A stretch of DNA of 64,000 nucleotides from Rhodospirillaceae bacterium (lineage in GTDB: Bacteria; Pseudomonadota; Alphaproteobacteria; UBA8366). Each line of letters starts with the position of its first letter. Position 1 is the first letter of the stretch. Of the stretch, positions 1-64,000 are shown one piece after another. A model generated the notes under the pieces. It saw only the letters and a list, made by a program, of their open reading frames with translations. It did no database searches and was not told the origin of the DNA. The translations under genes were made by a program, and so were the position numbers. The stretch covers positions 1 through 64,000 of the forward strand of contig PAZH01000010.1 of assembly GCA_002716125.1 (NCBI GenBank). Direction: 5' to 3'.

Positions 1-183
1 GGCCGTTCGCCGCGCCAGCGTACCACCCTTTACGGCGACGCACCCGAGGCGCGGCGCGCCCGCTCGTTCGACGCCCCGCCGGTCACGCCGATCGTAGAGA
101 CCCCGCTCAGAAAAAACGGCAGAAATCAGGGACGTGATACACTCGTGCGACCCGGTCTCGACGTGCCGAGCGCCGCCGAATAG
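1..183 (+). CDS. 3' end of an unidentified gene cut by the left edge
   Basis: The first frame is open from the first base to a TAG stop at 181-183, giving about 60 residues that are Arg-, Pro- and Ala-rich and look like a disordered protein tail. The other two forward frames close sooner. No motif is recognisable and no function can be given. It would run in the same direction as the next gene, 46 bp downstream. An open frame of this length at this GC content could also arise by chance, so the call is weak. Confidence 0.3.
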   Translation, partial: GRSPRQRTTLYGDAPEARRARSFDAPPVTPIVETPLRKNGRNQGRDTLVRPGLDVPSAAE

Positions 184-229
184 ACGGATTTGTGCCGGCG
201 CCCCGCCGGACTAAATACGGGAGATTGTC

Positions 230-1174
230 ATGACCGTAGGTATCGGCCTCGGCCTTTCGAACTATACATTTTCCTCCGCCGGCGGATATTGGGACTGGGT
301 CCATATGTGCGACGACGAAGGCGTCGACTCCATCTGGCAGACAGACCGCCTGGTGTCGCGCGAACCGTTTCTCGAATGTATGAGCGCGATGGCGGCCCTC
401 GCCGGTGCCACCAAGAAAGTGAAGTTCGGCATGAATGTCGCGTCTCTCGGCATTCGCGACCCGCTGATCACCGCCAAAGAATGCGCGACGATCGACTATC
501 TGTCGAATGGCCGGCTGCTGCCCGCTTTCGGCCTTGGCAGCAATCGTTCACGCGACTGGATCGCCAGCGGCCGGGCGACTAAAGCCCGCGGTCAACGGAT
601 GAACGAGGCTCTGGAAATCATGACCCGCCTTTGGAGCGAAGAGAAAGTCACTTTCGAAGGCAAACATTTCCAATATACCGACGCGACGATATCGCCGCGC
701 CCGGTTCAAAACCCGCTACCGTGTTGGATTGGCGGCAGCGCGCGCGCCGCTGTCGAGCGGACGGTCAACTACGGCACCGGTTGGCAGGCTTCGTTCCAAT
801 CGCCTGAGGAAGCCGGCAAGGTCGTCGCCGACATCATACAATACGCCAAAGAGCAAGGTAAGCATATGGACCCGGACCATATGGGCATGGGTTTTGGCGT
901 CCGCTTCGGTTCCTGGGACGATCCCATCGTTCAGCAAGCCGCATCGGCCTTCGAGAAGCGCAGCGGTCGCGATCCGAAGACCGGGATGGCGGTGGGCGAC
1001 GCGGAAGACATCCTCGAGATGATCTGGAGCTACATCCCGTACGGTATTTCCAAGTTCATCCTGCGCCCGTTGGGCGACGGGGACGAAGAGATGATGGCGC
1101 AGTCCCGGCGGCTTATCGATGAAGTCCTGCCGCACGCCAAGGTCTTCACCGAACGCCGTAAGTTGGCAAGCTAA
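230..1174 (+). CDS. LLM-class flavin-dependent oxidoreductase
   Basis: A 314-residue protein of the bacterial luciferase-like monooxygenase superfamily (TIM barrel using FMN or F420). Family hallmarks are the N-terminal beta strand GIGLGLSNYTF, a WQTDRL segment where the family usually has an 'aEHh'-like active-site stretch, DYLSNGRLLPAFGLG in the middle, and FEGKHFQY followed by SPRPVQNPLPCWIGG, the usual boundary before the C-terminal part. Length is normal. The ATG at 230 follows GGGAGATTG. It lies 18 bp before a Nudix gene on the same strand. Substrate and cofactor choice cannot be read from the sequence. It is the first of five LLM-family genes in this window, and they are not close copies of one another. 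Confidence 0.9.
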   Translation: MTVGIGLGLSNYTFSSAGGYWDWVHMCDDEGVDSIWQTDRLVSREPFLECMSAMAALAGATKKVKFGMNVASLGIRDPLITAKECATIDYLSNGRLLPAFGLGSNRSRDWIASGRATKARGQRMNEALEIMTRLWSEEKVTFEGKHFQYTDATISPRPVQNPLPCWIGGSARAAVERTVNYGTGWQASFQSPEEAGKVVADIIQYAKEQGKHMDPDHMGMGFGVRFGSWDDPIVQQAASAFEKRSGRDPKTGMAVGDAEDILEMIWSYIPYGISKFILRPLGDGDEEMMAQSRRLIDEVLPHAKVFTERRKLAS

Positions 1175-1192
1175 GGCTGCTTCAAGACACAG

Positions 1193-1618
1193 ATGGCGTC
1201 CCGAAAAAAATTCGTCGCTCAATCGGCGGTCATCCCCTACCGGAACAAAAAGGGACTGGAGATTCTCCTCGTAACCTCCCTCGGCACAGGACGTTGGGTG
1301 CTACCAAAAGGTCATGTCGAGGACGAAATGACGCCGCGTGAATCGGCAATTAAAGAAGCTTTTGAGGAAGCCGGTATCAACGGCAAGGTACCCGACAAGA
1401 AAGTCGGCGATTACGTATACCGCAAAGATGACGAGATAGACGGCACGACCTATAAGGTGGCCGTCTACGCCATGCGTGTGACCTACGAGCTTGATATTTG
1501 GCCGGAAGACAACCAACGGAAACGCGAATGGATGTCAGCAGAAAAAGCGGCGCATTCCGTTGATGAAATAGAACTTCGCCAGCTGATATTGGGTTTTGCC
1601 GAATCTGTAAAAAGGTAG
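1193..1618 (+). CDS. Nudix hydrolase
   Basis: A 141-residue single-domain Nudix protein that should hydrolyse a nucleoside-diphosphate-linked (or diphosphoinositol-type) substrate with divalent metal. The Nudix box begins at PKGHVEDEMTPRES and ends KEAFEEAGI at about residues 38-62. Against the consensus GX5EX7REUXEEXGU the first Glu is Met and the Arg is Lys, while the metal-binding EAFEEAG core is intact. From memory, 'GMT' at that position is common in alphaproteobacterial homologues, so this is probably a subfamily trait rather than decay. The gene follows the LLM gene by 18 bp and may be cotranscribed. It ends one base from the convergent TRIC gene. Confidence 0.88.
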   Translation: MASRKKFVAQSAVIPYRNKKGLEILLVTSLGTGRWVLPKGHVEDEMTPRESAIKEAFEEAGINGKVPDKKVGDYVYRKDDEIDGTTYKVAVYAMRVTYELDIWPEDNQRKREWMSAEKAAHSVDEIELRQLILGFAESVKR

Positions 1619-1619
1619 C

Positions 1620-2288
1620 CTATTCCTCTTCGTCTTCCAACAAGATACCCATCTCTCGCAACTCATTCTCCGAACGCCCGGGCCGCCCTTTATACGCAGG
1701 CAGTGACCAGCCACGATGAAGCGCAAGCGCCCGGATCAGGAAACCGACAACGAACCCTGCGCCTCCCGCGAGCACGACATCGATTCCAAGTTCCACCAGA
1801 ACCACATAAACCAGCGCGCCCATAAGCGCGGCTGTGACATAAATCTCACGCCGCAAGAGAAGCGGTACCTCACCCCCCAACACATCCCGGATAATACCGC
1901 CGAACGTCGCCGACATAACGCCCATGACGACGGCGATTATGGGTGCCGCGTCGAGGCTCAAGGCTTTCCCCGCGCCGAGCACGGCGAAGAGCGCCAATCC
2001 AACCGCGTCGAACCACAAAATGACCCGGAAGCGCGATTGCACTAAATGCGCTAGAAAAAATGTCGCCGCCGACACAACAATGCAGGTGACCGCGTAGCCG
2101 GGTGCCGCAATCCAGAACACGGGTGCATCCAGCAAAACGTCGCGCAGCGAACCGCCGCCGACACCGGTGACGGTCCCGAGCAAAATAAACCCGAAGATAT
2201 CCATCTGCTTTCGGCTTGCCATCAAGGCGCCGGATACAGCAAAGACGGCGACGGCCATATGGTCGGCGATGGAGAGAAGGTCATGCAT
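1620..2288 (-). CDS. TRIC/UPF0126 family membrane protein (cation channel-like)
   Basis: A polytopic inner-membrane protein of about 222 residues built from two related halves, each carrying the UPF0126 signature: GGSLRDVLLDAPVFW in the first and GGIIRDVLGGEVPLLL in the second, with seven hydrophobic segments. Bacterial members form trimeric cation channels related to animal TRIC channels and to YicG. The physiological role in bacteria is unsettled. An ATG at 2288 is preferred to a GTG two codons upstream, because both are equally placed and ATG is the commoner start. The C terminus is acidic (LEDEEE). The gene is divergent from the ureohydrolase and convergent with the Nudix gene. Confidence 0.88.
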   Translation of the reverse strand: MHDLLSIADHMAVAVFAVSGALMASRKQMDIFGFILLGTVTGVGGGSLRDVLLDAPVFWIAAPGYAVTCIVVSAATFFLAHLVQSRFRVILWFDAVGLALFAVLGAGKALSLDAAPIIAVVMGVMSATFGGIIRDVLGGEVPLLLRREIYVTAALMGALVYVVLVELGIDVVLAGGAGFVVGFLIRALALHRGWSLPAYKGRPGRSENELREMGILLEDEEE

Positions 2289-2404
2289 GATCACGATGAA
2301 CTATAAGCAACAGCAGTCGAAATGCACCCCCATCCTAACCCTCGAATTGTTTGCAGTGTCGCGTTACTACTAGTCACAACCTTTTCGTCCGGAGGAAGCG
2401 TTTC

Positions 2405-3361
2405 ATGTCCGAACACGGTTATCAATCGGGCCGCCTGAACTTACCATTCGTCGGCCACTGCACATTTGCGAAAGCCCCGGTCTGCACTGACTTCGAGCGG
2501 CTCGACGCGGATTTTGCCGTGTTGGGCGTGCCAAACGACATGGGGACGCAGTATCGGCCCGGCGCGCGATTTGGACCGCGCGGCATTCGCGAGGCCTCCA
2601 CGCTCTTTTCCTTCGGTCATAGCGGGGCGTACGATTTCGAAGACGATGTCGAGTACCTGCCAGCTTCCGACGTGAAGATCGTCGATGTTGGCGATGCGGA
2701 TATCATCCACACCGACATGGAGCAAAGCCACGCCAATACGGAATACGCGGTGCGGCAGATTTTGGCCGCTGGCGCGACTCCGATCATTCTGGGCGGCGAT
2801 CATTCGATCCACGATCCGGCAATGGCAGCCTATTCGGAACAAGCGCCGCTGCACATCGTGCACTTCGACGCGCATCTAGATTTCGTCGACGAACGCCACG
2901 GCGTGCGGCACGGGCACGGCAACCCGCTCCGCCGGTCTTCCGAAAAGTCTTGGGTGACCGGAATGACGCAGCTCGGCATCCGCAACGTCTCCTCCTCCAA
3001 CCGCGAAGACTACGCATCCGCGCGCGCTGCCGGCTCTAAGATATTTTCGGTCCGAGACGTCAGACGCATGGGACCCGAAGAGACGATCGCGGAGATTGCA
3101 GATTCGCCCCGATACTATGTCACGATCGATATCGATGGCTTCGATCCCTCCATCGCACCCGGCACCGGCACGCCGAGTCACGGCGGGTTCCTATACTACG
3201 AAGTCCTCGAAATCCTGCAGCTATTGGTCAAAAAGGGCGAGATTGTCGGCGTCGACCTCGTCGAAGTCGCCCCGGACTATGACCCAAGCGGCATCACCTC
3301 CATGCTCGCCGCGCAGCTACTGATGAACTTCATGGGCTTCATATTCGAGGCACGTCGATAA
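2405..3361 (+). CDS. agmatinase-family ureohydrolase
   Basis: A 318-residue ureohydrolase that releases urea from agmatine, guanidinobutyrate or a related guanidino compound at a binuclear manganese site. All metal-ligand motifs are present: GGDHS (130-134), DAHLD (155-159) and DIDGFDP (242-248) followed by APGTGTPSHGG. The 'GTGTP' form favours agmatinase or guanidino-acid hydrolase over arginase. The start at 2405 is chosen because GGAGGAAG sits just upstream; a longer frame opening at 2351 lacks a ribosome site and similarity. The substrate cannot be fixed. No polyamine genes are adjacent. Confidence 0.9.
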   Translation: MSEHGYQSGRLNLPFVGHCTFAKAPVCTDFERLDADFAVLGVPNDMGTQYRPGARFGPRGIREASTLFSFGHSGAYDFEDDVEYLPASDVKIVDVGDADIIHTDMEQSHANTEYAVRQILAAGATPIILGGDHSIHDPAMAAYSEQAPLHIVHFDAHLDFVDERHGVRHGHGNPLRRSSEKSWVTGMTQLGIRNVSSSNREDYASARAAGSKIFSVRDVRRMGPEETIAEIADSPRYYVTIDIDGFDPSIAPGTGTPSHGGFLYYEVLEILQLLVKKGEIVGVDLVEVAPDYDPSGITSMLAAQLLMNFMGFIFEARR

Positions 3362-3363
3362 GC

Positions 3364-4239
3364 TTACGCGTTGAGTTTCGCATCCACTTCCGGATCGAGC
3401 ATCTCGCTGACGTAGCGATCGCCGAATCCGGCGTCGTTGACAGCTTCGAGCGAATCCAGGACACCCTCGACGAGGGTGGGCTTACGGCCCAAACTCTCTG
3501 CGAACTCCGCAAAATAGCGAATGTCTTTCCAAGAATTGGCGAGCGTGAATTCGTGCCCGCGATAGTCGCCTTCGAGCGCCGGCGTGATCATTTTCTCGAA
3601 CGTCCCGGACTTAGCGGCACCGCCCGACATGGCGGCATGCAGTTTTGTCCAGTCGACACCTGCCTGCCGCGCAACACTGTAGGAAAGCGCGAGAAGCTGG
3701 CCCGTCGCCTGCGTGACGAAGTTGTTCATTAGCTTCGCGGTATGTCCCATCCCGGTCGGCCCAAAATGCAGAACGGTCGCGCTGTAGGATTGAATCAAGG
3801 GCTCGACCTGGCGAAACACCTCGTCCGCTGCGCCAACCAAACTCGTGAGTTGTCCCAACTCGGCTTTTTCCGGATTGGCGGTGATGGGCGCGTCAACGAA
3901 ATCGACACCGCGTTCCTTCAGTTCTTCTTGCAACGCAGCCGTCGATTGGGGGCGCGCCGTTGTCGCATCGACGATGATTTGCCCTGCGCGTAAATCAGGT
4001 TTCAATTCGGCCACAACAGCTTCCACCACACTCGAATCGCTCAGGCAGAAAAAGATAACGTCGCTCGCCGCCGACAGTTCGGCCAATGTTTGGGATTCCA
4101 TAGCGCCCAGGCCGACCAAATCATCGACCGGCGCTCGATTACGATGGGCAATAACCGTGAGGTCGTTGCCGGCCTTCATGAGATTTTTCGCCATGCCATG
4201 CCCCATCAGCCCGACACCGACAAATCCGACTTTGGTCAT
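3364..4239 (-). CDS. 3-hydroxyisobutyrate dehydrogenase-like NAD(P)-dependent oxidoreductase
   Basis: A 291-residue beta-hydroxyacid dehydrogenase. The N-terminal dinucleotide fold is GFVGVGLMGHGMAKNL at residues 4-19. The substrate segment FVDAPITANPEKAELG takes the place of the usual 'DAPVSGG' motif, so the substrate is probably not plain hydroxyisobutyrate. The catalytic-lysine motif is GPTGMGHTAKLMNN. The start at 4239 gives the Rossmann fold at its normal position. An upstream in-frame extension to 4611 overlaps the divergent LLM gene and is low-complexity. The stop lies 2 bp from the convergent ureohydrolase stop. Related family roles include tartronate-semialdehyde, succinic-semialdehyde and glyoxylate reduction. 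Confidence 0.85.
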   Translation of the reverse strand: MTKVGFVGVGLMGHGMAKNLMKAGNDLTVIAHRNRAPVDDLVGLGAMESQTLAELSAASDVIFFCLSDSSVVEAVVAELKPDLRAGQIIVDATTARPQSTAALQEELKERGVDFVDAPITANPEKAELGQLTSLVGAADEVFRQVEPLIQSYSATVLHFGPTGMGHTAKLMNNFVTQATGQLLALSYSVARQAGVDWTKLHAAMSGGAAKSGTFEKMITPALEGDYRGHEFTLANSWKDIRYFAEFAESLGRKPTLVEGVLDSLEAVNDAGFGDRYVSEMLDPEVDAKLNA

Positions 4240-4308
4240 TACCCTCACCCTTTCCAATTCGCGATCTATCATAGATGTAGAAATCACACGACTGGAGGTG
4301 AATGACCA

Positions 4309-5163
4309 ATGGATGTCGGAATCGTAATGCCTTGCTCGGCGATCACCCCGCCGGATTTGATCGCGGAAACGGCGAAGGCCATTGAAGAACGCGGCTTCGC
4401 GTCGATCTGGGCACCTGAACACGTCATCTTTTTCGAAGAGTACCAGTCGAAGTATCCATACGCGGATCATGGGAAGCTGCTCGGTTTCGATCACGGTATG
4501 ATGGAGCCGTGGACGACCTTGAGCTTCGTCGCGTCCAACACAAGGCGCGTGAAGCTCGGCTCCAGCATCTGTCTCGTGCCGCAGCGCAATCCGGTCTATA
4601 CCGCCAAACAAATCGCCGATGTCGATTTTCTCTCAAATGGGCGGGTCATCTTTGGGGTTGGTGCCGGCTGGCTCAAGGAAGAGTTCGACGCCCTCCAAGT
4701 TCCTTTTGAGCGCCGCGGTGCACGCACCAGCGATTATATTAAGGTCATGCAGGCGCTTTGGACGATGGAGAAACCGTCTTACGAGGGCGAATTCTATAAG
4801 CTCCCCGCTTGCACCCAGAGCCCAAAACCCGTCCAGAAGCCGCATCCGCCGATATTCTTCGGTGGAGAAAGCCGGCCGGCACTCCGGCGGGTCGCTCAAC
4901 TCGGGCAAGGTTGGATGGGCGCAAGCCTCATGCCGGAAGATCTGCCCGAGAAACTTACGCTGTTAGATGAATTGCTGGCCGAGGCGGGACGGCGCCGCGC
5001 GGATATCGAGATATACACACTGCCGAACCAAGCGCCGAAAGCGGACCTTTTTCCCCGCTACGAGGACCTTGGCGTCAAACAAGTCATTCATCTCGTACCG
5101 ATGAAGAATATTGATGACGTCCGACAACGCCTCGACACAATGGCGAAAATGGCCTTCGGATAG
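4309..5163 (+). CDS. LLM-class F420-dependent-type oxidoreductase
   Basis: A 284-residue LLM-superfamily TIM barrel. Key segments are WAPEHVIFF near residue 35, the strand VKLGSSICLVPQRNP, DFLSNGRVIFGVGAGWLKEEF and PKPVQKPHPPIFFGG. The 'GVGAGWLKEEFDALQVPFERRG' type of sequence is characteristic of the subfamily usually annotated as putative F420-dependent, although alphaproteobacterial members may use FMN. The gene is divergent from the dehydrogenase at 4239 with 69 bp between. The C terminus DDVRQRLDTMAKMAFG is complete. The substrate is unknown. Confidence 0.88.
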   Translation: MDVGIVMPCSAITPPDLIAETAKAIEERGFASIWAPEHVIFFEEYQSKYPYADHGKLLGFDHGMMEPWTTLSFVASNTRRVKLGSSICLVPQRNPVYTAKQIADVDFLSNGRVIFGVGAGWLKEEFDALQVPFERRGARTSDYIKVMQALWTMEKPSYEGEFYKLPACTQSPKPVQKPHPPIFFGGESRPALRRVAQLGQGWMGASLMPEDLPEKLTLLDELLAEAGRRRADIEIYTLPNQAPKADLFPRYEDLGVKQVIHLVPMKNIDDVRQRLDTMAKMAFG

Positions 5164-5241
5164 ACCTGCCTGACGCTAAATTTCATGCCCACTTAAGGTC
5201 GCATAGACGTCATGAAGCGAAAAAATACAACATATGGTATA

Positions 5242-5318
5242 TCTGTGGAAGATTTTTCCCCAAAGTGAAATAAACCCCTATTTTTAATCAATAAACCCAT
5301 GTCATAGTTTTCCACAGA
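5242..5318. repeat. inverted TCTGTGGAA/TTCCACAGA pair around an AT-rich core
   Basis: TCTGTGGAA at 5242-5250 is repeated in inverted orientation as TTCCACAGA at 5310-5318. The roughly 60 bp between them are far more AT-rich than the surrounding sequence. TTTTCCACA at 5308-5316 differs by one base from the DnaA-box consensus TTATCCACA, and the left arm reads TCTTCCACA on the other strand. The pair sits just upstream of the small gene at 5345, so it could be a DnaA-responsive or other regulator-binding promoter. No replication genes are nearby, so an origin is not claimed. Confidence 0.4.
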
Positions 5319-5344
5319 CGACGATTTATTAGGGGAATTGTCAT

Positions 5345-5515
5345 ATGTTTAGCGTTCTATGTTCCGCAGGACTCCACCTGTGGTACTTCTATGAAGAGTC
5401 CGACCTCACGGAGAACATCCGCGTGTACAAGAAGTGTGAACGTTGCGGAAAAAAGGTTGAGGTGAAAGAACGGCGCAGCGAAGCGCGCAACAAAAGCAAA
5501 CAAGAAGCAGCCTGA
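5345..5515 (+). CDS. small zinc-ribbon-like protein (56 residues)
   Basis: ATG at 5345 follows AGGGGAATTG with good ribosome-site spacing, and the frame runs to TGA at 5513-5515. The product has Cys6-x4-His11-x-Trp13, then CERCGKK at residues 31-37, then a highly charged Lys/Arg/Glu tail. The Cx4HxW plus CxxCG arrangement recalls DUF1660-type small phage and bacterial zinc-ribbon proteins. Cys/His spacing fits a single zinc site. It fills the only real gap between the LLM genes on either side. It may bind nucleic acid or a protein partner; the function is unknown. Confidence 0.65.
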   Translation: MFSVLCSAGLHLWYFYEESDLTENIRVYKKCERCGKKVEVKERRSEARNKSKQEAA

Positions 5516-5535
5516 TCGCACGCGGATGAGTGCCA

Positions 5536-6564
5536 CTAAAGGCCGCTTTTAACTTTCGGTGCGACTTCCGCGGCGAACAACCGCATACAATCTAATGTGG
5601 CTTCTTGCGGCATGCCGGCCCAATCCATGCTCATGATAAGGTGATTGGTTCCGACTTTGCGGTGCAGATCGATGATCTGCTCTGCTACCTCGTCGGGCGA
5701 GCCCAGCAAGAACCGATCTCCAATGAGTTCGTCGAAGGCCTGGTCGAGTTTACTGTCGTCATCCGGCAGTTCGTCGCTCTGACCCCAATCGGTATAATTC
5801 TCGTATTTGCCGGCAAGGTACGGGCCGCACAATCGAAGCGCTTCGGCCTTTGTCGGCGCCACAAACACTTCGCGCCGCATTGGCAGTTCGTCCGGAAACG
5901 GCTTATCCGCCGCATCAAGCGCCCGTTTATAGATTTCCATCTGCCGAATGACCGTGGAGATTTCGTTGTGCGGGTTGATATACCAACAGTCACCCATGCG
6001 GGCCGCCCGCTCGATTGCTGGATCGGCATTGGCGCCAATCCAAATTGGCGGATGCGGGTTTTGAAGCGGCTTCGGGAGGCAGGTCGCACCGTCGAGTTCA
6101 AAATGCGAACCGACCATATCGACGGAGTCCTCTGTCCAAAGACGTTTTATCGCAATTAAGTTCTCTTCGAACCGCTTCGCGCGCTCGCGTCGATTTGTAC
6201 CGAAAGCCTTTAACTCGACTTCTCGATACCCCAAGGCTGCGCCAACGATGAGCTTACCGCCGCACATGACGTCGATTGTCGCGAGCTGCTCAGCTATATC
6301 GAGCGGTTTGTGAAGCGAAAGCAGAATAATTCCGGCATTCAAACGAAGGTTCGGCGCTTCTGCCGAAAGACGGGCGAGAATTGGGAATTGCTGGAACGCC
6401 TGGTAAGGGGCTGTGCTGTAATGGGACGTTTTTGTGAGTGAATCGTAACCGAGTTCGTCCGCCAACCGCACCACCTGCAGCAGGTCTTCGAATTTCTGCG
6501 TGATGTCCGCTTCCATCGGATATTGGGTGCGCAACGCCAAACCGAATTGAAATGTCTTCGCCAT
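5536..6564 (-). CDS. LLM-class flavin-dependent oxidoreductase
   Basis: A 342-residue luciferase-like monooxygenase family protein. Typical segments are LADELGYDSL with TKTSHYS in the active-site loop, LNAGIILLSLHKPLDIAEQLATID, GGKLIVGAALGYREVELKAFG and PKPLQNPHPPIWIGANADPAIERAARMGD. The ATG at 6564 follows an AAGGAGGCAG-like ribosome site. It is convergent with the small zinc-ribbon gene and 19 bp downstream of a secreted phosphoesterase gene on the same strand. Nothing nearby names the substrate. Confidence 0.88.
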   Translation of the reverse strand: MAKTFQFGLALRTQYPMEADITQKFEDLLQVVRLADELGYDSLTKTSHYSTAPYQAFQQFPILARLSAEAPNLRLNAGIILLSLHKPLDIAEQLATIDVMCGGKLIVGAALGYREVELKAFGTNRRERAKRFEENLIAIKRLWTEDSVDMVGSHFELDGATCLPKPLQNPHPPIWIGANADPAIERAARMGDCWYINPHNEISTVIRQMEIYKRALDAADKPFPDELPMRREVFVAPTKAEALRLCGPYLAGKYENYTDWGQSDELPDDDSKLDQAFDELIGDRFLLGSPDEVAEQIIDLHRKVGTNHLIMSMDWAGMPQEATLDCMRLFAAEVAPKVKSGL

Positions 6565-6583
6565 TACCCTGCCTCCTTAATCG

Positions 6584-7561
6584 CTAGCACTCACTATTCA
6601 ACAAGCTATCGTTCAATAGCCTGCGAAACCGGAACGGTTGCTCTTCGTTGTCCGCACGCACTTCAACCACGGTGGCATCGAACGTATAGTCTCCCGCCCC
6701 ATTCAATCGCCACAAATTTGGCGCCTTGCTTCCACCGAACGCCCGGTCGACACAGTAGTCTCTGGTGTCCCCGTGGATCAAAAGTACAGGTTTGTCCAAC
6801 TCGGCACTGCGCCGCGCCAATATTTTCTTTACCGCTAGAAATCCGTCACACCGATCCGGGTTATCGGCCGTGCACGGCTCTTTCCATCTAACTTTAGTCG
6901 GATCCGCCTGCATCGCTACGACAAGCGCCCCGATCGAATCGTCCTTGGCTTGCTGGAAACTATGCTTAAGCCACGCAGCATTCGCGGTGTCTCGAGCCCA
7001 CACCGCGGTCATCGCAGTCCAAAAATCATCCTGCTTCACTTCGACCCGACCATTGTTTGTGCCCACAACGTGTACGGTCGCGAATTGAACGCCGCGATAT
7101 TGCCACGTGGCATTCTCGGGATATCCCATTTGCCGCTGCACCTGCATTTTCTCTGCAACCGCCAGGGGCTTCGAATAGAAAACGTCGCGGAGTTTGGCCA
7201 AACGCGCTAACTCGGAGATCGGCGGATCGAGCTTTTTTCGGTCGCAATCGGTCCAATCATTATCGCCCGGCGTGAAAAACACGCGTCCCGGCAACAAACT
7301 CATGATCTGATTATAAGCGGCCTGTAACTCCGTGTCGTTACAATCGTCTCCGCCGCTCTTGAAGTCGCCGTAATGAATGACGAACGGAAATCCCCCAACG
7401 TAGATCTTCGGCTTAATTTCCGCTTCCAAGTCTTTCGCTTGCGAATTTGTGTAAGGTAAATCTCCAAGCGCGACGAAGCGCACGGTGTCGTCTGCGCGCG
7501 CGAATATCGAAACAACAGACAAGAGAATGGCGATACCGCCCGCGATTGCAATTCTGCCCAT
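6584..7561 (-). CDS. secreted calcineurin-like metallophosphoesterase
   Basis: A 325-residue protein with an N-terminal signal peptide (about residues 1-24, ending near FARAD) and a metallophosphoesterase core: VALGDLPY, then HYGDFKSGGDDC, then TPGDNDWTDC. The usual GNHD motif is thus GDND, as in many periplasmic members. Later His residues fall in LLIHGDTRDYC. It should act in the periplasm on a phosphoester. The ATG at 7561 places the signal peptide at the N terminus; an upstream extension to 7807 overlaps the divergent flavodoxin-like gene and is not convincing. The C terminus ends in Cys. Confidence 0.82.
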   Translation of the reverse strand: MGRIAIAGGIAILLSVVSIFARADDTVRFVALGDLPYTNSQAKDLEAEIKPKIYVGGFPFVIHYGDFKSGGDDCNDTELQAAYNQIMSLLPGRVFFTPGDNDWTDCDRKKLDPPISELARLAKLRDVFYSKPLAVAEKMQVQRQMGYPENATWQYRGVQFATVHVVGTNNGRVEVKQDDFWTAMTAVWARDTANAAWLKHSFQQAKDDSIGALVVAMQADPTKVRWKEPCTADNPDRCDGFLAVKKILARRSAELDKPVLLIHGDTRDYCVDRAFGGSKAPNLWRLNGAGDYTFDATVVEVRADNEEQPFRFRRLLNDSLLNSEC

Positions 7562-7634
7562 TCCCGTCACGCCTGCCCCATTTCCTTCCACGACTTGCCT
7601 TTGTTCTAAGCTTGGCCGACCATATCTACCAGCC

Positions 7635-8102
7635 ATGTCCGAAAAAAGACTTCTTATTGTCGCGCATGCTCCTTCACCGAACACGCAGCGACTCCTCGAT
7701 TCAGTCATCACCGGTGCCACGAGCCCCGATATCGCCGGCGTCGATATCATTGCCAAAAGACCATTCGACGCCACCGCCGAAGACGTGATGCAGGCGCAGG
7801 CAATCATCTTGGGGACGACGGAAAACCTCGGCTATATGAGCGGTGCGTTAAAGGACTTCTTCGACCGGATTTATTATCCGTGCTTGGAAGAGAAACAAGG
7901 CACGCCTTACGCTCTCTATATCCGGGCAGGTCATGACGGAACGGGAACACGGCGTGGCGTTGAGACGATCGTTACAGGATTGCGTTGGAAGGCGGTACAG
8001 GAGCCGTTGATTATGCGTGGCGATTGGCAAGAGTCCTTCGTTGAGCCTTGCGAGGAGCTCGGCATGGCGATGGCGGCGGGTCTCGAAGCCGGGATTATTT
8101 AG
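7635..8102 (+). CDS. flavodoxin-like NAD(P)H-dependent oxidoreductase
   Basis: A 155-residue flavodoxin-fold protein. The N-terminal strand and phosphate loop is LLIVAHAPSPNTQRLLDSV, then QAIILGTTENLGYMSGALKDFFDRIYYPC, the family flavin-binding segment, and a late YIRAGHDGTGTRRGVETI. It resembles short NADPH-dependent FMN reductases. It begins 73 bp from the divergent phosphoesterase and ends 8 bp before an acyl-CoA synthetase gene, with which it probably forms an operon. The ATG at 7635 gives a normal domain start; the upstream frame extension lies in the divergent gene. Confidence 0.82.
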   Translation: MSEKRLLIVAHAPSPNTQRLLDSVITGATSPDIAGVDIIAKRPFDATAEDVMQAQAIILGTTENLGYMSGALKDFFDRIYYPCLEEKQGTPYALYIRAGHDGTGTRRGVETIVTGLRWKAVQEPLIMRGDWQESFVEPCEELGMAMAAGLEAGII

Positions 8103-8110
8103 GGAGGGGG

Positions 8111-9721
8111 ATGATGGAAAACTTTCCGCGGCAGTCTTGGACCTATATGGAGCTGATTAAGCGTCGCGCCGCTGAATTCGGAGATCGCGTCTTTTGCAGT
8201 TTCGCGGATGGCGACGAATTGACATTCGCTGAGTTCGAAACCGCAACGAACGCCCTCGCCTCCGGTCTCGCCGACCTCGGCGTCAAAAAGGCCGATCGCG
8301 TACTCGGTATGATGTACAATTCGAAAGCCTTTCTTCTGACGATGATTGCAGTGCAGAAATTGGGCGCAATCTTCGTCCCCGTGAACACCGAACTCAAAGG
8401 TGCATTCCTCGAGCACCAAGTCCGCAATATCGAACCTCGGGTCATCGTTTCGGGAGACGAGTTACGCGGCGCCTTCGACACGATCTCGATCGACGGTCTC
8501 GATATTGAGACAACAGTGTCCGTCGAAGGCGGCGGCGTCCCGCTCAAAGGCACGAAGGGCGCCCTCTTTCAGGATTTACTGGCTTGCAAGGCACGACCAA
8601 GCGATATCGTCACACCCTCCGCATACGATATCGCGATGATTATGTTTACTTCCGGCACCACCGGACCATCGAAAGGCGTTATGATGCCACATGCGCATTG
8701 TCTGCTCTTCGGGTTCGGATCGGGCCGTGCGCTTTCGATGACACCGGCAGACAAGATGTTTATTTGCATGCCCTTTTTTCACGCCATGGGGCTCTTGCTG
8801 CAAATGACGTCTTGCTTGTTCTATGGGTCGAGCGCTCACGTCGTCCGCCGCTTTTCCGCCACAACTTGGCTCGAGGAAATTCGCTCCAGCGAATCTACAC
8901 TAACGTACGGTCTCGGCGTGATTCCGGAATTTATCTTTCGCCAGCCGCCCACTCCGCACGACCAGGACCACAAGCTACGTCTTATGTTGGCTGTTCCCAT
9001 AGGAGATGATTGGGGCAGACCGTTCGAAGAGCGCTTCGGCCTACGGCTTGTCCAGGCTTTCGGCATGACCGAATGCAACATTCCGGCCTATGGCAAACTC
9101 GAAGACCCGATCATGGCTGGATGCGCGGGTCATATCGAAAACGATTTTTTCGAGGTTAAAGTCGTTGATTCGGAAAACGACGAAGAGGTCTCGACTGGCG
9201 AGGTCGGTGAAATCGTCGTCAGGCCAAAACATCCCGGTTGTTTTATGGCAGGCTATTTCCGCATGCCGGAACGCACTGTCGAGGCGTGGCGCAGTCTTTG
9301 GTTTCATACCGGTGATGCCGGACGCTTCGACGATCAAGGTCGCTTGTTTTATATCGACCGAATCAAAGATTGTATCCGGCGGCGCGGCGAGAACATCTCG
9401 GCCTTCGAAGTAGAGCAAGTCATTAACGGACACCCGGAAGTCGCCGAAAGTTGCGTTATCGGGGTCAGAGACGAAGACGCGGGCGGTGAAGAGGAAGTAA
9501 AGGCCTGTATCGTGGCAGGCGGGAATGCGCCCGAATATAGCTCAATTCTCGATTGGTGTGTCGAACGAATGCCGCGCTATGCGGTTCCGCGATATCTCGA
9601 GTATGTCAGCGAGCTCGATAAAACGCCGACCGGAAAGCTCCGCAAGCAAGACCTTCGCGATGCGGGCATAACCGACAATACCTGGGACCGCGAAAGCATC
9701 GATTACGTAGTGCCTCGCTGA
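8111..9721 (+). CDS. AMP-forming acyl-CoA synthetase / ligase
   Basis: A 536-residue ANL-superfamily adenylating enzyme. The AMP-binding P-loop FTSGTTGPSKGV is near residue 180, FGMTECNIPAYG forms the adenylate pocket, WFHTGDAGRFDD and DRIKDCIRRRGENIS give the hinge, and TPTGKLRKQDL carries the C-terminal catalytic Lys. It activates a carboxylic acid to its CoA thioester. The GGENIS context resembles crotonobetaine/carnitine or medium-chain-type CoA ligases, but the substrate is open. The start at 8111 has AGGGAGGGGG directly before it. It is coupled to the flavodoxin-like gene. Confidence 0.9.
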   Translation: MMENFPRQSWTYMELIKRRAAEFGDRVFCSFADGDELTFAEFETATNALASGLADLGVKKADRVLGMMYNSKAFLLTMIAVQKLGAIFVPVNTELKGAFLEHQVRNIEPRVIVSGDELRGAFDTISIDGLDIETTVSVEGGGVPLKGTKGALFQDLLACKARPSDIVTPSAYDIAMIMFTSGTTGPSKGVMMPHAHCLLFGFGSGRALSMTPADKMFICMPFFHAMGLLLQMTSCLFYGSSAHVVRRFSATTWLEEIRSSESTLTYGLGVIPEFIFRQPPTPHDQDHKLRLMLAVPIGDDWGRPFEERFGLRLVQAFGMTECNIPAYGKLEDPIMAGCAGHIENDFFEVKVVDSENDEEVSTGEVGEIVVRPKHPGCFMAGYFRMPERTVEAWRSLWFHTGDAGRFDDQGRLFYIDRIKDCIRRRGENISAFEVEQVINGHPEVAESCVIGVRDEDAGGEEEVKACIVAGGNAPEYSSILDWCVERMPRYAVPRYLEYVSELDKTPTGKLRKQDLRDAGITDNTWDRESIDYVVPR

Positions 9722-9739
9722 ACGACTTCAGAAGTCGAA

Positions 9740-10909
9740 CTAACCTTTGCCGTCAATGCCAACCTGATACGTGGACGGCGTCATATCGGTAATTGAGGTC
9801 GCACGTTTTTCGAGCCAGTAGGCTTGCTGCGGCGGCACGCTGCCGAAATCGCTCTCGACGCCGAGTTTGCGGGCCGCATCCATCGGCCAATTCGGGTTGT
9901 ATAGGATTTCCCGCGCAAGCGCGACAAGATCCGCCTGGCCATTTTGAAGGATTGCTTCGGCCTGGTCCGCATGAACGATCATCCCAACCGCCATACTCAT
10001 AACGCTGCTCTCGGCCTTCAGTTTTTCCGCATAGGGCACTTGGTAATTGTAGCCGGGACGCATATCCGCACCGACGACAGGGCTTCCCATCATACCGCCG
10101 GAACTGCAATCGATGACATCGACCCCCATCGGCCCGACACGTTTTGCCAAGCGGACGCTTTCCTCCGGACCCCAACCGGCATTGTCTTCCACGGACAACC
10201 GCATGAAGAGCGGTTTTCGATCCGGCCAATTCGCCCGGACAGCCTCGACGACTTCCATAGCAAATCGAAAGCGGTTCTCCTCGGACCCGCCATACTCGTC
10301 ATTGCGGACATTGGCATGCGGCGACAGAAACTGATGGATCAGATAGCCGTGTGCGGCGTGAATTTCGAGGATATCGAATCCGGCTTCGTCTACCCGACGC
10401 GCGGCTTCGCCCCACATACCGACCAAGGCCTTCACTTCTGCATTCGTAAGGGCGCGTGGTTCGGGGTCGTTTCGTCCACCCGGCAGAGCGCTCGGCGCCA
10501 CCAGTTCCCAATCGTCCCAGTCATCGCATCCCTCAGGCGCCTCCGTCAGTGGTGCGCCGCCCTCCCACGGGCGAAACCGCCGTGCCTTTCGCCCCGAATG
10601 CCCGAGTTGAATCGCCGGCACCGAATCATGCGCCCGGATAAAATCGGCCAAACGCTTAAAGTGAGGGATAAACTTATCGTCCCAAAGTCCGGTATCACCC
10701 ACCGTCCCGCAGCCGCGCCGGTCCACTTTGGTCGATTCAACGAAGACAAGCCCCGCACCTCCAGCCGCGAACCGACCGATATTCATCAGATGCCAGTCCG
10801 TAGGGAAGCCGTTTTCCGCCGCATATTGATGCATCGGTGCCACCACCACGCGGTTCTTCATGGTCACGTCACGGATGGTCATCGGCGAAAACAAAAGAGG
10901 TTGGGTCAT
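9740..10909 (-). CDS. Old Yellow Enzyme family NADH:flavin oxidoreductase
   Basis: A 389-residue FMN-dependent OYE-like TIM barrel. Motifs in order: KNRVVVAPMHQY, GLVFVESTKVDRRG, AIQLGHSGRKA, the substrate-binding pair HAAHGYLIHQFLSP, NDEYGGSEENRFRF and ALAREILYNP near the C terminus. These place it with the YqjM-like class of ene-reductases, which reduce alpha,beta-unsaturated carbonyls. There is no iron-sulfur C-terminal extension, unlike dienoyl-CoA reductase FadH. The ATG at 10909 follows AGGAAGGCG. It is convergent with the acyl-CoA synthetase, 18 bp away. Confidence 0.92.
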   Translation of the reverse strand: MTQPLLFSPMTIRDVTMKNRVVVAPMHQYAAENGFPTDWHLMNIGRFAAGGAGLVFVESTKVDRRGCGTVGDTGLWDDKFIPHFKRLADFIRAHDSVPAIQLGHSGRKARRFRPWEGGAPLTEAPEGCDDWDDWELVAPSALPGGRNDPEPRALTNAEVKALVGMWGEAARRVDEAGFDILEIHAAHGYLIHQFLSPHANVRNDEYGGSEENRFRFAMEVVEAVRANWPDRKPLFMRLSVEDNAGWGPEESVRLAKRVGPMGVDVIDCSSGGMMGSPVVGADMRPGYNYQVPYAEKLKAESSVMSMAVGMIVHADQAEAILQNGQADLVALAREILYNPNWPMDAARKLGVESDFGSVPPQQAYWLEKRATSITDMTPSTYQVGIDGKG

Positions 10910-11221
10910 CGAAACGCCTTCCTTGGTAAATCGGATAAGGCCAATGTAGGTCCTACCGGAAACGGCGACCAGCCCAGGACATCTAAAATCGAGACCTGCG
11001 TATTTTTAGCGAATTTTAACGCATTTTTCACAAATATTAGTTAGGCTTTAATAGGACATGGAAATGGTCTTGGGGGGAAATGACCCCTGAGGACCGAAGA
11101 AGCAGCATCATTCCGGTTCAGGTCGCACCTATCGAAATGCACCCTGACGATGGAATGACCACAGAAATCGGAACTCGCGGTCAAATTCGAACGCCACGCT
11201 TTGAATTTGAAAGGGCTCGCC
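10910..11221. other. 312-bp intergenic region, AT-rich near 11000-11060
   Basis: This stretch separates the OYE gene from the PAS gene. Its middle part (about 10998-11055) is clearly AT-rich, with TTTTTAGCGAATTTTAACG and TATTAGTTAGG-like sequences, as expected for divergent promoters. No coding frame with a plausible start and ribosome site was found, and no clear hairpin terminator or repeat. Confidence 0.4.
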
Positions 11222-11746
11222 ATGTCACGCGACGATTCTCTCACCGGAAACGAACGACTCTTTGAAGACGATGAACTTATCGTCAGCAAAACCGATCTCA
11301 AAGGACGCGTTACTTATTGTAACGACGTATTTTTGAGGCTCTCAGACTATAACGAAGAGGAAATGCTGGGGCAGCCGCACAGCATTATCCGGCACCCGCA
11401 CATGCCGCGATGTGTCTTTAAGCTGTTATGGGAGACGCTCGAAAGCGGCAATGAAATATTCGCATATGTCGTCAATCGATCCCGGAACGGGGATCATTAT
11501 TGGGTCAACGCGCACGTAACGCCGAGTTTCGACGGCCAGGGCGACGTCGTTGGATACCATTCGACGCGACGCGTACCAAACCGCGCGGTGCTGGAGCAAA
11601 AGATCATCCCGCTCTACGAAGAATTACGTCACGAAGAAGCGCGCCATGATGACCGGAAAGTCGGCCTTGACGCCAGCTACCAAGCTTTGACCGGTATCCT
11701 CGCAGAGCAAGGCGTCGCCTACGACGAATTCATCGCCTCGCTTTAG
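11222..11746 (+). CDS. PAS-domain signalling protein (Aer-like PAS, soluble)
   Basis: A 174-residue protein that is essentially one PAS domain. The PAS core is TDLKGRVTYCNDVFLRLSDY near residue 25, then GQPHSIIRHPHMPRCVFKLLWETL and GDHYWVNAHVTPSFDG, matching the PAS of Aer-like redox receptors. A helical tail rich in Glu/Arg follows. No membrane segment or output domain is present. The chemoreceptor gene starts 44 bp downstream on the same strand, and the two together supply the parts of an Aer-type energy-taxis receptor on separate polypeptides. The ATG at 11222 is preferred; an in-frame ATG 21 bp upstream is possible. Confidence 0.8.
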   Translation: MSRDDSLTGNERLFEDDELIVSKTDLKGRVTYCNDVFLRLSDYNEEEMLGQPHSIIRHPHMPRCVFKLLWETLESGNEIFAYVVNRSRNGDHYWVNAHVTPSFDGQGDVVGYHSTRRVPNRAVLEQKIIPLYEELRHEEARHDDRKVGLDASYQALTGILAEQGVAYDEFIASL

Positions 11747-11790
11747 CCGAAAGCGTCCGATCATCAAACAAACGACGAAAGGGGAAAAAG

Positions 11791-12351
11791 ATGTTCTGGA
11801 ATCACACTACGGATGCCATCGAGAAGGCGATCGAAGTATGCGAAGCGGTCGGTCGTGGCGACTTCGAAGCACGTTTGACGGGCTCTAATACAGACACGGA
11901 TATCGGCCGACTGTACCTTGCGATCAACAATATGATCGATCGCGCAGACGCCTACGTTCGAGAATCCAAGGCCAGTTTGGAGTATGTCAGTCACAACAAA
12001 TACTTCCGGCGGATTCAGGAAAAGGGAATGTTGGGTTCGTTTCAAAATGCAAGCCGGACCATCAACCAAGCCATGGAAGCGATGAGCGAACGCGTGGAGC
12101 AATTTTCGACGGTGGTAAATGGATTTGAGATGTCGATGGAGAATGCTGTCGGCACCGTCTCATCCGCTGCAACCGAATTGCAATCCTCCGCCGAGGCCAT
12201 GGACAGGACGGCGCAATCTACAAACGAGCAATCCGCGACCGTCGCGGCTGCGGCAGAGCAAGCGTCGGTTAATGTCGAGACCGTCGCGTCAGCAGCCGAA
12301 GAACTCTCGAGTTCCATCGGCGAGGTCGAACGGCAGGTCCAACAAGCGTAG
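11791..12351 (+). CDS. soluble methyl-accepting chemotaxis protein, N-terminal part (before amber codon)
   Basis: Codons 1-186 of a chemoreceptor-like gene, ended by TAG at 12349-12351. The N terminus has no membrane segment. It has a HAMP-like region (RGDFEARLTG, then IGRLYLAINNMIDRAD), a YFRRIQEKGMLGSF segment seen in alphaproteobacterial PAS-linked receptors, and the first half of the methyl-accepting coiled coil (TELQSSAEAM, ATVAAAAEQASVNVETVASA). The frame continues unchanged after the stop into the rest of the domain. By itself this piece lacks the hairpin tip that contacts CheA and CheW. A GGGGAAAAAG ribosome site precedes the ATG. Confidence 0.8.
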   Translation: MFWNHTTDAIEKAIEVCEAVGRGDFEARLTGSNTDTDIGRLYLAINNMIDRADAYVRESKASLEYVSHNKYFRRIQEKGMLGSFQNASRTINQAMEAMSERVEQFSTVVNGFEMSMENAVGTVSSAATELQSSAEAMDRTAQSTNEQSATVAAAAEQASVNVETVASAAEELSSSIGEVERQVQQA

Positions 12352-12354
12352 ACG

Positions 12355-12942
12355 ATGGCCTCCGATGCTGTCGGGGAAGCTCTCGAAACCACCGGCAGTA
12401 TCGAAGGTCTGGCACAAGCGTCCGATCGTATTGGCGAGGTTCTCGATCTCATCAACGACATTGCCGCTCAAACCAATCTACTTGCCTTGAACGCGACCAT
12501 CGAAGCGGCACGCGCCGGCGATGCGGGTAAAGGATTTGCTGTTGTTGCCAGCGAGGTGAAGAGCCTGGCCAACCAAACCGCAAATGCTACCGATGAAATC
12601 AGCGGGCAAATCACCGACATTCAATTTGCAACAAAAAGTGCCGTCTCGGCGATCGGCTCCATTCAAGCTTCGATCGAGAAGGTTGACGACACGGCCGCGA
12701 CCATCCTTCAAGCGGTGGAGCAGCAGCGTCAAGCGACACAGGAGATCGCGCGAAATGTCGCCGAAGCGTCGACTGGGACGCAAGAGGTATCCTCCAACAT
12801 CACGCTGGTAACACAAGGCGCCAGCGAAACCGGCTCTGCCGCGACGGAAGTACTCGGCGCAGCCGGAGAATTGGCCCAACAGTCTGAAATGATGAAGCGG
12901 GAGGTCGACGATTTCTTAGCGGAGGTTAAGACCGTGATCTAA
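12355..12942 (+). CDS. methyl-accepting chemotaxis protein, C-terminal signalling part (after amber codon)
   Basis: This is the same reading frame as the preceding piece, resuming one codon after the TAG; the ATG at 12355 has no ribosome site and is probably just an internal Met. It carries the complete kinase-control hairpin tip ([20 protein letters not shown], then [15 protein letters not shown]) and the descending helix. Joined across the TAG, the two parts give a normal-looking cytoplasmic receptor of 382 sense codons. Either the gene has been inactivated by one base change, the stop is suppressed, or the base is a sequencing error. No decay is visible on either side. Confidence 0.78.
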
Positions 12943-13037
12943 GGGCAGCGCCGTTTCTCCTCGGAAATTATTGTGGGAAAGTCGAGGTATTTTGCCTTAC
13001 TTTGTTGGTGCGTAGTCTCGTACTTCAATTAGGCGCC

Positions 13038-13877
13038 ATGCCCCAAACGATCGTCCAAGTCTCCGACACCCATCTCTGTGAGATATTTCCTTATTTCGCC
13101 GACAATTGGCAGCACTTCGCTAAGGAAATGGAGGCACTGAAACCGGATCTATTGATCCATACCGGCGACATATCGCTCAGCGGTACGATGGACGATCAAG
13201 CTATGCGTCATATCCGGAACGAGATTGATCGATTACCGGTTCAATGCCTCGCCATTCCAGGCAATCATGACATCGGCACAACCGGCGGTCCGCTAAAGCC
13301 GATCTCCGAGGAACGAATTGGGCATTGGCAGACACATTTCGGAGAAGATCGATTTGCCTTTGATATCGAGGATTGGCGTCTTATTGGCCTGAATACAGAA
13401 ATCCTTGGCAGCGGTCTGCCATCGGAGGACCTGCAATGGGTACATCTGGAGACGGCTTGTGCGAATGCGGGCGGCCGGGAGATTGGCATCTTCCTTCACC
13501 GACCGTTGTTCGAGAAAACGCCCGACGAGCCGAGTAGCCGGTGGAGTTTGATCGCCGAGCCAAGGGCACGCTTGATCGAGCGGCTAAGGGCGCACAAGGT
13601 CCGGTTCGTCGCCTCCGGGCATCTCCACCGGTATCGATATATTAGCCTCGAGGGGATCGATTTGGTCTGGTGTCCGACGACGGCGTTCGTCACCGCCAGC
13701 ACTAAAAACGACGGCTGCATTCGTCGTGTCGGCTATCTGAAATGGACCTTTGAAGGGCGTCATGTCCGCCACGAGTTTATCGAGCCGGACGGCTTCACCA
13801 ATCATGACATGAGTTGGCGAGAGAAGCGTGCCGCCAAAAGAGCGGCGATAGCCGCGGGGCAACTGGCAGCCGAATAG
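13038..13877 (+). CDS. CpdA-like cyclic-nucleotide-type metallophosphodiesterase
   Basis: A 279-residue cytosolic calcineurin-like phosphoesterase with all metal motifs in order: VSDTHLC (about residue 7), HTGDISLSGTMDD, IPGNHDIG, FLHRPLFEK and ASGHLHRYRY. This is the pattern of class III cyclic-AMP phosphodiesterase CpdA and related enzymes, though such proteins also act on other phosphodiesters. The ATG at 13038 starts right before the first motif; an upstream frame extension to 13002 adds an unlikely 12 residues. There is no signal peptide, in contrast to the secreted phosphoesterase at 6584. Confidence 0.85.
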   Translation: MPQTIVQVSDTHLCEIFPYFADNWQHFAKEMEALKPDLLIHTGDISLSGTMDDQAMRHIRNEIDRLPVQCLAIPGNHDIGTTGGPLKPISEERIGHWQTHFGEDRFAFDIEDWRLIGLNTEILGSGLPSEDLQWVHLETACANAGGREIGIFLHRPLFEKTPDEPSSRWSLIAEPRARLIERLRAHKVRFVASGHLHRYRYISLEGIDLVWCPTTAFVTASTKNDGCIRRVGYLKWTFEGRHVRHEFIEPDGFTNHDMSWREKRAAKRAAIAAGQLAAE

Positions 13878-14008
13878 AAACCGTAAATCGGTCTCTCAAA
13901 GACATTTTGACGTGGATTAAACCAGCGGTCGATCTAGGATTAAATTGATTCTGCGGACTGCACATGTTGCGGAAATCCAACAAAATTTACTCAGCGGAGA
14001 CACTTAAA

Positions 14009-14812
14009 ATGGAGCCGATAAAATACGTTGAACGGCTAAACGAAAAATACCGCTCGCTCGGATTTCCCGCCTATGAGTGGACGATCAACACGGAAGCCCC
14101 GCTGAAACCATTGGAGAAGGCGCTATCGGCCAGCTGTGTCTCTCTGCTCACGACCAGCGGTGCGTCGCTGAAGGACGTGCCGGGATTCGACCCGGACGCT
14201 CGCAACGATTTACGTCTGGACGCGATCCCCGCCATCGCGTCCGAAGATGATTTCGACATCAACGATAATTACTACGATCACAGCAGCGTCAGTCAGGACA
14301 TCAACTGCCAGTTTCCGATCCAGAGGTTGCGGGAGCTGGCGGGTAACGGAACCATCGGGCGCGTCGCGCCGCGGCTCTGGAGCGGTTTCATGGGTCGAAT
14401 TTACAAGCGCAGCGCCATCATCGAGAAAGCGAAGGCATTCGCCGAAGCATTGGCGGCAGACGATGTCGATATTCTTATCGCCGTTCCCGCATGCCCGCTC
14501 GACCACCAGACGGCCGGCCTGGTCGCACGCACAGTCGAGGAAACCGGCATAGTTACCGTCACCGTTTCTACCGGGCGAGACCTCAGTGTCCAGGTCATGG
14601 CGCCGCGCACAGTCTTCGTAAATTTCCCGATGGGCAACGCCTTCGGCCGGCCGGGGGATGCTGATCAACAGTCGGCTATACTCAAGGATGCATTGTCGCT
14701 CGCTGCTTCCGGAAAGACGCCGGGCGAACTGGTCGATCTGCCATACGACTGGGGCAGCGAGATTCCTGTGCACTATCGAGAGACGACGCGCGAATTCCAA
14801 TTGCAGAAGTAA
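14009..14812 (+). CDS. GrdB-like glycine/sarcosine/betaine reductase selenoprotein B family protein, Cys form
   Basis: A 267-residue protein of the selenoprotein-B/PrdB-like family. Hallmarks are the YYDHSSVSQDINCQFPIQRL segment (88-107), NGTIGRVAPRLWSGFMG, and LIAVPACPLDHQTAGLVART around Cys162. In relatives known to me the residue at Cys162 is often selenocysteine in a 'VPVUPxC' motif. Here it is encoded by TGC, and the second Cys of the motif is Asp. In Clostridia this family cleaves a C-N bond of glycine or D-proline; the role of the aerobic bacterial branch is unsettled. The ATG at 14009 has GGAG 9 bp upstream. A CaiB-type gene follows 76 bp later. Confidence 0.75.
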   Translation: MEPIKYVERLNEKYRSLGFPAYEWTINTEAPLKPLEKALSASCVSLLTTSGASLKDVPGFDPDARNDLRLDAIPAIASEDDFDINDNYYDHSSVSQDINCQFPIQRLRELAGNGTIGRVAPRLWSGFMGRIYKRSAIIEKAKAFAEALAADDVDILIAVPACPLDHQTAGLVARTVEETGIVTVTVSTGRDLSVQVMAPRTVFVNFPMGNAFGRPGDADQQSAILKDALSLAASGKTPGELVDLPYDWGSEIPVHYRETTREFQLQK

Positions 14813-14888
14813 CGCCCTCGCGCGGCGAATACCGCGAACGGGACGCGCCGCGCCGAATGCAAACAGGTGTAGCGAACGCGACAGAAAG

Positions 14889-16001
14889 ATGGATAACGCA
14901 CTAGAGGGAATAACGGTTCTGGAAGTCGGAACCATGACGCCCGGGAAATTTACCGGTTTTCTTTTGGCCGGTTGGGGCGCTTCGTCAGTCCGGATCGAAC
15001 GTCCCGGCACAACAACGGACGAGCCGATCAGCGACGAAGACCTCACCCTCAATCGTGGAAAACGCTCGATCACGCTGAATCTTCGCTCTGCCGAAGGCCG
15101 CGACATCCTATTACAACTCGCTGCACGCGCAGATGTCTTCATGGAAAGTTACCGGCCCGGTACCGCGAAGAAACTCGGAATCGATGCGGACAGCATCCGG
15201 ACCGTCAACCCGGACTTGGTTTACTGCTCTCTATCCGGATTCGGGCAATCCGGACCGGACCGCCTGCGAACGGCCTACGATCTAAACATTCAAAGCGAAA
15301 CCGCGTTCAGTCGATTGCTGGCGGGCCGTAGCGAACCTGCGGTGCCCGATACTTACCTTGCGGATTCCGTCTCCGGCCTTATGGCTGCCTTCGCCATCGC
15401 TGCAGCACTCAGGAAACGTGAGGTAAGCGGCAAGGGAAGTGTTTTAGATCTGGGCGTTCAGGAAAGCCTTTTCTCCCTTCTCGCAATCTCTCACGGCATC
15501 CGCCGGGAGGCCGATCCGCCGCTCGAAATGCAGGCCGCTTATGGCATTTTCAAGACGTCTGACGGAACGCCCATCTCTCTCGGTGTTGCGCGGCCCGCTT
15601 CGGCCAATGCGCTCTTCGGACATTTAGGGCGGCCGGATTTAGCGGAAATCGGTCTACAGCGGGGCGTGGCCGGAGCAGAGGCGCGGCGATTCTTAACGCA
15701 AGCCTTGGCCGAAAAACCAGCCCATCACTGGATCAAGACACTCATCCCGCTCGGCGTTGAGATTGCACCCGTCAATTCGGTTGCAGACGCTTATCGAAAC
15801 GAACAACTCGTCGACCGCTCGATGGTCATAGAAACAAACCATCCCGCCGCTGGCCCGCTGCAGCAGATTGGTATTCCCGGTGTCGACGCCCGCAATTTGG
15901 AACCCGCACCGCACATCGGCGCCGATACAGATGCCATTCTGAAAGAATTGGAATTCGAACCTGACGCTATCGACAAACTCCGCGCAGACGACGTGATCTG
16001 A
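14889..16001 (+). CDS. CaiB/BaiF family III CoA-transferase
   Basis: A 370-residue family III CoA-transferase. The N-terminal Rossmann part LEGITVLEVGTMTPGKFTGFLLA is typical, then RGKRSITLNLRSAEGRDILLQL, and LADSVSGLMAAFAIAAAL carries the Asp expected to form the acyl anhydride and CoA thioester intermediates. These enzymes move CoA between carboxylates such as formyl/oxalyl, carnitine or bile-acid derivatives. The start at 14889 sits just before the family N terminus; the frame extends upstream inside the GrdB-like gene but without similarity. It is followed 31 bp later by an O-methyltransferase. Confidence 0.88.
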   Translation: MDNALEGITVLEVGTMTPGKFTGFLLAGWGASSVRIERPGTTTDEPISDEDLTLNRGKRSITLNLRSAEGRDILLQLAARADVFMESYRPGTAKKLGIDADSIRTVNPDLVYCSLSGFGQSGPDRLRTAYDLNIQSETAFSRLLAGRSEPAVPDTYLADSVSGLMAAFAIAAALRKREVSGKGSVLDLGVQESLFSLLAISHGIRREADPPLEMQAAYGIFKTSDGTPISLGVARPASANALFGHLGRPDLAEIGLQRGVAGAEARRFLTQALAEKPAHHWIKTLIPLGVEIAPVNSVADAYRNEQLVDRSMVIETNHPAAGPLQQIGIPGVDARNLEPAPHIGADTDAILKELEFEPDAIDKLRADDVI

Positions 16002-16032
16002 CGGCAAACGAGAACAACGAAAGGATATTTCC

Positions 16033-17100
16033 ATGCCGGCGACTTCCCCCCAAGACAGAACAACACCACCCGTCCCGAACGATCCCACCGTCGGCGGTTC
16101 CTCCGAGCGTCTCAACGAGCTCGCCATGTCGTTCAAGAAGAGTCAGGCGCTCTCGGCCGCCCTCGAGGTTGGACTGTTCAGCGCCCTCTCGGCCGGAGCC
16201 GGCACACCGGACGAAGTCGCGGCGCATTGCAGGATCGACCGCGAGGTGGCTGATCGTTTGATGATCATTTGCAAGGCAATGGATTTAATCGCGGATGTCG
16301 ATGGCCGGGCAGTCAACTTGGACGATGTCGAACGATTCTTCGTGCGCGAAAAGTCGACGTATTTCGGCGATTTCCTGCGCTTTACCATCGGTGCTGAATA
16401 CGATGAATGGAAAGGCTTCGCTGACAATATCAAGGACGCCAGCTCCGCCCCGCCGCCTTCAAAGCTTTACGAAGGCGATCTAAACGATCCTGAACGCGCG
16501 CGCGCCTTCACCACTGCCGGCTACAACTCTTCGATTGCCCTCGCGCATCGCCTCGCCAAGCGCTTCGACTACTCTCGGTTCACCAAATGGCTCGATTTCG
16601 CGGGTGGCTCCGGATGCTACGCCATCGCCGCCTGTGAGCGGCACGAAGGCGTCAAAGTAATCGTCAAAGATCATCCAAACGTTATTCCTGTGACGCGGGA
16701 ATTCGTCGCGAAACACAACCTCGCCGACCGGATAGAAGTGGAACCCGGCGACTTCTTAAAGCCGGAAGACTACCCGGACGACTGCGATCTCATCTCTTTC
16801 ATCACGCCGCTCCACTGGTATCTCGAAGACGATGTCATGAAAGCGCTTGGTTACGCTTTCGACGCTTTGCCGAGCGGTGGCACCTGCTTGATCGTTGGCT
16901 ATATGTTGAACGAAGAGCGGGACGGCCCGATCGACCCTGTCTTCTACCACGTCCAAGCAATCCGCGACGGACACTTCACCGGCCACGTGCCGAGCGGTCC
17001 CGAATACTGCGCCTATCTGGAACGCGCCGGCTTTGTCGATGCGAAATACGACTGGCTTTTGCCGAACCGCCTCGGCCAGATCGAGGCTCGGAAACCTTAA
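16033..17100 (+). CDS. SAM-dependent O-methyltransferase-like protein (family 2 type)
   Basis: A 355-residue protein laid out like plant-type and polyketide O-methyltransferases. The N-terminal winged-helix dimerisation domain (about 20-110) contains SGAGTPDEVAAHCRIDREVADRLM. The C-terminal Rossmann methyltransferase domain has the SAM loop WLDFAGGSGCYAIAACERH, KDHPNV and the late FITPLHWYLEDDVMKALGYAFDALPSGG motif. A general-base His in the classical position is not evident in 'PLHWYLED' by eye, although this is where it would lie. It follows the CoA-transferase closely and is convergent with the thioredoxin-fold gene (5 bp). The substrate is unknown. Confidence 0.82.
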   Translation: MPATSPQDRTTPPVPNDPTVGGSSERLNELAMSFKKSQALSAALEVGLFSALSAGAGTPDEVAAHCRIDREVADRLMIICKAMDLIADVDGRAVNLDDVERFFVREKSTYFGDFLRFTIGAEYDEWKGFADNIKDASSAPPPSKLYEGDLNDPERARAFTTAGYNSSIALAHRLAKRFDYSRFTKWLDFAGGSGCYAIAACERHEGVKVIVKDHPNVIPVTREFVAKHNLADRIEVEPGDFLKPEDYPDDCDLISFITPLHWYLEDDVMKALGYAFDALPSGGTCLIVGYMLNEERDGPIDPVFYHVQAIRDGHFTGHVPSGPEYCAYLERAGFVDAKYDWLLPNRLGQIEARKP

Positions 17101-17105
17101 GGGCC

Positions 17106-17702
17106 TTATTTAGCCAGCGCTGCCGGTCGTGCCGTTGCCTCAGCCTCGGCTAAAAGCTGGCGCAGTAATTCTTCAGCCGGGCGTACGTCGAACCCACCAA
17201 ATTCCTGGAATCGGACCATGCCTTTGGGCCCAATGAAGGCCATTTCAGGCGTCCCCATGGTGCCGTAAAGGCGCATCGTGCGTGGCACCCGTTGTCCCGG
17301 AGCGTGTCGGTCTACGCCGACCAGGTGATTGATCTTCTTTCGCTTGAGAAAGCGCTTCAGCTTGTCCGGGTTCTGATAATCATGCCCTTCGAAGACGGTA
17401 TGGATCGAGACGAACTTTATACGTCCGGCCTTGATCTCGTCGGCGAAGACTTCCTCCCAGTGATGCATGAGGGGAATGGAGAAAGAATTGCAGCCAGGGC
17501 ACCAAAGCTGGAAGAAGTCGATGACAACGACCTGACCGCGCAACGCCTGAAGGGTCGTTCCGGGCCCGTTAATCCATTCCGAGATAATCCATTCAGGCGC
17601 CGGCCGGGGAACTTTCATCCGCGAGGGCCGTGCCTCGGCTGGCGTCAACTCGCCGAGCAAGAATGCGGCAACAAAAAGGACTGCGAGAGCAACACGACGC
17701 AT
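17106..17702 (-). CDS. exported TlpA-like thioredoxin-fold protein
   Basis: A 198-residue redoxin with an N-terminal signal peptide (MRRVALAVLFVAAFLLG, cleavage near EAR) and the active site WCPGCNSF at about residues 68-75 within VVVIDFFQLWCPGCNSFSI. The cis-Pro region is GTPEMAFIGPKGMV. The CPGC pair suggests a periplasmic disulfide reductase or a partner of thiol chemistry. The Arg/Lys-rich insertion KRFLKRKKIN is unusual. It is downstream of the 335-residue conserved protein at 17809 on the same strand, with 106 bp between. Confidence 0.8.
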   Translation of the reverse strand: MRRVALAVLFVAAFLLGELTPAEARPSRMKVPRPAPEWIISEWINGPGTTLQALRGQVVVIDFFQLWCPGCNSFSIPLMHHWEEVFADEIKAGRIKFVSIHTVFEGHDYQNPDKLKRFLKRKKINHLVGVDRHAPGQRVPRTMRLYGTMGTPEMAFIGPKGMVRFQEFGGFDVRPAEELLRQLLAEAEATARPAALAK

Positions 17703-17808
17703 GGGGAACTACTCCGGAGGGTGGCGTGAACCTGCGAGGCGAGCCTAACGGAGAGGAGCGCTCAAAGTCTCTTCAACAGTATGTGAGGACGCGCGGGCGT
17801 CCGATGGT

Positions 17809-18816
17809 CTAAATCTCGCGCAACTTCCGCGTCACCATACGGGAGCCCCCGGCCCAGAGAGGGATGTGAGTCATCTTGATACCGACACCGCCGGTAATAA
17901 TGGGATGGATGTCTTCCGTCGTAGGCGCCAGCGGCCGGTCGTCCGGTTCGTTGTCGTCTGCATAGCCGTAGGCGCGCCGGGACCCTTGTAAATACGCTTG
18001 AACCCGCGCCAGGTCCCAGCCGTGATTGGCAAGAATATCCGCCATCTCCGGTGGCATGAGAAAGACTTGCTCGTTCCGCTCCGGCTTGCGCGTCAAACTC
18101 GTGACATCGATGTTCGAATTCATAGCCGCCGCGATCGGCTCTAATACGCGTTCTGGCGTGTCGCTGGTTCCCGTCGGCAAAACCTCTGCCGTACCCGAGA
18201 CGCCGAGTACCGTCACGCAGTTGTCCGATGCGTCATATCCTTTGCGTTCCGGCAAACTCGGGAAACCCGAATGTGTCCCTTCGCCGAAACAAAAAGTGTA
18301 TTTGCCAGGTTGGCCCATGGTCGCCATGTCGGCCACACCAGGCCGGGCCCCCGCGACGTTCCGCATGATGAGGCTGACGGCGCGGCCAATGCACGCATTC
18401 GCCCGGTTGCCGGGTCCGAGAATATTACCGCCCGCGTTAATGCCGAGTTCGTCCACAATGGGGCCGTGGACACAAACCGCGACCGTCGGTGTTCCGGTCG
18501 TACTCAGCACGCCAAGTAGATTGAACTCTTCCGCCGTGCACGCTTCGGCCGCCGTTAGGACGACCGGCAGTTCCTCCGGCCGGCATCCCGCAAGCACGCA
18601 ATTATAGGCAGCTGTCCCCAGCGTGAGATTGCCCATCAAAGGCATCAGATAGCCAAAAGACTCGTCAAGCGAACCCCTGCCGGACACCATCGCTTCGTAG
18701 CGCGACATTGTTGGCGGTACGAGCGGCAAACCGTCGCTGAGATCGAGCGCTTCCAACTGCGCCTGCGCTTCTTCCCAAGAGATATCTTCGGGGAGCAGCG
18801 GCAGCTCTTCACTCAT
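17809..18816 (-). CDS. conserved protein of the type found beside UGSC-family proteins
   Basis: A 335-residue protein with the segments LSDGLPLVPPTMSRYEAM near the N terminus, NCVLAGCRPEELPVVLTAAE, VCVHGPIVDELGINAGGN followed by ILGPGNRANACIGRAV, and TMGQPGKYTFCFGEG. I recognise this pattern from uncharacterised bacterial proteins encoded next to UGSC-motif (seleno)proteins; no UGSC protein is in this window. Several Cys occur at conserved-looking points (AGCRPEE, AVCVHGP, NACIGR, FCFGEG). The ATG at 18816 follows GGAGG by 8 bp and lies one base after the upstream CoA-transferase stop, so translation is coupled. The reaction is unknown. Confidence 0.62.
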   Translation of the reverse strand: MSEELPLLPEDISWEEAQAQLEALDLSDGLPLVPPTMSRYEAMVSGRGSLDESFGYLMPLMGNLTLGTAAYNCVLAGCRPEELPVVLTAAEACTAEEFNLLGVLSTTGTPTVAVCVHGPIVDELGINAGGNILGPGNRANACIGRAVSLIMRNVAGARPGVADMATMGQPGKYTFCFGEGTHSGFPSLPERKGYDASDNCVTVLGVSGTAEVLPTGTSDTPERVLEPIAAAMNSNIDVTSLTRKPERNEQVFLMPPEMADILANHGWDLARVQAYLQGSRRAYGYADDNEPDDRPLAPTTEDIHPIITGGVGIKMTHIPLWAGGSRMVTRKLREI

Positions 18817-18817
18817 C

Positions 18818-19951
18818 TCAATCGCCTCCACTCAAGATTTCCGCCTTCCGCTGATCGATCCCATCGACAAAAAGCTTCGGCCCCACGTCGGCGTTGCGAT
18901 AACGCATCGGATTATTGACGATGAGAAAATCGCCGCTTCCGTCGTTGATTTGGACGAGGCCGCCGGTCTCCTTCAACCCCTTGTCCTTCACCACTTCCGC
19001 CACCGATTGGTAGCGGGTTGCCGGACATCCGGCTTCAAGCAGCATCCGTTCCGCCTCTTCGGCCGTATGACCGATTGCCCATTCTTCCAACTCACTCATC
19101 AAGTCGTTCCAATGTTTCCATCGTTCACCGACCGTGTTGTAGCGCGGATCTTCCGCCCAATCTTCGCGACCCGTCGCCTTTGCCATTGAGCGCAGGTTCG
19201 GGTCGCTGACCGGCACCACCATCAAGAATCCATCCTTGGCGCGGACAGGCGAGTAGACGAGCGGAGGGATATCGCTTTGCACCTGCGCTTGCTGCACCTC
19301 GTAGTAGAGGAGGTTGTGCATTCCGCCTTCCAACGTCACGTCAATACGCTCGCCTTGGCCGGATTTTTCCCGCCCGTAGAGGGCTGCTGAGATCGCACCG
19401 AAAGCATGGGCCGAGGCCAGAATATCGCCCGCAGTGCTCCGATTGTTGATCGGCCGGTCGCTGACATTGGCGTATTCGAAAACCGTCATGTCGTAACCGG
19501 CATGCGCATGGACAATGGGCGCAAAGGCCGGCCGGCTCGAATTCGGGCCAACCGGGCCGTAACCCGAGATCGCACAATAGACGATTCGCGGATTGATCTC
19601 GTTCAGGACTTCATAGCCCAAGCCGAGACGGTCGAGCACACCCGGCCTGAAATTCTCCAGGACCACGTCACTGTCGACGATGAGTTTTCGGACGGCGGCC
19701 TTCCCCTCTTCCGATTTCAGGTCCAGGGTAATGCATTTCTTGCCCGCATTGAGTTGCGCGAAATACCGGCTCTTGCCGTCGACAACCGGATGCGCACTGC
19801 GGATTGTCTCACCGCCCGGCGGCTCGATCTTGATGACTTCGGCGCCGTGATCCGCAAGCAATCGGCCCGCATAAGGCCCTGCCAAGAACATCGAAAAATC
19901 CAATACCCGCACACCGTCGAGTGGCCCGGGTCGCTTTGTCGGATCGGACAT
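18818..19951 (-). CDS. CaiB/BaiF family III CoA-transferase
   Basis: A 377-residue family III CoA-transferase, distinct from the one at 14889. Its N terminus is GVRVLDFSMFLAGPYAGRLLADHGAEVIKIEPPGG, with LKSEEGKAAVRKLI and NFRPGVLDRLGLGYEVL, and TAGDILASAHAFGAISAAL holds the probable catalytic Asp. The stop codon is followed after one base by the start of the UGSC-partner-like gene, so the two products are likely made in fixed ratio. A GAGGGAG ribosome site precedes the ATG at 19951. An EamA transporter lies upstream on the same strand (38 bp). Confidence 0.88.
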   Translation of the reverse strand: MSDPTKRPGPLDGVRVLDFSMFLAGPYAGRLLADHGAEVIKIEPPGGETIRSAHPVVDGKSRYFAQLNAGKKCITLDLKSEEGKAAVRKLIVDSDVVLENFRPGVLDRLGLGYEVLNEINPRIVYCAISGYGPVGPNSSRPAFAPIVHAHAGYDMTVFEYANVSDRPINNRSTAGDILASAHAFGAISAALYGREKSGQGERIDVTLEGGMHNLLYYEVQQAQVQSDIPPLVYSPVRAKDGFLMVVPVSDPNLRSMAKATGREDWAEDPRYNTVGERWKHWNDLMSELEEWAIGHTAEEAERMLLEAGCPATRYQSVAEVVKDKGLKETGGLVQINDGSGDFLIVNNPMRYRNADVGPKLFVDGIDQRKAEILSGGD

Positions 19952-19989
19952 GAATGCCGTTCTCCCTCAATCGCACGATAGGGGAAAAA

Positions 19990-20889
19990 TTAAGTCGTCT
20001 CAGTCGTTTGGCTATGGCGACGTCGAATAAACTCGCGATGCAGGATGTAGATACCGCTGGCGATGATGATCCCAGTGCCGACAACGGTCCAGGTATCCGG
20101 CACATCGTCCCAAATAAAATAACCGAGCAAGGCGGCCCACACGATAGCGGAGTACCGGAACGGCGATGCAACCGCTGCCTCTGCATAACGGAAGGCTTCA
20201 ATCATCGTGTAGTGCCCAACAAAGACGAGCGGCACGCACGCGGCAACCAACCAAAGCGAACGGGCGTCCGGCACTTCCCAGCCAAAGGGAACCGAGCCTA
20301 AGCCGAAGATGACCTGAAAAATATTGGCGGTCAGGAGAATGGCGAGCGACGACTCGCCTGCTGTCAATTTTCGGGTCATCAAATCGCGGCCCGCACTTGC
20401 GACCGCGCAGAGAAGCGGGAGGAGTGCGACAACCTGAAAGACATCCGTGCCCGGCCGGGTGATCACGACCACACCGAGAAACCCAACACCAACCGCTGAC
20501 CAACGGCGCCAACCGACACGCTCATTCAGCATCGGTCCGGCCATCGCAGTAATCAAAAGCGGTGCCGCAAAGGTCAGCGCGACGGTGGTCCCCAACGGTA
20601 GGTATTTAACACTGAGAAGAAAGAAGTAGGCGCTGAAACCGAGAAATAGACCCCGCGCCACATGCCCGCGCCAACTGTAAACCCGGAGTTCCGACCACCC
20701 GCCCCGAAACAAAGCAACGACGACAACAAGCGGCAAAATCATAGCCGCGCGGAGGAACATGATTTCGCCGGGCGGCAATCCTTCCGTCAGGAGTTTGAGG
20801 ATCGCATTGTTCAAATTCATGAACAACGCACTGATCACCATCAGCGCGATCCCTCTCACGGGTGCGGAATGCTGGACGTTCCCGGACAT
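19990..20889 (-). CDS. EamA/DMT-superfamily transporter
   Basis: A 299-residue inner-membrane protein with ten hydrophobic segments in two EamA repeats. The second repeat ends with FRYSAIVWAALLGYFIWDDVPD and a helix running to IYILHREFIRRR, a very common ending in this family. Members export or import small metabolites. The position upstream of the CoA-transferase and UGSC-partner-like gene, on the same strand with 38 bp spacing, suggests that it moves a substrate or product of that cluster. A second EamA gene with the same layout is at 43890. Confidence 0.88.
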   Translation of the reverse strand: MSGNVQHSAPVRGIALMVISALFMNLNNAILKLLTEGLPPGEIMFLRAAMILPLVVVVALFRGGWSELRVYSWRGHVARGLFLGFSAYFFLLSVKYLPLGTTVALTFAAPLLITAMAGPMLNERVGWRRWSAVGVGFLGVVVITRPGTDVFQVVALLPLLCAVASAGRDLMTRKLTAGESSLAILLTANIFQVIFGLGSVPFGWEVPDARSLWLVAACVPLVFVGHYTMIEAFRYAEAAVASPFRYSAIVWAALLGYFIWDDVPDTWTVVGTGIIIASGIYILHREFIRRRHSQTTETT

Positions 20890-20961
20890 GGGGGTGATTT
20901 TCCTCCTGAACGGCGTACCCTATATGGCGAACAATGCACTAGCCAGCTTGACGCTTTTAAG

Positions 20962-21043
20962 CTCATGCTGAGCCAGTCGAAATATGAGGCCCCGCTCGGT
21001 TGGTCATCCTTCGACAGGCTTAGGTTGAGGCTCAATAGGGAGG
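20962..21043. repeat. intergenic hairpin repeat, TTCGACA family, copy 1
   Basis: Two imperfect hairpins. CTCATGCTGAGCCAGTCGAA followed by ATATGAG pairs at its ends (20962-20988), and CCTTCGACAGGCTTAGG followed by TTGAGG forms a second at about 21008-21030. The same GAGCCTGTCGAA / TTCGACA(A/G)GCT signature occurs at 24463 and 27696. It is a dispersed REP-like element, common between genes in many alphaproteobacteria. Here it lies in the leader of the epimerase gene. Confidence 0.7.
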
Positions 21044-21052
21044 GTACGTCAC

Positions 21053-21466
21053 ATGAAACTAAAACGGGTCGAACATGTCGCTATCGCGGTCAATGACATG
21101 GCGGAATCCATGAAAATGCTGGAAGACACGCTTGGTATCGAGATGGAATACGAAGAGCAGATTGGCTCGACCCGCCTCGCGATGTATCCGGTCGGCGAGA
21201 CCTATCTGGAATTGCTGAGTTCGAACGCGAGTGCGCAAGATTCGCGGGTCACTGAATGGATCGAGAAGAACGGCCAGAGCCTTTTCCATCTCTGTTTCGA
21301 AGTCGACGATATTGACGCCGCGCTGGACGAACTGAAAGCGAAGAACGTGAAGCTGCTTGACGAAGAGCCGCGGACCGGTCACGGCGGCAGCCGGATTGCC
21401 TTCATCAACCCGGAATCGACAGGCAACATTCTGATCGAATTGGCGGAGATTCCCGAAGGTCACTGA
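21053..21466 (+). CDS. mce: methylmalonyl-CoA epimerase
   Basis: A 137-residue VOC-fold protein matching methylmalonyl-CoA epimerase along its whole length. It starts VEHVAIAVNDMAESMKML with the first metal His, then ETYLELLSS with a metal Glu, SLFHLCFEVDDI with the second His, and GNILIELAEIPE with the last Glu. It interconverts (S)- and (R)-methylmalonyl-CoA for entry to the mutase in propionate, Val and Ile breakdown. The mutase is not in this window. Its stop overlaps the next gene's start by one base (TGATG), so the two are coupled; the partner is not one usually seen with this enzyme. Confidence 0.88.
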   Translation: MKLKRVEHVAIAVNDMAESMKMLEDTLGIEMEYEEQIGSTRLAMYPVGETYLELLSSNASAQDSRVTEWIEKNGQSLFHLCFEVDDIDAALDELKAKNVKLLDEEPRTGHGGSRIAFINPESTGNILIELAEIPEGH

Positions 21467-22224
21467 TGGCGGCTGAATACCGAACTCCGGATAAATCAAA
21501 GCGGCCCTACGGTTGGCGCGCTCGCATCGGGTTGATCGTCCCGTCCCCGAACACAGTAACGGAGACGGAGTTCTGGCAGATGGCGCCCGAAGGCGTTTCC
21601 GTTCACACCACGCGGCTGCTCTATCGCGCGGACGAGGTCGACGACCCTTTATCGGATATGGAGCAATTCCTGCCGCAGACCCTCGAGGAACTGCGCGGCC
21701 TCGAAGTCGATGTCGTTGCCTACGCCTGCACCGCAAGTGCGCTCAAGACGCCACATGAAGAAACGCAAGCGCATGTCGCCGAAGGCGTGGCGCGCCCTGC
21801 CGTCACGACGATGGGAACGATCCTCGACGCGTTCCGCGCACTCGGTGTCACCAAGATCGCCATCGGCTCGCCCTATCCTGACGACGTCAACGAAGCGGAA
21901 CGAACTTATTTCGAAAGTCAGGGTTTAACCGTCACCGCCGACGAAGGCGTTATATTATTCGAAGCGCAAAATCGCCTTCGACATATGAACCTTGTCACCG
22001 AGGACGACGTCGAAGAGTTGGCGGAACGTATCGATAGCCCGGAGGCAGAAGCGATCTTCCTCTCCTGCGGCGATATGGCAACCCTTGGCGTCGTCGACAA
22101 GCTCGAGCAAAGGCTCGGAAAACCGGTCGTCACCAGTGTCCAAGCCACCTTCTGGGGCGCCCTTCGGGCCGCCGGCGTCGAGGACAAAATCGAGGGCTGC
22201 GGCCGCCTCCTTGCCGAACATTAA
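21466..22224 (+). CDS. Asp/Glu racemase-superfamily enzyme (maleate isomerase / arylmalonate decarboxylase type)
   Basis: A 252-residue protein of the AMDase/maleate cis-trans isomerase branch. RIGLIVPSPNTVTETEFWQM opens the fold, and the two active-site Cys candidates are in VVAYACTASAL (about residue 88) and IFLSCGDMATLG (about 203). With both Cys present, isomerase or racemase chemistry is more likely than the single-Cys decarboxylase. The C-terminal TSVQATFWGALRAAG is typical. The start overlaps the stop of methylmalonyl-CoA epimerase, which suggests a shared malonate- or maleate-like acid pathway, but this is inference. Confidence 0.82.
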   Translation: MAAEYRTPDKSKRPYGWRARIGLIVPSPNTVTETEFWQMAPEGVSVHTTRLLYRADEVDDPLSDMEQFLPQTLEELRGLEVDVVAYACTASALKTPHEETQAHVAEGVARPAVTTMGTILDAFRALGVTKIAIGSPYPDDVNEAERTYFESQGLTVTADEGVILFEAQNRLRHMNLVTEDDVEELAERIDSPEAEAIFLSCGDMATLGVVDKLEQRLGKPVVTSVQATFWGALRAAGVEDKIEGCGRLLAEH

Positions 22225-22285
22225 ATCGGCCAATCCGCAACCGAATGAGTCACGAACATGTCACTTGATCATGGCTATCTATTAT

Positions 22286-22300
22286 GTTCCTGTTTTGTTC
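22286..22300 (+). promoter_or_regulatory. LexA-type SOS box GTTC-N7-GTTC
   Basis: GTTCCTGTTTTGTTC matches exactly the alphaproteobacterial LexA operator form GTTC-N7-GTTC. It also has the T-rich spacer usual in real sites. It lies 33 bp upstream of the VOC-protein start at 22334 and downstream of the preceding gene's stop. A short palindrome TTTGTT-CTTAA-AACAAA overlaps its right half. The motif alone occurs by chance at some rate, so control by LexA needs testing. Confidence 0.5.
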
Positions 22301-22333
22301 TTAAAACAAATAACGAACCAAATGGAGCCAATT

Positions 22334-22804
22334 ATGCCGAACTTTATGCCCGAGGGGGCCAGCGTCCTCTCTCCCTACCTCACCGTCACCGATACACGGG
22401 CCGCTATTGATTTCTATAAACGCGCCTTTGGCGCAGAGGAAGTCATGTGCTTGAACGTTCCCGACACGGATAAAGCCATGCACGCCGAGATTCGCATCGG
22501 TGGTGCGATCGTCATGCTATCGGATGAAAGCAAAGAATGGGGTACGTCTGCGGCACCGACGCTCGGCGGCAGTCCCGTCTCCCTGCATATATATGCAGAA
22601 GATGCTGACGCCACCGTCGCGCAAGCTGTCGAAGCCGGGGCCACCTTGTCACATCCGATGGCAGACATGTTCTGGGGCGACCGGATGGGGTCGGTCACCT
22701 GCCCCTTTGGCTTCATGTGGTCGGTTGCGACACATGTTCGTGACATCGATCCGTCCACATTCGAGGCCGGCGCCCGCGCGATGATGGCGGAGATGGGCGG
22801 CTAG
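22334..22804 (+). CDS. VOC family (PhnB/glyoxalase-like) protein
   Basis: A 156-residue vicinal-oxygen-chelate protein of the PhnB-like type, seen from SPYLTVTDTRAAIDFYKRAFGAEEV, then AMHAEIRIGGAIVMLSDE, VSLHIYAEDADATVAQAVEAGA and PMADMFWGDRMGSVTCPFG with FMWSVATH. These proteins bind small ligands or antibiotics, or act on glyoxal-type adducts; the exact activity here is unknown. The ATG at 22334 has GGAG 6 bp upstream. A LexA-type box precedes the gene. Its stop shares the CTAG with the convergent Sua5-like gene's stop. Confidence 0.85.
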   Translation: MPNFMPEGASVLSPYLTVTDTRAAIDFYKRAFGAEEVMCLNVPDTDKAMHAEIRIGGAIVMLSDESKEWGTSAAPTLGGSPVSLHIYAEDADATVAQAVEAGATLSHPMADMFWGDRMGSVTCPFGFMWSVATHVRDIDPSTFEAGARAMMAEMGG

Positions 22805-23475
22805 TTGCGCTTCAAGGTGATGTCGAACTCGTTCCTCAAAATCGACTCAATTTCGGCGAAGCAAACACCTTCGCGGACTAAAGTCATGTCGCGAAAATCG
22901 ATTTGCGTGCTGGAGTAAGCATAGCCTTCCTGCAGATATTTTGACGGGCCGTAGTCGATAATGACGTCGGCCACGGCCCGTACCTCAGGCTCTATATCTT
23001 CCGCGCGGTATTTCGTGCCTTGCTGTGAGCGGTTGGCGGACGACGCCATCAACGGAAAATTCGCCTCCAGACTTAGTTCAGCGATCCGGTCGCGCAGCGG
23101 GCTCGCGTTCAACAGGAAGTTCACAGTACCTGCCTTCGTCGACATACCCATCAGAAATGGCGTGATCTTCCGCATCAACGAATGTTCCTCTCGAAAAGGC
23201 GCAATGACCGAGAGCGGTAAATCATGCGTCTTCGTTACCGCGTCGATAACCCGCCGCGCGCCCTCATCGACAATCTGAATTTCGGAATGCGTTCTGTGAT
23301 TGGCGACAACGCCGCTTGGCCGACCAACGCTTCGCTGTTTCGCCGCATAAACGCGACGCAAGGCGTCTTCCGTCCCGCTCATAATCGCATAGGCGACATC
23401 CATATGAACAATCGCTATGCCGCCCGCCTGTAAACAGTCGAAGACGCGCGCTGCGTCCGCATCATAGTCTGGCAT
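22801..23475 (-). CDS. divergent YrdC/Sua5/YciO-domain protein
   Basis: A 224-residue protein with the YrdC fold. RRVYAAKQRSVGRPSGVV takes the place of the canonical KxR...KP threonylcarbamoyl-AMP site, and FPLMASSANRSQQGTKYR corresponds to the PSANxSG motif. The conserved residues are altered enough that it may not be the housekeeping tRNA t6A synthase TsaC; no C-terminal Sua5 domain is present. YciO-like paralogues have poorly known roles. The ATG at 23475 precedes the fold; a longer frame upstream to 23583 is possible but lacks similarity. Confidence 0.75.
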   Translation of the reverse strand: MPDYDADAARVFDCLQAGGIAIVHMDVAYAIMSGTEDALRRVYAAKQRSVGRPSGVVANHRTHSEIQIVDEGARRVIDAVTKTHDLPLSVIAPFREEHSLMRKITPFLMGMSTKAGTVNFLLNASPLRDRIAELSLEANFPLMASSANRSQQGTKYRAEDIEPEVRAVADVIIDYGPSKYLQEGYAYSSTQIDFRDMTLVREGVCFAEIESILRNEFDITLKRN

Positions 23476-23590
23476 CGCATTCCTACCCAACTTTCGTGTC
23501 CTTCCCGACTCCGCGGGAAGGACGTAGACGGAATATTTGTCGTGACCACCGTCACTCACAAGCCGCTTAGATTTCTGGTACACTCAGAAG

Positions 23591-24457
23591 ATGAAATTCT
23601 CTTTCCGAAATATAATTCTCACCCTCTCCATACTCTTCGTCGCCGGATGCCAATCGACCGACAAGTTCAATTACAGCGCCGCGGACACACCCATGACTTT
23701 CGAACGGGGTGGGGTCTTTATCGGCGACAATGTCGCGGAGCGCTACAGAATCGACTACGACGCGATCCGCGCAGGCGCAGACAAGCATCAAGGCAAAGAG
23801 TGGTCCGCGGCCTATACCCTGGCAAAGCTGGACGAGCTCGACGCAAAACTCGGCCCGGGCGAAACCGTCCCGCTGATCGTCTACATGCATGGCTGCGCCG
23901 GGATAGTTATCCCCTCTTTACGACACGTGGATGCGCTGACGAAACTCGGCGACTATATCGTCGCCTCTCCGAATTCATTTGCGCGTCCACGCCCCGTTTC
24001 CTGCAGGAGCGCCGGCGATACGGACTTTCAGGTGATGCAGGATTCGCGCAGCTGGCGGCGAGCTGAGCTCGCCTATGCCATGAACGAATTGCTGACGCAT
24101 AGCTGGGTCGACCGAAACAACATCTTCCTCATCGGTCACAGCCAAGGCGGCACGACCGTTCTCGACTATTCGGGCCCTGCCCGAATAAAAGGCCGTGTGA
24201 CCATGCATGGTGGGTGCAGCGTTGGTAGCTTGACGATCCTTGAGGACAACACCCGGCCGGACGAACAAATTCTGGGCTTTCATTCCGGCGAAGACCCTTG
24301 GTACCAGAACTACCAAAGCGGCTGTCCCCATGTGGTCAAACGCCACCCCAACGGCACGCTCATTTACGAGTCCGACGACAACACGCACGACCTCGTGGCC
24401 AAGAAAAAGTATTGGGAAATTCTCGCCGCGTGGATCCGCAAACACACGGATCGATAA
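23591..24457 (+). CDS. lipoprotein alpha/beta-hydrolase
   Basis: A 288-residue secreted lipoprotein: the signal peptide ends in the lipobox FVAGC at about residues 16-20. The hydrolase core has VYMHGCAG (oxyanion region), the nucleophile elbow IGHSQGGTT, a probable acid in HSGEDPWY and the catalytic His in DDNTHDLVAKK. It resembles dienelactone-hydrolase-like esterases. Anchored in a membrane facing the periplasm, it would cut ester or thioester bonds. Extra Cys residues (HGGCSVG, SGCPHV, RPVSCRS) may form disulfides. The substrate is unknown. A hairpin repeat follows the stop. Confidence 0.8.
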   Translation: MKFSFRNIILTLSILFVAGCQSTDKFNYSAADTPMTFERGGVFIGDNVAERYRIDYDAIRAGADKHQGKEWSAAYTLAKLDELDAKLGPGETVPLIVYMHGCAGIVIPSLRHVDALTKLGDYIVASPNSFARPRPVSCRSAGDTDFQVMQDSRSWRRAELAYAMNELLTHSWVDRNNIFLIGHSQGGTTVLDYSGPARIKGRVTMHGGCSVGSLTILEDNTRPDEQILGFHSGEDPWYQNYQSGCPHVVKRHPNGTLIYESDDNTHDLVAKKKYWEILAAWIRKHTDR

Positions 24458-24462
24458 ATCTC

Positions 24463-24531
24463 CACCCTTCGACAAGCTGAGGGTGAGGTTCTTCTCGCGA
24501 CGACCTCATACTGAGCCTGTCGAAGTATGAG
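24463..24531. repeat. intergenic hairpin repeat, TTCGACA family, copy 2
   Basis: CACCCTTCGACAAGCTGAGG followed by GTGAGG, then CCTCATACTGAGCCTGTCG followed by AAGTATGAG, form two facing hairpins. This is the best-preserved of the three copies of this element in the window and lies between the convergent lipoprotein hydrolase and M20 hydrolase genes, where it may also act as a transcription terminator. Confidence 0.75.
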
Positions 24532-24556
24532 CCTTTCCAGGCGTAGACTATAGAAT

Positions 24557-25804
24557 CTACCGATCCGCTCGTGCGACCACCGCATCGAAAAAGACGTTCA
24601 CGGCGTCGTTCGTCGCCTCTCTCGGCACGTCTTCCGCTTCGTTATGGGTGATGCCATCGATACAGGGACTGAAAACCAGCGCCGTCGGCGCGATGCGTGA
24701 GATATAGTATGCATCGTGTCCGGCGATGCTCTTGATGTCCATTTGACTAACGCCTCGTGCGGTCGCGGCGTCGCGCACCAGTTGCGTACACACGGGATCG
24801 AACACTTCGTCGCCGAAGGTCCACTCCGCCGTGATCTCACAATCGACATTCGCCTTTTTCGCAGCCTCTTCCAGTGCCTCACGCGTCCGCGCCACCATCT
24901 CGTTGGTGACGTCGCGCTCTACATGCCTCATATCGACCGTCACTTCAGCGTACTCCGGCAGGATGCCGAATTTATTCGGCCATATCTGCATTCGGGACGC
25001 CGAGGTTCGACCGATTGGCTCATAGTCCCAGCCGATATCGTTCACCGCGGCCAGAAAATATGAGGCGCCGATCATGGCGTTCCGCCGCTTCTTCATCTCT
25101 GTCGGGCCGGTATGGGCGCATTCGCCGTGAAAGACGCAGGTCAGCGCGTGCGACATGTAACCGCCAGTGACGACACCAACGGATTTCTCTTCCTTCTCCA
25201 TAAGATCGTCTTGTTCGATATGGAGCTCGAAATATGAATCGAGTTCCCGCCCGCCGACAGGTGCCGTGCCGAGATAACCGATCCGCTTCAACTCGTCGCC
25301 AAAGCGAATACCGTCATCGTCGTGCAAGTCATGCAGCCATTCGACCGTCTGGAGTCCGGCGAACACACACGAGGCGGCCATCGGAGGGGCAAAGCGGGCC
25401 CCTTCCTCGTTCGTCCAGTTCACCACTTCGATGGGGCGCCGCGTTGTAATATCATTGTCCTCTAGCGTCCGCAGAATCTCGAGACCCGCGAGCACGCCCA
25501 AGATGCCATCGAAGCGTCCCCCGGCAGCTTGCGTGTCCAAATGCGAGCCGACCACGACCGGCGGCAAATCATCGTCCCGCCCCGCGCGCCGCGCAAAGAT
25601 ACTCCCTGCCGCATCGACCGTGACCTGACACCCGGCCCCCTCGCACCATTCGACGAATTGATCCCGCATGATCTTGTCATCATCGGATAAAGCCACCCGG
25701 CGCAGCCCGCCGGCCTTGCCCACGCCGATCTCAGCGGAACGGTCGAGCGTCGACCAAAGGCGATCTGCATCGATAGAGAGATTTGGGCGCGTCGTGGTAG
25801 TCAT
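24557..25804 (-). CDS. M20 family amidohydrolase (N-carbamoyl-amino-acid / allantoate amidohydrolase type)
   Basis: A 415-residue di-zinc hydrolase. The ligand motifs are complete: VVVGSHLDTQAAGGRFDG (His and Asp), NWTNEEGARF (Glu pair), YFELHIEQ, then the lid domain with CAHTGPTEMKKRRNAM, and the C-terminal AGHDAYYISR and DGITHNEAE. This set defines the HyuC/AllC branch that hydrolyses N-carbamoyl-L-amino acids, beta-ureidopropionate or allantoate. The ATG at 25804 has AAGGAAT upstream; a TTG one codon earlier is less likely. No pyrimidine or purine catabolic genes flank it, so the substrate stays open. Confidence 0.9.
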   Translation of the reverse strand: MTTTTRPNLSIDADRLWSTLDRSAEIGVGKAGGLRRVALSDDDKIMRDQFVEWCEGAGCQVTVDAAGSIFARRAGRDDDLPPVVVGSHLDTQAAGGRFDGILGVLAGLEILRTLEDNDITTRRPIEVVNWTNEEGARFAPPMAASCVFAGLQTVEWLHDLHDDDGIRFGDELKRIGYLGTAPVGGRELDSYFELHIEQDDLMEKEEKSVGVVTGGYMSHALTCVFHGECAHTGPTEMKKRRNAMIGASYFLAAVNDIGWDYEPIGRTSASRMQIWPNKFGILPEYAEVTVDMRHVERDVTNEMVARTREALEEAAKKANVDCEITAEWTFGDEVFDPVCTQLVRDAATARGVSQMDIKSIAGHDAYYISRIAPTALVFSPCIDGITHNEAEDVPREATNDAVNVFFDAVVARADR

Positions 25805-25956
25805 CAAAACTATTCCTTTATTCTTGAGTGCCGCAAAAATGACAGGCTCGGAATTTTCTTAAAAGCAAAATTTCCCAATGCACCCGACTGCGGCATACGC
25901 GATCATCCGCTCCCCCCACTTGCAATCCGGCGATTTTCCGCCAGCATATCGACATC

Positions 25957-26388
25957 ATGTCGAACGCGTCTCTCATCGGGCCGCACGAAGGCCGCGAATT
26001 GGAACTTATGCTCTCGGGCGATAAGCCGATGGCGTTCTTTTCGTGTTTTGCCGACGACGCGGATTCGATCCCCGATCCGGCCTACGTACCTTATATCAAA
26101 GACGGGACGCTGCTGATGCGGGAGTTGGAGATCACCATGCCGTGTGCCACCCACCTGCCGCCCTACCGTCATGTGTTGCTGGCCCGTCCGGAAGAAGCCT
26201 GGCGGCTCGACGATGCGTTTGACATTCTCAGCAACCACGAGGGCGATCCGCGCCGGCACAGCGACGAGGGCCATGTTCGCATGGGCCGGCTCTTGGGCTA
26301 TTCCGAAGAAGCCATCGCCGCGTTCACCGACCGATGCGAACGCCTGCGAGAGAAGTGGGCGAACCCCGAGAAGCGGCGGGCAGCTTAA
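25957..26388 (+). CDS. conserved-looking hypothetical protein
   Basis: A 143-residue soluble, acidic protein without signal peptide or membrane segment. I do not recognise its family. Striking parts are LELMLSGDKPMAFFSCFAD, MPCATHLPPYRHVLLARPEEAWRLDD and MGRLLGYSEEAIAAFTDRC; the last looks like a helix with two scattered Cys in the whole protein near residues 31 and 62 plus one near 128. Codon use matches its neighbours, and the frame is opened by an ATG in a clear gap, divergent from the M20 hydrolase. It is followed by an unrelated REP-like hairpin repeat. Confidence 0.6.
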   Translation: MSNASLIGPHEGRELELMLSGDKPMAFFSCFADDADSIPDPAYVPYIKDGTLLMRELEITMPCATHLPPYRHVLLARPEEAWRLDDAFDILSNHEGDPRRHSDEGHVRMGRLLGYSEEAIAAFTDRCERLREKWANPEKRRAA

Positions 26389-26397
26389 GACGCAACC

Positions 26398-26481
26398 GTC
26401 GTTCCCGCGAAGGCGGGAATCCAGAAGATAAATGCCAAATCCTGGATCCCGGGCTCCCGCTACGCGCGGGCTCCGGGATAG
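26398..26481. repeat. REP-like repeat with TTCCCGCGAAGGCGGGAA hairpin
   Basis: GTTCCCGCGAAGGCGGGAAT is a perfect stem around GAA, followed by CCAG, a short AT-rich spacer, CTGGATCCCGGGCTCCCGC and a second hairpin GCCCGCGCG-type sequence reading CGGGAT. This combination is a widely dispersed intergenic element in alphaproteobacterial genomes. Here it lies between convergent genes and could stop transcription from both sides. Confidence 0.75.
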
Positions 26482-26490
26482 CGCTTCACA

Positions 26491-27660
26491 TTAATTAAAC
26501 GCTGCGATCCCCGTCATCGCCCGACCCAAAATCAGCGTATGGATGTCGTGAGTACCTTCGAGCGTATTGATGACTTCCATGTTCACCATGTGACGGATGA
26601 CGTGGTACTCGTCGGAGACGCCGTTCGCACCGTGCATGTCGCGACAGAGGCGCGCGATGTCGAGGGCCTTGCCGGTCGAATTGCGTTTAACGAGCGAGAT
26701 CATCTCCGGCGTAACTCTGTCTTCATCGCGTAAACGGCTGACCCGCAGGCAGGACTGCAGCCCCAGCGCGATCTCCGTCTGCATCTCGACAAGCTTCTTT
26801 TGGATCAGCTGGTTGGCGGCAAGCGGCCGACCGAACTGGATACGGTCGACCACATAATCGCGGGTCTTCATCCAGCAGTCTTCCGCGGCGCCCATGCCGC
26901 CCCAACAGATACCGAAGCGGGCGTTGCTGAGTGCCGAAAGCGCCCCCCGCATCGATTTAACACCGGGCATCTTGTTCTCTTCCGGACAGAACACTTCGTC
27001 CATATGGACGAACCCCGTGGAGGACGCGCGGACCGCCATCTTGCCCTCGATCTTCGGCATATCGAGGCCCTCCGCCCCTCGCTCCAGGAGATAGCCGCCG
27101 ACCTCACCGTCTTCGTTTTTCGCCCAAATGAGCGCGACATGTGCCAAGGGTGAATTGGTAATCCACTGCTTGGTCCCGGTCAGCTTATATCCACCGTCGA
27201 CTTTTTTCGCGCGGGTCTGCATGCCGGCCGCGTCCGATCCGTGCGACGGCTCGGTCAGGCCCATACAGCCGATGATCTCGCCATCGCGCATGCCCGGCAG
27301 GAATCGTTCTTTCTGCGCATCTGACCCGTACATATGGATCGGTGCCATCACCAGACCTGACTGCACGCCCATGGCCGAGCGGAAACACGTGTCGACGCGT
27401 TCCATCTCCCGCGCGATCAAACCATATGAAACGTTGGAAATGCCTGCACACCCATAATCCGGCAATGTGGCGCCGAGGAAGCCAAGCTTCCCGAACTCCT
27501 TCATAATTTCCGGGTCGAAGAACTCGCGCCGGTTCCAATCGACAATCAACGGGGCCAGTTCACCCTGCGCGAAATCACGGGCCGCGTCACGGATCTGGCG
27601 CTCCTCTTCCGAGAGCTGCTCTTCCAATAAAAGGGGATCTTCCCAGGCGAATTCGGGCAT
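26491..27660 (-). CDS. acyl-CoA dehydrogenase, glutaryl-CoA dehydrogenase-like
   Basis: A 389-residue FAD-dependent acyl-CoA dehydrogenase closest in pattern to glutaryl-CoA dehydrogenase. [20 protein letters not shown] matches the equivalent segment of that enzyme including the RSAM..QS.LVM residues, then [30 protein letters not shown] and the catalytic-Glu motif [19 protein letters not shown]. It would oxidise and decarboxylate glutaryl-CoA to crotonyl-CoA in Lys/Trp/aromatic breakdown. Residues for decarboxylation cannot be confirmed by eye. It lies downstream of thiolase and hydroxyacyl-CoA dehydrogenase on the same strand, though a hairpin repeat separates it from them. Confidence 0.85.
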
Positions 27661-27695
27661 TCCATCTACTCCGTCTCACAAAGAAAGAGCGGTAT

Positions 27696-27774
27696 CCTCG
27701 TCCTTCGACAAGCTCAGGATGAGGATACCGCCAATCTGTTCATTCACCTCACCCAGAGCCTGTCGAAGGGTGAG
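27696..27774. repeat. intergenic hairpin repeat, TTCGACA family, copy 3
   Basis: CCTCGTCCTTCGACAAGCTC followed by AGGATGAGG (27696-27724) and CTCACCCAGAGCCTGTCGAA followed by GGGTGAG (27748-27774) form two hairpins facing each other. GGTATCC / GGATACC sequences flank the left one. It is the same element family as at 20962 and 24463. It interrupts the run of leftward acyl-CoA genes and may dampen readthrough from thiolase into the dehydrogenase. Confidence 0.75.
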
Positions 27775-27782
27775 GTCGTTCC

Positions 27783-28991
27783 TTAGTCTTCGACACGCTC
27801 CATGACGACCGCGGTGCCTTGACCAACACCGACGCAAAGCGTCGCGAGAGCGTATTTACCACCGGTCTTCTCGAGCTGACGAGCCGCCGTCAAGAAGATA
27901 CGCGGACCGGAGGCGCCGAGCGGATGGCCGAGTGCGATCGCGCCACCGTTCATATTCACGCGGCTGTCGTCGAAGGACTGGCCGAGGCCCTTGAGGCAAG
28001 ACAGCACCTGTGCCGCAAAGGCTTCGTTAATCTCAACGACGTCCATGTCGTCCATCGTGAGGCCGGCGCGTTCCAAGGCCTTCTGCGAAGCCGGAACCGG
28101 GCCGATGCCCATGATGCGCGGCGGGACACCGGCGGAGGCGGAAGAGATGATCTTGGCCATCGGCTTGAGACCGGCCTTCTCACCCATTGCGCGGCTGCCG
28201 ATGAACATCGCGACGGCGCCGTCATTGACGCCCGACGCATTGCCGGCTGTGGTCACGCCGTCCTGGTTGAGGACGCGCAGCTTGGCCAGCATCTCCATCG
28301 TCGTACCGGCGCGCGGGTGCTCGTCGACATCAACGGTGACATCCGGCTGCTTGCGGCCGCCCGGCACCGTAATCGGTGTGATCTCACCATCGAAGAAACC
28401 GGCTTCCTTGCCGGCGGCATACTTGTCCTGGCTGGCGAGGGCAAAGGTATCCGCTTCTTCGCGGCTGATTTGGTAATCCTGCGCGAGATTGTCGGCCGTC
28501 TGCGGCATTGCCCAGTCGCCGTATTCTTCCTTGATCTTCTTGTTCGGAAAGCGCGAACCGATGGTCGAGTCATAAACGTCGAAATTTCGCGCGAACGGGG
28601 TCTCGTTCTTGCCGACGACAAACGGCGCACGGCTCATGCTTTCAACACCGCCAGCGATGAAAAGATCACCTTCGCCAACCGTGACCGCATGTGCCGCGGA
28701 AACGACCGCTGAAAGACCGCTGGCGCAGTTCCGTTGCAGGACTTGGCCCGGTACCGATTCCGGCAAGCCGCCGGCGAGCAGCGCATGGCGCGCGACACAG
28801 CGGGCATCTTCACCACCCTGATTGCCGCAGCCGATGATGACGTCATCGATGTCTTCCGCTTCGAACGGACTTTCGTCGACGACCGCCTTCATAACGTTGC
28901 CGAGCAGGTCGTCCGGACGGACACCCGAAAGCGCCCCGCCGTACCGGCCGAAGGGCGAGCGTTTACCGAGATAGAGATAAGCGTCGAGCAT
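27783..28991 (-). CDS. acetyl-CoA C-acyltransferase (thiolase)
   Basis: A 402-residue thiolase II type enzyme. The nucleophilic Cys is in LQRNCASGLSAV (about residue 90), where most relatives have 'NRxCxSG'. The other active-site motifs are GGAIALGHPLGASGPRI and LCVGVGQGTAVVMERV with His and Cys. It cleaves 3-ketoacyl-CoA with CoA, or runs in the biosynthetic direction. The next gene upstream on the same strand is 3-hydroxyacyl-CoA dehydrogenase (24 bp), giving two successive steps of beta-oxidation in one transcript. Chain-length preference is not readable. Confidence 0.92.
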   Translation of the reverse strand: MLDAYLYLGKRSPFGRYGGALSGVRPDDLLGNVMKAVVDESPFEAEDIDDVIIGCGNQGGEDARCVARHALLAGGLPESVPGQVLQRNCASGLSAVVSAAHAVTVGEGDLFIAGGVESMSRAPFVVGKNETPFARNFDVYDSTIGSRFPNKKIKEEYGDWAMPQTADNLAQDYQISREEADTFALASQDKYAAGKEAGFFDGEITPITVPGGRKQPDVTVDVDEHPRAGTTMEMLAKLRVLNQDGVTTAGNASGVNDGAVAMFIGSRAMGEKAGLKPMAKIISSASAGVPPRIMGIGPVPASQKALERAGLTMDDMDVVEINEAFAAQVLSCLKGLGQSFDDSRVNMNGGAIALGHPLGASGPRIFLTAARQLEKTGGKYALATLCVGVGQGTAVVMERVED

Positions 28992-29015
28992 TTTTCAGTT
29001 TCCCTGGATATGAAC

Positions 29016-30542
29016 TCAAATTTCCTTGTCGAACAGTGAAAGCCCTAGTTCCGCACGGCGGCGCAGCCATGGACTGGGACGATAGCGCGGGTCGCCGTAA
29101 AGACGGTGACAGGCCTCCAAAACTCGCAACACGTTCTTGGGGCCGAGCTGGTCCCCGAAGGTCAGCGGCCCGTTGGGGTAATTCAACCCCAGCACGACCG
29201 CCTTGTCGATATCTTCCGGCCCGGCAGTACCGAGCTGAGCGATCTGGCACCCAATGTTGCAGATCGTCGAAATGATGCGTTGGCAGACGAATCCGGGACA
29301 GTCACGAATGACGCTCGCCTTCACGCCATCCCCCGTTAACAAGCCATGAGCCGCGTCGCGGAACTCGGCTTTCGTCGCCGGGTTGGTCATGAGCGTGCGT
29401 CGGGTCGCGAGACCAACCAAGGTATCGACACCGAGCGTGCGCGCCGGATCGAGCCCTTGATCCACCGCGGTTGTCGTGACGTCGTCACCAATCGGCGTCA
29501 CCAGGATCAAGGCATCGCTGCTTGGGCTTTCGCCGGTCTCAAGGTTGCCCCCGATCTTGGAGACAATCTCCGTCAGCGCTTTGTGACCTTCGTCCTCAGC
29601 CTTCGAAATCCAGATCGGCAGGCCGTCATAGGCCGGATAGCCGGCTTCCGCTGGGAACTCCTGTTTGCCGCTGGAATAATCATAGAAACCGTGTCCGGTT
29701 TTCCGGCCGAGCATGCCGGCTTCCATCCGGGCGCGCAGCATGACGTTCGGTCGGAAACGCGGTTCTTCGTAAAACTGCCGATATATTAACTCCGTCGCCG
29801 GATGGGTGACATCGAGGCCGGTCAAATCCAACAAAGTGAATGGCCCCATGCGAAATCCCGCCCCCTCGGAGAGGATGCGATCAAGGTCCGGGATATCGGC
29901 AACCTGTTCGGAATTAATATGCGCCGCTTCAATATTGTAGCCACGGCCGACCTGATTCACGAGGAAACCAGGCGCGTCCTGGCAGCGGACCGGCTCGCGC
30001 GTCATCCGGCGGCCGAGTTCCATTAAAGTATCGCCTACTTCCGCTGCAGTCCGCACACCGTCGATGACTTCGACCAACCGCATCAACGGTACCGGATTGA
30101 AGAAGTGCATGCCGACAAACCGTTCTGGCTTCTTCAACGGCGACGCCAACGTCGTGATCGACAGCGAAGACGTATTGGTCGCGATGATCGCGTCCTCCGC
30201 CATAATACCTTCGAGATCTTCGTAAATCTTATTCTTGATATCGGGGTTTTCTGTCGCGGCCTCAATGACGATTTGGCAATCGGCGAAGCCCTGCGTTGCC
30301 TCGACAACTTCGATCCGGCCGCTAGCTGCGGATGCGTCCGCCTCGGTCATCTGGCCCTTCTCGGCGGCACGGCCCAGCATCTTACCAACAAATTCGACGG
30401 CGTCTTGCGACTGCGCTTGATTTACATCGAACAACTTGACCCTAAGTCCGCCCGCGGCCGCCACCTGGACGATACCGCGTCCCATGGCGCCGGCGCCGAT
30501 AACGCCTAAGATAAAATCGTCGTTGTCGAGATTGATGGCCAT
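29016..30542 (-). CDS. 3-hydroxyacyl-CoA dehydrogenase with duplicated C-terminal domain (PaaH-like)
   Basis: A 508-residue NAD-dependent enzyme. The N-terminal Rossmann domain has GVIGAGAMGRGIVQVAAAGG, followed by ATNTSSLSITTLA and KKPERFVGMHFFNPVPLMRLVEVI with the catalytic His. A first C-terminal domain contains DAPGFLVNQVGRGYNIEA and a second contains DCPGFVCQRIIST and LNYPNGPLTFGDQLG. This double-C-domain layout is that of PaaH/PhaC of phenylacetate and adipate degradation rather than the FadB fusion. The ATG at 30542 is preferred because the frame upstream is Arg-rich noise. It is probably transcribed with the thiolase. Confidence 0.9.
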   Translation of the reverse strand: MAINLDNDDFILGVIGAGAMGRGIVQVAAAGGLRVKLFDVNQAQSQDAVEFVGKMLGRAAEKGQMTEADASAASGRIEVVEATQGFADCQIVIEAATENPDIKNKIYEDLEGIMAEDAIIATNTSSLSITTLASPLKKPERFVGMHFFNPVPLMRLVEVIDGVRTAAEVGDTLMELGRRMTREPVRCQDAPGFLVNQVGRGYNIEAAHINSEQVADIPDLDRILSEGAGFRMGPFTLLDLTGLDVTHPATELIYRQFYEEPRFRPNVMLRARMEAGMLGRKTGHGFYDYSSGKQEFPAEAGYPAYDGLPIWISKAEDEGHKALTEIVSKIGGNLETGESPSSDALILVTPIGDDVTTTAVDQGLDPARTLGVDTLVGLATRRTLMTNPATKAEFRDAAHGLLTGDGVKASVIRDCPGFVCQRIISTICNIGCQIAQLGTAGPEDIDKAVVLGLNYPNGPLTFGDQLGPKNVLRVLEACHRLYGDPRYRPSPWLRRRAELGLSLFDKEI

Positions 30543-30706
30543 TCGTCGCCGGCTCCTCTGAACACTTCCTGATATTGCATCTGCGAAACGGCTTGAAGCC
30601 GCGAAAACCCGCGCCTGCCGCCCGACCTTGACGGCGCGATTGCGGCGTCGCAAGCTCCGGTCGGTTTAAGCCATAACGACAACTGGTTTGCAAGGTCAGA
30701 GGGTCA

Positions 30707-31870
30707 ATGCCGGAGGCGAGTGCAGTCAGCGGAGAGGATTTCGAGCTTTATCTCGATAGTATCCGCCGTTTTACGAATGAAAAACTAATCCCGTCCGAAC
30801 GCCAGGTCGAGGAAGAAGACCATGTGCCGGAAGATTTGGTCGCCGAAATGCGGCGTCTTGGTCTTTTCGGAATGACGATTGCCGAAGAGTTCGGCGGCCT
30901 CAACCTTTCGATGGAACAACAGGTCCGCGCCACCTTCGAATTTACCAGGGCTTCCTGCGTTTATCGCGCCCGATTTTCGACAACGCTCGGTCTTTGCAGC
31001 CAAGCGATACAATTCAATGGAACCGATGCACAAAAGGCCGAATGGCTGCCGAAGTTGGCATCCGGCGAGGCCACCGCATCTTTTGCACTAACGGAACCGC
31101 AAGCGGGATCGGACGCAGGCGCCATCACCACGAAAGCGGTGAAAGATGGCGAAAGTTACGCCATCAGCGGACAGAAGTGCTACATCACCAACGCGCCCGA
31201 GGCCGACGTCTTTGTGGTCATGGCGCGGACGGATGCGGAAACGACGACGGCCAAGGGGATTTCCGCCTTTATCGTGCCGTCAGACACGCCCGGTATCGAA
31301 GTGGCGCCTTGGGATCGCAAACTCGGCAATCACGGCTCTCATACAGCACAAATCTTCTTCGACGATTGCCGTATTCCGGCGGCCAATCTACTCGGCGGGT
31401 TTGAGGGCCAAGGGTTCAAGAATGCGATGGCAGGCATCAACGTCGCACGAATGCACGTGGCGGCGACTTGCGTCGGTCAAGCCGATCGTCTGATCGAGAT
31501 GGGACGCGACTACGCGACGGGCCGCATCCAATTCGGCCATCCGATTGCCGATTTTCAAGCCGTCCAGCACATGCTGGCGGAAAGCTATGCGGAGACCTTG
31601 GCGGCCCGATCGATGGTGCTGGAGACGGCACGCCGGATCGACGCCGGCGAACGGCCGCTCGCGGACATGTCGAGCTGCAAACTCTTCGCGTCCGAGATGG
31701 TCTGCCGGGTTGCCGACCGAATGCTGCAAATTCACGGCGGAGCCGGATACATGGCGGCGTTCGACGTCGAACGGTTCTATCGGGACGTTCGCCTCTTCCG
31801 TATCTTCGAAGGCGCCTCTGAAGTTCACAAGATGATCATCTCGCGCGAGATGCTGAAGGAAGGAGCGTGA
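30707..31870 (+). CDS. acyl-CoA dehydrogenase
   Basis: A 387-residue FAD-dependent acyl-CoA dehydrogenase. FALTEPQAGSDAGAITTKAV and CYITNAPEADVFVVMART bind flavin and substrate, and the C-terminal QIHGGAGYMAAFDVERFYRD followed by IFEGASEVHKMIISREML holds the catalytic Glu in the short/medium-chain position. It introduces the trans-2 double bond into a fatty or branched acyl-CoA. It diverges from the hydroxyacyl-CoA dehydrogenase (164 bp shared promoter region), and one base separates its TGA from the next gene's ATG. Confidence 0.92.
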   Translation: MPEASAVSGEDFELYLDSIRRFTNEKLIPSERQVEEEDHVPEDLVAEMRRLGLFGMTIAEEFGGLNLSMEQQVRATFEFTRASCVYRARFSTTLGLCSQAIQFNGTDAQKAEWLPKLASGEATASFALTEPQAGSDAGAITTKAVKDGESYAISGQKCYITNAPEADVFVVMARTDAETTTAKGISAFIVPSDTPGIEVAPWDRKLGNHGSHTAQIFFDDCRIPAANLLGGFEGQGFKNAMAGINVARMHVAATCVGQADRLIEMGRDYATGRIQFGHPIADFQAVQHMLAESYAETLAARSMVLETARRIDAGERPLADMSSCKLFASEMVCRVADRMLQIHGGAGYMAAFDVERFYRDVRLFRIFEGASEVHKMIISREMLKEGA

Positions 31871-31871
31871 G

Positions 31872-32639
31872 ATGACCCGTGTCATGAAACGCGGCGGCGT
31901 CACGACAATTACCCTTAACCGCCCACAACAGCGCAACGCCTTAAACGAGGACGTGATCCGACGACTGGCCGACGCCACGGCGGAAGCCGCCGCCGATCCC
32001 GATTGCCGGTGCCTCGTCGTCAAAGGGCAAGGCGATCATTTCTGCGCCGGTCGCGATATCGGCGAAGCCGACAAGTCTATGACGCTGAGCCAGGTGATGG
32101 AGTACGACCAACTTTGGGCAGATGTGATCGGTAGCATTCGCACGATGGGCGCGCCCTCCGTCGCCGTCGTCCGGGGCTTTGCGGTTGCCGGCGGATTTAC
32201 CCTATCGATGTCCTGCGATTTTGTTCTCGCGGAACGCTCTGCGCGGTTCGGTGCGCTTGAAATGAAAGGTGGATTCCCCGCCGCCGTTAACACAGCCGTC
32301 CTGTCGCATTTGGTTGGCCCGCGACAATCCCTTGAATTGCTCTTGAGCGCCGGCACCTTTACGGCTGAACAACTTAATGACATGGGGCTGATTAACCGGC
32401 TGGCTACCAACGAGGATGAGCTCGCCGCGCTCGAAAAAGAATTTGTTGAAGATCTAAAGGCGCTCGATCCACTCGCCGTCAAACTCACGAAAGAAACCCA
32501 TCGCGCCGTCCGCCGCGCTTCGATGGAAGAAGCGCTTATTACGGCGAAACAATTGAACTCTCTCCTGATGACATCCGGTAAGATCGACGAAGCAGCGGAT
32601 CGATACGCGAAAGACAAGGCGGAACGCCGCCGACGTTAG
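31872..32639 (+). CDS. enoyl-CoA hydratase/isomerase (crotonase) family protein
   Basis: A 255-residue crotonase-fold protein. The oxyanion-hole segments are DHFCAGRDIGEAD and VRGFAVAGGFTLSMSCDFVLA. The usual hydratase Glu in the 'E(x)xxG' stretch is not evident: the matching piece reads EMKGGFPAAVNTAVLSHLVG. It may therefore be an isomerase, hydrolase or other crotonase activity rather than a classical hydratase. It is coupled to the acyl-CoA dehydrogenase (GTGAGATGA junction), so it likely acts on that enzyme's product. Confidence 0.87.
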   Translation: MTRVMKRGGVTTITLNRPQQRNALNEDVIRRLADATAEAAADPDCRCLVVKGQGDHFCAGRDIGEADKSMTLSQVMEYDQLWADVIGSIRTMGAPSVAVVRGFAVAGGFTLSMSCDFVLAERSARFGALEMKGGFPAAVNTAVLSHLVGPRQSLELLLSAGTFTAEQLNDMGLINRLATNEDELAALEKEFVEDLKALDPLAVKLTKETHRAVRRASMEEALITAKQLNSLLMTSGKIDEAADRYAKDKAERRRR

Positions 32640-32654
32640 GTAGGATACGGCTTG

Positions 32655-33275
32655 ATGATAAAAGGCATCTCCGCATTTTTCTTTGCGACGCTTGGAATCT
32701 TATTCCTGGCAGCCCCTTCTTTCGCCAATAACCCACTCGACCGGTATTTTGGCGAGTCGACACAAGGGAAGCTTTTGGTTGCCTCTTCGGCAATGAACGA
32801 CAACAGATTCAAACGATCTGTCGTGCTTATGGTCGACCATGATGCGGACGGCGCCTTCGGCCTGATCATTAACAAGCCGCTTTCCAGTATCACGAAGAGC
32901 GAACTCTTCGATAAACTGAAGTTGGAGCACGAGGCAGACGAAGGCTCTATCACCATCTTTTACGGCGGACCGGTTGGCCGAAAACAAGGTTTCGTCATTC
33001 ACGAAGCCGAATACCAAATAGAAGGCACGCGCCGCGTAACGAACGAAATCGCTGTTAGTCCCGAGCGGGATGTGATTCTGGCGATGGCAAAGGGCGAAGG
33101 TCCGAAGCGATATCTGTTTGCGCTCGGTTATTCGGGTTGGCTTTCGGGGCAGCTCGAATTTGAAATGCGCCGCGAGTTCTGGCTGACCGCACCTGCGGAT
33201 ATGGACATAATCTTTGACGAAAGTCACCGTACGAAGTGGCAGCGCGCAAATGATTTACAATTCCGATCGCTTTAG
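32655..33275 (+). CDS. YqgE/AlgH (DUF179) family protein with a signal peptide
   Basis: A 206-residue protein whose body is a YqgE/AlgH domain: GKLLVASSAMNDNRFKRSVV, then MVDHDADGAFGLIINKPL, FYGGPVGRKQGFVIHE and a late RYLFALGYSGWLSGQLEFE. The N terminus is a convincing export signal (FFFATLGILFLAAPSFAN), which is unusual because typical YqgE proteins are cytosolic. The function of the family is unknown. The ATG at 32655 is used; a TTG directly before it is also in frame. It follows the crotonase by 15 bp, so it may ride on the same transcript. Confidence 0.85.
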   Translation: MIKGISAFFFATLGILFLAAPSFANNPLDRYFGESTQGKLLVASSAMNDNRFKRSVVLMVDHDADGAFGLIINKPLSSITKSELFDKLKLEHEADEGSITIFYGGPVGRKQGFVIHEAEYQIEGTRRVTNEIAVSPERDVILAMAKGEGPKRYLFALGYSGWLSGQLEFEMRREFWLTAPADMDIIFDESHRTKWQRANDLQFRSL

Positions 33276-33289
33276 GACGGAGAATTGCC

Positions 33290-33673
33290 ATGAGCAACAA
33301 ATCCCCCGGATTTGAACGGAAACCTGACTATCCGCTTAGTATTTCAAAAGCGGACGGTAGGGTTCAGGTAATGTATCGGGGGGAGAAACTCGCGGAGTCC
33401 ACTCGAGCCCTTCGGATGACCGAATCGACCTACGATCCGGTTTTCTATATCCCGAAAGGGGATGTCCGGCTTGAGTTGTTAGAAGCAACGGACCACTCGA
33501 CGCATTGCCCCTTCAAGGGCGACGCTTCCTATTGGTCAATCGCGTCCGGCGGTGCGACGGCGGTCAATGCCGTCTGGGCCTACGAGACACCTTACGACGA
33601 AGTCGCCGAGATCACGGGCGCCCTTGCATTCTACGCTTCAAAAGTCGACGCGATCGAATTCGACGCTAACTGA
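33290..33673 (+). CDS. DUF427 domain protein
   Basis: A 127-residue single-domain protein. The pattern VQVMYRGEKLAESTRALRM, then DPVFYIPKGDVRLELLE, STHCPFKGDASYWSIASGG and VWAYETPYDEVAEITGALAFYASK matches DUF427, a small beta-barrel domain of unknown biochemical role. It sits 14 bp after the YqgE-like gene and 9 bp before a methyltransferase gene, with a GGACGGAGAATTGCC ribosome site, so these three genes look like one unit. Confidence 0.85.
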   Translation: MSNKSPGFERKPDYPLSISKADGRVQVMYRGEKLAESTRALRMTESTYDPVFYIPKGDVRLELLEATDHSTHCPFKGDASYWSIASGGATAVNAVWAYETPYDEVAEITGALAFYASKVDAIEFDAN

Positions 33674-33682
33674 GGCCGGGAA

Positions 33683-34471
33683 ATGTCGTCGGAGTCCTAC
33701 CAAAAGGCCAATTTCGAAGGATTGGCCGACAATTACAGTCAGAACCGACCACAATATCCGCAGCGCATGTTGGCCGAATTACGGGCATTGTTGCCGGATG
33801 GTCCGCTCAGCGTCATCGATCTCGCATCCGGGACCGGCATCTCAACACGCGCCGTTGCCAAAACGCTTGGCGATCGGGCCAATATCGTTGGCGTCGAACC
33901 GAGCGAGGACATGCGGCGACGCGCGCGCGAAGACACCGATGCCGATGCACCCATTCACTATCGCGACGGTTCGGCCGAGAACCTCGACTGCGAAAACGCG
34001 TCGCTCGATTTAATTTTCGTCGGCCAAGCGCTGCATTGGTTCAATCGCCCAAAATTTTATGCCGAGGCCGGACGCACTCTGAAGCCCGGCGGCGTTGTCA
34101 CCATCGCACGCAATACCCGGAACTGGCAGAAAAGCGAGTTCGTCTCAGAATATGAGGCGTTTCACGAGAAGTACCTTCCTGGATTTTCGCGGACCGAGCG
34201 GGAATTGGATGCCGCAGGCGAACTCGAAGCGCTCGACTGGATCGAGCGCACGGCCACCTTTGACGAGGAGTGGTTTCGGCCCATGAAGAAATCGTCCTTC
34301 CTCGGTATGGCGCAGTCGTCGAGCAAAGTTACGCAAGCCATTACCAATGCCGGGAAGGAAAAGGGCATGGCGGAGTTGAACGATATGGCGGACCGGCACG
34401 CCGACGGCGACGGCTTCTTGGTGATGCCTTATATCAGCATCATGGTCTGCGGCGTAAAGGCGGCTAAATAA
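33683..34471 (+). CDS. class I SAM-dependent methyltransferase
   Basis: A 262-residue Rossmann methyltransferase. SVIDLASGTGISTRAVAKTL is the SAM-binding motif I (about residues 40-60), VGVEPSEDMRRRAR follows it, then LDLIFVGQALHWFN and KPGGVVTIARNTRNW. The QALHWF motif is typical of UbiE/trans-aconitate-type enzymes acting on small molecules. It follows the DUF427 gene by 9 bp. The substrate is not evident from context. The product ends FLVMPYISIMVCGVKAAK and the next gene starts 37 bp later. Confidence 0.87.
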   Translation: MSSESYQKANFEGLADNYSQNRPQYPQRMLAELRALLPDGPLSVIDLASGTGISTRAVAKTLGDRANIVGVEPSEDMRRRAREDTDADAPIHYRDGSAENLDCENASLDLIFVGQALHWFNRPKFYAEAGRTLKPGGVVTIARNTRNWQKSEFVSEYEAFHEKYLPGFSRTERELDAAGELEALDWIERTATFDEEWFRPMKKSSFLGMAQSSSKVTQAITNAGKEKGMAELNDMADRHADGDGFLVMPYISIMVCGVKAAK

Positions 34472-34508
34472 AGCCTCAACACCCGCTTCCCAGCGCACCG
34501 GAGGGTTT

Positions 34509-35465
34509 ATGCTGAATTTGCCGAAAAAAGTTACCGTCGTGGAGGTCGGCCCGCGCGACGGCTTGCAGAGTTTTCCGAATTGGGTTGAAACCGACACCAA
34601 GGTCGAAATGATCGACCGCTTATCGGCGGCAGGTTATCCGGTTATCGAAGTCACCAATTTCGCCCACCCAAAGGTTATCCCAAACTTAAGCGATGCCGAA
34701 GAGGTAATGGCACGAATCGAACGACGCCCAGGAACCGTTTATCGCGCTTTGGTGCCAAATGCCCGTGGCGCGGAACGGGCGGCCAAGACCGATTGCGACG
34801 AGATGCTCGGCCTCATCACCGTATCGAAAACATACCTCGCCAAAAATCAGAACATGGAGCGGGACGAAGCCATCGATCAAGGCGTCAAAGCCTTTGAGAT
34901 TGCCGAGAAGGCGGGCGCCAAGTTCGTCATGGCGCTCGGCATGGCGCTCTGGTGTCCCTATGAAGGTCGGATCGACGAAGATGATTCCTTGGCCGTCGCT
35001 CAACGGTACTACGATGCCGGCATCCGGCGTTTCTATTTCGCCGGGTCCGTCGGCATGGAAGACCCGCGGCACGTCAACGCGCTATTCGCTCGCGCGACCG
35101 AGCGTTTCGCAGACGCGGAATTCGGCTGGCACGTCCACAACCTCGCCGGCATGGGGACCGCCAACATCATTGCCGCGCTCGACGGCGGCGCCACCTCGAT
35201 CGAAGGGGCAATTTGCGGCCTCGGCGGTGGAATCGTAATGCCGACAACCATGGGATCCGTCGGCAATTTTCCAAGCGAAGACATCGTCCACATGTTGAAC
35301 GAAATGGGCATCGAGACCGGCGTCGATACTGTGGCGGCTAAAGAAGCCGCCGCCGACATCGCCAAGATGATCGATATCGAGCCGCGCAGTCACATCACCC
35401 ACTGCGGGACGCGCGCCGATGTACAGTTAAAAGGCCAGAAAAACCCGCGCGCTCATCCGGTATAA
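34509..35465 (+). CDS. HMG-CoA-lyase-like (HMGL) family protein lacking the catalytic Cys
   Basis: A 318-residue HMGL-like TIM barrel. The N-terminal EVGPRDGLQSFPNWV keeps the catalytic Arg/Asp pair (16-17), and GWHVHNLAGMGTANII has the two metal His (208, 210) but Asn where most lyases have Asp. In the signature region it reads GLGGGIVMPTTMGSVGNFPSED, so the essential Cys of true HMG-CoA lyase (GLGGCPYA...) is Gly241. It is therefore probably a different aldol-type lyase. It is often annotated as hydroxymethylglutaryl-CoA lyase on similarity alone. Its position beside acyl-CoA genes fits acyl-CoA catabolism. Confidence 0.8.
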   Translation: MLNLPKKVTVVEVGPRDGLQSFPNWVETDTKVEMIDRLSAAGYPVIEVTNFAHPKVIPNLSDAEEVMARIERRPGTVYRALVPNARGAERAAKTDCDEMLGLITVSKTYLAKNQNMERDEAIDQGVKAFEIAEKAGAKFVMALGMALWCPYEGRIDEDDSLAVAQRYYDAGIRRFYFAGSVGMEDPRHVNALFARATERFADAEFGWHVHNLAGMGTANIIAALDGGATSIEGAICGLGGGIVMPTTMGSVGNFPSEDIVHMLNEMGIETGVDTVAAKEAAADIAKMIDIEPRSHITHCGTRADVQLKGQKNPRAHPV

Positions 35466-35528
35466 GGCCACCCACGTCAGTGCGCCGCAACGCGATGCAA
35501 AGGCGAAGACCAAAACACGACAGATTTT

Positions 35529-36872
35529 CTATTTTTGTCGATAACCGGACAAACCAAGATTCTCTCGCAGCGTCGTGCCTTTGTATTCCTTGTGATAGAG
35601 GCCACGGCGCTGCAATTCGGGCACGACATAACGGGTAAATTCCTCATAAGCGCCCGGCATGTGGGTCGCGGCGAGGACATAGCCGTCGCACGCGCCTTCG
35701 ACAAACCATTCCTCTAGGTTATCTGCTACTTGTTTCGGATTACCAACAAAATGTGGCGCCTCCCGAATTGTGCCGCGACCGCTGAATTCAACAAAGTCCG
35801 CAAGCGTTGGATTCTGCTTGCCGCTCATCCGGATAATACGATCCAATATTCCGCGCAAACCGCTGATGCCTTCCAGTTCTTCATCCGAGAACGGTTCATC
35901 CATTTGTTTTGTTGCAAAATCGAAATTAAGCGCCTCCGACAAGAGCGCCAGGCCGTCTATCGGTTTCGCGAGACTGTCGATATAAGCGTATTTGTCCTCG
36001 GCAATGCTTTGGGTCTCACCCACCGTTACGTAGACCGCCGGGGCAATGGTAATCGTGTCCGGATCGCGGCCCAGCCTCTCGGCGTCCGCCCGCATTTCAC
36101 TGCGGACCTGTTTTCCCTGCTCAACACTGGTCAAAATCGTGAAGATCACTTCGCCCCACTCGATCGCGAATTGGCGTCCGCGTCCGCTTTGCCCCGCCTG
36201 GATGACAACCGGGTGGCCCTGTGGCGATTGTGGCACCGTGAACGTGCCCTTGTTTTGGAACCAGTCGCCAGCGTGTTCGGTCCGATGGACTTTCGCGGGA
36301 TCGGCAAAGACACCGTTCGCTTTGTCGAGTTGAATAGCGTCCGGCTCCCACGCATTCCACATATCGATGACATTCTTCATTAACTCATCGGCACGGTCGT
36401 AGCGCCGGTCGTGTTCGATCGTCCCGGCGGCCCCCATGTTGAAAGCTTCGGAGTCGTTGAGCGACGTCACCACATTCCAACCGGCGCGGCCGCCCGTCAT
36501 ATGATCGAGCGTCATAAAGGTCCGGGCAATATGAAAGGGTCCGTAATAGGTGGTCGAGCAAGTCGCCGCGAGGCCAAGACACTTGGTCCCCATCGCCATC
36601 GTCGCCAGGATCGGCACCGGATCCATTTTGACGACCCGCACACCGTTGCGAACGGATTCAGCATGATCGGCTCCATAGATGTCCGGCATCGCCAATCGGT
36701 CGTCGAAAAAGCCAAGATGGAACTTCCCGTCCTCGAGCGCCCGGGCGATACGGGCGTAATAGGCGGGCGACATGAAGTCACCGGCGGATTCACTGTGCCG
36801 CCAGGAGGCCGGATAGTTGGAACAGTTCTGCGCTTGCAGGAAACCCACCATCACAATCTGTCTGTCCGCCAT
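35529..36872 (-). CDS. NtaA/SnaA/DszA-type FMN-dependent monooxygenase
   Basis: A 447-residue large-type LLM enzyme. ASWRHSESAGDFMSPAYYAR, HLGFFDDRLAMPDIYG, DHMTGGRAGWNVVTSLNDSE followed by AFNMG and VIQAGQSGRGRQFAIEWGE are diagnostic of the nitrilotriacetate, pristinamycin and dibenzothiophene-sulfone monooxygenase family, which uses FMNH2 from a separate reductase. Such proteins attack C-N or C-S bonds of xenobiotics. No dedicated flavin reductase is adjacent. It is divergent from the SDR at 36960 (87 bp) and convergent with the HMGL-like gene. Confidence 0.9.
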   Translation of the reverse strand: MADRQIVMVGFLQAQNCSNYPASWRHSESAGDFMSPAYYARIARALEDGKFHLGFFDDRLAMPDIYGADHAESVRNGVRVVKMDPVPILATMAMGTKCLGLAATCSTTYYGPFHIARTFMTLDHMTGGRAGWNVVTSLNDSEAFNMGAAGTIEHDRRYDRADELMKNVIDMWNAWEPDAIQLDKANGVFADPAKVHRTEHAGDWFQNKGTFTVPQSPQGHPVVIQAGQSGRGRQFAIEWGEVIFTILTSVEQGKQVRSEMRADAERLGRDPDTITIAPAVYVTVGETQSIAEDKYAYIDSLAKPIDGLALLSEALNFDFATKQMDEPFSDEELEGISGLRGILDRIIRMSGKQNPTLADFVEFSGRGTIREAPHFVGNPKQVADNLEEWFVEGACDGYVLAATHMPGAYEEFTRYVVPELQRRGLYHKEYKGTTLRENLGLSGYRQK

Positions 36873-36959
36873 CGCTGTCTCTCTTCGATTAAAGTCGCCG
36901 CAACCGGGCTTTAATCTAAATCATTCGCCAAGGACGGAAACCAAACAAAGGTGCGACAA

Positions 36960-37811
36960 ATGGGCAAACTGGATGGAAAACACGTCGTCGTGACGGGCGC
37001 GAGCCGCGGTATCGGACAAGCCATCGCCGAACTCTTTGCAAAGGAGGGTGGCAAGATCGTTTGTGCCGCGCGGACTTTGAACGAAGGCGACCACATGCTG
37101 GAAGGTTCTCTCTCGCGCACCGTTCAGAGTATCCAGGACTCGGGCGGCGAAGCGACCGCCGTCGCGTGCGACATCTCGGAGGAAGAAGGTTGCGAGCAAT
37201 TGCTCGAAGCGGCACGCGCGGCTTATGGTCCGGTCGATGTGCTCGTGAACAACGCGGCCCTCAATTACTACATCCCAATTGCCGACTACCAGACGAACCG
37301 GTGGCTCCGCTGCTTCAAAATCAACGTGCATGCGCCCTTCATTCTCTCCCGCAATGTCCTGCCGGATATGAAGGCGTCGGACGGTCATTGCGCCATCGTC
37401 AATATTAGCTCCGGGGCGGCCATCGGTCCTGGGCGCGGCCCCTACGAAGGCGTGCTTCGCCATGGCGGCACCATGTACGGCGCCACCAAGGCCGCCCTCG
37501 AACGCTTCACACAAGGCTTGGCGGAAGAAGTCGCGGAATGCGGAAATATTGCAGTCTCTGCCGTTTCGCCTTCGCGCGTCGTCCCCACACCTGGCACCGT
37601 CCATCATAAACTGGTCGAAGGCATGGAAGACCCGAAAGGTGAGCCGCCCTCGTATATGGCGGACTCGGCCTTGCTTCTGGCGACCGAGGATATCGCGAAA
37701 ATCAACGGGCGCGTGACGTACAGTCAGGTCATCCTGAGTGAGTTTGGCTGGATCGAAAACCCCGTTGGCCGCGGCATCGATTCGCGGGGGTCCGGATACT
37801 CCGAGATATGA
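36960..37811 (+). CDS. short-chain dehydrogenase/reductase
   Basis: A 283-residue SDR. The cofactor loop is VVVTGASRGIGQAIAELFA at residues 9-27, NNAALNYYIP follows the NNAG region, IVNISSGAAIG has the catalytic Ser, and the catalytic Tyr-x3-Lys is MYGATKAALE. A longer loop (GRGPYEGVLRHGG) sits between the Ser and Tyr. The ATG at 36960 has AAAGGTG upstream; the in-frame GTG at 36951 is an alternative. The stop overlaps the FMO-type gene (ATGA), so both products belong together, e.g. successive oxidation of one substrate. Confidence 0.9.
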   Translation: MGKLDGKHVVVTGASRGIGQAIAELFAKEGGKIVCAARTLNEGDHMLEGSLSRTVQSIQDSGGEATAVACDISEEEGCEQLLEAARAAYGPVDVLVNNAALNYYIPIADYQTNRWLRCFKINVHAPFILSRNVLPDMKASDGHCAIVNISSGAAIGPGRGPYEGVLRHGGTMYGATKAALERFTQGLAEEVAECGNIAVSAVSPSRVVPTPGTVHHKLVEGMEDPKGEPPSYMADSALLLATEDIAKINGRVTYSQVILSEFGWIENPVGRGIDSRGSGYSEI

Positions 37812-39601
37812 CGGCGTTTCCCGACGACACGCTTCAGGCAGCAAAAGACTGGCTCGATAGGTTCGCGGCGGCGCTCGCCGCGAACGATGCCGACAGGTTG
37901 GCGTCTCTCTTCCGAGACGACTCACATTGGCGCGACGTCCTCGCCTTCACCTGGCATTTGACCACGGTAAACGGCGCATCCGCTCTCGCGAAGGCCATCT
38001 GCGAAACACAAACAGAAACCAAAGCGTTCGACTTCGAGATCGACCCGGACCGCACCCCACCCCGTGTCGTCACGCGCGCCGGCACCGAAACCCTGGAAAC
38101 AATATTTCGGTTCGAGACCAAACTCGGCCGAGGCAGCGGCGTGTTCCGTCTTGTGCCGGGTACCGAGGGCCTTGCCGGATGGACTTTTCACACCGCACTC
38201 CAGGAACTGAAAGGCCATGAGGAGAAAGTCGGCTGGAACCGACCAAAGGGCGAATCCTATGCCCGAGATTTTGGGGGACCGAATTGGCTCGATCAGCGCG
38301 AAGCCGCACAGGCATATGAAGATCGCGATCCAGAAGTCGTTGTCGTCGGTGCCGGGCAAGCCGGTCTCGACATCGCCGCCCGGCTCGGTCAGCTCGACAT
38401 CGACACGCTGGTCATCGACCGGCACGAACGGATCGGCGACAATTGGCGCAAACGCTACCATTCGCTGACTCTGCACAACGAAGTGCATGTCAATCATATG
38501 CCCTACATGCCCTTTCCGGATACGTGGCCGACCTATGTGCCGAAGGACAAGCTAGCGAATTGGTTCGAAGCCTATGCCGACGCGATGGAACTGAATGTCT
38601 GGAACAGCACGGAGTTTGCCGGCGGCGACTACGACGACACGGAAGAACGCTGGACCGTGACTTTGCGCCGCGCCGATGGCAGCGAACGCATCATGCGGCC
38701 GCGCCATGTCGTCATGGCGGTCGGCGTGAGCGGCATCAAGAGCATGCCAGAGCTTCCGGGCCTAAGTGAATTCGCCGGCACAGTCGTGCATTCAACCGAC
38801 TATACGGATGGTGAGCCCTGGGCCGGTAAACGGGCGCTCATCATTGGCACCGGCAACAGCGGGCACGACGTCGCTCAAGACCTGCACAGCCACGGCGCCC
38901 AGGCGACCCTGGTCCAACGCCGCCCCACCACGGTGGTGAGCGTCGAGCCAAGCGGTCAGCTCGTCTACGGCCTCTACAAGGAGGGGCCGCCGACCGAGGA
39001 TTGCGACCTCATCGTCACCTCCGTTCCCTTTCCAATCCTAAAACGTACCTACCAGCTGATCGTCAAAGAGAGCCAAAAGGCCGACAAGGACCTGCTCGAG
39101 AAACTCGAGGCGGTCGGCTTCAAGATGGATGTCGGCGAGGAAGGCACCGGTTTTCAGATGAAGTATCTGCAGCGGGGCGGCGGATATTACCTGAATGTCG
39201 GTTGCTCTGAATTGATCATCGAGGGTGAGGTCGGCCTGCTGCAATTTGACGAAATTGATACGTTCGTGCCCGAGGGCGCCCGATTGAAAGACGGCCGCAC
39301 GGTGCCTGCCGACCTCCTCGTCATGGCGACCGGCTATAAAGGTCAGCAAGATTTGATGCGCCTCTTCTTCGGCGACAAGATTGCCGAGCGTGCCGGCCCC
39401 GTCTGGGGTTTTTCCGATGATGGCGAGCTCGCCAATATGTGGAAACGCACCGGCCAACCCGGCCTCTGGTTCATCGCCGGTAGCCTCGCGCAGTGCCGCA
39501 TCTATTCGAAGTACCTCGCTCTGCAGATCAAGGCCTGCGAGGAAGGGATCATTCCGCGCAAACTGAAAATCGAACCCACAACGGCGATTGCCGCCGAATA
39601 A
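37808..39601 (+). CDS. flavin-containing monooxygenase-type FAD/NAD(P) oxidoreductase
   Basis: A 597-residue flavoprotein. The first 140 residues look like a SnoaL/NTF2-like domain (WLDRFAAALAANDADRLASL, FRDDSHWRDVLAF), which is an added domain. The FAD loop VVVGAGQAGLDIAARLG follows, then the class fingerprint FAGTVVHSTDY (FxGxxxHxxxY) and the NADPH loop LIIGTGNSGHDVAQDL. LVMATGYKGQ closes the core. Related actinobacterial and alphaproteobacterial proteins are annotated as FMOs or Baeyer-Villiger-type. The gene overlaps the SDR stop by four bases. The combination suggests ketone/alcohol oxygenation, which is inference. Confidence 0.88.
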   Translation: MTAFPDDTLQAAKDWLDRFAAALAANDADRLASLFRDDSHWRDVLAFTWHLTTVNGASALAKAICETQTETKAFDFEIDPDRTPPRVVTRAGTETLETIFRFETKLGRGSGVFRLVPGTEGLAGWTFHTALQELKGHEEKVGWNRPKGESYARDFGGPNWLDQREAAQAYEDRDPEVVVVGAGQAGLDIAARLGQLDIDTLVIDRHERIGDNWRKRYHSLTLHNEVHVNHMPYMPFPDTWPTYVPKDKLANWFEAYADAMELNVWNSTEFAGGDYDDTEERWTVTLRRADGSERIMRPRHVVMAVGVSGIKSMPELPGLSEFAGTVVHSTDYTDGEPWAGKRALIIGTGNSGHDVAQDLHSHGAQATLVQRRPTTVVSVEPSGQLVYGLYKEGPPTEDCDLIVTSVPFPILKRTYQLIVKESQKADKDLLEKLEAVGFKMDVGEEGTGFQMKYLQRGGGYYLNVGCSELIIEGEVGLLQFDEIDTFVPEGARLKDGRTVPADLLVMATGYKGQQDLMRLFFGDKIAERAGPVWGFSDDGELANMWKRTGQPGLWFIAGSLAQCRIYSKYLALQIKACEEGIIPRKLKIEPTTAIAAE

Positions 39602-39669
39602 CGCTCGCGAAAAATTGCGTTCCGAAAACGGACACTTTCTTCCACAATAACCCCAAGCGAGGAAGTGTG

Positions 39670-40035
39670 ATGGAAGCAATCGAGAACGCCGCCTTTATTT
39701 CGGTCGGCCGGGCCTGTGGATTTGTCGGGCTCGCGGTCTTCTGTATCGTCTTCGGCCTAATGTACGATCCAGTCTTTGCAGCTCGTGCCGGCGGACTGAT
39801 TACGCTTGGCTTGGCGGCCATCCTGTCCGGCTATGCGCATTTCGCGCGCACCCGCTATTACAAACGGACCGAGGTCTGGACGATCCTCAAAAAAGAAGAA
39901 CGCCCGCCCGAAAACATCGCCCAACGCATGATCGGCGAAGTGCTGCTTGTCACATACATAAAATTCGCCCGGCAAACGGCGCTCGTATCGTTGACCTTCC
40001 TCGCGGCGTCATTGGTTTTACAGTTTACGCTCTGA
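39670..40035 (+). CDS. small integral membrane protein of unknown function
   Basis: A 121-residue protein with three hydrophobic segments, about 13-33 (CGFVGLAVFCIVFGLMY), 38-58 (AGGLITLGLAAILSGYAHF) and 103-120 (ALVSLTFLAASLVLQFTL). A polar loop in between holds YKRTEVWTILKKEERPPENIAQ. I do not recognise a named family. The ATG at 39670 follows GAGGAAGTGTG. It precedes two exported proteins, one haem-binding, so a role in envelope or electron transport is conceivable but unsupported. Confidence 0.65.
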   Translation: MEAIENAAFISVGRACGFVGLAVFCIVFGLMYDPVFAARAGGLITLGLAAILSGYAHFARTRYYKRTEVWTILKKEERPPENIAQRMIGEVLLVTYIKFARQTALVSLTFLAASLVLQFTL

Positions 40036-40084
40036 CGAATTTCATTATTGACCTTACAGTTACGGCAGGGTCGACGATGCGGTC

Positions 40085-40579
40085 ATGCCCAAACAGAATA
40101 AACAAACGCTCAAGTCGTGCGCTGGTGCGCTCGCCATACTCCTCTTTTTGATCCTCTTAACCTTGGCGCCGTTTGCCGGATACACACACGACGGTGCGCA
40201 GGGCAACGTTGCGGCACGAATGTCGGCCATGAAGATGATGGGCAAAGCAGTGAAATCGTTGGCATTGATGTTTCGAAAATCGGAGCCTTTCGACCGAGCG
40301 GCCGTTAAGTTCAACGCGTTGGCGATCGGTTCGCACGGCGGCACAGCGCTTCTTGAGTTATTCCCCAAGGGAAGCCGCTCGGAAGTTTCGGAAGCCAAGC
40401 CAGAAATCTGGCAGGACTGGAATAGTTTCGCTGAAGAAGCGATGAGGCTATCGGAGTCGGCAGCAGACCTCGCGAAAGCGGTGGACGATGGAAAATCAAA
40501 AAGTGAAAGCCGCAAAATATTCGAAAGCCTGACGCGTTCTTGTTCCGCCTGTCATAAGGCTTTCCGTCAGAAACAGTAG
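40085..40579 (+). CDS. cytochrome c'-like haem protein
   Basis: A 164-residue exported protein. A signal or anchor helix occupies about residues 14-32 (LAILLFLILLTLAPFAG). The mature part is a helical bundle with RMSAMKMMGKAVKSLALMF at the start, and the haem-attachment site RSCSACHKAFRQKQ at the extreme C terminus, exactly as in cytochromes c'. These bind NO or CO and protect against nitrosative stress, or carry electrons. The first segment lacks an obvious cleavage site, so it may stay membrane-anchored. It lies 37 bp before a Spy-like gene. Confidence 0.82.
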   Translation: MPKQNKQTLKSCAGALAILLFLILLTLAPFAGYTHDGAQGNVAARMSAMKMMGKAVKSLALMFRKSEPFDRAAVKFNALAIGSHGGTALLELFPKGSRSEVSEAKPEIWQDWNSFAEEAMRLSESAADLAKAVDDGKSKSESRKIFESLTRSCSACHKAFRQKQ

Positions 40580-40616
40580 CAAAAGACTGAACGGCGTACC
40601 GAATAGGAGACCATCA

Positions 40617-41222
40617 ATGTTCAACCGCACTCTCTACGCCCTAATCCTCGTTTTACCATTTACCGGTTGGTTTGGTGCCGGACCGGTAAGTGCGGAAAAT
40701 ATACATCACCATTCAAAATACGTTGGGCAGGAGCAACGTTCGATCAAAAGCTTGTCCGACGCCGATATCGCAGAGCTTCAGCGGGGCGGCGGTTGGGGGA
40801 TGGCAAAAGCAGCGGAACTCAATGGTGTGCCAGGACCAATCCATCTATTGGAGCTCAAGGACGAAATACCGCTATCGGACGAACAAGTGTCCGTGATTAC
40901 CCAGCTCTATCACCAAATGAAATCGGAAGCGATCGAGAGCGGCACACTTCTGATCGAATTGGAGGCGGCCCTCGACCGACAATTCCGCAACGGGACCGTT
41001 GACGAGACGGTCCTACGGGCCTCGCTGGAAGCCATTGCCGATGTTCGCATGCGCCTTCGATTTACGCATCTATCCGCTCACCTGCAGACCCCGCATATCC
41101 TGACACCCGATCAAATCGCCAAATATGCCTCGCTCCGCGGTTACGGGAAGACCAATCCCTGCGATAACATCCCCGTCGGCCACAGCGCGGCAATGTGGCG
41201 AAAGCACAACGGCTGCAACTAG
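40617..41222 (+). CDS. Spy/CpxP-like periplasmic protein
   Basis: A 201-residue exported protein with a signal peptide (about 1-25, ending VSAEN) followed by HHHS. The body is predicted helical and contains ELNGVPGPIHLLELKDEIPL, SDEQVSVITQLYHQMKSEA and HLSAHLQTPHILTPDQIAKYASL, the repeat-like arrangement of Spy/CpxP/heavy-metal-sensor proteins. The C terminus RGYGKTNPCDNI plus HSAAMWRKHNGC has His, Met and Cys that could bind metal. It follows the cytochrome c' gene and may protect envelope proteins or bind copper or zinc; this is inference. Confidence 0.7.
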   Translation: MFNRTLYALILVLPFTGWFGAGPVSAENIHHHSKYVGQEQRSIKSLSDADIAELQRGGGWGMAKAAELNGVPGPIHLLELKDEIPLSDEQVSVITQLYHQMKSEAIESGTLLIELEAALDRQFRNGTVDETVLRASLEAIADVRMRLRFTHLSAHLQTPHILTPDQIAKYASLRGYGKTNPCDNIPVGHSAAMWRKHNGCN

Positions 41223-41297
41223 ACAAGACAGCCCGCCTTCACAGGCGACCTATTGGCTCTACCATCATTCGCACGGATTTCCTGGGGAGGATGTGTC

Positions 41298-42419
41298 ATG
41301 AAGTGGGGAACATTCAGTCTTAGCCAAATTCCGGACTTGAGCCGCGTTCCGGAGAATTTCGAGACCGATTTCGAGCAGTTTCAGCTTGCCGAAGAGCTGG
41401 GCTTCGACACGATTTGGATCGCCGAGCATTTGTTCTCGAGCTATGGGGTCGTGACGTCCTGCCAGGTGCTGGCAGCCGCCATCGCAAAAGCGACAAAAAG
41501 GATCAAAATCGGTATGGCCGTCGTCGTGATGCCATTCAATCATCCGCTGCGTACGGCATCCGATTTCGCTTTGGTGGATATCCTCTCCGAAGGACGGTTG
41601 CTGTTCGGTGCTGGACGGGCTTATCAACCCCACGAATTCGTCGGTCTCGGCATTCCGATGGAAGACAGTCGGGGTATGTACGAAGAAGCAATGGACATCA
41701 TGCTGAAGGCTTGGGGGGATGAGCCGATCACCCATGACGGAGAATTCTGGACCATCCCGCAGCCGACCGATGTCCTACCGAAACCGGTTCAAAAACCGCA
41801 CCCACCGCTCTACCAAGCCTGCATCTCGCCCGATAGTTTCAAGACGGCGGCGCAGAAGGGATTAGGCCTCCAGCTGGCTTCGCCATTCTCCTACCGCACC
41901 TATCGTGAAGAATGGGTCGACAAGATCGAGGAAAGCATCGGCGTCTATGAAGCCGAGTGTGAGAAAGCCGGTCACGACCCGAAAGGAGCGGAGCGGATGA
42001 TGTTACTGCCCTTCTTCGTCCATGAATCGCAGGACGAAGCCAAACGCATCGCGCAGGAACGGATGGAATGGTTCTACGCCAAGGTCACGGCCAATCAGAA
42101 ATCGGTCGGCGGCCAGCCAGACCTCATCAAAGGCTATGAGCTCACCATGGCCGAAAGCAAAAAGACGCTTGAAGGCGGCTATCTAAATTTCGACAAACTA
42201 TATGAAAATGGTGCGGCGATCGCCGACGACCCAGCGACGTGCGCCGAAAAATTGAACGAACTGCGTGAGCGTCTCGGCATCACCGAGTTCGTGCTCTGGA
42301 CGAATATCGGCGGCATGCCCGCCGCGGAATCAAAGGCGGCGATGAAGCTAATCATGAACGAGGTCGCCCCCCGCGTGAACGAGATGGAAGCGGCGGCGAA
42401 CGCGAAAGCCGCTGAATAG
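41298..42419 (+). CDS. LLM-class flavin-dependent oxidoreductase
   Basis: A 373-residue LLM-family enzyme. It opens MKWGTFSLSQIPDL, then LGFDTIWIAEHLFSSYGV holds the active-site AEH, GMAVVVMPFNHPLRTASDFALVD is followed by GRLLFGAGRAYQPHEF, and PKPVQKPHPPLYQACIS precedes the C-terminal part. These are the features of true bacterial-luciferase-like alkanal or aromatic monooxygenases. The ATG at 41298 follows GGGGAGG by 7 bp. It is 10 bp before a MaoC-type hydratase, so oxygenation coupled to CoA-ester hydration is plausible. Confidence 0.9.
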   Translation: MKWGTFSLSQIPDLSRVPENFETDFEQFQLAEELGFDTIWIAEHLFSSYGVVTSCQVLAAAIAKATKRIKIGMAVVVMPFNHPLRTASDFALVDILSEGRLLFGAGRAYQPHEFVGLGIPMEDSRGMYEEAMDIMLKAWGDEPITHDGEFWTIPQPTDVLPKPVQKPHPPLYQACISPDSFKTAAQKGLGLQLASPFSYRTYREEWVDKIEESIGVYEAECEKAGHDPKGAERMMLLPFFVHESQDEAKRIAQERMEWFYAKVTANQKSVGGQPDLIKGYELTMAESKKTLEGGYLNFDKLYENGAAIADDPATCAEKLNELRERLGITEFVLWTNIGGMPAAESKAAMKLIMNEVAPRVNEMEAAANAKAAE

Positions 42420-42429
42420 GAGAGACGAC

Positions 42430-43287
42430 GTGCCTGATATCAATATCGACGAACTGAAGAGCCATATCGGTACCATGGTCGAGGACTATGACATCGCAAC
42501 GGCGGCGCCGTTGCGGGAGATGATCGTCACCTTCGACCGCGACGATGCGGCACCGGAAGACGGTGAGGCTATTCATCCGGGATGGCATGGCTGCTATTTC
42601 CTGCCTTTGTCTCGTCGAGCGACACTTGGGGCGGACGGACTGCCAACCGATACCGGAGTCCTGCCGAAAATGCCGCTGCCGCGGCGTATGTTCGCCGGCG
42701 GCCGTTTCGAGTTTCATGCCCCGATCAAAGTGGGCGACCGACTCCGCCGTGAGACAGAACTCATGGACTTATCGTTGCGTGAAGGGAGCACCGGCGTCCT
42801 CGTCTTCACCAAGATCGCCAACCGCATCTACAACGACAATGGGCTTTGTGTCGTTGAGGAGCGAGACGGCGTCTTCCGTGAAGGCCTAAAGCCCGGTGAG
42901 AAAAGCGGAATCCCGAAGCGCGATCCGATACCGGAAGACCTGCCTTGGCAAAAGGAGATGACGCCCGATGTCGTGCAGTTGTTCCGCTTCTCCGCCATTA
43001 CCTTCAATCCGCACCGTATTCACTACGACCGAACCTATGCGATGGAGGTAGAGGGCTATCCCGGCCTTGTCGTGCACGGTCCTTTTACGACGCAATGTCT
43101 CCTCGACCTGGTCCGCGATATGAACCCGGATAAGACGATAAAGAAATTCGATATGCGGGCCCGCGCGCCGTTGTTCGATACAGCCCCCTTCACAGTCTGC
43201 GGCCGGCCGACAGATGACGGCTGCGAAGTCTGGGCCGCGACTCCGGAAGGCACCGTCGCCATGCAAGCCCGAGTCGAATTCGCATAG
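42430..43287 (+). CDS. MaoC/FAS1-like hydratase (mesaconyl-C4-CoA hydratase type)
   Basis: A 285-residue double-hot-dog hydratase. The N-terminal FAS1-like dehydratase domain has RRMFAGGRFEFHAPIKVGD. The C-terminal half holds the hydratase-2 motif TFNPHRIHYDRTYAM, followed by GYPGLVVHGPF and the loop DTAPFTVCGRP. This layout and length match mesaconyl-C4-CoA hydratase-type proteins and the mitochondrial HTD2 group. It hydrates enoyl-CoA esters. The start is GTG at 42430, with AGGAGAG before it. It follows an LLM gene and is 8 bp before a DUF1989 gene. Confidence 0.84.
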   Translation: MPDINIDELKSHIGTMVEDYDIATAAPLREMIVTFDRDDAAPEDGEAIHPGWHGCYFLPLSRRATLGADGLPTDTGVLPKMPLPRRMFAGGRFEFHAPIKVGDRLRRETELMDLSLREGSTGVLVFTKIANRIYNDNGLCVVEERDGVFREGLKPGEKSGIPKRDPIPEDLPWQKEMTPDVVQLFRFSAITFNPHRIHYDRTYAMEVEGYPGLVVHGPFTTQCLLDLVRDMNPDKTIKKFDMRARAPLFDTAPFTVCGRPTDDGCEVWAATPEGTVAMQARVEFA

Positions 43288-43294
43288 TCTGACG

Positions 43295-43888
43295 ATGAAC
43301 GATCTAATACGCGTTCCAGCCCGCGAAGGAAAAGCGCAAGCGCTCGCCCAAAATGAGTCTGTTCGCATCGTGAATACGCACGGCAGTCAGGTCGTCGACA
43401 CATGGGCGTTCAACGCAAACGACCTTGGCGAGTTCATGTCGATGGAGCACACGCGCTCCACGATCGACAAAATGATGCCGGATGTCGGTGAGGCCTTCCT
43501 CACCAACAAACGCCGCGCAATCCTAACGATCATGGAAGACACGACGCCGGGCGTCCACGATACGCTGAACGCTGCCTGCGACGTACATCGCTACCATCTC
43601 TTGGGCTATGACGGATACCACGACAACTGTACCGATAATCTCGCCGCCGCGCTCGAAGCCATCGGTAAGCCCAACAGAGGGCGCACCCCCTGCCCCTTCA
43701 ACATGTTCATGAACCGCCCGTGGAGCACCGACAAGCAGCTCTACAAGGAGGCGCCGGTCTCAAAGCCCGGGGACAGCCTCACCTTTCGCGCCGAGATGGA
43801 TTGCATCGTCGTCTTCTCTTCATGCCCGCAAGATATGAATGCGACGAATGCCGGATTGCCGAAGGACGTCCACTACGAAGTCTTTTGA
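43295..43888 (+). CDS. DUF1989 (urea carboxylase-associated family) protein
   Basis: A 197-residue protein of the DUF1989/urea carboxylase-associated type. NTHGSQVVDTWAFNANDLGE, SMEHTRSTIDKMMPDVGEAF, MEDTTPGVHDTLNAACDVHRY and CPQDMNATNAGLPKDVHYEVF are the family features. Its His/Cys pattern (CDVHRY, GYHDNC, PCPFNMF) suggests a metal or ligand site. Such genes accompany urea amidolyase or allophanate hydrolase; neither is found here. It starts 8 bp after the MaoC-type gene and is convergent with the EamA transporter. Confidence 0.85.
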   Translation: MNDLIRVPAREGKAQALAQNESVRIVNTHGSQVVDTWAFNANDLGEFMSMEHTRSTIDKMMPDVGEAFLTNKRRAILTIMEDTTPGVHDTLNAACDVHRYHLLGYDGYHDNCTDNLAAALEAIGKPNRGRTPCPFNMFMNRPWSTDKQLYKEAPVSKPGDSLTFRAEMDCIVVFSSCPQDMNATNAGLPKDVHYEVF

Positions 43889-43889
43889 C

Positions 43890-44789
43890 CTAGTCGTCCG
43901 TCTTTCCCAAGACACGTTCCCGATGAAACGTATAGAGTCCGCTTGCAATAATGATTGAGGCGCCAATCACGGTTGGCATATCGGGCAAGTCGTCAAAAAA
44001 GACGTATCCGAGGATCGTCGACCACACGATGGTGATATAGCTCAACGGCTGGATGACACTGGCGGGTGCCAAGGCTAAAGCCTTGATGAGCATTGCATGC
44101 CCTAAGACACTCAAAACCGCGATACAAAGGATCAACAAAAGCCCGTTCATATCCGGCGTTTGCCAGAAGAACGGCCCGACAATGCTCATCGCAACGAGAC
44201 CAACGAGGCCGGTATAAAGAACTGTCGTGTCCGGATGATCGTGACGCGCCGCCACGCGGGTGAGAACCTGATACAGTGCGTAGCCGCAAATACCAAAGGC
44301 CGGCAGGAGCAGCATCGGCTCGAACGAGCCGAAGCCGGGCCGGATGATGATCACCAATCCGATTAATCCAATTCCAATGGCGGTCCAACGCCGAACGCCC
44401 ACCTTCTCTTTCAAGATCGGGACTGCCAACGCGGTGGCCACCAATGGACCGATCCCGGCCACCGCCTGTACGTCCGCCAACGGCAAATGCCGAAACGCGA
44501 CGATGAAAATCAGAATCTCCCCGCAGAGCAGCAGACCTCGGAATATCTGCAAAACCGGTGCGTTCGAATGGAGCGCGCGCCATCCGTGCCGGCGGACTGT
44601 CACCGCCAGCCCGTAAGCGGCAAAGACCATGTAGCGAATCCATAATATCTGCGGCGCGGAGTAGGTCGCGCTTACAAATTTCGTCAGCGCATCCATCGAC
44701 GCAAAAACGCCGGTCGTCGCAAATGCGATGCTTAACCCTGCGTGCGTTCCGGCAGCGTCGTCACGCGCGCCAATATTTCCCGATGTCAT
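43890..44789 (-). CDS. EamA/DMT-superfamily transporter
   Basis: A 299-residue ten-helix inner-membrane transporter with the double EamA layout. The last helices read YITIVWSTILGYVFFDDLPD, then ASGLYTFHRERVLGKTDD. The first repeat starts FATTGVFASMDALTKFVSATY. It is the last gene of the leftward run from the TetR-controlled promoter and lies 34 bp after the 2-hydroxyacid dehydrogenase. With the MFS gene two positions upstream, it gives the run two predicted transporters. The ATG at 44789 is chosen because upstream residues are unlike the family. Confidence 0.88.
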   Translation of the reverse strand: MTSGNIGARDDAAGTHAGLSIAFATTGVFASMDALTKFVSATYSAPQILWIRYMVFAAYGLAVTVRRHGWRALHSNAPVLQIFRGLLLCGEILIFIVAFRHLPLADVQAVAGIGPLVATALAVPILKEKVGVRRWTAIGIGLIGLVIIIRPGFGSFEPMLLLPAFGICGYALYQVLTRVAARHDHPDTTVLYTGLVGLVAMSIVGPFFWQTPDMNGLLLILCIAVLSVLGHAMLIKALALAPASVIQPLSYITIVWSTILGYVFFDDLPDMPTVIGASIIIASGLYTFHRERVLGKTDD

Positions 44790-44823
44790 TGAATGCCTGT
44801 TCCGTGTGGAATCACGAGGCCAA

Positions 44824-45870
44824 TCAATATCCGCGCGCCCAATCCAGGACGTTCTCCAGCGGACGGCCGGCAATATAGGCTTCGAGGTTGCGGCAGAAGA
44901 GATCGATTTGCCGGCTGCTGCGAATATCGGTTGCGGCGGAGATATGCGGCGTGAAAAGGACGCGGTCGTCTGCCCAAAGTTCCGGATCGGGTAAGCGTTC
45001 GAATTCGCCCACATAAACGTCTAGGCCGACCCCCCGAAGTTTTCCCGCCTTTAGTGAGTCCTTGAGAGCGGTCTCGTCGACAATTTCCCCGCGCGCCAAA
45101 TTACAGATAATGGCCCCGTCCTTCATCGCCGCTAGAGTCTCTGTCCCGATCAAGCCTTCCGTCTCCGGCGTCCACTGACAACAAACGGAGACGAAATCCG
45201 CCTCAGGCAAAATCTCCAACAATTTATCCGGCGTATAGACTGCATCGAATCCGTCGAGCGGCGCATTGGCGGTGCGGCGCGTTCCAATCACCCGCATACC
45301 AATCCCTTTGCAGAGCTTGCCCACGTCCTGGCCGATGCCGCCAGCACCGATGACACAAACCGTTTTGTCCTGAATTTGGATGGGATCGTAGGCGAGACGC
45401 TCGAAGTCGCCGGCCGTCCGATCGGCAACCGCTTGGTGGAAACCGCGCGCAAAGTAGAAGAACGTCCCAACCGTCCATTCCGCCATAGACTGCGTATTGC
45501 CAAGTCCCCGCGATGTCGTCACGACGACGTCGCTCTCCCAGAGGTCACCGTTCAGGAGGTTGCTTGCGCCCGCCGGCGTCTGATGAAACCATTTCAATTT
45601 CGGCGCGCGGCCTCTCACATCGAAGGGATAAGGGAAGCCACACAGAACGATTTCCGCCTCGGCCAAAAGCGCATCCCGCTCTTGGCGGGTGCCTTCGCCT
45701 TGCAAGTTCGGCGGCAGATACGAACGCGACGTATACTCAGGCCATGTATCTCGATACTCGCCGTGAAACCAGTTTGGTGCCATGACTAGCTCAATCGAGG
45801 GATCGATCCCTTCGATACGCGCACGACCGGCATCCGAGAGCGGGATCATAGAAAGAATATTCACAGTCAT
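44824..45870 (-). CDS. D-2-hydroxyacid dehydrogenase
   Basis: A 348-residue NAD(P)-dependent dehydrogenase of the phosphoglycerate/glyoxylate-reductase family. The nucleotide loop is CVIGAGGIGQDVGKLCKGIG, the catalytic Arg is in CNLARGEIVDETAL, the Glu region reads DVYVGEFERLPDPELW, and the catalytic His is in LFTPHISAATD. It reduces a 2-keto acid or oxidises the hydroxy acid. The start overlaps the MFS stop (ATGA at 45867-45870), so it is translated with that transporter and most likely acts on the imported compound or a breakdown product. Confidence 0.88.
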   Translation of the reverse strand: MTVNILSMIPLSDAGRARIEGIDPSIELVMAPNWFHGEYRDTWPEYTSRSYLPPNLQGEGTRQERDALLAEAEIVLCGFPYPFDVRGRAPKLKWFHQTPAGASNLLNGDLWESDVVVTTSRGLGNTQSMAEWTVGTFFYFARGFHQAVADRTAGDFERLAYDPIQIQDKTVCVIGAGGIGQDVGKLCKGIGMRVIGTRRTANAPLDGFDAVYTPDKLLEILPEADFVSVCCQWTPETEGLIGTETLAAMKDGAIICNLARGEIVDETALKDSLKAGKLRGVGLDVYVGEFERLPDPELWADDRVLFTPHISAATDIRSSRQIDLFCRNLEAYIAGRPLENVLDWARGY

Positions 45871-47153
45871 GGTGTCGCATCCTTCGAGACAGATCGCACG
45901 GGATCGCGCAGAAACAGAAATGCGATCACCGCAAAGAACAATGGCATGGCCCCAACGCCGACAAGCATCGGATCGTAACTACCAAAATAGTCTTTCGATA
46001 TTGCAAGTGGTAGGGGGCCAAGCGAGGCGCCGATAACCGTAATCGTCTGCCCAACGCCTTGGATACGACCGAGGTGCGTGCGTCCGAAATAGCGCGGCCA
46101 CATAAAGGATACGTAATTCATGCTGACCGCATTCGAAAGGCCGAAAACGACCGCAAAGAGGACTGCCGTCCATAATCCGGAGATGACCGAGGCGAGCAAC
46201 AACGATGCCGTGAGAACAATGAGGCCTGCCGCGACCATTCGCTCGGTCGGGGCCTGATCGAGCATGCGACCGACGACAGGCATCATCACGATCATGGTAA
46301 CGGAAGAGACGGCGAAGCATTTGGTGGCGATGTTTGGCCCCAAGCCTTGATCGGCGAAGATCGAAACTTGATAGAAATGCAGTGACGTTACCAGCATCGA
46401 GAGCGTGAACAGCGACGCGGCCACAATATAAAAGGCCGGCGCATGCAAAGCTTCCGATAGCGTAAAATCCATCTGTGGTCCGACGCTTTCCACCCCGTCC
46501 TCATCCGTCGACGAGCGATTTACGCCATCTGGATGCAATCCGACGTCCTCGGGTTTACTGATCGCCAGGATCACAATAGGCGGTAAGACGAGAATCCATG
46601 TCGTAACACCAATCCAAAACCACGCCTCTCGCCAGCCAACCCATTCGATCAACCACTGCGACAATTCCGGGTGAACCGCCATCGAGATGCCAAAACCCAG
46701 CGTCATCAAGCCGAGTGCCGTCCCTCGTTTCCGGTTGAACCATTGAGAGACCATGTTGGACGAGCCCATCATCAGCGAGCCTTGTCCCAGAAACCGGAGG
46801 GCGGCGAAACCGATGGCAAGCCAAAAAAGTCCGCCGACCAGTCCGAACGCGGCGCACGCGGAACCAAACAACAGCGCGACAACAGCTAACATCCGTTTCG
46901 CGCCGGCACGATCGAGGAACCAGCCCATCGCCGGCAAACAAAGCGCTGCCACCAACGTCGCCAGTCCATACGCCGATGCCATCTCGGTTTGCGTCAATCC
47001 GAGATCGAGCGCAATAGGCCCGATAAAGACGCTGAACGTATGCGATTGTGCCGGGCCACTCGCAAAGATACCGAGCATGCCGACACCAACAATGACCCAG
47101 CCATAAAAGAATCGCCGGCCGAGACGTTCGACCAGAGAATAAGAGGATGCCAT
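45867..47153 (-). CDS. MFS transporter (monocarboxylate/oxalate-type)
   Basis: A 428-residue twelve-helix major-facilitator protein. The first loop GWFLDRAGAKRMLAV is the conserved MFS motif between helices 2 and 3, GLMTLGFGISMAVHPELSQW comes from the first half, and SAYGLATLVAALCLPAMGWF opens it. The second half includes YFGRTHLGRIQGVGQTITVI. This is the pattern of the oxalate/formate and monocarboxylate antiporter branch, so an organic acid is the likely substrate. It overlaps the downstream dehydrogenase start by four bases and lies 24 bp after a GST gene. Confidence 0.9.
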   Translation of the reverse strand: MASSYSLVERLGRRFFYGWVIVGVGMLGIFASGPAQSHTFSVFIGPIALDLGLTQTEMASAYGLATLVAALCLPAMGWFLDRAGAKRMLAVVALLFGSACAAFGLVGGLFWLAIGFAALRFLGQGSLMMGSSNMVSQWFNRKRGTALGLMTLGFGISMAVHPELSQWLIEWVGWREAWFWIGVTTWILVLPPIVILAISKPEDVGLHPDGVNRSSTDEDGVESVGPQMDFTLSEALHAPAFYIVAASLFTLSMLVTSLHFYQVSIFADQGLGPNIATKCFAVSSVTMIVMMPVVGRMLDQAPTERMVAAGLIVLTASLLLASVISGLWTAVLFAVVFGLSNAVSMNYVSFMWPRYFGRTHLGRIQGVGQTITVIGASLGPLPLAISKDYFGSYDPMLVGVGAMPLFFAVIAFLFLRDPVRSVSKDATP

Positions 47154-47177
47154 AAAGGTCCTTCGCGTCGGTCCCGA

Positions 47178-47813
47178 CTATTGCTCCGGATAACAGGCGG
47201 CGAAGGCAGACTGATAAGCCGGGCGTTTGATCGTCCGTTCCCGATACGCCAAGAGGCGTTCCGGCACCGGTTGACCGTAGCGAATAGCCCAGGTCAGGAC
47301 AGAGGTCAAAAAGATATCCGCGGTCGTGAACTGCTCACCCAGCAGATAGGGACGACCATCCGAAAACTCGGCGTCAGGCACCGCAATCTGACGGATAAAA
47401 TATTCACTCGCGCAGTCGACCGCGGCCGGTGCTTCACCGTAAATCTCGGGCAAATCGCCATGCCGCCGAATGACATAGAGACTCGTGCCATCCAGCTCCA
47501 TGGCGACGAAATAGCTCCACTCGTCACAGCGCGCACGACCGGCGGAATCTGTCGGCAAGAGCCGGCAATCGTCACTATCATACGTACGCGCCAGATAGAT
47601 GACGATGGCGCAGCTCTCAAACAGCTTTAGATCCCCGTCTTGAAAGACCGGGATCTTCGTGCGCGGACTGACAGCCTGGAACTCCGGGGTCTCCATCGCC
47701 GGCGTGCGTGTGCGGACGGGCTTGGTCTCATAATCCAGACCAAGTTCATGCAACGCCCAATGAACGCGAAATGCACGCGCTGAGCCGATTCCCCAAAGGG
47801 TACGCTGGCTCAT
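47178..47813 (-). CDS. glutathione S-transferase family protein
   Basis: A 211-residue GST. The N-terminal thioredoxin-like domain runs LWGIGSARAFRVHWALHELG and then AVSPRTKIPVFQDGDLKLFESCAI, holding the glutathione-binding 'ES' loop; Ser7 in GIGSAR may be the catalytic residue. The helical domain contains PYLLGEQFTTADIFLTSVL. In catabolic clusters such GSTs isomerise or dehalogenate intermediates (as in maleylacetoacetate-type chemistry). The start overlaps the D-aminoacylase stop by four bases. Its context in a Rieske/amidohydrolase locus supports a catabolic job rather than general stress defence. Confidence 0.85.
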   Translation of the reverse strand: MSQRTLWGIGSARAFRVHWALHELGLDYETKPVRTRTPAMETPEFQAVSPRTKIPVFQDGDLKLFESCAIVIYLARTYDSDDCRLLPTDSAGRARCDEWSYFVAMELDGTSLYVIRRHGDLPEIYGEAPAAVDCASEYFIRQIAVPDAEFSDGRPYLLGEQFTTADIFLTSVLTWAIRYGQPVPERLLAYRERTIKRPAYQSAFAACYPEQ

Positions 47814-49501
47814 GCGGCAGCTTGACCATTGCGGAGCACACCGCCCGGCAAATCGCCATCAGGTGCCACAGCATCAGCACCATTTTCACGCAATACGGTA
47901 CCGTTTACGACAACCGCCCGGACCCCTTTTTCGCGCGCGATCAAACGATCAGCACCAGCCGGGAAATCAAACACCCGTTCCAAGCCGCCCGCTCCAACGG
48001 TTTCTGGATCGAAAACGACGACATCGGCAGGGCGATCCTCCGACAATAGCCCGCGATCCGAGATGCCGGCGACCTCGGCGGGCCGCGACGTCAGCATCCG
48101 AACCGCTTCCTCAAGGGTGAAACTTTGCTTTTCCCGCACCCAACGGCCCAAGAAATAGGTCGGTAGGCAGGCGTCGCAGAGCTGGCTCGCATGAGCCCCG
48201 GCGTCCGACAAACCAAGAACCGTGGCGCCGCTCTTCAACAAAGGCTCGACTTCGTCTTCGTTATGGTTCGCCACCGGCATCCTGAAACGCGTTTCAAGGT
48301 CGGTCTCGAGCGCCAGGTCGAGCATAAGCTCGACCGGCGTTGTACCCTTTTCCCGGGCGACATCGGCCAAAACCTTCTCGTCCAGATCGCCATTCTTTTG
48401 ATGTTGCGAGATGACGATATTGTCGAACGCGCTCTTGAACTCCTGACGCGATCCCTCGATCCGATCCGCAAAGGCCTTCCGGAATTCAGCGTCGGCATAA
48501 ATCTTCTTCTTACCGTCGGCGTCTGCTGCAGCCACAGGCTTCATCACCGAGAACGGCTCGAATAGGAACGGCGCCGCCATTTGATATTCAAAATTCAAAG
48601 GCCGCGGCGTGACTTGCGGATAGACACGGTGACCGTCGGCCACAATCGCCTCCGATTTCGCCAACTGTTCTTCATGGTCGCCCTTGCCGAGGGCCAATCC
48701 CGCCAAGAGTGCTGTCCACGTTACGGTACAACCGCTTTCACGGGCGAGATCAGGATACTCGTCGATAAAGAGGTCCTTACCGGCTGTCGCCTCAATTAAG
48801 CCGCCGCCCGCTTCGCCGACCGCCTTGGCGAGGCGAAAGACTTCTTCGACCTCGCAAGCGCGACTCGGCACCGGCCGGCCTTCATAACCCACGTGCGTTC
48901 CCGCGCGTGATGTCGCGAAACCGAGCGCACCGTCTTTCATCCCTTGCTTGAGAATCTTGCGCATTTCCTCGATCTCGTCTTCCGTCGCGGCACGCTCCGT
49001 CGACGCCTCGCCCATGACATACATGCGCAACGGGGTGTGCCCTAAGAGCACCGCGACATTGATCGCCGAACCGAGACTATCGATCGCGTCGAGATATTCA
49101 CCAAAGGTCTCGAACGGCCAATCCTCGCCCAAACCGGCTTTGAGGGCCGGCACACTCATCCCCTCCACCTTCTCCAAGGTACGGACGATCATGTCTCGGT
49201 GTTCCGCACGCGTTGGCGCCACACCGAAGCCACAATTACCGAGAACCGTCGTCGTGACGCCGTGCCATGGCGAAATGCTCATCATCCGGTCCCAGATGAT
49301 CTGCGCGTCATAGTGCGTATGAATGTCGACGAAGCCAGGCGCGACAACCGCGCCTTCGGCGTCGATGGTCTTGTCGGCGCTGTCCGGCGCATCGCCAAGC
49401 GCGACGATCCGTCCACCAGATATGCCGACGTCGCCGCGGTAGCCCGGATTGCCACTGCCGTCGACAATCGTGCCGCCCGTAATTTTCAGATCGTAGGTCA
49501 T
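47810..49501 (-). CDS. N-acyl-D-amino-acid deacylase-type amidohydrolase
   Basis: A 563-residue metal-dependent amidohydrolase. ITGGTIVDGSGNPGYRGDVG is the N-terminal beta-domain, PGFVDIHTHYDAQIIWD has the metal His pair, HGVTTTVLGNCGFGVAPT follows, and later LGLSDAGAHASQLCDACLPT places the Asp. This is the D-aminoacylase/amidohydrolase-3 type, which removes acyl groups from N-acyl-D-amino acids or opens related amides. Length is a little above the usual 480-560. The substrate is open. It overlaps the GST gene downstream (ATGA) and follows the ACMSD-like amidohydrolase by 19 bp. Confidence 0.88.
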   Translation of the reverse strand: MTYDLKITGGTIVDGSGNPGYRGDVGISGGRIVALGDAPDSADKTIDAEGAVVAPGFVDIHTHYDAQIIWDRMMSISPWHGVTTTVLGNCGFGVAPTRAEHRDMIVRTLEKVEGMSVPALKAGLGEDWPFETFGEYLDAIDSLGSAINVAVLLGHTPLRMYVMGEASTERAATEDEIEEMRKILKQGMKDGALGFATSRAGTHVGYEGRPVPSRACEVEEVFRLAKAVGEAGGGLIEATAGKDLFIDEYPDLARESGCTVTWTALLAGLALGKGDHEEQLAKSEAIVADGHRVYPQVTPRPLNFEYQMAAPFLFEPFSVMKPVAAADADGKKKIYADAEFRKAFADRIEGSRQEFKSAFDNIVISQHQKNGDLDEKVLADVAREKGTTPVELMLDLALETDLETRFRMPVANHNEDEVEPLLKSGATVLGLSDAGAHASQLCDACLPTYFLGRWVREKQSFTLEEAVRMLTSRPAEVAGISDRGLLSEDRPADVVVFDPETVGAGGLERVFDFPAGADRLIAREKGVRAVVVNGTVLRENGADAVAPDGDLPGGVLRNGQAAA

Positions 49502-49520
49502 GTCCCTCTCCCCGCCGGCA

Positions 49521-50624
49521 CTATTGGACGCTCAAGCCATATAGCTCCGAAACGTTCTCGTGCAGGATGCGATCCTTCTCCCACTGGGTCATGTCCGCCG
49601 TGTGCTCCGCGAGCATCTCCTGACTGTGCGGCCAGGTCGCGTCGCTATGCGGAAAGTCGTTGGCCCACATCAAACGCTCAACATTCATGTGATCGCGCAG
49701 TTGGAACGCGGTCCAATCGTCTTGAAATGTCATGTAGACGTTTTCGCGAAAGTACTCACTCGGCAGCTTCGCCATCTCGTCGCATTTGAGCCAATAGCGA
49801 TGCCGCTTATAAGCATGGTCCATTCGATACATGAAGTGAGGTGCCCAACCCGCGTCGGCTTCGACGCAGACGAGCTTCAAATTCGGATGCCGCTCGAACA
49901 CACCGCCGAAAATGAACGTACCTATGATATCCTGGTTGCCTCGAATGATCGTTTGGAACGCATTGATCTTTGGCCCGCGATAGTCTCGCAAGTTGTCCTT
50001 CTTCGACGTTAAAATGTGGAACGAGAGCGGCATCTCCATTTCGACGACCGCTTCATAGAACGAATCGTAGTCAGTGTGGTGATAATCCTCATGTCCCGGC
50101 TCGCCCGGCAACATCACGCCCTTAAAGCCCATCTCCTTCGCCTTGCGGACTTCCTCAATCCCTTTCTCCGGCGTCTCCATGACGAGCTGCGGCATCCCGA
50201 ACAAACGGTTCGGCAGGCCTTCGCAGAAATCCTTCAGCCAACGGTTATACGCATCGAAGCAAGCGCGTTTGTAATCCAAATCTTCGTGATTGCAGAGAAC
50301 CATGCCAACGGACGGGTAAATGATTTCCGCCGCAACACCGTCACGGTCCTGATCGGCTGCCCGCGCCTTCGGGTCCCAGCCACCACGGTGCAACTCTTCG
50401 AACTTGGCGCCCCGCGTGCTTAATGTCGACGGATCCTTACCCGCGGCTGCCACAAGGCTCATCGGGATCGAATTCTTGATCCCTTCGATGACATACACTT
50501 CGCCGCGATCCGGATCGTCAACCACGTGCGGCGCCGTATCTTTATACTTCGCTTCGATGTAGTCGATGTAGAGATTCGGCGGCTCGGTAATATGAGAATC
50601 CGCAGAAATTGGGCGCTTTGGCAT
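49521..50624 (-). CDS. amidohydrolase-2/ACMSD-like decarboxylase or hydrolase
   Basis: A 367-residue TIM-barrel metalloprotein. The start ISADSHITEPPNLYIDYIEA gives the Asp-x-His metal pair. The middle has GFKGVMLPGEPGHEDYHHTD with FYEAVVEMEMPLSFH, then FIFGGVFERHPNLKLVCVE and the end LMWANDFPHSDATWPHS. This is the layout of the ACMSD/amidohydrolase-2 family, which includes resorcylate, isoorotate and carboxymuconate-semialdehyde decarboxylases. It is the first gene of the leftward run and shares a promoter region with the TetR gene. GGAGAG lies 7 bp upstream of the ATG at 50624. Confidence 0.88.
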   Translation of the reverse strand: MPKRPISADSHITEPPNLYIDYIEAKYKDTAPHVVDDPDRGEVYVIEGIKNSIPMSLVAAAGKDPSTLSTRGAKFEELHRGGWDPKARAADQDRDGVAAEIIYPSVGMVLCNHEDLDYKRACFDAYNRWLKDFCEGLPNRLFGMPQLVMETPEKGIEEVRKAKEMGFKGVMLPGEPGHEDYHHTDYDSFYEAVVEMEMPLSFHILTSKKDNLRDYRGPKINAFQTIIRGNQDIIGTFIFGGVFERHPNLKLVCVEADAGWAPHFMYRMDHAYKRHRYWLKCDEMAKLPSEYFRENVYMTFQDDWTAFQLRDHMNVERLMWANDFPHSDATWPHSQEMLAEHTADMTQWEKDRILHENVSELYGLSVQ

Positions 50625-50642
50625 GTTTGCTCTCCGGTTTTT

Positions 50643-50656
50643 CCAACAAACGTTGG
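50643..50656. promoter_or_regulatory. palindrome CCAAC-AAAC-GTTGG, probable operator
   Basis: A perfect 5-bp inverted repeat with 4-bp spacer, widened by TTTTCC on the left and GGAAAA on the right. It lies in the 81-bp gap between the divergent amidohydrolase and TetR starts, directly before the amidohydrolase ribosome site. Its size and position fit a TetR-family operator. Binding is inferred. Confidence 0.55.
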
Positions 50657-50661
50657 ATGGA

Positions 50662-50690
50662 AAATAGAATTGACAGACCGTATTTGTCAA
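50662..50690 (-). promoter_or_regulatory. leftward sigma-70-type promoter with embedded palindrome
   Basis: On the minus strand TTGACA (50690-50685) is followed after 18 bp by TATTTT, close to the sigma-70 consensus. The same TTGACA is mirrored by TGTCAA, forming TTGACA-N9-TGTCAA at 50670-50690. So the -35 box is part of a second inverted repeat, where a bound repressor would block both directions. The rightward promoter for the TetR gene is less clear. Confidence 0.5.
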
Positions 50691-50705
50691 GGTTAAGACG
50701 GACCT

Positions 50706-51356
50706 GTGATTAAGGACAAAATTAAGACATCTAAGCCGCAGGAAAAGAGCCAACGGGCCCGTAAGTCGGAAGTCACCCGGAAGCGAATTTTGGATGCGTC
50801 CGCCGAATTGTTCGGCGAGCAGGGCTATTTCGCAACGACCCTCAGACAAATCGCCAAGCGCGCGAAAATCGACGCAGGAAGCATCTACTACTACTTCGAT
50901 TCCAAAGACGAAATTCTCGACGAAGTTATGGAAATTGGCATACGCGCCGTGGCAGACGCCGTTAAAGAAGCAGTCGATGCCCTACCGGACACCACAACGA
51001 ACAGAGAAAAACTGGAGGCCGCCACCAAGGCACATCTGAACACCCTCTTGAAGTTCAACGCTTACACCTCCGCCAACATTGCCATTTTCGCGCAAGTTTC
51101 GAGCGAAGCGCAGAATCGGAACCGAAAGCTCCGGCAAGACTATGCGGCCTATTGGCATGAACTGTTCGATGCCGCGCAGAAGTCCGGAGAGATTTCGCCA
51201 ACGACCGATTTGAGCCTTGTCCGTCTTTTCCTATTGGGATCGATAAACTGGAGCATGCAGTGGTACGATCCAAAGAAGAAATCCATCGACGAACTGGCGC
51301 TGTCATTCTGTGAAATGATGTTCGATGGAATTTCAGGAGCAAATACAGAATGCTGA
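50706..51356 (+). CDS. TetR-family transcriptional regulator
   Basis: A 216-residue repressor. The N-terminal helix-turn-helix is complete: TRKRILDASAELFGEQGYF, TTLRQIAKRAKIDAGSIYYY, FDSKDEILDEV (about residues 25-75). The C-terminal ligand domain is helical with LLKFNAYTSANIAIFAQVSS and a conserved-looking MQWYDPKKKSIDELAL, as in acyl-CoA- and steroid-responsive TetR proteins. The start is GTG at 50706. It overlaps the Rieske gene by 7 bp, so it is cotranscribed with its probable target. It likely controls both directions through the palindromes at 50643-50690. Confidence 0.9.
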   Translation: MIKDKIKTSKPQEKSQRARKSEVTRKRILDASAELFGEQGYFATTLRQIAKRAKIDAGSIYYYFDSKDEILDEVMEIGIRAVADAVKEAVDALPDTTTNREKLEAATKAHLNTLLKFNAYTSANIAIFAQVSSEAQNRNRKLRQDYAAYWHELFDAAQKSGEISPTTDLSLVRLFLLGSINWSMQWYDPKKKSIDELALSFCEMMFDGISGANTEC

Positions 51357-52666
51357 CGGCAGAAGAAAACGAACGCCTCACCCGGATCGGTCCCGGCACG
51401 CCGATGGGCGGGCTCATGCGGCTTTACTGGCTGCCGTTCTACCCGGGCGGTGCACTACCGGCAGACGGGCAGCCCAAGCGCGTAAAAATTCTCGGCGAGG
51501 ATCTCGTTGCCTTTCGCGATAGCGACGGCCGTCCAGGACTGATCGCAAATGCCTGCCCGCATCGCGGCGCCCCACTGATGTTCGGACGAAATGAAGAGTG
51601 TGGTATCCGCTGTGTCTACCACGGTTGGAAATTCGACGTTGAAGGCAACATTCTGGACATGCCGGCCGAGCCCGAAGGCAGCCGGCTGAAAGAGCGTGTC
51701 AAAGCGAAAACCTATCCGTGCGTCGAACGCAATGGCGTACTCTGGACCTATATGGGCCCGGAGGATACGCCGCCGCCGCTGCCGGAGATCGAATGGAATC
51801 TTGTGCCGGAGGAAAATGTTGTCGTCACATTCCGCGTCCAAGAGTGCAACTGGCTGCAGGCGCTCGAAGGCGAAATCGACTCCGCGCATGCACCGATATT
51901 ACACTCACGAATCGACAACAAAGGATCGATTAACGATTGGATCGCAGCGAACGACCTGCGACGCACCTTTAAGATTGAGCGTCAACCGTTCGGTCTCAGT
52001 ATAGCGTCACGGCGTAAACTAGAGGACGATCGAATGTACTGGCGGGTGAACCAGTTCCTACTGCCGTTCTGGACCCTGGTACCGCCCCAATCGAAGTTTC
52101 CGGAATTGAGCGGGCACGCCTGGGTGCCGATAGACGACGAGCACACATTGTGTCTGATGTTTTCCTACACCCCGAAGGAAGAGTTCTATCCGAAAAGCCG
52201 CGTAATCTTGGAGGAAGGCTTCAAAGGGCGCGAGACCGGGCATGCCAGCCGAAGCTGCTACGAGGACAAACCGGCTTCGACCCCTTATGCCGACTTTTGG
52301 ACCAAGTTTAACCCGGAAAACGGCTACCACTTCGATTACGCCGCACAAGAGTCGACGTACTTTTCCGGCCTGCCTGGCCTCTGGGTGCAAGACGCGGCGT
52401 GCCAATCGGGCGTCATGCCGATTTACGATCGCACGATGGAAAACTTGTGCGTCAGCGACGCCGGTGTCGCGTCCGCAAGACGCCTTTTACTGGAAACGCT
52501 GGACGACTATCACAACAAACATGAACCGCCCCTAGGGGCGATCCAACCCGATACATTCATGGCTCGCGCCGTTTCGGTTACGCTGCCAAGCGACAGCGAT
52601 TGGCTGACCGCTTGCACGCCATATATGAAAGCTCAACTCGGCGCCGACTTCGGATATACACCTTGA
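51350..52666 (+). CDS. Rieske non-haem iron oxygenase, large subunit (phthalate-dioxygenase-like)
   Basis: A 438-residue ring-hydroxylating-type oxygenase. The Rieske cluster ligands are ACPHRGAPLMFG (Cys69, His71) and CGIRCVYHGWKFD (Cys88, His91). The catalytic domain has EIDSAHAPILHS, giving the two His of the mononuclear iron site. The single-component layout and the AHxxxLH spacing resemble phthalate 4,5-dioxygenase and related demethylases. A reductase component must come from elsewhere because none is adjacent. It starts within the tetR stop region, with AGGAG upstream, and is followed 26 bp later by an SDR. Confidence 0.9.
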   Translation: MLTAEENERLTRIGPGTPMGGLMRLYWLPFYPGGALPADGQPKRVKILGEDLVAFRDSDGRPGLIANACPHRGAPLMFGRNEECGIRCVYHGWKFDVEGNILDMPAEPEGSRLKERVKAKTYPCVERNGVLWTYMGPEDTPPPLPEIEWNLVPEENVVVTFRVQECNWLQALEGEIDSAHAPILHSRIDNKGSINDWIAANDLRRTFKIERQPFGLSIASRRKLEDDRMYWRVNQFLLPFWTLVPPQSKFPELSGHAWVPIDDEHTLCLMFSYTPKEEFYPKSRVILEEGFKGRETGHASRSCYEDKPASTPYADFWTKFNPENGYHFDYAAQESTYFSGLPGLWVQDAACQSGVMPIYDRTMENLCVSDAGVASARRLLLETLDDYHNKHEPPLGAIQPDTFMARAVSVTLPSDSDWLTACTPYMKAQLGADFGYTP

Positions 52667-52691
52667 ATTTAATCCTGCTTGCGAGGTTCTC

Positions 52692-53453
52692 ATGCGACTA
52701 AAAGACCGCGTTGCCATCGTGACAGGCGCCGGGAGCGGCCTCGGTGCCGGCATTGCCCGACGCTTTGCCGAAGAAGGAGCACATGTCGTTTTAGCTGACT
52801 TGAACGGCGCGAATGCCGAATCCGTCGCGGAGGAAATTCGCCAAGGTCAGGCCAAGGCTATCGCGGTTGAGATGGACGTCACAGATTATGATGCCGCAGG
52901 TGATCTCATCGCGCGCACGGTCGATGAATACGGAACGATCGACATCCTCGTAAATAGTGCGGGGACAAGCCGTCACATGACGTTTCTCAATGCGAAGCCA
53001 GAAGATTTCCAGGCCATCATGAAAGTGAACTTGGAAGGAACAATGTATTGCGGTCAACACGCGGGCCGCGTAATGGTCGAAAAGGGGTACGGGCGGATCG
53101 TCAACATCGCCTCCATCTCAGGCGAGCGCGCTGGGATCGGGCGGACCGGATACGGCGTCTCCAAATTTGCGGTCATCGGTCTTACGAAGCAAATGGCGCT
53201 TGAGCTCGGCCCCCAGGGCGTGACCGTGAATGCGGTGGGTCCCGGCCCTGTCGACACGCCATTGACACAAGTTGCACATTCCGCAGAAACCCGGCGCGCC
53301 TACCTCGATCTGATTCCGCTCGGACGTTACGGGAAAGTGGAGGAGATGGCCGATGCCGCTACATATCTCGCGGGCGAACAGGCGGCCTATGTGAACGGTC
53401 ATGTGCTTTTCGTCGACGGCGGCTTCGTTTCCGTCGGCATCCAAAAGGAATAG
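52692..53453 (+). CDS. short-chain dehydrogenase/reductase
   Basis: A 253-residue classical SDR. The cofactor site is AIVTGAGSGLGAGIARRFAE, NSAG is at the usual place (VNSAGTSRHM), VNIASISGERAG carries the catalytic Ser, and YGVSKFAVIG the Tyr-x3-Lys. GPGPVDTPLTQVAHS and the C-terminal NGHVLFVDGGFVSV finish it. It is the last rightward gene of the TetR locus, so it could oxidise a cis-dihydrodiol or alcohol made by the Rieske enzyme. A terminator-like hairpin follows 20 bp after the stop. Confidence 0.92.
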   Translation: MRLKDRVAIVTGAGSGLGAGIARRFAEEGAHVVLADLNGANAESVAEEIRQGQAKAIAVEMDVTDYDAAGDLIARTVDEYGTIDILVNSAGTSRHMTFLNAKPEDFQAIMKVNLEGTMYCGQHAGRVMVEKGYGRIVNIASISGERAGIGRTGYGVSKFAVIGLTKQMALELGPQGVTVNAVGPGPVDTPLTQVAHSAETRRAYLDLIPLGRYGKVEEMADAATYLAGEQAAYVNGHVLFVDGGFVSVGIQKE

Positions 53454-53472
53454 CAGCGCCCAAAATCATCGA

Positions 53473-53499
53473 AAGGCTCCGCCGCCTGGACGGAGCCTT
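53473..53499 (+). terminator. hairpin terminator after the SDR gene
   Basis: AAGGCTCCG and CGGAGCCTT form a perfect 9-bp stem with a 9-base loop just downstream of the SDR stop. There is only a short T-poor tail (CCTG), so it is an imperfect intrinsic terminator or a Rho-assisted one. A second small hairpin, CCCGATC-AAA-GACCGGG, follows at 53525-53541. The remaining 230 bp to the convergent PAS gene contain no convincing gene. Confidence 0.65.
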
Positions 53500-53726
53500 C
53501 CCTGTGTGGGCTTTTCTCAAGCCTCCCGATCAAAGACCGGGTGTGTGTAGCATAGCTCGAATATTTAGCCCCTTCTGTCCGGTGGAGTCATTTTTGTAGC
53601 CTCCTTTCGGATTTTCGCGATGCGCTTCGCGTGGGCCCTCGCAGTTCGCATCACCAAAATACTATACCCCAAACAAAATTCGATTCCTATCTATTCGCTC
53701 AATTCTATTTGCCGCAGAATGAACGG

Positions 53727-54257
53727 TTATGCCGGTTCGATATCGTCTCGTTGCCCCCCTAACGGTTCTGCGGACGCAATAACGACGAAGACTTGATCGA
53801 GCTGGTCTTCACGGGTCGAAACAGGAAATACACCCCGGAAAATTCGCAAGAACTCGCGGCCCGGAATAGGCACTCGCGTGTGCGAATATACCGGCTTTGC
53901 CTCTCGCCAGACTTCTTCAAATTCTCGTCGACGTGTCTCCGCCGACTCCTCTGGCAGATGATCGCCTAACTCGCAGTTCGTATAGTCAATTCCAAATAGG
54001 TCGACACACCCGGTACCACACAATCGGTATCCATAATCTGAATCGCCAAAGCGTTCGAGAATCATGAGCCAAGGGATGACTTGCGGTAAATCAGCGGGCG
54101 AAAATTCGGACCTTGGCATAGGAGAGTCTTCCTCGGATCTCGTCATCCAGTAATCCGCGAATACACGTACTGGATGCGTATCCGGCAAATCCGGTAAATC
54201 GACCCGCCGGTAAGGTTCCGCAAACTGCCATTCGATCTCAAAATCGAAATTTTCCAT
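53727..54257 (-). CDS. PAS_5-type PAS-domain protein
   Basis: About 176 residues. PVRVFADYWMTRSEEDSPMP, then LPQVIPWLMILERFGDSDYG with YRLCGTGCVDLFG and ELGDHLPEESAETRRREFEEV, and TRVPIPGREFLRIFRGVFPVS form one PAS-like domain of the kind widespread in alphaproteobacteria (PAS_5). There is no catalytic or DNA-binding domain. The Cys pair RLCGTGC may sense redox or a ligand. Three in-frame ATGs (54275, 54266, 54257) compete for the start; 54257 is an arbitrary but reasonable choice. Its promoter lies in the AT-rich region near 54290. Confidence 0.75.
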   Translation of the reverse strand: MENFDFEIEWQFAEPYRRVDLPDLPDTHPVRVFADYWMTRSEEDSPMPRSEFSPADLPQVIPWLMILERFGDSDYGYRLCGTGCVDLFGIDYTNCELGDHLPEESAETRRREFEEVWREAKPVYSHTRVPIPGREFLRIFRGVFPVSTREDQLDQVFVVIASAEPLGGQRDDIEPA

Positions 54258-54537
54258 CGGCGTCATTATTCTCATCGAATTTCGAAATTAGAAATACAAT
54301 ATAATGTATACATAAGTTAAATGATACAACTTTAACGTGGCTACTTGCATGCGATCTGCGATACCACGACAAGTAGGATCGAACCGCACCGGTCCGACTG
54401 TAAGCCTGTTTTCGTGCTGCACGCGCATGCCGATGAGCGCTCAGAACTTTCCAATTCCATAACAAGCCATGTTTGCCGTGAGGTACTATGTGCGCCAGAT
54501 TAGTGGTTGCGGACACCTTTAGAGGGTCAAAATCGAA

Positions 54538-55389
54538 ATGCCAAAGAAACTGACGGCAGCGCAAATCGAATCCTACCATCAGGACGGATTCTGCTTTCCC
54601 ATTGAAGGTATCGGTCAAGATCATGCAGCGCGAGCCCGCGCCGATCTCGAAAAATATGAGCGTGATCTCGGCGCACCGCTGACGGCCGCCGGCCGCGAAG
54701 AACGATATAAACTGCACGTCCGCCTACCATGGGCATGTGACTTAGTCCGCGACCCGGCCGTCCTCGACGCTGTCGAAGACATCATCGGACCAGATATCCT
54801 CGTCTGGACCAGCACCTTTTTCATCAAAGAACCCAATACCACCGCGATTACGATGTGGCATCAGGACGCGACATATTTCGGCTTGAGACCGCATCATCAT
54901 ATAACGGCTTGGATTGCGCTCAGCGAGGCCTCCGAGACGGCTGGCTGTATGGAATTTGTGCCGGAAGGCGGTGCCGCTCGCCTCTATCAACACAAGGCCA
55001 ACGCAGACCCGAATAGCATCAACGGCGGCGGTCAAACGATTGCGGAGCGTTTTGACAAAGGCAATACCGTTCGCGGGATGTTGAAAATGGGTGAGTTCTC
55101 ATTGCATCACACACTTTGCATTCACAGCTCTCCGCCGAACAACAGCGACGACCGCCGGATCGGATACGGCATCAGCTATGTTCCGGCGTCCGTCCGGCAC
55201 ATCGGTAGCACGCCGCAACGCGCCATGTTGGTACGGGGCGAAGACAAACATGGAAACTTCATCCATGAGCCTTTCCCAACTGGCGACGACGCACACGACG
55301 CCGACGAACTCTCAAAGAGTCGCGCCAGTTACAATTTCGGCTATGCCGAGCAAATCGAATGGCACGCCGCCGGACGATGGGAGGCCTAA
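54538..55389 (+). CDS. phytanoyl-CoA dioxygenase (PhyH) family protein
   Basis: A 283-residue Fe(II)/2-oxoglutarate-dependent oxygenase. The HxD pair is in MWHQDATYFGLRPHHHITAW, the distal His is probably in LHHTLCIHSSPPNNS, and an Arg follows in DDRRIGYGISYVP. PGxG-like TAGCMEFVPEGG lies between. These proteins hydroxylate acyl chains, ectoine, phosphonates or other small molecules. The start has GAGGG upstream. Nothing adjacent names the substrate. The hypothetical gene at 55402 is convergent, 12 bp away. Confidence 0.87.
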   Translation: MPKKLTAAQIESYHQDGFCFPIEGIGQDHAARARADLEKYERDLGAPLTAAGREERYKLHVRLPWACDLVRDPAVLDAVEDIIGPDILVWTSTFFIKEPNTTAITMWHQDATYFGLRPHHHITAWIALSEASETAGCMEFVPEGGAARLYQHKANADPNSINGGGQTIAERFDKGNTVRGMLKMGEFSLHHTLCIHSSPPNNSDDRRIGYGISYVPASVRHIGSTPQRAMLVRGEDKHGNFIHEPFPTGDDAHDADELSKSRASYNFGYAEQIEWHAAGRWEA

Positions 55390-55401
55390 GTTCTCGCCAG
55401 A

Positions 55402-55665
55402 TTAAATGTCGTCGAAAACATGCGCTAACGCGCTGCGGGCCAATTCGCCGCAATCGTCTTCTTCGATCGGGCATACGAATACATAGCGATTTCCTTGGCG
55501 TATATGCTGTTCTTGATAACTCTCGACGCTCGCATAGAAGTTCAGAGCATCTGCCATCACTTTCATTTTTTCTGCGGTTTGGGATCGGTTTAGGGTGCCG
55601 GCCCCAACAGCTCCAATAAGGCGGTCTAATTCTGAGACCGGCCCTAATTGTTCGGCTTTACCCAT
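55402..55665 (-). CDS. hypothetical protein (87 residues)
   Basis: A small acidic soluble protein, not recognised. A likely helix (LDRLIGAVGAGTLNRSQTAE) is followed by KMKVMADALNFYASVES and a beta-rich, Cys-containing end (YVFVCPIEEDDCGELARSA). A GGAGGG ribosome site sits 8 bp before the ATG at 55665, which makes translation credible despite the size. It stands alone between the PhyH gene and the DUF1244 gene. The 167 bp upstream are AT-rich and probably hold its promoter. Confidence 0.65.
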   Translation of the reverse strand: MGKAEQLGPVSELDRLIGAVGAGTLNRSQTAEKMKVMADALNFYASVESYQEQHIRQGNRYVFVCPIEEDDCGELARSALAHVFDDI

Positions 55666-55832
55666 TTAAATTCCCTCCATCCTTTCACCTATGTGTACAA
55701 GCCACTTTCGCGGCGAAGGCTCCAAAGAGGGACGCAGCTTACGCAATACGCCTCTGATTGGATGTGACTATTGCCACAACCAATTAAGGCATTTTTAAGG
55801 GTTTTATGTCTTTGAAGGTGTCTGACCGAACC

Positions 55833-56141
55833 TTAGTGGTCTGGATTTGCTTCTTTAAACTTCGCGACTTGCTCTGCCGAAGCTTCCTTCTGATGCTTCG
55901 ATTTCCAATCGCTATAGGGCATCCCATATACAATTTCGCGCGCTTCTTCGTAGTCTAATTCCAAGCCCTTATCATTGGCCGCCGCGGTATACCACTTGGA
56001 GAGACAGTTGCGGCAAAACCCCGCTAAATTCATGAGGTCGATGTTCTGAACATCGGTCCGCTCGCGAAGATGATCTACCAAGGTGCGGAACGCCGCTGCT
56101 TCTAGTTCGGTCTGGGTTTGCTGATCGAACTCTTTCGTCAT
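55833..56141 (-). CDS. DUF1244 domain protein
   Basis: A 102-residue helical protein. IDLMNLAGFCRNCLSKWYTA (about 42-61) and EEAREIVYGMPYSDWKSKHQ (65-84) match DUF1244, found in alpha- and gammaproteobacteria. The FCRNC pair of Cys is the family's hallmark and may bind metal or haem. The biochemical function is unknown. Length is typical of the family. A GGGGAAAGATC ribosome site precedes the ATG at 56141. It is downstream of the TauD-type gene on the same strand with 80 bp between. Confidence 0.88.
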   Translation of the reverse strand: MTKEFDQQTQTELEAAAFRTLVDHLRERTDVQNIDLMNLAGFCRNCLSKWYTAAANDKGLELDYEEAREIVYGMPYSDWKSKHQKEASAEQVAKFKEANPDH

Positions 56142-56221
56142 GATCTTTCCCCTAATGCCAAAAGTTGTTGCAACGATATTTGGTGATCACCGACAGATTT
56201 GGCAACGCCGAAATCGAATGT

Positions 56222-57079
56222 TCACTCAGCGGCCGGTACTCCGCTGGAAATTGTGGTCCGCTGCATCAATCGCCTATGATTCATCGTATCGTAAGGCGTC
56301 GCCCTGTGGAGCACAGCCTGGTTATCCCAAATGACCACATCATTGTCGCGCCATTCATGTCGATATATCAGGTTTGGCTGGGTCGCCCTTGAAAGCAGGT
56401 CTTCCAGGAATTGGCGACCGGCCCGCTCGGTCCACCCAACGACGGTCTTGGCATGCGCACCAATCATTAGCGAGTGGCGTCCATTGTTCTTATTCGTACG
56501 AACGATATCATGGCGGGCAGCGGGAAATTTAGCGGCTTCATCGTCCGATAAAGTGAAACCAACCGTTCCACGTGAATAGACAAAATCATGTTCGATCACG
56601 AGCGTGGCAAATTCGGCTTTTTCTTCTTCCGATAGAGAATCGTAGAGCACACGTGTCGACGCGAATTCCGTCGCACCGCCGGCCGGTGGAATTTCACGGG
56701 CCGACAGAACCGAACAAAGCGACGGCACAGCTTTGAACGTGCTGTCCGAATGCCAGAGCATGTTCGCTTTTTGGTAAAACATTCGCCGATCGTCTGCAGG
56801 AATGGTCTCGCCGGTTCTAATATCGAGGTTCGATTGGCGGGCAAACGGCGTACCCGATCCTGGATTTAAAGCGCGCGTCCCTTCGAGGATACCGAATCGT
56901 TCGCTGAAAACGATCTGTTGTTCGTCCGTCAACGGTTGCTCCGGCAAAACGAGGACGCTGTATTCGTCGAAGGCCGCGCGAATTTCACCAAATTGCGCGT
57001 CGGTGAGTGGACGGGCGATGTCCACACCTGTCAGCTTGGCGCCGAAATGAGGCGTTAGTGGTGCGAGCGAGATAGCCAT
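56222..57079 (-). CDS. TauD/TfdA-family 2-oxoglutarate-dependent dioxygenase
   Basis: A 285-residue Fe(II)/2-oxoglutarate oxygenase. The metal HxD is in MLWHSDSTFKAVPSLC, the distal His in VVIWDNQAVLHRATPYD, and the 2-oxoglutarate-binding Arg in MQRTTISSG. The N terminus FGAKLTGVDIARPL is characteristic of TfdA/TauD. Substrates in the family include taurine, alkyl sulfates and phenoxy acids. It has no sulfonate transporter beside it, so taurine is not assumed. It is divergent from the zinc locus (202 bp between). Confidence 0.9.
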   Translation of the reverse strand: MAISLAPLTPHFGAKLTGVDIARPLTDAQFGEIRAAFDEYSVLVLPEQPLTDEQQIVFSERFGILEGTRALNPGSGTPFARQSNLDIRTGETIPADDRRMFYQKANMLWHSDSTFKAVPSLCSVLSAREIPPAGGATEFASTRVLYDSLSEEEKAEFATLVIEHDFVYSRGTVGFTLSDDEAAKFPAARHDIVRTNKNNGRHSLMIGAHAKTVVGWTERAGRQFLEDLLSRATQPNLIYRHEWRDNDVVIWDNQAVLHRATPYDTMNHRRLMQRTTISSGVPAAE

Positions 57080-57281
57080 ACTGTTCTCTCCTTACCGCGG
57101 CCGCTTGTCGCAACGTCGGGCATTTACCGGCAATCTGCCCGGCGGCTCGGTCGCTATGAATATAGAGCGTTCAGATGCCCATCACACACCTCGTTCACCT
57201 TCATGTTATGGCAACTTCCCACAAGAGGGCCGTTCGGAATAATATCCGCTGCGTGAAGATATTTTGCGAATCAAGAAAACC

Positions 57282-57950
57282 ATGCTGAAGCGTCTTATTG
57301 TCCCAATTGCCTTTGCGTTAAGCCTCGCCGCGAGCAACCTGAGCGCGGCGGACTCGCCACGCGCAATTAATTGGGAAAACTTGGCGCCGGATTTACCGGA
57401 GATTGCGGATCCGTTTACGCACCTCACGCCGGAGCAACGCCTCGACCTGTTCGCGATCTACGGTATTCGCGCGCAATCCGATCAAGGTGTCACTTCTCGC
57501 AACAGCCCGACCTATCAACTGTCTGTCGAGCTAACTGACAAGCTCACCGAGACTGGACTGGACGTTGAGGCCCTGCTCGCGGAAGCGCGCGAAGTCGAAA
57601 AGAAAATCATGGCGCAGGAAGCCCAAACGGTACCGGAGTTAGAAGGCCAACTCGTTGAGATGCCCGGTTTCGCCTTGCCGTTGGAATTCTCGGACAAAGG
57701 CGTCACCGAATTCCTTTTGGTTCCCTACCTCGGGGCCTGCATTCACACCCCTCCGCCGCCCCCCAACCAGATGGTGTTTGTCCAATTGCAAGAGCCATTC
57801 AAATTGGATGACATCTATACGCCGGTCCTAATTACGGGACGCATGAAGATCGCCGCAACGAAGAAAAAGCTATTTTTTGTGGACGGACAAGCAGACATCG
57901 ATACCGGTTACTCACTGCGCGCCACAAAGATAGAACTCGACCGGCAATAG
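57282..57950 (+). CDS. DUF3299 exported protein of the zinc-uptake locus
   Basis: A 222-residue protein with an N-terminal signal peptide (LIVPIAFALSLAASNLSAAD). The core PGFALPLEFSDKGVTEFLLV, then PYLGACIHTPPPPPNQMVFV with QLQEP is the DUF3299 signature; the Cys/His of ACIHTPPPPPNQ may bind metal. In Pseudomonas aeruginosa a DUF3299 protein is encoded with a DUF2796 protein and an ABC pair under Zur. Here it precedes the Zur box, so it may have its own weaker control or its own promoter. The ATG at 57282 is chosen because it starts the signal peptide. Confidence 0.82.
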   Translation: MLKRLIVPIAFALSLAASNLSAADSPRAINWENLAPDLPEIADPFTHLTPEQRLDLFAIYGIRAQSDQGVTSRNSPTYQLSVELTDKLTETGLDVEALLAEAREVEKKIMAQEAQTVPELEGQLVEMPGFALPLEFSDKGVTEFLLVPYLGACIHTPPPPPNQMVFVQLQEPFKLDDIYTPVLITGRMKIAATKKKLFFVDGQADIDTGYSLRATKIELDRQ

Positions 57951-58004
57951 AACAGAAAATTTGCCCGCCAGACGACCGGACGGATGCAACACACCCACCA
58001 AAAT

Positions 58005-58027
58005 GATATGTTATAACAAAACATTTC
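58005..58027. promoter_or_regulatory. Zur-type operator
   Basis: GATATGTTATAACAAAACATTTC agrees with the Zur consensus GAAATGTTATAnTATAACATTTC (from memory) at 19 of 22 informative positions, and holds the palindromic core TGTTATAACA. It ends 14 bp before the DUF2796 start codon, so Zur with zinc bound should block transcription of DUF2796 and the two ABC genes. The genes it controls are themselves zinc-binding proteins, which strengthens the call. Confidence 0.75.
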
Positions 58028-58041
58028 ATAGGAGAGTTTCT

Positions 58042-58686
58042 GTGAGCACGATCCGATATGGACTTATTGCCGTTGCATTCACTTGTATGACCATTTCACC
58101 CGCGGTCAGCGGCGAAAAGAGACACAAACACGAGCATGGATCTCACAAACATGAGCACAGTTCCCACAAGCATGACTCGCACAAACACAACAAGAAACAC
58201 AGCGGCCATAAGCATGAAAAAGGGCACGACGACCACGATCATAAGAAAGGACACGGCGCCCACGAGCACGGTGTCAGCCAACTAAACGTCGGCGTGTCTG
58301 GATCCAAGGTCGAAATCGAACTTGCCTCGCCCGGCGTCGACATTGTGGGCTTCGAACACAAACCGAGCACTGCGGAACAAAAAGAACGTGTGAAGAAAGC
58401 GCTCGCAAAGTTACGTGAACCCGGCACCTTGGTTGAACTTCCCAAAGAGGCTAAGTGCAAGAGAACGGAAGCCGAAGCACACCTTGAACAGGAATCGAAG
58501 GAACACGCCGAGTTCGAAGTGCATCTGCACTTCACGTGCGATAACCCCAGCGCGCTCGACCATATAGACATCACCGCCTTTTCGACCTTCCCCGGCATCC
58601 GAGAAATCAATGCGCAGGCGATCACACCCAATGGTCAATTCGCTGCGGAATTGACTTCGAAGCGCGACCATTTGACATTGAAGTAA
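58042..58686 (+). CDS. DUF2796 (ZrgA-like) histidine-rich zinc-binding exported protein
   Basis: A 214-residue periplasmic protein. A signal peptide ends near PAVSGEK. It is followed by a metal-binding stretch of about 50 residues with nineteen His in HKHEH/SHKH/HDHKK units. The DUF2796 domain begins GAHEHGVSQLNVGVSGSKVE and continues SPGVDIVGFEH, with the paired Cys in KEAKCKR and HFTCDNPS. In Vibrio ZrgA the family binds zinc for an ABC importer. The start is GTG at 58042, with AGGAGAG upstream; a longer frame to 57961 runs through the Zur box and is rejected. Confidence 0.85.
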   Translation: MSTIRYGLIAVAFTCMTISPAVSGEKRHKHEHGSHKHEHSSHKHDSHKHNKKHSGHKHEKGHDDHDHKKGHGAHEHGVSQLNVGVSGSKVEIELASPGVDIVGFEHKPSTAEQKERVKKALAKLREPGTLVELPKEAKCKRTEAEAHLEQESKEHAEFEVHLHFTCDNPSALDHIDITAFSTFPGIREINAQAITPNGQFAAELTSKRDHLTLK

Positions 58687-58712
58687 GAGGAACTCAACGG
58701 AGCCGAGATCAC

Positions 58713-59399
58713 GTGTCCGATGCCATCAATCTACGCGACCTGAAATTTCGATGGCATCGAGACAAGCCTTGGACTCTCGACATTCCGCATTTCGAAGTGC
58801 GTCGCGGTTACAAGGTCTTTATCCAAGGGCCGAGCGGCAGCGGCAAAACGACACTTTTGAATCTCATTGGTGGCATTGTCCTTGCCGACGAAGGCCAAAT
58901 CTCCATCGAGAATACGGATCTGGCGGCGCTTCGTCCCTCGGCACGCGACAACTTTAGGGGCGAGAACATCGGCTTTATTTTTCAGATGTTCAATTTGGTT
59001 CCCTATCTCTCGGTTCTTGATAATGTCCTTCTCCCCTGTCGGTTTTCGCGACAACGTCAAAATCGCATCTCGGGTGACGTATCAAACGAAGCGATTCGAC
59101 TATTAGGCCGCATGGGCATTGACGACAGCGGTCTTGAAACGCGGCGGGTCACTGATCTCAGCGTCGGGCAGCAGCAGCGTGTCGCTGCCGCGCGCGCCCT
59201 TCTCGGTGCGCCGCGACTGATCGTTGCTGACGAACCGACGTCCGCCTTGGACACGGACAACCGAAAAGCGTTTATCGACCTCCTCTTCGCCGAGACGAAC
59301 AGCAGCGGAGCGACATTGGTCTTCGTCAGCCATGACATGACTTTGTCTTCTGCCTTCGACACCTCCGTCTCGTTGCGCGACCTGAATCGGGCACGCTAA
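58713..59399 (+). CDS. ABC transporter ATP-binding protein of the zinc locus
   Basis: A 228-residue ABC ATPase of the LolD/MacB type. Walker A is GPSGSGKTTLLN, the Q-loop is FIFQMFNLVPYLSV, the signature is LSVGQQQRVAAARALLG, Walker B is LIVADEPTSALD, and the H-loop is VFVSHDM. It powers the permease that follows, whose start overlaps its stop (TAATG). The start is GTG at 58713. Together with DUF2796 it matches the ZrgC-type ATPase of the zinc-regulated ABC cluster rather than a ZnuC-type importer. Confidence 0.92.
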   Translation: MSDAINLRDLKFRWHRDKPWTLDIPHFEVRRGYKVFIQGPSGSGKTTLLNLIGGIVLADEGQISIENTDLAALRPSARDNFRGENIGFIFQMFNLVPYLSVLDNVLLPCRFSRQRQNRISGDVSNEAIRLLGRMGIDDSGLETRRVTDLSVGQQQRVAAARALLGAPRLIVADEPTSALDTDNRKAFIDLLFAETNSSGATLVFVSHDMTLSSAFDTSVSLRDLNRAR

Positions 59400-60658
59400 T
59401 GCAAGTTTTTACGATCGCTGCAAAAAGTCTATGGAATCGCAAGGCGACGGCGGTTTTGACGATCATCGCGATCGCGGTCAGCGTGACTTTGTTACTGGGC
59501 GTCGAACGCATTCGCGCTGAAGCCCGCAATAGTTTCGCCAACACGATTTCCGGAACAGACCTGGTCGTCGGCGCTCGGGGCGGTTCGATCCAGTTGCTGC
59601 TATATTCCGTCTTCCGGATCGGAAATGCGACCAACAACATCAGTTGGGGCAGTTATCGCGAATTCGCGGATTTGCCGAATGTTGCGTGGACAATCCCCTT
59701 CTCGCTCGGCGATTCGCACCGCGGCTATCGGGTTCTCGGCACGACAACGGACTATTTCAAATATTATCGATATGGCGAGAAGCGAAACCTCCGGTTTTCC
59801 AACGGCGGCGCCTTCGATGATGTTTTCGATGCGGTCCTCGGTGCGGATGTTGCGGAAAAGCTGGGCTACGAGGTCGGCGACCCATTGGTTGTCACGCATG
59901 GAATTTCGAAGCGCGGCGGCACAGAGCATGCCGACAAACCGTTCCGCGTCTCTGGCATCCTCGCAAAGACCGGGACGCCGGTCGATCAAACGATTCATGT
60001 CAGTCTCGCAGGGATTGAGGCTATTCATATCGATTGGCGGGGCGGGGCAAGAGTACCGGGATTTACGATTACGGCGGATGAAGTCCGTGGGCTGAATTTA
60101 CAACCCAAGGCAATTACCGCGTTCTTGGTGGGCCTGAACTCCCGCCTGGACGCTTTCAGAGTACAGCGTCGTGTAAACACCTATGACAGAGAACCGCTCA
60201 CGGCGATCCTACCCGGCGTCGCCCTACATGAACTTTGGCGCGTGCTCGGCACCGCCGAAACGGCACTCTCAGTGATTTCTTTCTTCGTCATCGCAACAAG
60301 TCTGCTCGGTATGCTGACTGTTATGTTGGCCGGTGTAAACGAACGGCGAAGAGAGTTCGCCATACTCCGCTCCGTCGGTGCGGGTACGCGTCACATTTTT
60401 GCACTCCACCTTATTGAAGCGCTCTTCCTGACGGCCGCCGGAATCATTATCGGCACGAGCTTGCTATACGGGCTCTTGTTGATCACGCAACCGATCGTCG
60501 AAGACCAATACGGCTTATTCATTAACATCGGCGCCCTCACCCAGGGTGACCTCCTTCGTATGACGCTGGTTTTGACGGCAGGCGTCGTCGCAGGAATGGC
60601 GCCGGCGTGGCGGGCTTACAGAAACACGCTCGCGGATGGTCTCACAGCCCGGCACTAA
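59399..60658 (+). CDS. ABC transporter permease of the MacB/FtsX type (zinc locus)
   Basis: A 419-residue membrane protein. The N-terminal helix AVLTIIAIAVSVTLLLGVE is followed by a large MacB-like periplasmic domain (VVGARGGSIQLLL to about residue 270). Three C-terminal helices then carry the FtsX domain: SVISFFVIATSLLGMLTVM, NERRREFAILRSVGAG and GVVAGMAPAWRAYRNTLADG. The ERR-EFAILRSVGA motif is the coupling site to the ATPase. It is translated with the ATPase. Its stop overlaps the convergent YbdK-type gene by four bases. Confidence 0.9.
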   Translation: MQVFTIAAKSLWNRKATAVLTIIAIAVSVTLLLGVERIRAEARNSFANTISGTDLVVGARGGSIQLLLYSVFRIGNATNNISWGSYREFADLPNVAWTIPFSLGDSHRGYRVLGTTTDYFKYYRYGEKRNLRFSNGGAFDDVFDAVLGADVAEKLGYEVGDPLVVTHGISKRGGTEHADKPFRVSGILAKTGTPVDQTIHVSLAGIEAIHIDWRGGARVPGFTITADEVRGLNLQPKAITAFLVGLNSRLDAFRVQRRVNTYDREPLTAILPGVALHELWRVLGTAETALSVISFFVIATSLLGMLTVMLAGVNERRREFAILRSVGAGTRHIFALHLIEALFLTAAGIIIGTSLLYGLLLITQPIVEDQYGLFINIGALTQGDLLRMTLVLTAGVVAGMAPAWRAYRNTLADGLTARH

Positions 60659-61821
60659 TCCCCGGCGATACCTCGGAGCGACTCTTCCGCCAGCCAATCG
60701 ACAACCGCGGCCAGCGCTTCGCGCGCGTCAGCCCCTTCCCCCGTTGCTTTCTCATAGATCGCAACCTGGTGGTGTGCGCTTGTTCCATCGGCGATGATTT
60801 GACGCGCTCGCTCGACTTCCGCGACACAGTCAAGCCGTTGGGCATCCTCCCGCACCAATGTAATGATCTCTTCCAAGAGATCAGCATATGGGACGCGCTC
60901 GCCCTTGCCGAAATCAACGAGACCACCGTCGATTCCGTATCGTTGGGCAAGCCAGCGGTTTTCATGCACAAGCATGTTCGAGTAGACGCGCCAACGTTGG
61001 TTGTCGCGCCGCAGGCGTGACAACATCGACAACAAGCAGGCGTAGAGGGCTGCTATGGTCAGCCCGTCTTCCAAGCGCGTGCAGATATCCGCGATGCGCA
61101 TTTCGAGGGTCGGGAAGATGCCGTGTGGTCGGACATCCCACCAAATCTTCGACGAATCTTCGATCAATTCAGCGTCGACCAACATCTTCACATGCCGTTC
61201 GTATTCGCCGTAACTATCGAATTTTTCGGGCAGGCCGGTGCGCGGCATCTCATCGAAAACGCTGACTCGATAGGATTTTAAACCGGTGTTCTGACCTTGC
61301 CAGAAAGAGGAAGACGTCGTCAGCGCCAAAATATGCGGCAAGAAATAGGGAATTTGGTTGAGCAAATCGATCCGGTCTTCCGGGTCTTCCACGCCGACAT
61401 GTACATGCATACCGCAGATCAACAAACGATGCGCCAAAGTCTGCATGTCCTGTGCGAGCACATTGTAGCGGTCCTTGTCCGTGTGTCTTTGGCTGGACCA
61501 ATTCGCGAAAGGGTGCGTCGAGGCCGCAATGATCTTCATTCCGTGATTCTCGGCAACTTCGGCGACGGTCCGGCGGAGAGTCGTCAAATGATGACGCGCC
61601 TCTGCAATAGAGGTGCAAACCTCCGTTCCGACTTCGACCTGCGCGCGGAGAAACTCCGGTCGCACGCCCCCGACCGACGCATCGATGGCCGCCTCGCAGT
61701 CCTGCAACACGGCGTCCGAAGGTTCGGAGATAAGATCACGCGTCTCCGGATCGATTAGAAGATATTCTTCCTCGATGCCGACCGTGAATTTTTCTGTGGA
61801 ACTAGGCAATTTCTTTCTCAC
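60655..61821 (-). CDS. YbdK-type carboxylate-amine ligase (GCS2 family)
   Basis: A 388-residue ATP-grasp-like ligase of the glutamate-cysteine ligase 2 family. TVGIEEEYLLIDPETRDLI starts the fold, GMHVHVGVEDPED and WWDVRPHGIFPTLEMRIAD hold the metal- and substrate-binding residues, and LVHENRWLAQRYGIDGGLVD follows. YbdK makes weak gamma-glutamylcysteine or other amide products; the true substrate is unknown. The start is GTG at 61821, inside the last 20 bp of the N-formylglutamate amidohydrolase gene on the same strand, so the pair is coupled. Confidence 0.87.
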   Translation of the reverse strand: MRKKLPSSTEKFTVGIEEEYLLIDPETRDLISEPSDAVLQDCEAAIDASVGGVRPEFLRAQVEVGTEVCTSIAEARHHLTTLRRTVAEVAENHGMKIIAASTHPFANWSSQRHTDKDRYNVLAQDMQTLAHRLLICGMHVHVGVEDPEDRIDLLNQIPYFLPHILALTTSSSFWQGQNTGLKSYRVSVFDEMPRTGLPEKFDSYGEYERHVKMLVDAELIEDSSKIWWDVRPHGIFPTLEMRIADICTRLEDGLTIAALYACLLSMLSRLRRDNQRWRVYSNMLVHENRWLAQRYGIDGGLVDFGKGERVPYADLLEEIITLVREDAQRLDCVAEVERARQIIADGTSAHHQVAIYEKATGEGADAREALAAVVDWLAEESLRGIAGD

Positions 61822-62632
61822 CCTGATAAGGGACGTGAACGTCCGGGTCGTCCAGTATCGGCTTCAAGACGGCTCCCACCCGATTCGCCCAATCTTCCGC
61901 CTTCGCCGCCGTGTCCACCTGGTCCTGTCGGAATTCCAACAACACGTTCGGCAAACCGGCCGGCAGCGCATGCGTTTCGATGGAATAGCCGTATAACTCA
62001 CGGCCGGAATAGGGTTTATTGTCGCCGATCGAAACGCCGCCCGAGGATTGCAGCCCTTCCAGCAAAGGGTCTGCGATACGACGGTCCCAACTGGACAATA
62101 CGCCCAAATGCCACGGTCGCGCCGTGCCGTTCATTTCACCGGTGTAGCTATGGACCGAGATCACCACAGGACAGCGAGCGTCGACTTGGCGCGCTTCGAT
62201 AGCATCCGAGATCGCTTGGTGGTAAGGCCGGAAAAACGCGTCCGCGCGCGCATCGAGTTGCATCGGCGACAATCGTCGATTGCCCGGAATCACAGTGCCG
62301 TCGCTGATCACACGCACCGACGTATGATCGTCGAGCGGCCGATTACAGTCGATCACGAGCCGGCTATAGGCCGCCAAGATCGCCGGTGCATCGAATAGGA
62401 CCGCCAGCCGCCGCGCAACATCCGCCGCCCCGATATCAATAGCGATATGACGATCAAGCTCTTCCGGCGGTAAGCCCAACCCGTTGAGACCTTCAGGTAT
62501 GATATTCGAGGCGTGATCCGCACATATGACGACTTGCGAGCGGCCATCACCGTTCACCACCTCAAAGGGTGACGGGTCGTTCGGGCCAATCAAGACCGCA
62601 CCGCCCGCGTTATTCGTTTCTTGATCCAACAT
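61802..62632 (-). CDS. N-formylglutamate amidohydrolase family protein
   Basis: About 276 residues. VVICADHASNIIPEGLNGLG carries the zinc-binding Asp-His, DIGAADVARRLAVLFDAPAI is followed by SRLVIDCNRPL, and VISVHSYTGEMNGTARPWH gives a further His. This is the family of HutG-type formylglutamate deformylases and a broad group of uncharacterised relatives. No histidine-degradation genes are near, so a different N-formyl or related substrate is possible, perhaps shared with the coupled YbdK-type ligase. The ATG at 62632 is used; a GTG at 62641 is also in frame. Confidence 0.86.
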   Translation of the reverse strand: MLDQETNNAGGAVLIGPNDPSPFEVVNGDGRSQVVICADHASNIIPEGLNGLGLPPEELDRHIAIDIGAADVARRLAVLFDAPAILAAYSRLVIDCNRPLDDHTSVRVISDGTVIPGNRRLSPMQLDARADAFFRPYHQAISDAIEARQVDARCPVVISVHSYTGEMNGTARPWHLGVLSSWDRRIADPLLEGLQSSGGVSIGDNKPYSGRELYGYSIETHALPAGLPNVLLEFRQDQVDTAAKAEDWANRVGAVLKPILDDPDVHVPYQGEKEIA

Positions 62633-62756
62633 GGCGCGCACTATAGCGGAATAAAGCTGACGGGAAACCTACCGAGCATTGCATGCCCACGGCGCGCACG
62701 TTAAACCGCAGAGCCCAATTTCGACCTCCGTTAAACCGGTACAGAGACACGAGCGA

Positions 62757-64000
62757 ATGCCAGACGGCTCACCCAACTTGACCAAAGCTTATATCGCCTG
62801 GGCGCTCGGCTCGTTGGGCTTCTACTACGCTTGGTTCCACAGGGTTTTGCCAAGTGTCATGGTGGATCGACTCATGGCGGACTTCGCCGTGAGCGGCGCC
62901 ATACTCGGCACATTGTCGGCTCTCTATTTTTACGCCTACGCAGCCCTCCAGCTACCCGTCGGCGCCATGGTCGACCGTTGGGGACCCGGCGTCCCGTACG
63001 CCAGCGCGCTGATACTGGCGGCCCTCGGTAGCGCACTTTTTGCGACCACAAGTTCTATTGAACTCGCCTACCTGGGCCGGATCATGATCGGAATCGGTTG
63101 TGCTTTCGGTTGGGTCGCCGCCCTTAAGATAATCGCGTTGTATTTCCCGCCCGCGCGCTTTGCGATGTTGTCGGGCGCCGGTATGTGCATCGGCCTCTCT
63201 GGTGGCTTTTCCGGTCAAATGATTGCCGGCACGATGGTCGACGCCTTTGGCTGGCGGGTCACCATGTGGGGTATGGCGGCTGCGGGAACCGTTCTCTCCT
63301 TAGCGGTCTTTATGCTGGTCGGCAGACGGGGGCCCGCCGTCGGGGATAGCGCGCCGCCGCTGACAATGAAGGAAATCTTCACGTCGTTCGGCATCGCGTT
63401 GCGACAGCTGCAGGTATGGCTGGTGGCTGGCGGCGGAGCGATCGCGTCCGCCCCCCTTTTCGTTTTCGGCTCGCTATGGGGAATTCCATACTTGATGCAG
63501 TTCCACGACCTCTCCCGACCGCATGCCGCTTTGCTGACGGCCATGATGCTGATCGGCTGGGGTCTCGGTGCGCTATTCAGCGGATGGTTATCGGACAAGG
63601 TCGGCCAACGACGCCGGCCGCTCTTGATCGGCCTCTTCATCGCGTTCGCCGCACTTATGATCGCCATCTATGTCCCGGACCTATCACCCACGGTGATCGG
63701 TGCACTCATGCTGGTCAACGGACTTGCATCGGGCGTGATCGTTCTCACCTACGCCATGGCCGGTGACCTGGCCCCCGAGAACGCGCGCGGATCAACGTTT
63801 GCCTTCGCCAATATGCTGATCATCTTGTCCGGCGCCATATTCCAACCACTATCCGGCTGGCTTTTGGATCTCAATTGGACAGGGATTGTGGAAAACGGTG
63901 CGCGCGTCTACGACCTGGCGACCTACGAAACAATGTTTCTGATTGTGCCAGCGACTTATGTTATTGGGATTGCGATGATTATGATGTCGCGAAACACCGA
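62757..64000 (+). CDS. MFS transporter, 3' end beyond the window
   Basis: At least 414 residues, incomplete at the right edge. LGSLGFFYAWFHRVLPSVMV, then QLPVGAMVDRWGPGVPYASA (the MFS loop 2-3 motif with Asp-Arg), then GIGCAFGWVAALKIIALYFP and SGWLSDKVGQRRRPLLIGL in the second half give a twelve-helix major-facilitator protein of the phthalate/hexuronate-like or glycerol-3-phosphate-like type. The ATG at 62757 is the first Met before the first helix. It is divergent from the amidohydrolase pair. The substrate is unknown. Confidence 0.85.
   Translation, partial: MPDGSPNLTKAYIAWALGSLGFYYAWFHRVLPSVMVDRLMADFAVSGAILGTLSALYFYAYAALQLPVGAMVDRWGPGVPYASALILAALGSALFATTSSIELAYLGRIMIGIGCAFGWVAALKIIALYFPPARFAMLSGAGMCIGLSGGFSGQMIAGTMVDAFGWRVTMWGMAAAGTVLSLAVFMLVGRRGPAVGDSAPPLTMKEIFTSFGIALRQLQVWLVAGGGAIASAPLFVFGSLWGIPYLMQFHDLSRPHAALLTAMMLIGWGLGALFSGWLSDKVGQRRRPLLIGLFIAFAALMIAIYVPDLSPTVIGALMLVNGLASGVIVLTYAMAGDLAPENARGSTFAFANMLIILSGAIFQPLSGWLLDLNWTGIVENGARVYDLATYETMFLIVPATYVIGIAMIMMSRNT

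Follow-up and report, generated by a model that had tools for sequence, protein, structure and literature searches.

We found that the locus at 43,890-53,453 of the window (the whole 64,000-nucleotide stretch that was analysed) has at its centre a predicted TetR-family repressor and two neighbouring amidohydrolase-fold proteins, AH2 and AH3. The main gain from the analysis is that one of these two 'amidohydrolases' is probably an oxygenase of a rare class, with a conserved partner. Dinuclear oxygenases of the amidohydrolase fold are a rare and recently recognised class, and only a handful have been characterised. Annotations as 'amidohydrolase' are routinely taken to mean a hydrolase, and here a widespread, co-conserved pair holds a likely O2-activating dinuclear enzyme. 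The source is a marine bacterium, and the locus is probably a gene set for the breakdown of an organic acid. Our preferred reading, to which we give a probability of about 0.6, is a substrate-inducible catabolic island with TetR and the AH2-AH3 pair at its heart, working as a whole by the mechanism proposed below.

The nine open reading frames, their overlaps and two promoter palindromes were found where a preliminary description had placed them, and every one of its family calls was borne out by Pfam (Table 1). The two arms diverge from a spacer of 81 bp between the AH2 start (50624) and the GTG start of tetR (50706). In the rightward arm, tetR and the Rieske gene overlap by 7 bp (tetR end 51356, Rieske start 51350). 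In the leftward arm there are 4-bp overlaps between AH3 and the GST gene (47810-47813) and between the MFS and 2-hydroxyacid dehydrogenase (2-HADH) genes (45867-45870), with gaps of 19 bp between AH2 and AH3, 24 bp between GST and MFS, and about 34 bp between 2-HADH and EamA (given the EamA start at ATG 44789). From this spacing, a single transcript running from AH2 to EamA is plausible. The top NCBIfam match of the MFS protein was an L-lactate MFS family, with a score under the family cut-off.

Table 1. Genes and predicted regulatory elements of the locus (positions in the window).
Feature	Positions	Strand	Basis
EamA-family transporter	43890..44789	-	PF00892; start set at in-frame ATG 44789
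D-isomer 2-hydroxyacid dehydrogenase (2-HADH)	44824..45870	-	PF02826 (2-Hacid_dh_C)
MFS transporter, monocarboxylate/oxalate-antiporter like	45867..47153	-	PF07690 (MFS_1)
Glutathione S-transferase (GST)	47178..47813	-	PF02798
AH3, Amidohydro_3 protein, D-aminoacylase fold	47810..49501	-	PF07969
AH2, Amidohydro_2 protein, predicted dinuclear oxygenase, PtmU3/AibH2 type	49521..50624	-	PF04909
Predicted TetR operator TCCAACAAACGTTGGA	50642..50657	.	sole TCYAAC-N4-GTTRGA match in 4.78-Mb genome
Predicted AH2 promoter, TTGACA - 18 nt - TATTTT	50661..50690	-	10/12 consensus matches
TTGACA-N9-TGTCAA, read as two divergent -35 hexamers, one on each strand	50670..50690	.	
TetR-family regulator (TetR_C_24)	50706..51356	+	PF00440, PF17932
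Rieske non-heme iron oxygenase, alpha-only, intact	51350..52666	+	PF00355 + PF19301 (LigXa_C)
SDR-family dehydrogenase	52692..53453	+	PF13561

When we examined related genomes, AH2 orthologs were present in six other genomes of the order (64-86% identity, the 86% one being a fragment) and in 21 other genomes of the class (roughly 58-71%). In 18 of the 26 related loci from Alphaproteobacteria, the gene immediately downstream of AH2 encodes an AH3 homologue (58-73%), and this adjacency spans several families; against the core reading, 7 of 20 class-level AH2 orthologs have no AH3 next to them. A TetR ortholog (at least 55% identity) was found in 6 of the 7 order genomes that carry AH2, at 55-71%, and in none of the 37 that do not, where the top match reached 38%. 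In two of these genomes (G026 and G032) the regulator gene diverges from AH2; in two others (G020 and G029) it lies behind AH3 in convergent orientation. Genes on the related GC-rich contigs were called by codon-position composition, ORF length alone having given antisense artefacts. Matches to AH2 on plasmids were of 27-31% only, with no close orthologs, and a literature search on adjacent amidohydrolase 2 and amidohydrolase 3 genes returned nothing relevant. There is a hint that the two families are linked beyond these orthologs, as G026 also carries, at locus L159 (8034-10805), a distantly related paralog of AH2 (30%) in convergent orientation with a paralog of AH3 (54%).

Since TetR-AH2-AH3 recurs with other neighbours elsewhere, it is by its genomic distribution the conserved core, and Rieske-SDR and GST-MFS-2HADH-EamA are local additions. 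Whether these additions belong to the same function can be read in another way. Two or more independent functions might meet at one promoter region, with the Rieske-SDR and GST-MFS-2HADH-EamA genes as unrelated arrivals beside a TetR-AH2-AH3 module; we regard this as a possible though clearly less probable alternative. The separate distributions of the modules across genomes fit it, as does the turnover of the flanks, with an enolase-superfamily gene in the slot behind tetR in G026 and G032 and an FMO-like gene behind AH3 in G026. However, the 7-bp and 4-bp overlaps tie the added genes to the transcripts of the core, and a 2-hydroxyacid dehydrogenase and a monocarboxylate-type transporter would suit steps downstream of a hydroxylase.

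The regulator itself has a helix-turn-helix domain, and a conserved palindrome is present in its predicted target promoter. The palindrome CCAAC-N4-GTTGG (50643-50656) extends to TCCAACAAACGTTGGA, and the extended form, TCYAAC-N4-GTTRGA, is very probably the TetR operator. It also occurs just upstream of AH2 in G020, G026, G029 and G032, beginning 43-45 bp ahead of the AH2 start codon, so that AH2 promoters have it at 5 of 5 loci with an adjacent TetR and at 0 of 22 others. Judging by a reversed-pattern control, chance alone should produce this motif about once per genome, and the evidence is therefore one of position and not of count. When the spacer was aligned with those of G026 and G032, an identical block surrounded the motif, while in G020 and G029 both arms are altered together (C to T, G to A) and the palindrome is kept. 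Perfect palindromes with 5-bp arms number 5 in the spacer, here counted as 82 bp (overlapping ones included), against 0.98 expected in base shuffles, a count reached in 1.3% of shuffles. One genome counts against our best explanation, as G017 has AH2-AH3 with no TetR ortholog and no operator. The idea of a TetR-controlled divergent locus is nevertheless well supported, and action through the CCAAC palindrome gains support from this phylogenetic footprint.

A second palindrome, TTGACA-N9-TGTCAA, had also been proposed as an operator. Each of its two arms forms a consensus -35 hexamer, one for either strand, and the arms are conserved with a spacer of 9 bp in the window and 8 bp in G026 and G032. 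This element is thus better read as two divergent -35 boxes. The predicted AH2 promoter is the top-scoring site of the region; promoter-like sites show no excess in the region taken as a whole. With this promoter, the operator would come immediately after the AH2 -10 box, and from this position we infer that TetR acts as a repressor.

The earlier labels 'ACMSD-like' for AH2 and 'D-aminoacylase type' for AH3 hold as fold families and mislead as functions. By sequence, the solved structures closest to AH2, which has the PF04909 fold, are PtmU3 (6omp, E 2.9e-45) and DitZ, for which our literature search found no paper. The AlphaFold model of AH2 is confident (pLDDT 91.7), and its top structural match was again PtmU3 (TM 0.84/0.87), followed by DitZ, with SfbO and ACMSD entries lower. 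As ACMSD entries rank under PtmU3, DitZ and SfbO by both sequence and structure, an ACMSD-type decarboxylase is not supported. PtmU3, AibH2 and SfbO are oxygenases of this fold with Fe2 or Mn/Fe cofactors (PMC10811679, PMC10401708). In AibH2 the metal ligands are Asp25, His27, His211, Glu265, Asp337 and His340, with an outer Asp342 (PMC7782822). AH2 has all six, as D9, H11, H203, E255, D323 and H326, which is the ligand set of an amidohydrolase-related dinuclear oxygenase. Its D328 corresponds to Asp342 of AibH2 and Glu313 of PtmU3, and is a seventh, invariant acidic residue. The seven residues are conserved in 36 orthologs (one alignment row being truncated at the N-terminus), and in the same alignment the mononuclear LigW lacks the last two (the H326 and D328 equivalents). 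With the full dinuclear ligand set and PtmU3 as the closest match, AH2 is most likely a dinuclear (Fe2 or Mn/Fe) oxygenase and probably not an amide hydrolase. A small Rieske protein adjoins 90% of AibH2-like genes (PMC10401708) and is typical of them, though not strictly defining; when the window and the related loci were scanned for motifs, neither such a ferredoxin nor a reductase turned up near AH2, which counts against the oxygenase reading.

AH3 has the D-aminoacylase fold (AlphaFold pLDDT 86.3), and its best Foldseek matches were 1v4y, 3gip and 1m7j. Its H61, H63, C90 and D433, the equivalents of the HxH motif, Cys96 and Asp366, are invariant in 18 orthologs, although the stretch 432-444, the Asp included, is poorly modelled (pLDDT below 50). 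Between residues 204 and 436 there was no conserved His across the 18 orthologs, and the HIRNE stretch of 3gip aligns opposite LIEAT. The equivalents of His220 and His250, which we take to be main metal-site ligands of D-aminoacylase (1m7j/1v4y), are therefore missing, and the name D-aminoacylase should not be applied to AH3. It is doubtful that the two proteins together make up one oxygenase, with AH3 as an altered-site Amidohydro_3 subunit that would serve the dinuclear hydroxylase AH2 as AibH1 serves AibH2, and with no dedicated ferredoxin; such a pair would be a new branch of amidohydrolase-fold oxygenases, widespread in Alphaproteobacteria.

A decaying copy of the locus appears to be present in a same-genus genome (G001, a fragmented draft). 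At the syntenic place (L237), PhyH and SDR genes are kept at 85% and the GST gene at 71%, while the tetR and Rieske genes have been lost. The interval from SDR to GST is occupied by a 242-aa in-frame ORF (L237 3205-3933) that joins AH2 residues 1-97 to AH3 residues 411-563. In this remnant, D9, H11 and E14 of AH2 are replaced by N, Q and T, and the altered ligands among these argue for real decay. Apart from this remnant, the order's other GST orthologs are not found near AH2.

The Rieske protein has the CxH...CxxH cluster ligands and D-H-H site of an alpha-only oxygenase, with C69, H71, C88, H91, D177, H180 and H185 invariant in 49 sequences. Its nearest solved structure is 7fhr (E 3.7e-178), for which our literature search found no paper. 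Scanning the genome collection yielded about 48 loci with a relative at 57-72% identity, and at none of them was AH2, an AH3 ortholog, or the window's TetR or MFS, a neighbour; two AH3 homologues of distant relationship (33%) are present at one locus (L020), and a distant GST lies about 10 kb off at another (L037). In Bradyrhizobium, Variovorax, Paraburkholderia and others the Rieske gene is often followed by PDR-type reductase, CoA-transferase III and thiolase genes, while among the closest marine relatives the neighbours vary (a ribosomal S2 gene, TauD, enoyl-CoA hydratase). As the relatives' neighbours differ from those in the window, a conserved Rieske neighbourhood was rejected as the finding. 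One of these marine relatives (68%; L003 9321-12249) is preceded by its own, different regulator of the TetR_C_24 type and followed by a PDR-type reductase. The auxin (indole-3-acetate) oxygenase IadD consists of an alpha and a beta subunit, has IadE and IadC encoded next to it and uses its own reductase (PMC10374108), and with neither a beta subunit nor a reductase in the locus this identity was also rejected. The bacterium's own genome has no PDR-type reductase, a weak FNR-like match outside the window (G000:C10:79361-79945) being the only one. With 15 matches to the window's Rieske in the genome against a single PF00175-type reductase match (G000:C10:79637-79945), the Rieske proteins presumably share electron donors, or electron supply is of another type.

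The preliminary description had taken the locus as one regulated pathway with two amide-cleaving enzymes. A single co-conserved pathway is not supported, as the Rieske relatives lack these neighbours, TetR-AH2-AH3 recurs without this Rieske gene, GST orthologs of the order stand apart from AH2, and SDR and PhyH persist in G001 after TetR and Rieske are gone. With oxygenase ligands in AH2 and two metal histidines missing from AH3, most of the ground for a substrate with an N-acyl or amide group falls away. We hence consider it improbable that the Rieske enzyme and two true amidohydrolases form a single regulated route for an aromatic or lactone acid of the N-acylated or amide-bearing kind. In favour of that route are the tight packing, the common 81-bp promoter, the hydrolase superfamilies of AH2 and AH3, and the fact that G001 has lost TetR, Rieske and most of AH2/AH3 together; that loss is contiguous, however, and so weak evidence of joint function, and no close relative associates the Rieske gene with the others.

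Our best guess for the substrate is an organic acid that the cell would process in the form of its CoA ester. Near AH2-AH3 in 23 relatives we counted acyl-CoA ligases (7), acyl-CoA dehydrogenases (7), enoyl-CoA hydratases (6) and GSTs (7), counts that are not independent, many loci being from one lineage. The substrate of PtmU3 is CoA-linked (PMC7782822), and the solved regulators similar to the window's TetR include KstR2 and fatty-acid regulators; together with the CoA-type neighbours, these suggest the guess. Elsewhere in the window, ORFs at 230-1174, 4309-5163, 5536-6564, 35529-36872 and 41253-42419 resemble luciferase-like flavin monooxygenases (by sequence reading mostly, not family search), and sit beside genes of the CoA-transferase III, acyl-CoA dehydrogenase, PhyH and TauD types.

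In the substrate-inducible island that we prefer, a TetR dimer on the operator would block the AH2-AH3(-GST-MFS-2HADH-EamA) transcript when inducer is absent, and the divergent tetR-Rieske-SDR promoter would share the same 81 bp. An inducer, perhaps the organic acid or its CoA ester, would relieve the block. AH2 would then probably activate O2 at its dinuclear Fe2 or Mn/Fe site and hydroxylate an aliphatic C-H bond, and AH3 probably hydrolyses the product of AH2 or acts as its partner. The Rieske and SDR enzymes may add an oxidation followed by a dehydrogenation, and these two, like the 2-hydroxyacid dehydrogenase, GST and transporters, would be lineage-specific additions. With a predicted operator and a conserved partner at one locus, it should be straightforward to look for the inducer and the substrate and to test which metals are used.

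Among known systems, the nearest kin of the window's Rieske protein are 7fhr ('putative phthalate 4,5-dioxygenase alpha') and relatives in the Bradyrhizobium/Variovorax/Paraburkholderia group; many relatives are followed by PDR-type reductase and CoA-transferase/thiolase genes, all absent from this locus. AH3 shares the fold, HxH, Cys and Asp of D-aminoacylase and N-acyl-D-glutamate deacylase (1m7j, 3gip), and differs from them in the two histidines. AH2 resembles AibH1H2 and SfbO in the six AibH2 ligands and the outer Asp, but has no adjacent small Rieske ferredoxin, and its neighbour is an Amidohydro_3 protein in contrast to the AibH1-like PF04909 partner of AibH2. We know of no Amidohydro_3 partner for PtmU3 either. 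PtmU3 remains the closest PDB entry to AH2 in sequence and fold, and all metal ligands are common to both; the two are only 28% identical, however, and PtmU3 is a biosynthetic enzyme, the diiron monooxygenase for platensimycin and platencin, with a CoA-linked diterpenoid as its substrate.
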